Part shown: positions 1-5,206 of the stretch, piece after piece | Position numbering within the stretch: position 1 is the first letter of the stretch | Layout: each line of letters starts with the position of its first letter | Translations under genes and position numbers: made by a program | The notes under the pieces: model-generated | The model's database searches: none | Told to the model about the DNA's origin: nothing | Seen by the model: the letters and a program-made list of their open reading frames with translations, nothing else | Source of the DNA: JALSIF01 sp026981635 [NCBI: bacterium] | GTDB taxonomy: Bacteria > 4484-113 > JALSIF01 | DNA: 5,206 nt | NCBI GenBank assembly: GCA_026981635.1 | Contig: JALSIF010000046.1 | Location: forward strand, 1 to 5,206 | Direction: 5' to 3'

Positions 1-2
1 TC

Positions 3-782
3 CCTTTGGTCAATCAGAAGCTGGCCGCAGAATCTCCCTTCCCCCTGCCGGTGGAGCTGCTCAGCCCGGACGAGGTTATCCCCTTGGACGAGCTCAGTTC
101 CACCAAGGCTTCCCGCTTCGCTAGGGAGACCAGACGCAAGCAGGAGGAGCTGGGGGGAGTAAATGAGCTGGCCCACCTGGAGCATGCCGAAGTGGTGGAG
201 GAGCTTTCCCCCAAGCTCAGGCACCTGAAAGAGGCGGAGGATGCCCTGGGAAACCTTTCCCAGGCGGTGGCCCGCCTCAGGGAGGGAGCCAGCCGCCGCC
301 ACCGCCAGGCGCTGGAGGAGATCAGCCAGCGCTTCGGCGAGCTCATCCGCCAGGTTTTCACCGACCGGACCTCAGCCCGGGTGAACCTGCTAGAGCCGGC
401 CTCTCCCCTGGAATCGCCGGTTGAGGTGGAGATTACCCTGCCCGGCAAGGAGCGCTCCACCCTGCGCCAGCTCTCCGGTGGTGAGCGGAGCCTCGCCTTC
501 ATCGCCCTCTTTCTGGCCATCAACCTGGTTCACCCGCTGGGCTTCGTGGTGATGGACGAGGCCGACAGCGCCCTGGACGAGGTGAATGTGGTGCGCTTTG
601 CTTCCCTGGTTAGAAACCTCACCGACCGCCTGCAGGTAATCCTCATCACCCACAACAAGGCCACCATGGAGTTTGCCGACCTCCTGGTGGGAGTGACCGC
701 CGCCAGCGACGGGGCCAGCATGGTGGTGCCGGTAAGCCTGGAGGAGGCCCGCCGCCTGGTGGAGCAGGCGGAGGCCGGCTGA
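3..782 (+). CDS. smc: Chromosome segregation protein SMC, C-terminal ATPase part (5' end outside window)
   Basis: SMC proteins are long coiled-coil ATPases that form dimers and, with ScpA/ScpB, compact and segregate the chromosome. Seen here, counting from the codon at base 6: the end of the descending coiled coil (about 35-118, including GGVNELA at 50-56, matching the family's LGPVN-type segment); the ABC signature LSGGE at 156-160; Walker B FVVMDE at 180-185 with D184/E185; the D-loop SALDE at 188-192; and the switch-histidine segment ITHNK at 214-218, followed by ATMEFAD and GVT, typical of SMC rather than RecN or SbcC. The frame is open to the window edge, so the TTG at base 6 is not a real start; the Walker A head, first coil and hinge lie upstream. 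Some positions diverge from the usual family text (LSGGERSL for LSGGEKAL, DEADSALDE for DEVDAALDE), so an SMC-like paralogue is possible. The C-terminus ends shortly after the ATPase fold, as is normal. Confidence 0.88.
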   Translation, partial: PLVNQKLAAESPFPLPVELLSPDEVIPLDELSSTKASRFARETRRKQEELGGVNELAHLEHAEVVEELSPKLRHLKEAEDALGNLSQAVARLREGASRRHRQALEEISQRFGELIRQVFTDRTSARVNLLEPASPLESPVEVEITLPGKERSTLRQLSGGERSLAFIALFLAINLVHPLGFVVMDEADSALDEVNVVRFASLVRNLTDRLQVILITHNKATMEFADLLVGVTAASDGASMVVPVSLEEARRLVEQAEAG

Positions 783-811
783 GAGAGCTTTCCTGGGGGT
801 AGAATCAATCC

Positions 812-1117
812 GTGGGCCTGAGCATCCCCGAGAGCGCCTACTCGGTCCTCAGCCGCGCCCTGGTTGAGACCCGCCGGCACATTGACCAGACCGCCCTCCG
901 GGTGGTGGAGAAGAGTGCCCGCGGCGAGCTGGATAGCCTGGTGGTGGACCAGCTGGAGCTTTCCCGCCAGGTCCTCTCCCTGCGCGCCCTGGTGCGGACG
1001 GCAAAGCTCCTTCAGCTTGCTGACAGGGAGATCCTGGACCTGCCCCTCAGGGCCCGCTATGAGATCCGCCGCTTCCCCTCAGAGGGCCGGCGCGGCCTGA
1101 TTGACCTCTACGCCTGA
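812..1117 (+). CDS. Small helical protein of unknown function downstream of smc
   Basis: I do not recognise this 101-residue product. It starts with GTG at 812, with a G-rich stretch (GGGGG, 795-799) about a dozen bases upstream as a weak SD sequence. The codons are strongly biased to G/C in the third position, like the neighbours, which argues for a real gene. The protein is charged and probably almost all alpha-helical, with long Leu/Val-rich amphipathic stretches (about 8-75), no signal peptide, no membrane segment and no cysteine. It ends in a basic segment (RYEIRRFPSEGRRG, about 81-94) and IDLYA. It follows the smc stop by 29 bases without an obvious terminator, so co-transcription is likely, and an accessory role to SMC is a possibility from position only. 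Its last 39 bases overlap the 3' end of the opposite-strand beta-helix gene. Confidence 0.7.
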   Translation: MGLSIPESAYSVLSRALVETRRHIDQTALRVVEKSARGELDSLVVDQLELSRQVLSLRALVRTAKLLQLADREILDLPLRARYEIRRFPSEGRRGLIDLYA

Positions 1118-2419
1118 CTCCTTCTCCCCGGTGGAGAAGGGGAGGGGCGGGGTGTACCACCCTCCATAGGCCCCCATGTCGCTCCTTGAGCCGTCGGGGT
1201 CAAAGATGTTTGGGTCCCCCGCGTCAATCAGGGGAGAATCTGGCCGGAGGTGAAAGTCAAACTCCGAGACGAAGCGGGGGTCAACCGATAGGTTTCCCCC
1301 CTTCCCCGTCTGGTCCTCAATGCCCAGGTATTCCCCCTCCCGGTTGCCATAGACATCGTTGTAGGCGAGGAATACCTGCTTGCTGTTGATCCACACCCCC
1401 ACCCGGGGAGCCACCCACTGGTAGCGGCTGCCGTTGAAGGCCACGATGTTGTTTACCATGTTCAGGGTTGAGGTGGGGTGCCAGGCGGCCACCCCCACAT
1501 TGCCGTGGTAGGCGATGACGTTGTTGTAGAGGTCCAGTCGGCCTCGGTCGGCGGCGATGGCCCCCCAGCCTAGGGTGTGGTGGATGCGATTGCGGCTGGC
1601 AAAGATGTAGGAGCTGCCAAAGGCCCCCAGCCCCTTCCAGTAGCCGCTCACCTCGTTGTCAATCACCACCGCCCGGCTGTCCCAGGTGGTGGCGATGCCC
1701 ACTCCCCGCCCCCTCAGCACCCGGTTGCGGTAGGCGAGGAGGAACCCTCCCCGGTAGAGGGTGATGCCGTCCCAGCCGTTGCGGGTGATCAGGTTGTCGT
1801 GGGCGACGATAAAGGCCCCCTCGCGGCCAAAGATGCCCCCCACCCCCACCACCACCCCCTGGGTGTCCCCTTCGTTGTCGCGGATCACCACCTGGTCAAT
1901 CTCCACCAGGCTCCGCCTCACCACCACCGCCGCATCGGCTGCCCGCCCGTCGGGGTCCCGCTTGCCGCCGGTAATGGTCAGGTTGGTGATCCTCACCCGG
2001 GGAGCATCCTCAATGTAGACCCCATATCCTGCCCCCGTCTCTAGCACCGTCAGCTCCCGGCCCGAGCCTTTCAGGGTTAGGCTCTTTCCCCGGATGACAA
2101 AGCCGGTGGTGGCCTCGGCCCCCTCGCCGGGGTCTAGGCAGTTGGCGCACACCGGATCGTGAAAGCTTTCCACCTCTGCCCGGTAGGTGCCGGGAAGGAG
2201 CTGGATCACCGCCCCGTCGGGTGCCCGCTCAATGGCCACCTCCAGGCTCCGGAAGGGATCGCCCTTGGTACCCGTCCCCACCTTTCCGTCCCCAAGGTCG
2301 TCCACATAGACCACCGGTGGACCCTGCTCCGGGAAGGCTTCCCCCCTGGGGTAGGCCGAAGACAGGGCTGAAAGCCCCACTGCCAGCACTAAGGTCCCAT
2401 AAACAGCGGAGATTCTCAT
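1079..2419 (-). CDS. Secreted right-handed parallel beta-helix protein
   Basis: A 446-residue exported protein of the pectate-lyase-like beta-helix superfamily, which includes polysaccharide lyases, hydrolases and binding proteins; the substrate cannot be told. Start chosen at the ATG at 2417-2419 because GGGAGGAGGG (plus-strand 2423-2432) lies just upstream and a signal peptide follows at once (MRISAVYGTLVLAVGLSALSS, 1-21, cut probably near residues 22-28). A TTG start 18 codons upstream would bury the signal peptide. Residues 37-82 (YVDD...GDPFRSLEVAIERAPDGAVIQLLPGTY) match the N-terminal cap of DUF1565-type helices. Repeating rungs with Asn ladders run from about 130 to 360 (DNLITRNGWDGI, RNRVLRGRGVGI, NNVIAYHGNVGV, NNIVAFNG, YNDVYGN). 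The end of the fold shows LRPDSPLIDAGDP (391-403) and DMGAYGG (414-420). A CxxC (91-94) may form a disulfide. The last 26 residues run through a hairpin repeat and the antisense of the neighbouring gene. No catalytic triad is obvious. Confidence 0.85.
   Translation of the reverse strand: MRISAVYGTLVLAVGLSALSSAYPRGEAFPEQGPPVVYVDDLGDGKVGTGTKGDPFRSLEVAIERAPDGAVIQLLPGTYRAEVESFHDPVCANCLDPGEGAEATTGFVIRGKSLTLKGSGRELTVLETGAGYGVYIEDAPRVRITNLTITGGKRDPDGRAADAAVVVRRSLVEIDQVVIRDNEGDTQGVVVGVGGIFGREGAFIVAHDNLITRNGWDGITLYRGGFLLAYRNRVLRGRGVGIATTWDSRAVVIDNEVSGYWKGLGAFGSSYIFASRNRIHHTLGWGAIAADRGRLDLYNNVIAYHGNVGVAAWHPTSTLNMVNNIVAFNGSRYQWVAPRVGVWINSKQVFLAYNDVYGNREGEYLGIEDQTGKGGNLSVDPRFVSEFDFHLRPDSPLIDAGDPNIFDPDGSRSDMGAYGGWYTPPLPFSTGEKESGVEVNQAAPAL
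1118..1142. repeat. GC-rich hairpin palindrome at the convergent gene ends
   Basis: CTCCTTCTCC (1118-1127) pairs with GGAGAAGGGG (1133-1142) around the loop CCGGT, giving ten pairs with one T-G wobble. It begins right after the stop of the small plus-strand gene, so it may end or protect that transcript, but no T-run follows on either strand, so it is not a classical intrinsic terminator. It lies inside the coding frame of the minus-strand beta-helix gene (residues about 426-434). Hairpins of this composition, followed by G-rich sequence (GGAGGGGCGGGG), are often dispersed repeats; only this one copy is visible here. Confidence 0.55.
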
Positions 2420-2422
2420 GCG

Positions 2423-2432
2423 CCCTCCTCCC
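2423..2432 (-). promoter_or_regulatory. Ribosome binding site deciding the beta-helix start
   Basis: Read on the minus strand this is GGGAGGAGGG, three bases before the ATG at 2419 (GGAGG core about 5-6 bases away). It picks this ATG over the in-frame TTG at 2473 and ATG at 2443, and the hydrophobic signal peptide begins directly after it. Confidence 0.75.
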
Positions 2433-2466
2433 GCAGAAATCATCGGGGGAATTTTGCCAAAAAGCC

Positions 2467-2495
2467 TTGACAAGCTTCGCAGAGTACTCTAAGAT
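2467..2495 (+). promoter_or_regulatory. Sigma70-type promoter of the membrane protein operon
   Basis: An exact TTGACA -35 box (2467-2472) is followed, after a 17-base spacer, by TAAGAT (2490-2495), a good -10 box. Transcription would start near 2502, leaving a leader of about 22 bases before the ATG at 2525. The -10 box lies inside the perfect inverted repeat at 2481-2507, so a protein bound there would block RNA polymerase. Confidence 0.75.
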
Positions 2496-2507
2496 TTAGA
2501 GTACTCT
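2481..2507. promoter_or_regulatory. Perfect 27-base inverted repeat, probable repressor operator
   Basis: The arms AGAGTACTCTAA (2481-2492) and TTAGAGTACTCT (2496-2507) are exact reverse complements around the centre GAT. In addition, the 10-base core AGAGTACTCT in each arm (2481-2490 and 2498-2507) is itself a palindrome, so the site can be read as two complete dimer sites whose centres are 17 bases apart. It covers the -10 box and the expected transcription start of the plus-strand operon. The nearest candidate ligand is the winged-helix regulator at 3736-4062, the last gene of the same operon, which suggests negative autoregulation. The site is exact from the sequence; the pairing with that regulator is inference. 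Confidence 0.75.
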
Positions 2508-2514
2508 ATCCCAA
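2486..2514 (-). promoter_or_regulatory. Possible weak divergent promoter for the beta-helix gene
   Basis: On the minus strand, TTGGGA (plus 2509-2514) and TAGAGT (plus 2486-2491) are separated by 17 bases; each matches four of six consensus bases. It would overlap the plus-strand promoter face to face and span most of the inverted repeat, leaving a leader of about 60 bases before the ATG at 2419. The match is weak and could be chance. Confidence 0.25.
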
Positions 2515-2520
2515 GGAGGT
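2513..2520 (+). promoter_or_regulatory. Strong ribosome binding site of the first membrane gene
   Basis: AAGGAGGT is a near-perfect anti-16S match four bases before the ATG at 2525. The second membrane gene carries the same CCAAGGAGG string (3130-3138), seven bases before its ATG, so the duplicated unit probably included the translation signal. Confidence 0.8.
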
Positions 2521-2524
2521 TGTC

Positions 2525-3106
2525 ATGGTTCAGGAGAGTTCAGGAATCGGCGACCTCACCTACGTGAGGCAGGTGGTGGAGCGGGCTGGCGACCGCTCCG
2601 TCACTCCCCCCGCCTGCATGTACATGTGGGCGGTGATTGTGCTGGCGGGCTTTGCCCTGTTTGACCTTGCGCCCCGCTACGGACTTCTCTACTGGCTGGC
2701 CATGCCGGTGGTGGGGGCGGTGGCCTCCGTCTTCATCGGCAGAAGCTACCGCCGGGCGCTGGGGATAAGGGACCGCCGACTGGGACTGAGGATCGGCTCC
2801 CACTGGTTCACCTTCCTTTTGGGCTACCTGATGCTCTTGGTGCTACCCCTTACCGGCCAGATCACCTGGCCCATCTTCGGGGTGCTGATGATGCTGCTTA
2901 CCTCCCTCTTCTTCCTTACCGCCTCCTTCCACCTTGACCGCCGCTACTTGCCCCTGGGCATCGTTACTGCCCTCATCTACCTGGCCCTGCTTTTCCTGCC
3001 CATCTTCAGCTGGACTCTGATTGGGGCGGTCTTTGCCGCCGGCTTCGTCATGGCAGGCTGGCTGGCCGGCGCCAGCCGCACTTCTGCTCACACTGGGGGG
3101 GAGTAG
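2525..3106 (+). CDS. Uncharacterised six-helix membrane protein, paralogue 1
   Basis: A 193-residue integral membrane protein that I cannot assign to a characterised family. Seen: a soluble N-terminus of about 29 residues carrying GIGDLTYVRQVVE (7-19) and DRSVTPP (23-29), then six likely membrane segments (about 30-48, 54-72, 93-110, 115-134, 141-159, 162-181). A basic loop at 73-93 (RSYRRALGIRDRRLGLRIGSH) between helices 2 and 3 is probably cytoplasmic by the positive-inside rule, which also puts the N-terminus inside. A short polar tail follows. There is no signal peptide, nucleotide-binding motif or clear transporter signature. It is first in a three-gene operon under the TTGACA/TAAGAT promoter and is a tandem paralogue of the next gene (about 45% identical over the first 160 residues, no gap, counted by hand). 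Coupling to a winged-helix regulator suggests a stress- or ligand-responsive membrane function; the role itself is unknown. Confidence 0.85.
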   Translation: MVQESSGIGDLTYVRQVVERAGDRSVTPPACMYMWAVIVLAGFALFDLAPRYGLLYWLAMPVVGAVASVFIGRSYRRALGIRDRRLGLRIGSHWFTFLLGYLMLLVLPLTGQITWPIFGVLMMLLTSLFFLTASFHLDRRYLPLGIVTALIYLALLFLPIFSWTLIGAVFAAGFVMAGWLAGASRTSAHTGGE

Positions 3107-3145
3107 TAGGGTTGCCAGTCAAACCCCATCCAAGGAGGAACTGAA

Positions 3146-3736
3146 ATGGAACAGAGGACGACAGGTATAAGTGACCTCTCCTACGTGAGGGAGGTGGTTG
3201 AGCAGGTGGAGGATCGTCCCATCACCCCGCCCATCATCTTTTACCTGTGGGCGCTCATTGTCCTTGGCGGCTACCTGGTGGACCACTTCCAGCATTCTCT
3301 CGTTTTCAGCTACTGGACGGTGGTCCCCCTGCTGGGGGCCATCCTCAGTGCCTACCTGGGCAACCGCTACTGGCGGAATCTGGGCATCCAGGCCCGCCGG
3401 CTGGGTCGCCGCTACGGCCTCCACTGGCTGATCTTCTTTGCCGGCTTTGGGCTGCTTCTTCCCGCCGTCAAGGCCGGGCAGATGGACTGGCATGCCTTTG
3501 GCGTGATGGTGATGCTGCTTGTGGCCCTCTTCTACCTGCTTGCCGCCCTCCACTTGGACGGCCGCTTCCTGCTGGTCGGCCTGGTGCTGGTGGGAGCCTA
3601 CCTGACCATGCTCTACTTTCCGGCCGTAAGTGGTGTGGTGCTCATCGGTGCAGTGGTGGGAGCCCTGGTGCTGACCGGGCTGATCATCCAGTTCTCCGGC
3701 TCCTATGCCAGGTCCCTGGCTGGGAGGAGGGAGTGA
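3146..3736 (+). CDS. Uncharacterised six-helix membrane protein, paralogue 2
   Basis: A 196-residue integral membrane protein with the same plan as its upstream neighbour: a cytoplasmic N-terminus with GISDLSYVREVVE (7-19) and DRPITPP (23-29), six likely membrane segments (about 30-48, 54-72, 94-110, 116-135, 141-158, 162-182), and the basic loop YWRNLGIQARRLGRRYGLHW (75-94). Residues kept in both copies include Y33, W35, P61, G64, R77, LGI 79-81, RRLG 84-87, HW 93-94, GQ 111-112, W115, FGV 118-120, HLD 136-138 and P159. The two diverge most in the helix 1-2 loop (43-55), the end of helix 3 and the last 35 residues, where this copy ends in a basic tail (SYARSLAGRRE). It starts 39 bases after paralogue 1, with AAGGAGG (3132-3138) seven bases upstream of its ATG. 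Its stop overlaps the regulator start by one base. A heteromeric pair is plausible but not shown. Confidence 0.85.
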   Translation: MEQRTTGISDLSYVREVVEQVEDRPITPPIIFYLWALIVLGGYLVDHFQHSLVFSYWTVVPLLGAILSAYLGNRYWRNLGIQARRLGRRYGLHWLIFFAGFGLLLPAVKAGQMDWHAFGVMVMLLVALFYLLAALHLDGRFLLVGLVLVGAYLTMLYFPAVSGVVLIGAVVGALVLTGLIIQFSGSYARSLAGRRE

Positions 3737-4062
3737 TGGCGGTGCGGGAGGAAGGCTCTCCCCAGAAGATCAACTCCGGTCTGGACCGGCTGCTGGAGCA
3801 CCGCACCCGCCTGGCTGCCCTGGTGCTGCTTACCCACTTTGACGAGCTGAGTTTCGTGCGCCTGCGCGACGACCTGGGGGAGACCGACGGCAACCTGGGC
3901 GCCCACCTGCGGAAGCTGGAGGAGGCCGGCTACATTGATGTGCGCAAGGAGTTTCAGGGGCGAAAGCCCATCACCTGGTACTCCATAACCAACCGGGGCC
4001 GCGAGGCCCTGCGCAAGCACCTTGCCACCCTGGAGCGACTCATCCAGGAGGCCAAGGTCTAG
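3736..4062 (+). CDS. Winged-helix transcriptional regulator (HTH_34 type)
   Basis: A 108-residue DNA-binding protein consisting of little more than one winged helix-turn-helix domain. Seen: LDRLLEHRTRLAALVLLTHFDELSF (about 16-40) as the first helices; VRLRDDLGETDGNLGAHLRKLEEAGYIDV (41-69), the helix-turn-helix with the family's TDGNLxxHLxxLEEAGY text; the wing KEFQGRKPITWYSIT (71-85); then NRGREALRKHLATLERLI (86-103), a C-terminal dimerisation helix. This matches the PF13601-like group, relatives of ArsR/MarR. No cysteines or metal-site clusters are present, so a metal sensor of the ArsR kind is unlikely. The start at 3736 shares one base with the preceding stop (TGATG), with GGAGG upstream inside that gene, so translation is coupled. 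An upstream in-frame extension to 3247 is only a shadow of the membrane gene. It probably binds the inverted repeat at 2481-2507 and represses its own operon (inference). Confidence 0.88.
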   Translation: MAVREEGSPQKINSGLDRLLEHRTRLAALVLLTHFDELSFVRLRDDLGETDGNLGAHLRKLEEAGYIDVRKEFQGRKPITWYSITNRGREALRKHLATLERLIQEAKV

Positions 4063-4075
4063 CCTCTTTCCAATG

Positions 4076-4118
4076 AAAAGCGGGGGAGGGCTGGTTCAGC
4101 TCTCCCCCGCCTGCTTTT
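4076..4118. terminator. Bidirectional intrinsic terminator between convergent operons
   Basis: A stem of 14 pairs (4080-4093 with 4097-4110, one G-T wobble) closes on the three-base loop GTT, with a GGGGG/CCCCC core. On the minus strand the stem is followed at once by TTTT (plus AAAA, 4076-4079). On the plus strand TTTT follows after CTGC (4115-4118). It can therefore end both the membrane-regulator operon and the thiolase-DinB operon. The stop codon of the DinB gene (4096-4098) lies at the loop, so the terminator includes that gene's last codons. Confidence 0.85.
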
Positions 4119-4605
4119 CGGGGCGAGGGAAGCCGTAAAGCTCCAGGGTCCCCATCTCCTCACCCAGTTGCTTCAGGTAGTGGAAGAGCTGGTGGCGGTG
4201 GCTTGACATGTGCTCAAAGCCAAACAGCAGCAGTTCTCCGATGCGCTGGCGGCCAAAGATGGGATGGTCCACCTGCCGGTCAAACTTCTCCTCGGGAATC
4301 TCCTCAAGCACCCTGAGGTTTTCCTCCGCCACCTGGCGAAGCTTCTTTATCGCCTCCCCCGGGGTCATCCATCCCTCCTCTGCCCGGGGCATCCGCCTCA
4401 CCTCTTCCTCACTGGGGGGAGGTGTCTTGACGAAGCGGGTGGGGAAGTTCATGCTCTCCACCAGGTGGTTTAGTAGCTGGCCCAGCTTCATAGTGGTGGG
4501 GCAGGGGGTCCAGTCAAGCTTTTCCTCGGGCACCCTTTTGAAGAGTTCCTCCAGGCCGAAGGTGTAGCGGCGGTAGAGCCTGGTTAGATAGTCCTTGATC
4601 TGCAT
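4096..4605 (-). CDS. DinB-family four-helix metal-binding protein
   Basis: A 169-residue cytoplasmic protein of the DinB/YfiT-like superfamily: four-helix bundles that bind a divalent metal through three histidines and, in characterised members, act as thiol-dependent transferases or related enzymes; most are uncharacterised. Seen: an N-terminal helix (about 1-24), VPEEKLDWTPCPTTMKLGQLLNHLVE (25-50) with the likely ligand H47, the second half with helices around 82-103, and EHMSSHRHQLFHYLKQLG (131-148) holding H132 and H136, the family's HxxxH pair. The usual triad therefore appears complete. Length is typical. The ATG at 4605 is supported by AAGGAGG (plus 4611-4617) five bases upstream. It starts 15 bases after the thiolase stop, so the two are almost certainly co-transcribed, and a terminator overlaps its end. 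Whether it serves thiol or acyl-CoA chemistry with the thiolase is inference from position only. Confidence 0.85.
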   Translation of the reverse strand: MQIKDYLTRLYRRYTFGLEELFKRVPEEKLDWTPCPTTMKLGQLLNHLVESMNFPTRFVKTPPPSEEEVRRMPRAEEGWMTPGEAIKKLRQVAEENLRVLEEIPEEKFDRQVDHPIFGRQRIGELLLFGFEHMSSHRHQLFHYLKQLGEEMGTLELYGFPRPEKQAGES

Positions 4606-4610
4606 CCCGT

Positions 4611-4617
4611 CCTCCTT
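4611..4617 (-). promoter_or_regulatory. Ribosome binding site of the DinB gene in the thiolase-DinB gap
   Basis: AAGGAGG on the minus strand, five bases before the ATG at 4605, sits inside the 15-base gap after the thiolase stop. There is no room for a separate promoter in the gap, which supports a single transcript. Confidence 0.75.
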
Positions 4618-4620
4618 GCC

Positions 4621-5206
4621 CTAGCGGGCACTCATATTTTCCAGGATGACTGCCATCCCCTGGCCCACCCCGATGCACATGGTGGCCAGCCCAAAGCGGA
4701 CTCCCCGCCGCTTCATCTCCTTGGCCAGGTGCAGGGTGATGCGGGCGCCGCTCATTCCCAGGGGGTGGCCGATGGCGATGGCTCCCCCGTTCACGTTGAT
4801 ATCCTCCAGCCGCTCCATCAGATCAAGCTCCCGCAGGCAGGCCAGCACCTGGGCGGCGAAGGCCTCGTTTAGCTCAATCAGCCCGATGTCGTCAAGGCTA
4901 AGCCCGGCCCTGGCGAGGGCCTTTTTGGTGGCGGGCACCGGTCCCAGCCCCATGCAGGCGGGGTCAACCCCCGCCACCGCCGCGGTCACTATCCGGGCCA
5001 GGGGCTCAAGCCCGTGCTTCTCGGCATAGTCCAGCGAGGTGACTAGGCAGGCGGCCGCTCCGTCGTTTATCCCCGAGGAGTTTCCCGCCGTCACCGTCCC
5101 TCCCTCGCGGAAGGCGGGCCTTAGCTTGGCCAGTTTTTCCAGGGTGGTGTCCGGGCGGGGGTGCTCGTCCACCTCCACCACTACCGGATCACCCTTGCGC
5201 TGGGGG
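4621..5206 (-). CDS. Acetyl-CoA acetyltransferase (thiolase), C-terminal part (5' end outside window)
   Basis: Thiolases interconvert two acetyl-CoA with acetoacetyl-CoA (biosynthetic type) or split 3-ketoacyl-CoA in beta-oxidation. The frame is open to the window end, beginning [21 protein letters not shown]; about 195 residues, the second half of a usual 390-400, are visible. Counting from the GTG at 5181: [23 protein letters not shown] (20-44), the thiolase signature around [16 protein letters not shown] (105-109); [17 protein letters not shown] (131-147) with the catalytic H139; and MCIGVGQG (168-175) with the catalytic general-acid/base Cys C169. The acylated Cys is upstream, outside the window. 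The PQRKGDP and [20 protein letters not shown] text is closest to acetyl-CoA acetyltransferases of the AtoB/PhaA/ThlA group, but the substrate chain length cannot be decided from this half. The GTG at 5181 is an internal codon, not the start. It lies upstream of, and in operon with, the DinB gene. Confidence 0.92.

Follow-up and report, generated by a model that had tools for sequence, protein, structure and literature searches.

The autorepressors of the MarR type (such as OhrR, MepR and MarR) act as winged-helix dimers, each repressing its own operon through a dyad that lies over the promoter. They are fold matches of the regulator encoded in the window (the whole stretch of 5,206 nucleotides analysed here) and share a fold region with it, but their operator is a different one, and the membrane protein co-transcribed with the regulator in the window belongs to no named Pfam family. 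The regulator (3736–4062, + strand, 108 residues) matches the HTH_34 family (PF13601, E 1.5e-26; 92.8 bits, gathering cut-off 27), in agreement with an earlier note on this DNA that had placed a winged-helix regulator at the end of the operon. Its AlphaFold2 model (mean pLDDT 92.9) has the winged-helix fold of a solved relative, 1ub9, the best PDB match (Z 15.9, rmsd 2.3, 98 aligned). A profile match to this protein (PH1061 of Pyrococcus horikoshii, E 1.4e-14) spans the same helix, which reads PGNLDSHIR in 1ub9 and DGNLGAHLR in the window regulator; unlike the latter, 1ub9 comes with no more than a deposition as hypothetical protein or regulator homologue. The regulator is not a match to the MarR profile (PF01047, 15.2 bits, under the cut-off of 24.6). 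A likeness to the ArsR/SmtB proteins lies in the Pfam HTH_5 score, which is marginally passed (23.1, cut-off 22). In contrast to these metalloregulators, the protein contains no cysteine, reaches 31.6 bits with their NCBIfam model (under the cut-off of 55) and has HTH_34 as its best family. Among the literature titles listed, none reports an operator, a partner gene or a rule of recognition for HTH_34.

The operon comprises three genes on the + strand. The first two encode predicted membrane proteins 1 (2525–3106, 193 aa) and 2 (3146–3736, 196 aa), tandem relatives with 44% identity; protein 1 is also a homologue of the protein preceding the regulator in L050 and L154. The stop of the second gene and the regulator ATG overlap by one base. 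A terminator-like stem of 14 pairs follows the operon (4080–4110, + strand) and is the longest of 4 such sites in the region (1.7 expected). No Pfam family scored above cut-off for the two membrane proteins or for seven of their homologues (DUF4006 lies just under it for one). Membrane protein 2 is modelled as all-helical (AlphaFold2, mean pLDDT 83) and gave no fold match in the PDB at E 0.001, an absence that does not show a new fold. The membrane gene is tandem in the window and was assumed to be a single copy at the other loci.

A 105-bp gap separates the operon from a divergent beta-helix gene, the start of which is read as ATG 2419 (− strand), the first ATG before a signal-peptide-like stretch. 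This gap contains a perfect inverted repeat of two 12-nt arms (2481–2492 and 2496–2507) that are 3 nt apart and 100% complementary, as found with a repeat finder and in the sequence itself. The segment 2481–2507 can be written AGAGTACTCT-AAGATTT-AGAGTACTCT; both copies (2481–2490 and 2498–2507) are perfect palindromes and lie 17 apart, so the 12+3+12 arrangement of two 10-base palindromes given in the earlier note is exact. It is the one perfect inverted repeat in the window with arms of 12 or more and a loop no longer than 20, a case met in 5 of 200 simulated sequences (first-order Markov). A promoter scan of 2300–4200 returned a single sigma-70-like site (10/12; mean 0.3 in shuffles), with the −35 box TTGACA at 2467–2472, a spacer of 17 and the −10 box TAAGAT at 2490–2495 (both + strand). 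The repeat thus covers the −10 box behind an exact TTGACA, also as claimed before. The same scan gave no minus-strand promoter-like site for the beta-helix gene. The perfection of the repeat would also suit a function in RNA, as hairpin, attenuator or terminator; however, a repeat that covers the −10 box would for the most part precede the start of transcription, it is not followed by a run of T, and the half-site letters described below are conserved rather than pairing alone, which makes this explanation practically negligible.

In its own assembly (1.75 Mb, 317 contigs, 85% complete) the window site is the sole match to the 27-bp pattern (20 named bases, at most 3 mismatches). The 8-mer GAGTACTC shows no enrichment in this assembly, with 11 sites including the two in the window vs 10 for a reversed control. 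Two further GAGTACTC sites that were read in this assembly both lie on contig C26 inside a 670-codon open frame, and GAGTACTC in L003 is likewise inside an open frame.

Relatives of the regulator were gathered from whole genomes, named genome contigs and plasmid records. In all, 205 regulators were located (window included), of which 188 passed a domain score of 75 and 131 representatives were left at 80% identity; one locus (L025) gave no match, and loci at an identical place were removed by hand. Plasmid records matched in 44 cases, 18 of them examined, and 23 matched when the regulator of L050 was the query. Viral contigs gave no relative, and phage records 2 weak matches. The closest homologue found is that of L050 (56% identity), in a searched set with only 10 genomes from the class and phylum of the window, so close orthologues are outside the sample. 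The group is common: alignment A1 has matches with an E of 1e-20 or lower in 223/395 and 276/395 sampled genomes of two phyla. The gene pair is also recurrent, a hydrophobic protein frame ending at the regulator in 111 of the 131 non-redundant representatives (window included). A hypothetical-protein gene directly before a "transcriptional regulator" is annotated in Thermomicrobium roseum, Aureimonas, Rhodococcus, Parabacteroides, Bacteroides finegoldii and the haloarchaeon Natronosalvus halobius. On a plasmid of the latter (L124) the gene pair is accompanied by an ACTTTG-N5-CAAACT dyad.

A dyad, ACTTTG-N5-CAAAGT, recurs before regulator relatives in several bacterial phyla. It was first spotted by reading upstream regions and counted afterwards. 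In the first set it is present at 68/101 loci vs 2/101 for the reversed motif, a set that contains near-copies. With at most 2 mismatches it precedes 87 of the 131 representatives, vs a mean of 4.7 for 60 permuted half-sites (maximum 24, from GCTTTA, which is close to the motif itself), and an operator-like palindrome is thus conserved beside homologous regulators. The dyad starts a median of 680 bp ahead of the regulator domain, about one membrane-protein gene upstream; in the window the distance is 1250 bp because two membrane genes come first. A more general form, A[C/G]T[T/C]T-N7-A[A/G]A[G/C]T, lies upstream of the regulator in 111/131 representatives at the score thresholds used, 108 sites being within 1300 bp and 3 farther out, the latter from a wider search of all 23 representatives lacking one. 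Some sites near threshold 12 may be chance matches, since second-best sites reach about 12. The remaining 20/131, without a site at these thresholds, include Streptomyces-type regulators (SDSALSK helix). A sigma-70-like promoter is near 58/108 sites (null 5) and is overlapped by 30/108.

In the window the general form corresponds to 2486–2502, ACTCTAAGATTTAGAGT, that is, ACTCT and AGAGT around the spacer AAGATTT. This core aligns with the family dyad and is the same except for C instead of T at base 4; by its letters it is a variant of the putative family-wide operator. ACTCT-N7-AGAGT with TTGACA 18–19 bp ahead, as in the window, is present in L050 and in the f115 group (L154, L128, L129), and in the last three TATATT occupies the dyad position that the −10 box TAAGAT has within the core of the window. 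None of the literature titles listed deals with the family, its operator or the motif, although a prior description may exist. The earlier proposal that the palindrome is the binding motif of the regulator stands in part: an operator-like dyad is kept beside homologues, but the unit is the 17-bp dyad.

The regulators differ at two positions that covary with the dyad. A T-x-G-N-L-z motif, where x is residue 51 and z residue 55, opens the predicted recognition helix (51–63 in the window, with Asp51 and Gly55). The eight representatives with Gly55 are those of the window, L050, L154, L212, L139, L029 (Paenibacillus), L123 (Rhodococcus plasmid) and L224 (Hoyosella plasmid), and all 8 have C at base 4 on both halves, the ACTCT form, against 1/103 for other regulators (Fisher 2e-11, which ignores relatedness). 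Two of the Gly cases (L029 and L139) come from the wider upstream search. The L029 site is 2.3 kb upstream of the regulator, ahead of genes that presumably encode an ABC transporter. Ser is at residue 55 in all 30 loci L087–L116, from the same phylum as the Gly-type L212, and C is on one half in 11/76 Ser-type sites. The sole exception outside the Gly type is L122 (Azospirillum plasmid), with Asp55 and ACTCTG-N5-CAGAGT, 1575 bp upstream of the regulator domain and ahead of an MFS permease gene; this suggests that Asp55 may select C at base 4 too. For base 2, Lys, Arg, Gln or Ser at residue 51 goes with G on both halves in 11/12 cases, against 1/92 for Asp or Glu (Fisher 6e-13, again ignoring relatedness), the exceptions being L200 and L130. 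The test leaves out Phe, Trp and Pro at residue 51 (7 representatives with a site); Phe and Trp are C-type or mixed at base 2. The pairing of C with Asp, and of G with Lys or Arg, is consistent with textbook contacts.

When all alignment columns were scanned, residue 55 came first for base 4 (0.406/0.406 bit; next column 0.191) and residue 51 for base 2 (0.388/0.494; next 0.221). These are alignment columns 52 and 48, respectively, the alignment beginning at residue 4. The scoring of sites does not favour the rules, because C and G at base 2, and C and T at base 4, were scored equally. Both rules were fixed in writing before later loci were analysed. In these, C was on both halves at base 4 in 4/4 Gly and 0/51 Ser or Ala cases (on one half only in 8/51), and G was on both halves at base 2 in 4/5 Lys, Arg, Gln or Ser cases and 1/49 Asp or Glu cases, 47/49 of the latter having C on both. 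Some of the later loci were searched for with a query derived from two regulators of the Gly type; this raises the share of Gly types but is blind to operators. A quick tree that excluded the helix columns calls for 5 changes in the case of Gly and 6 in that of the C operator. On well-supported branches each rule has only 2 independent contrasts, which agree in nearly all random pairings, although two pairs cannot reach significance. Phylogenetic independence of the covariation is suggested, not proved.

The computed features (dyad, promoter overlap, conservation, residue-base covariation and operon architecture) argue that the window site is, in all likelihood, the autoregulatory operator of the operon for membrane protein 1, membrane protein 2 and the HTH_34 regulator, from which a regulator dimer on the −10 box would repress. 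It is very probable that the operon's own regulator reads the palindrome as a DNA switch. The dimer may read the core dyad with its two recognition helices, Asp51 matching C at base 2 and Gly55 matching C, usually T in the family, at base 4. Bound in this way it would block RNA polymerase and hence its own operon, as expected because TAAGAT forms the centre of the dyad. Release would presumably follow a signal that involves the co-transcribed membrane proteins. Beyond the letters themselves, we infer binding, dimer stoichiometry, repression, cooperativity and the signal. Repression rather than activation is suggested by the geometry, and only 30/108 sites overlap a promoter; that the repression would be tight, as the earlier note has it, is a presumption. 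Another regulator might read the dyad, or the operon's own regulator might be an activator: the pairing is drawn from sequence, and the site has the divergent beta-helix gene on its other side. Against this, the dyad covaries with two residues of the predicted recognition helix of the operon's own regulator, each first among all columns, and it recurs beside the HTH_34 regulator; the pairing is very likely correct on these grounds, and a foreign reader or an activator appears quite improbable. As a separate observation, the operator is also upstream of the beta-helix gene (window 2420–2480).

The nested form of the window site arises from two half-sites that abut the core, AGAGT on the left (2481–2485) and ACTCT on the right (2503–2507), both identified from the sequence and from flank counts in the family. 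Among the 108 representatives, the right half-site is complete in 25 and one letter short in another 35 (null 0.1% and 1.2%). On the left, 6 (window included) have all five letters and 8 lack one (null 0.2% and 2.4%). Complete half-sites on both flanks are found in the window only. ACT are the commonest right-flank letters, and the enrichment is graded. The earlier note had taken the 10-bp palindrome as the unit. As a conserved unit, AGAGTACTCT was rejected, on the flank counts and because an exact AGAGTACTCT is missing from the nearest homologues (L050, L154, L128 and L129), where the 17-bp dyad is kept; the conserved unit is ACTCT-N7-AGAGT, in the family ACTTTG-N5-CAAAGT. To judge from its letters, AGAGTACTCT is the back-to-back junction of two predicted half-sites.

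Each AGAGTACTCT could still be the site of its own dimer, with two dimers whose centres are 17 bp apart. Both copies are perfect palindromes, AGAGTACTCT is also found right of the dyad in L212 and L139, and related AAAGT/ACTTT junctions occur in L026, L011, L052 and L053. However, the nearest homologues have no exact copy on either side, the left flank is seldom complete and the residue-base rules are read on the 17-bp dyad, so that separate dimers on AGAGTACTCT seem improbable. The former suggestion of two dimers thus loses AGAGTACTCT as the unit of each, but with the abutting right half-site enriched across the family, occupancy by several dimers is still plausible. A single dimer contacting the outer half-sites as well, for example with its wings, on one operator of 23–27 bp, has a real though lesser chance. 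It would agree with the graded enrichment of the right flank and with the 3 or 4 of 5 letters kept there by the near homologues. In contrast, a wing contact needs no repeat of the half-site, which the right flank supplies (4–5 of 5 letters) in 60/108, a count confounded by the overlap of this flank with the −35-like acTTGAca in many homologues. The nested palindrome is most simply explained as the fullest example of a half-site array with a 17-bp repeat, apparently occupied by neighbouring dimers: set back to back against the dyad, the outer AGAGT and ACTCT would probably bring in additional dimers, lined up side by side in 17-bp steps. The flanks are taken as accessory, since the nearest homologues keep the dyad and the TTGACA distance, the right flank partly and no complete left flank.

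A second dyad lies 3′ of the regulator gene at 29/101 loci (counted from first-set rows). The next frames were read at 15 loci; in L097, L103, L111, L081 and L013 the frame is one that we take to be prenyl-synthase-like from the MDGNGRW motif, and the others differ. Pfam confirms uppS as the next gene in Aureimonas and creD in Bacteroides finegoldii. No envelope gene of the uppS or creD type follows the window operon, where the next gene is DinB-like and on the other strand. Our guess is that the signal for the module may be envelope-linked. More broadly, HTH_34 and the unnamed all-helical membrane family of about 200 residues may form a self-repressing two-gene sensing module that occurs across several bacterial phyla as well as on a haloarchaeal plasmid. 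Second operators would control neighbouring envelope genes (the prenyl synthase uppS, possibly creD), residue 51 would specify base 2 and residue 55 base 4, and the window would be the most complete array in the set, with four half-sites on one promoter; on this proposal as a whole our belief is evenly divided. For a common group of regulators the comparison supplies an operator together with a two-residue rule of recognition that can be tested. This makes regulons predictable from sequence and may tie the unnamed family of membrane proteins to envelope genes nearby, e.g., uppS and creD. The operator and regulator variants ACTTT, ACTCT and AGTTT are potential orthogonal parts. In five loci with Streptomyces-type regulators (L032–L035 and L037, SDSALSK), a longer palindrome, ACTTTC[C/T]-N5-GGAAAGT, is located at the start of the membrane-protein gene and is possibly the same half-site at another spacing.
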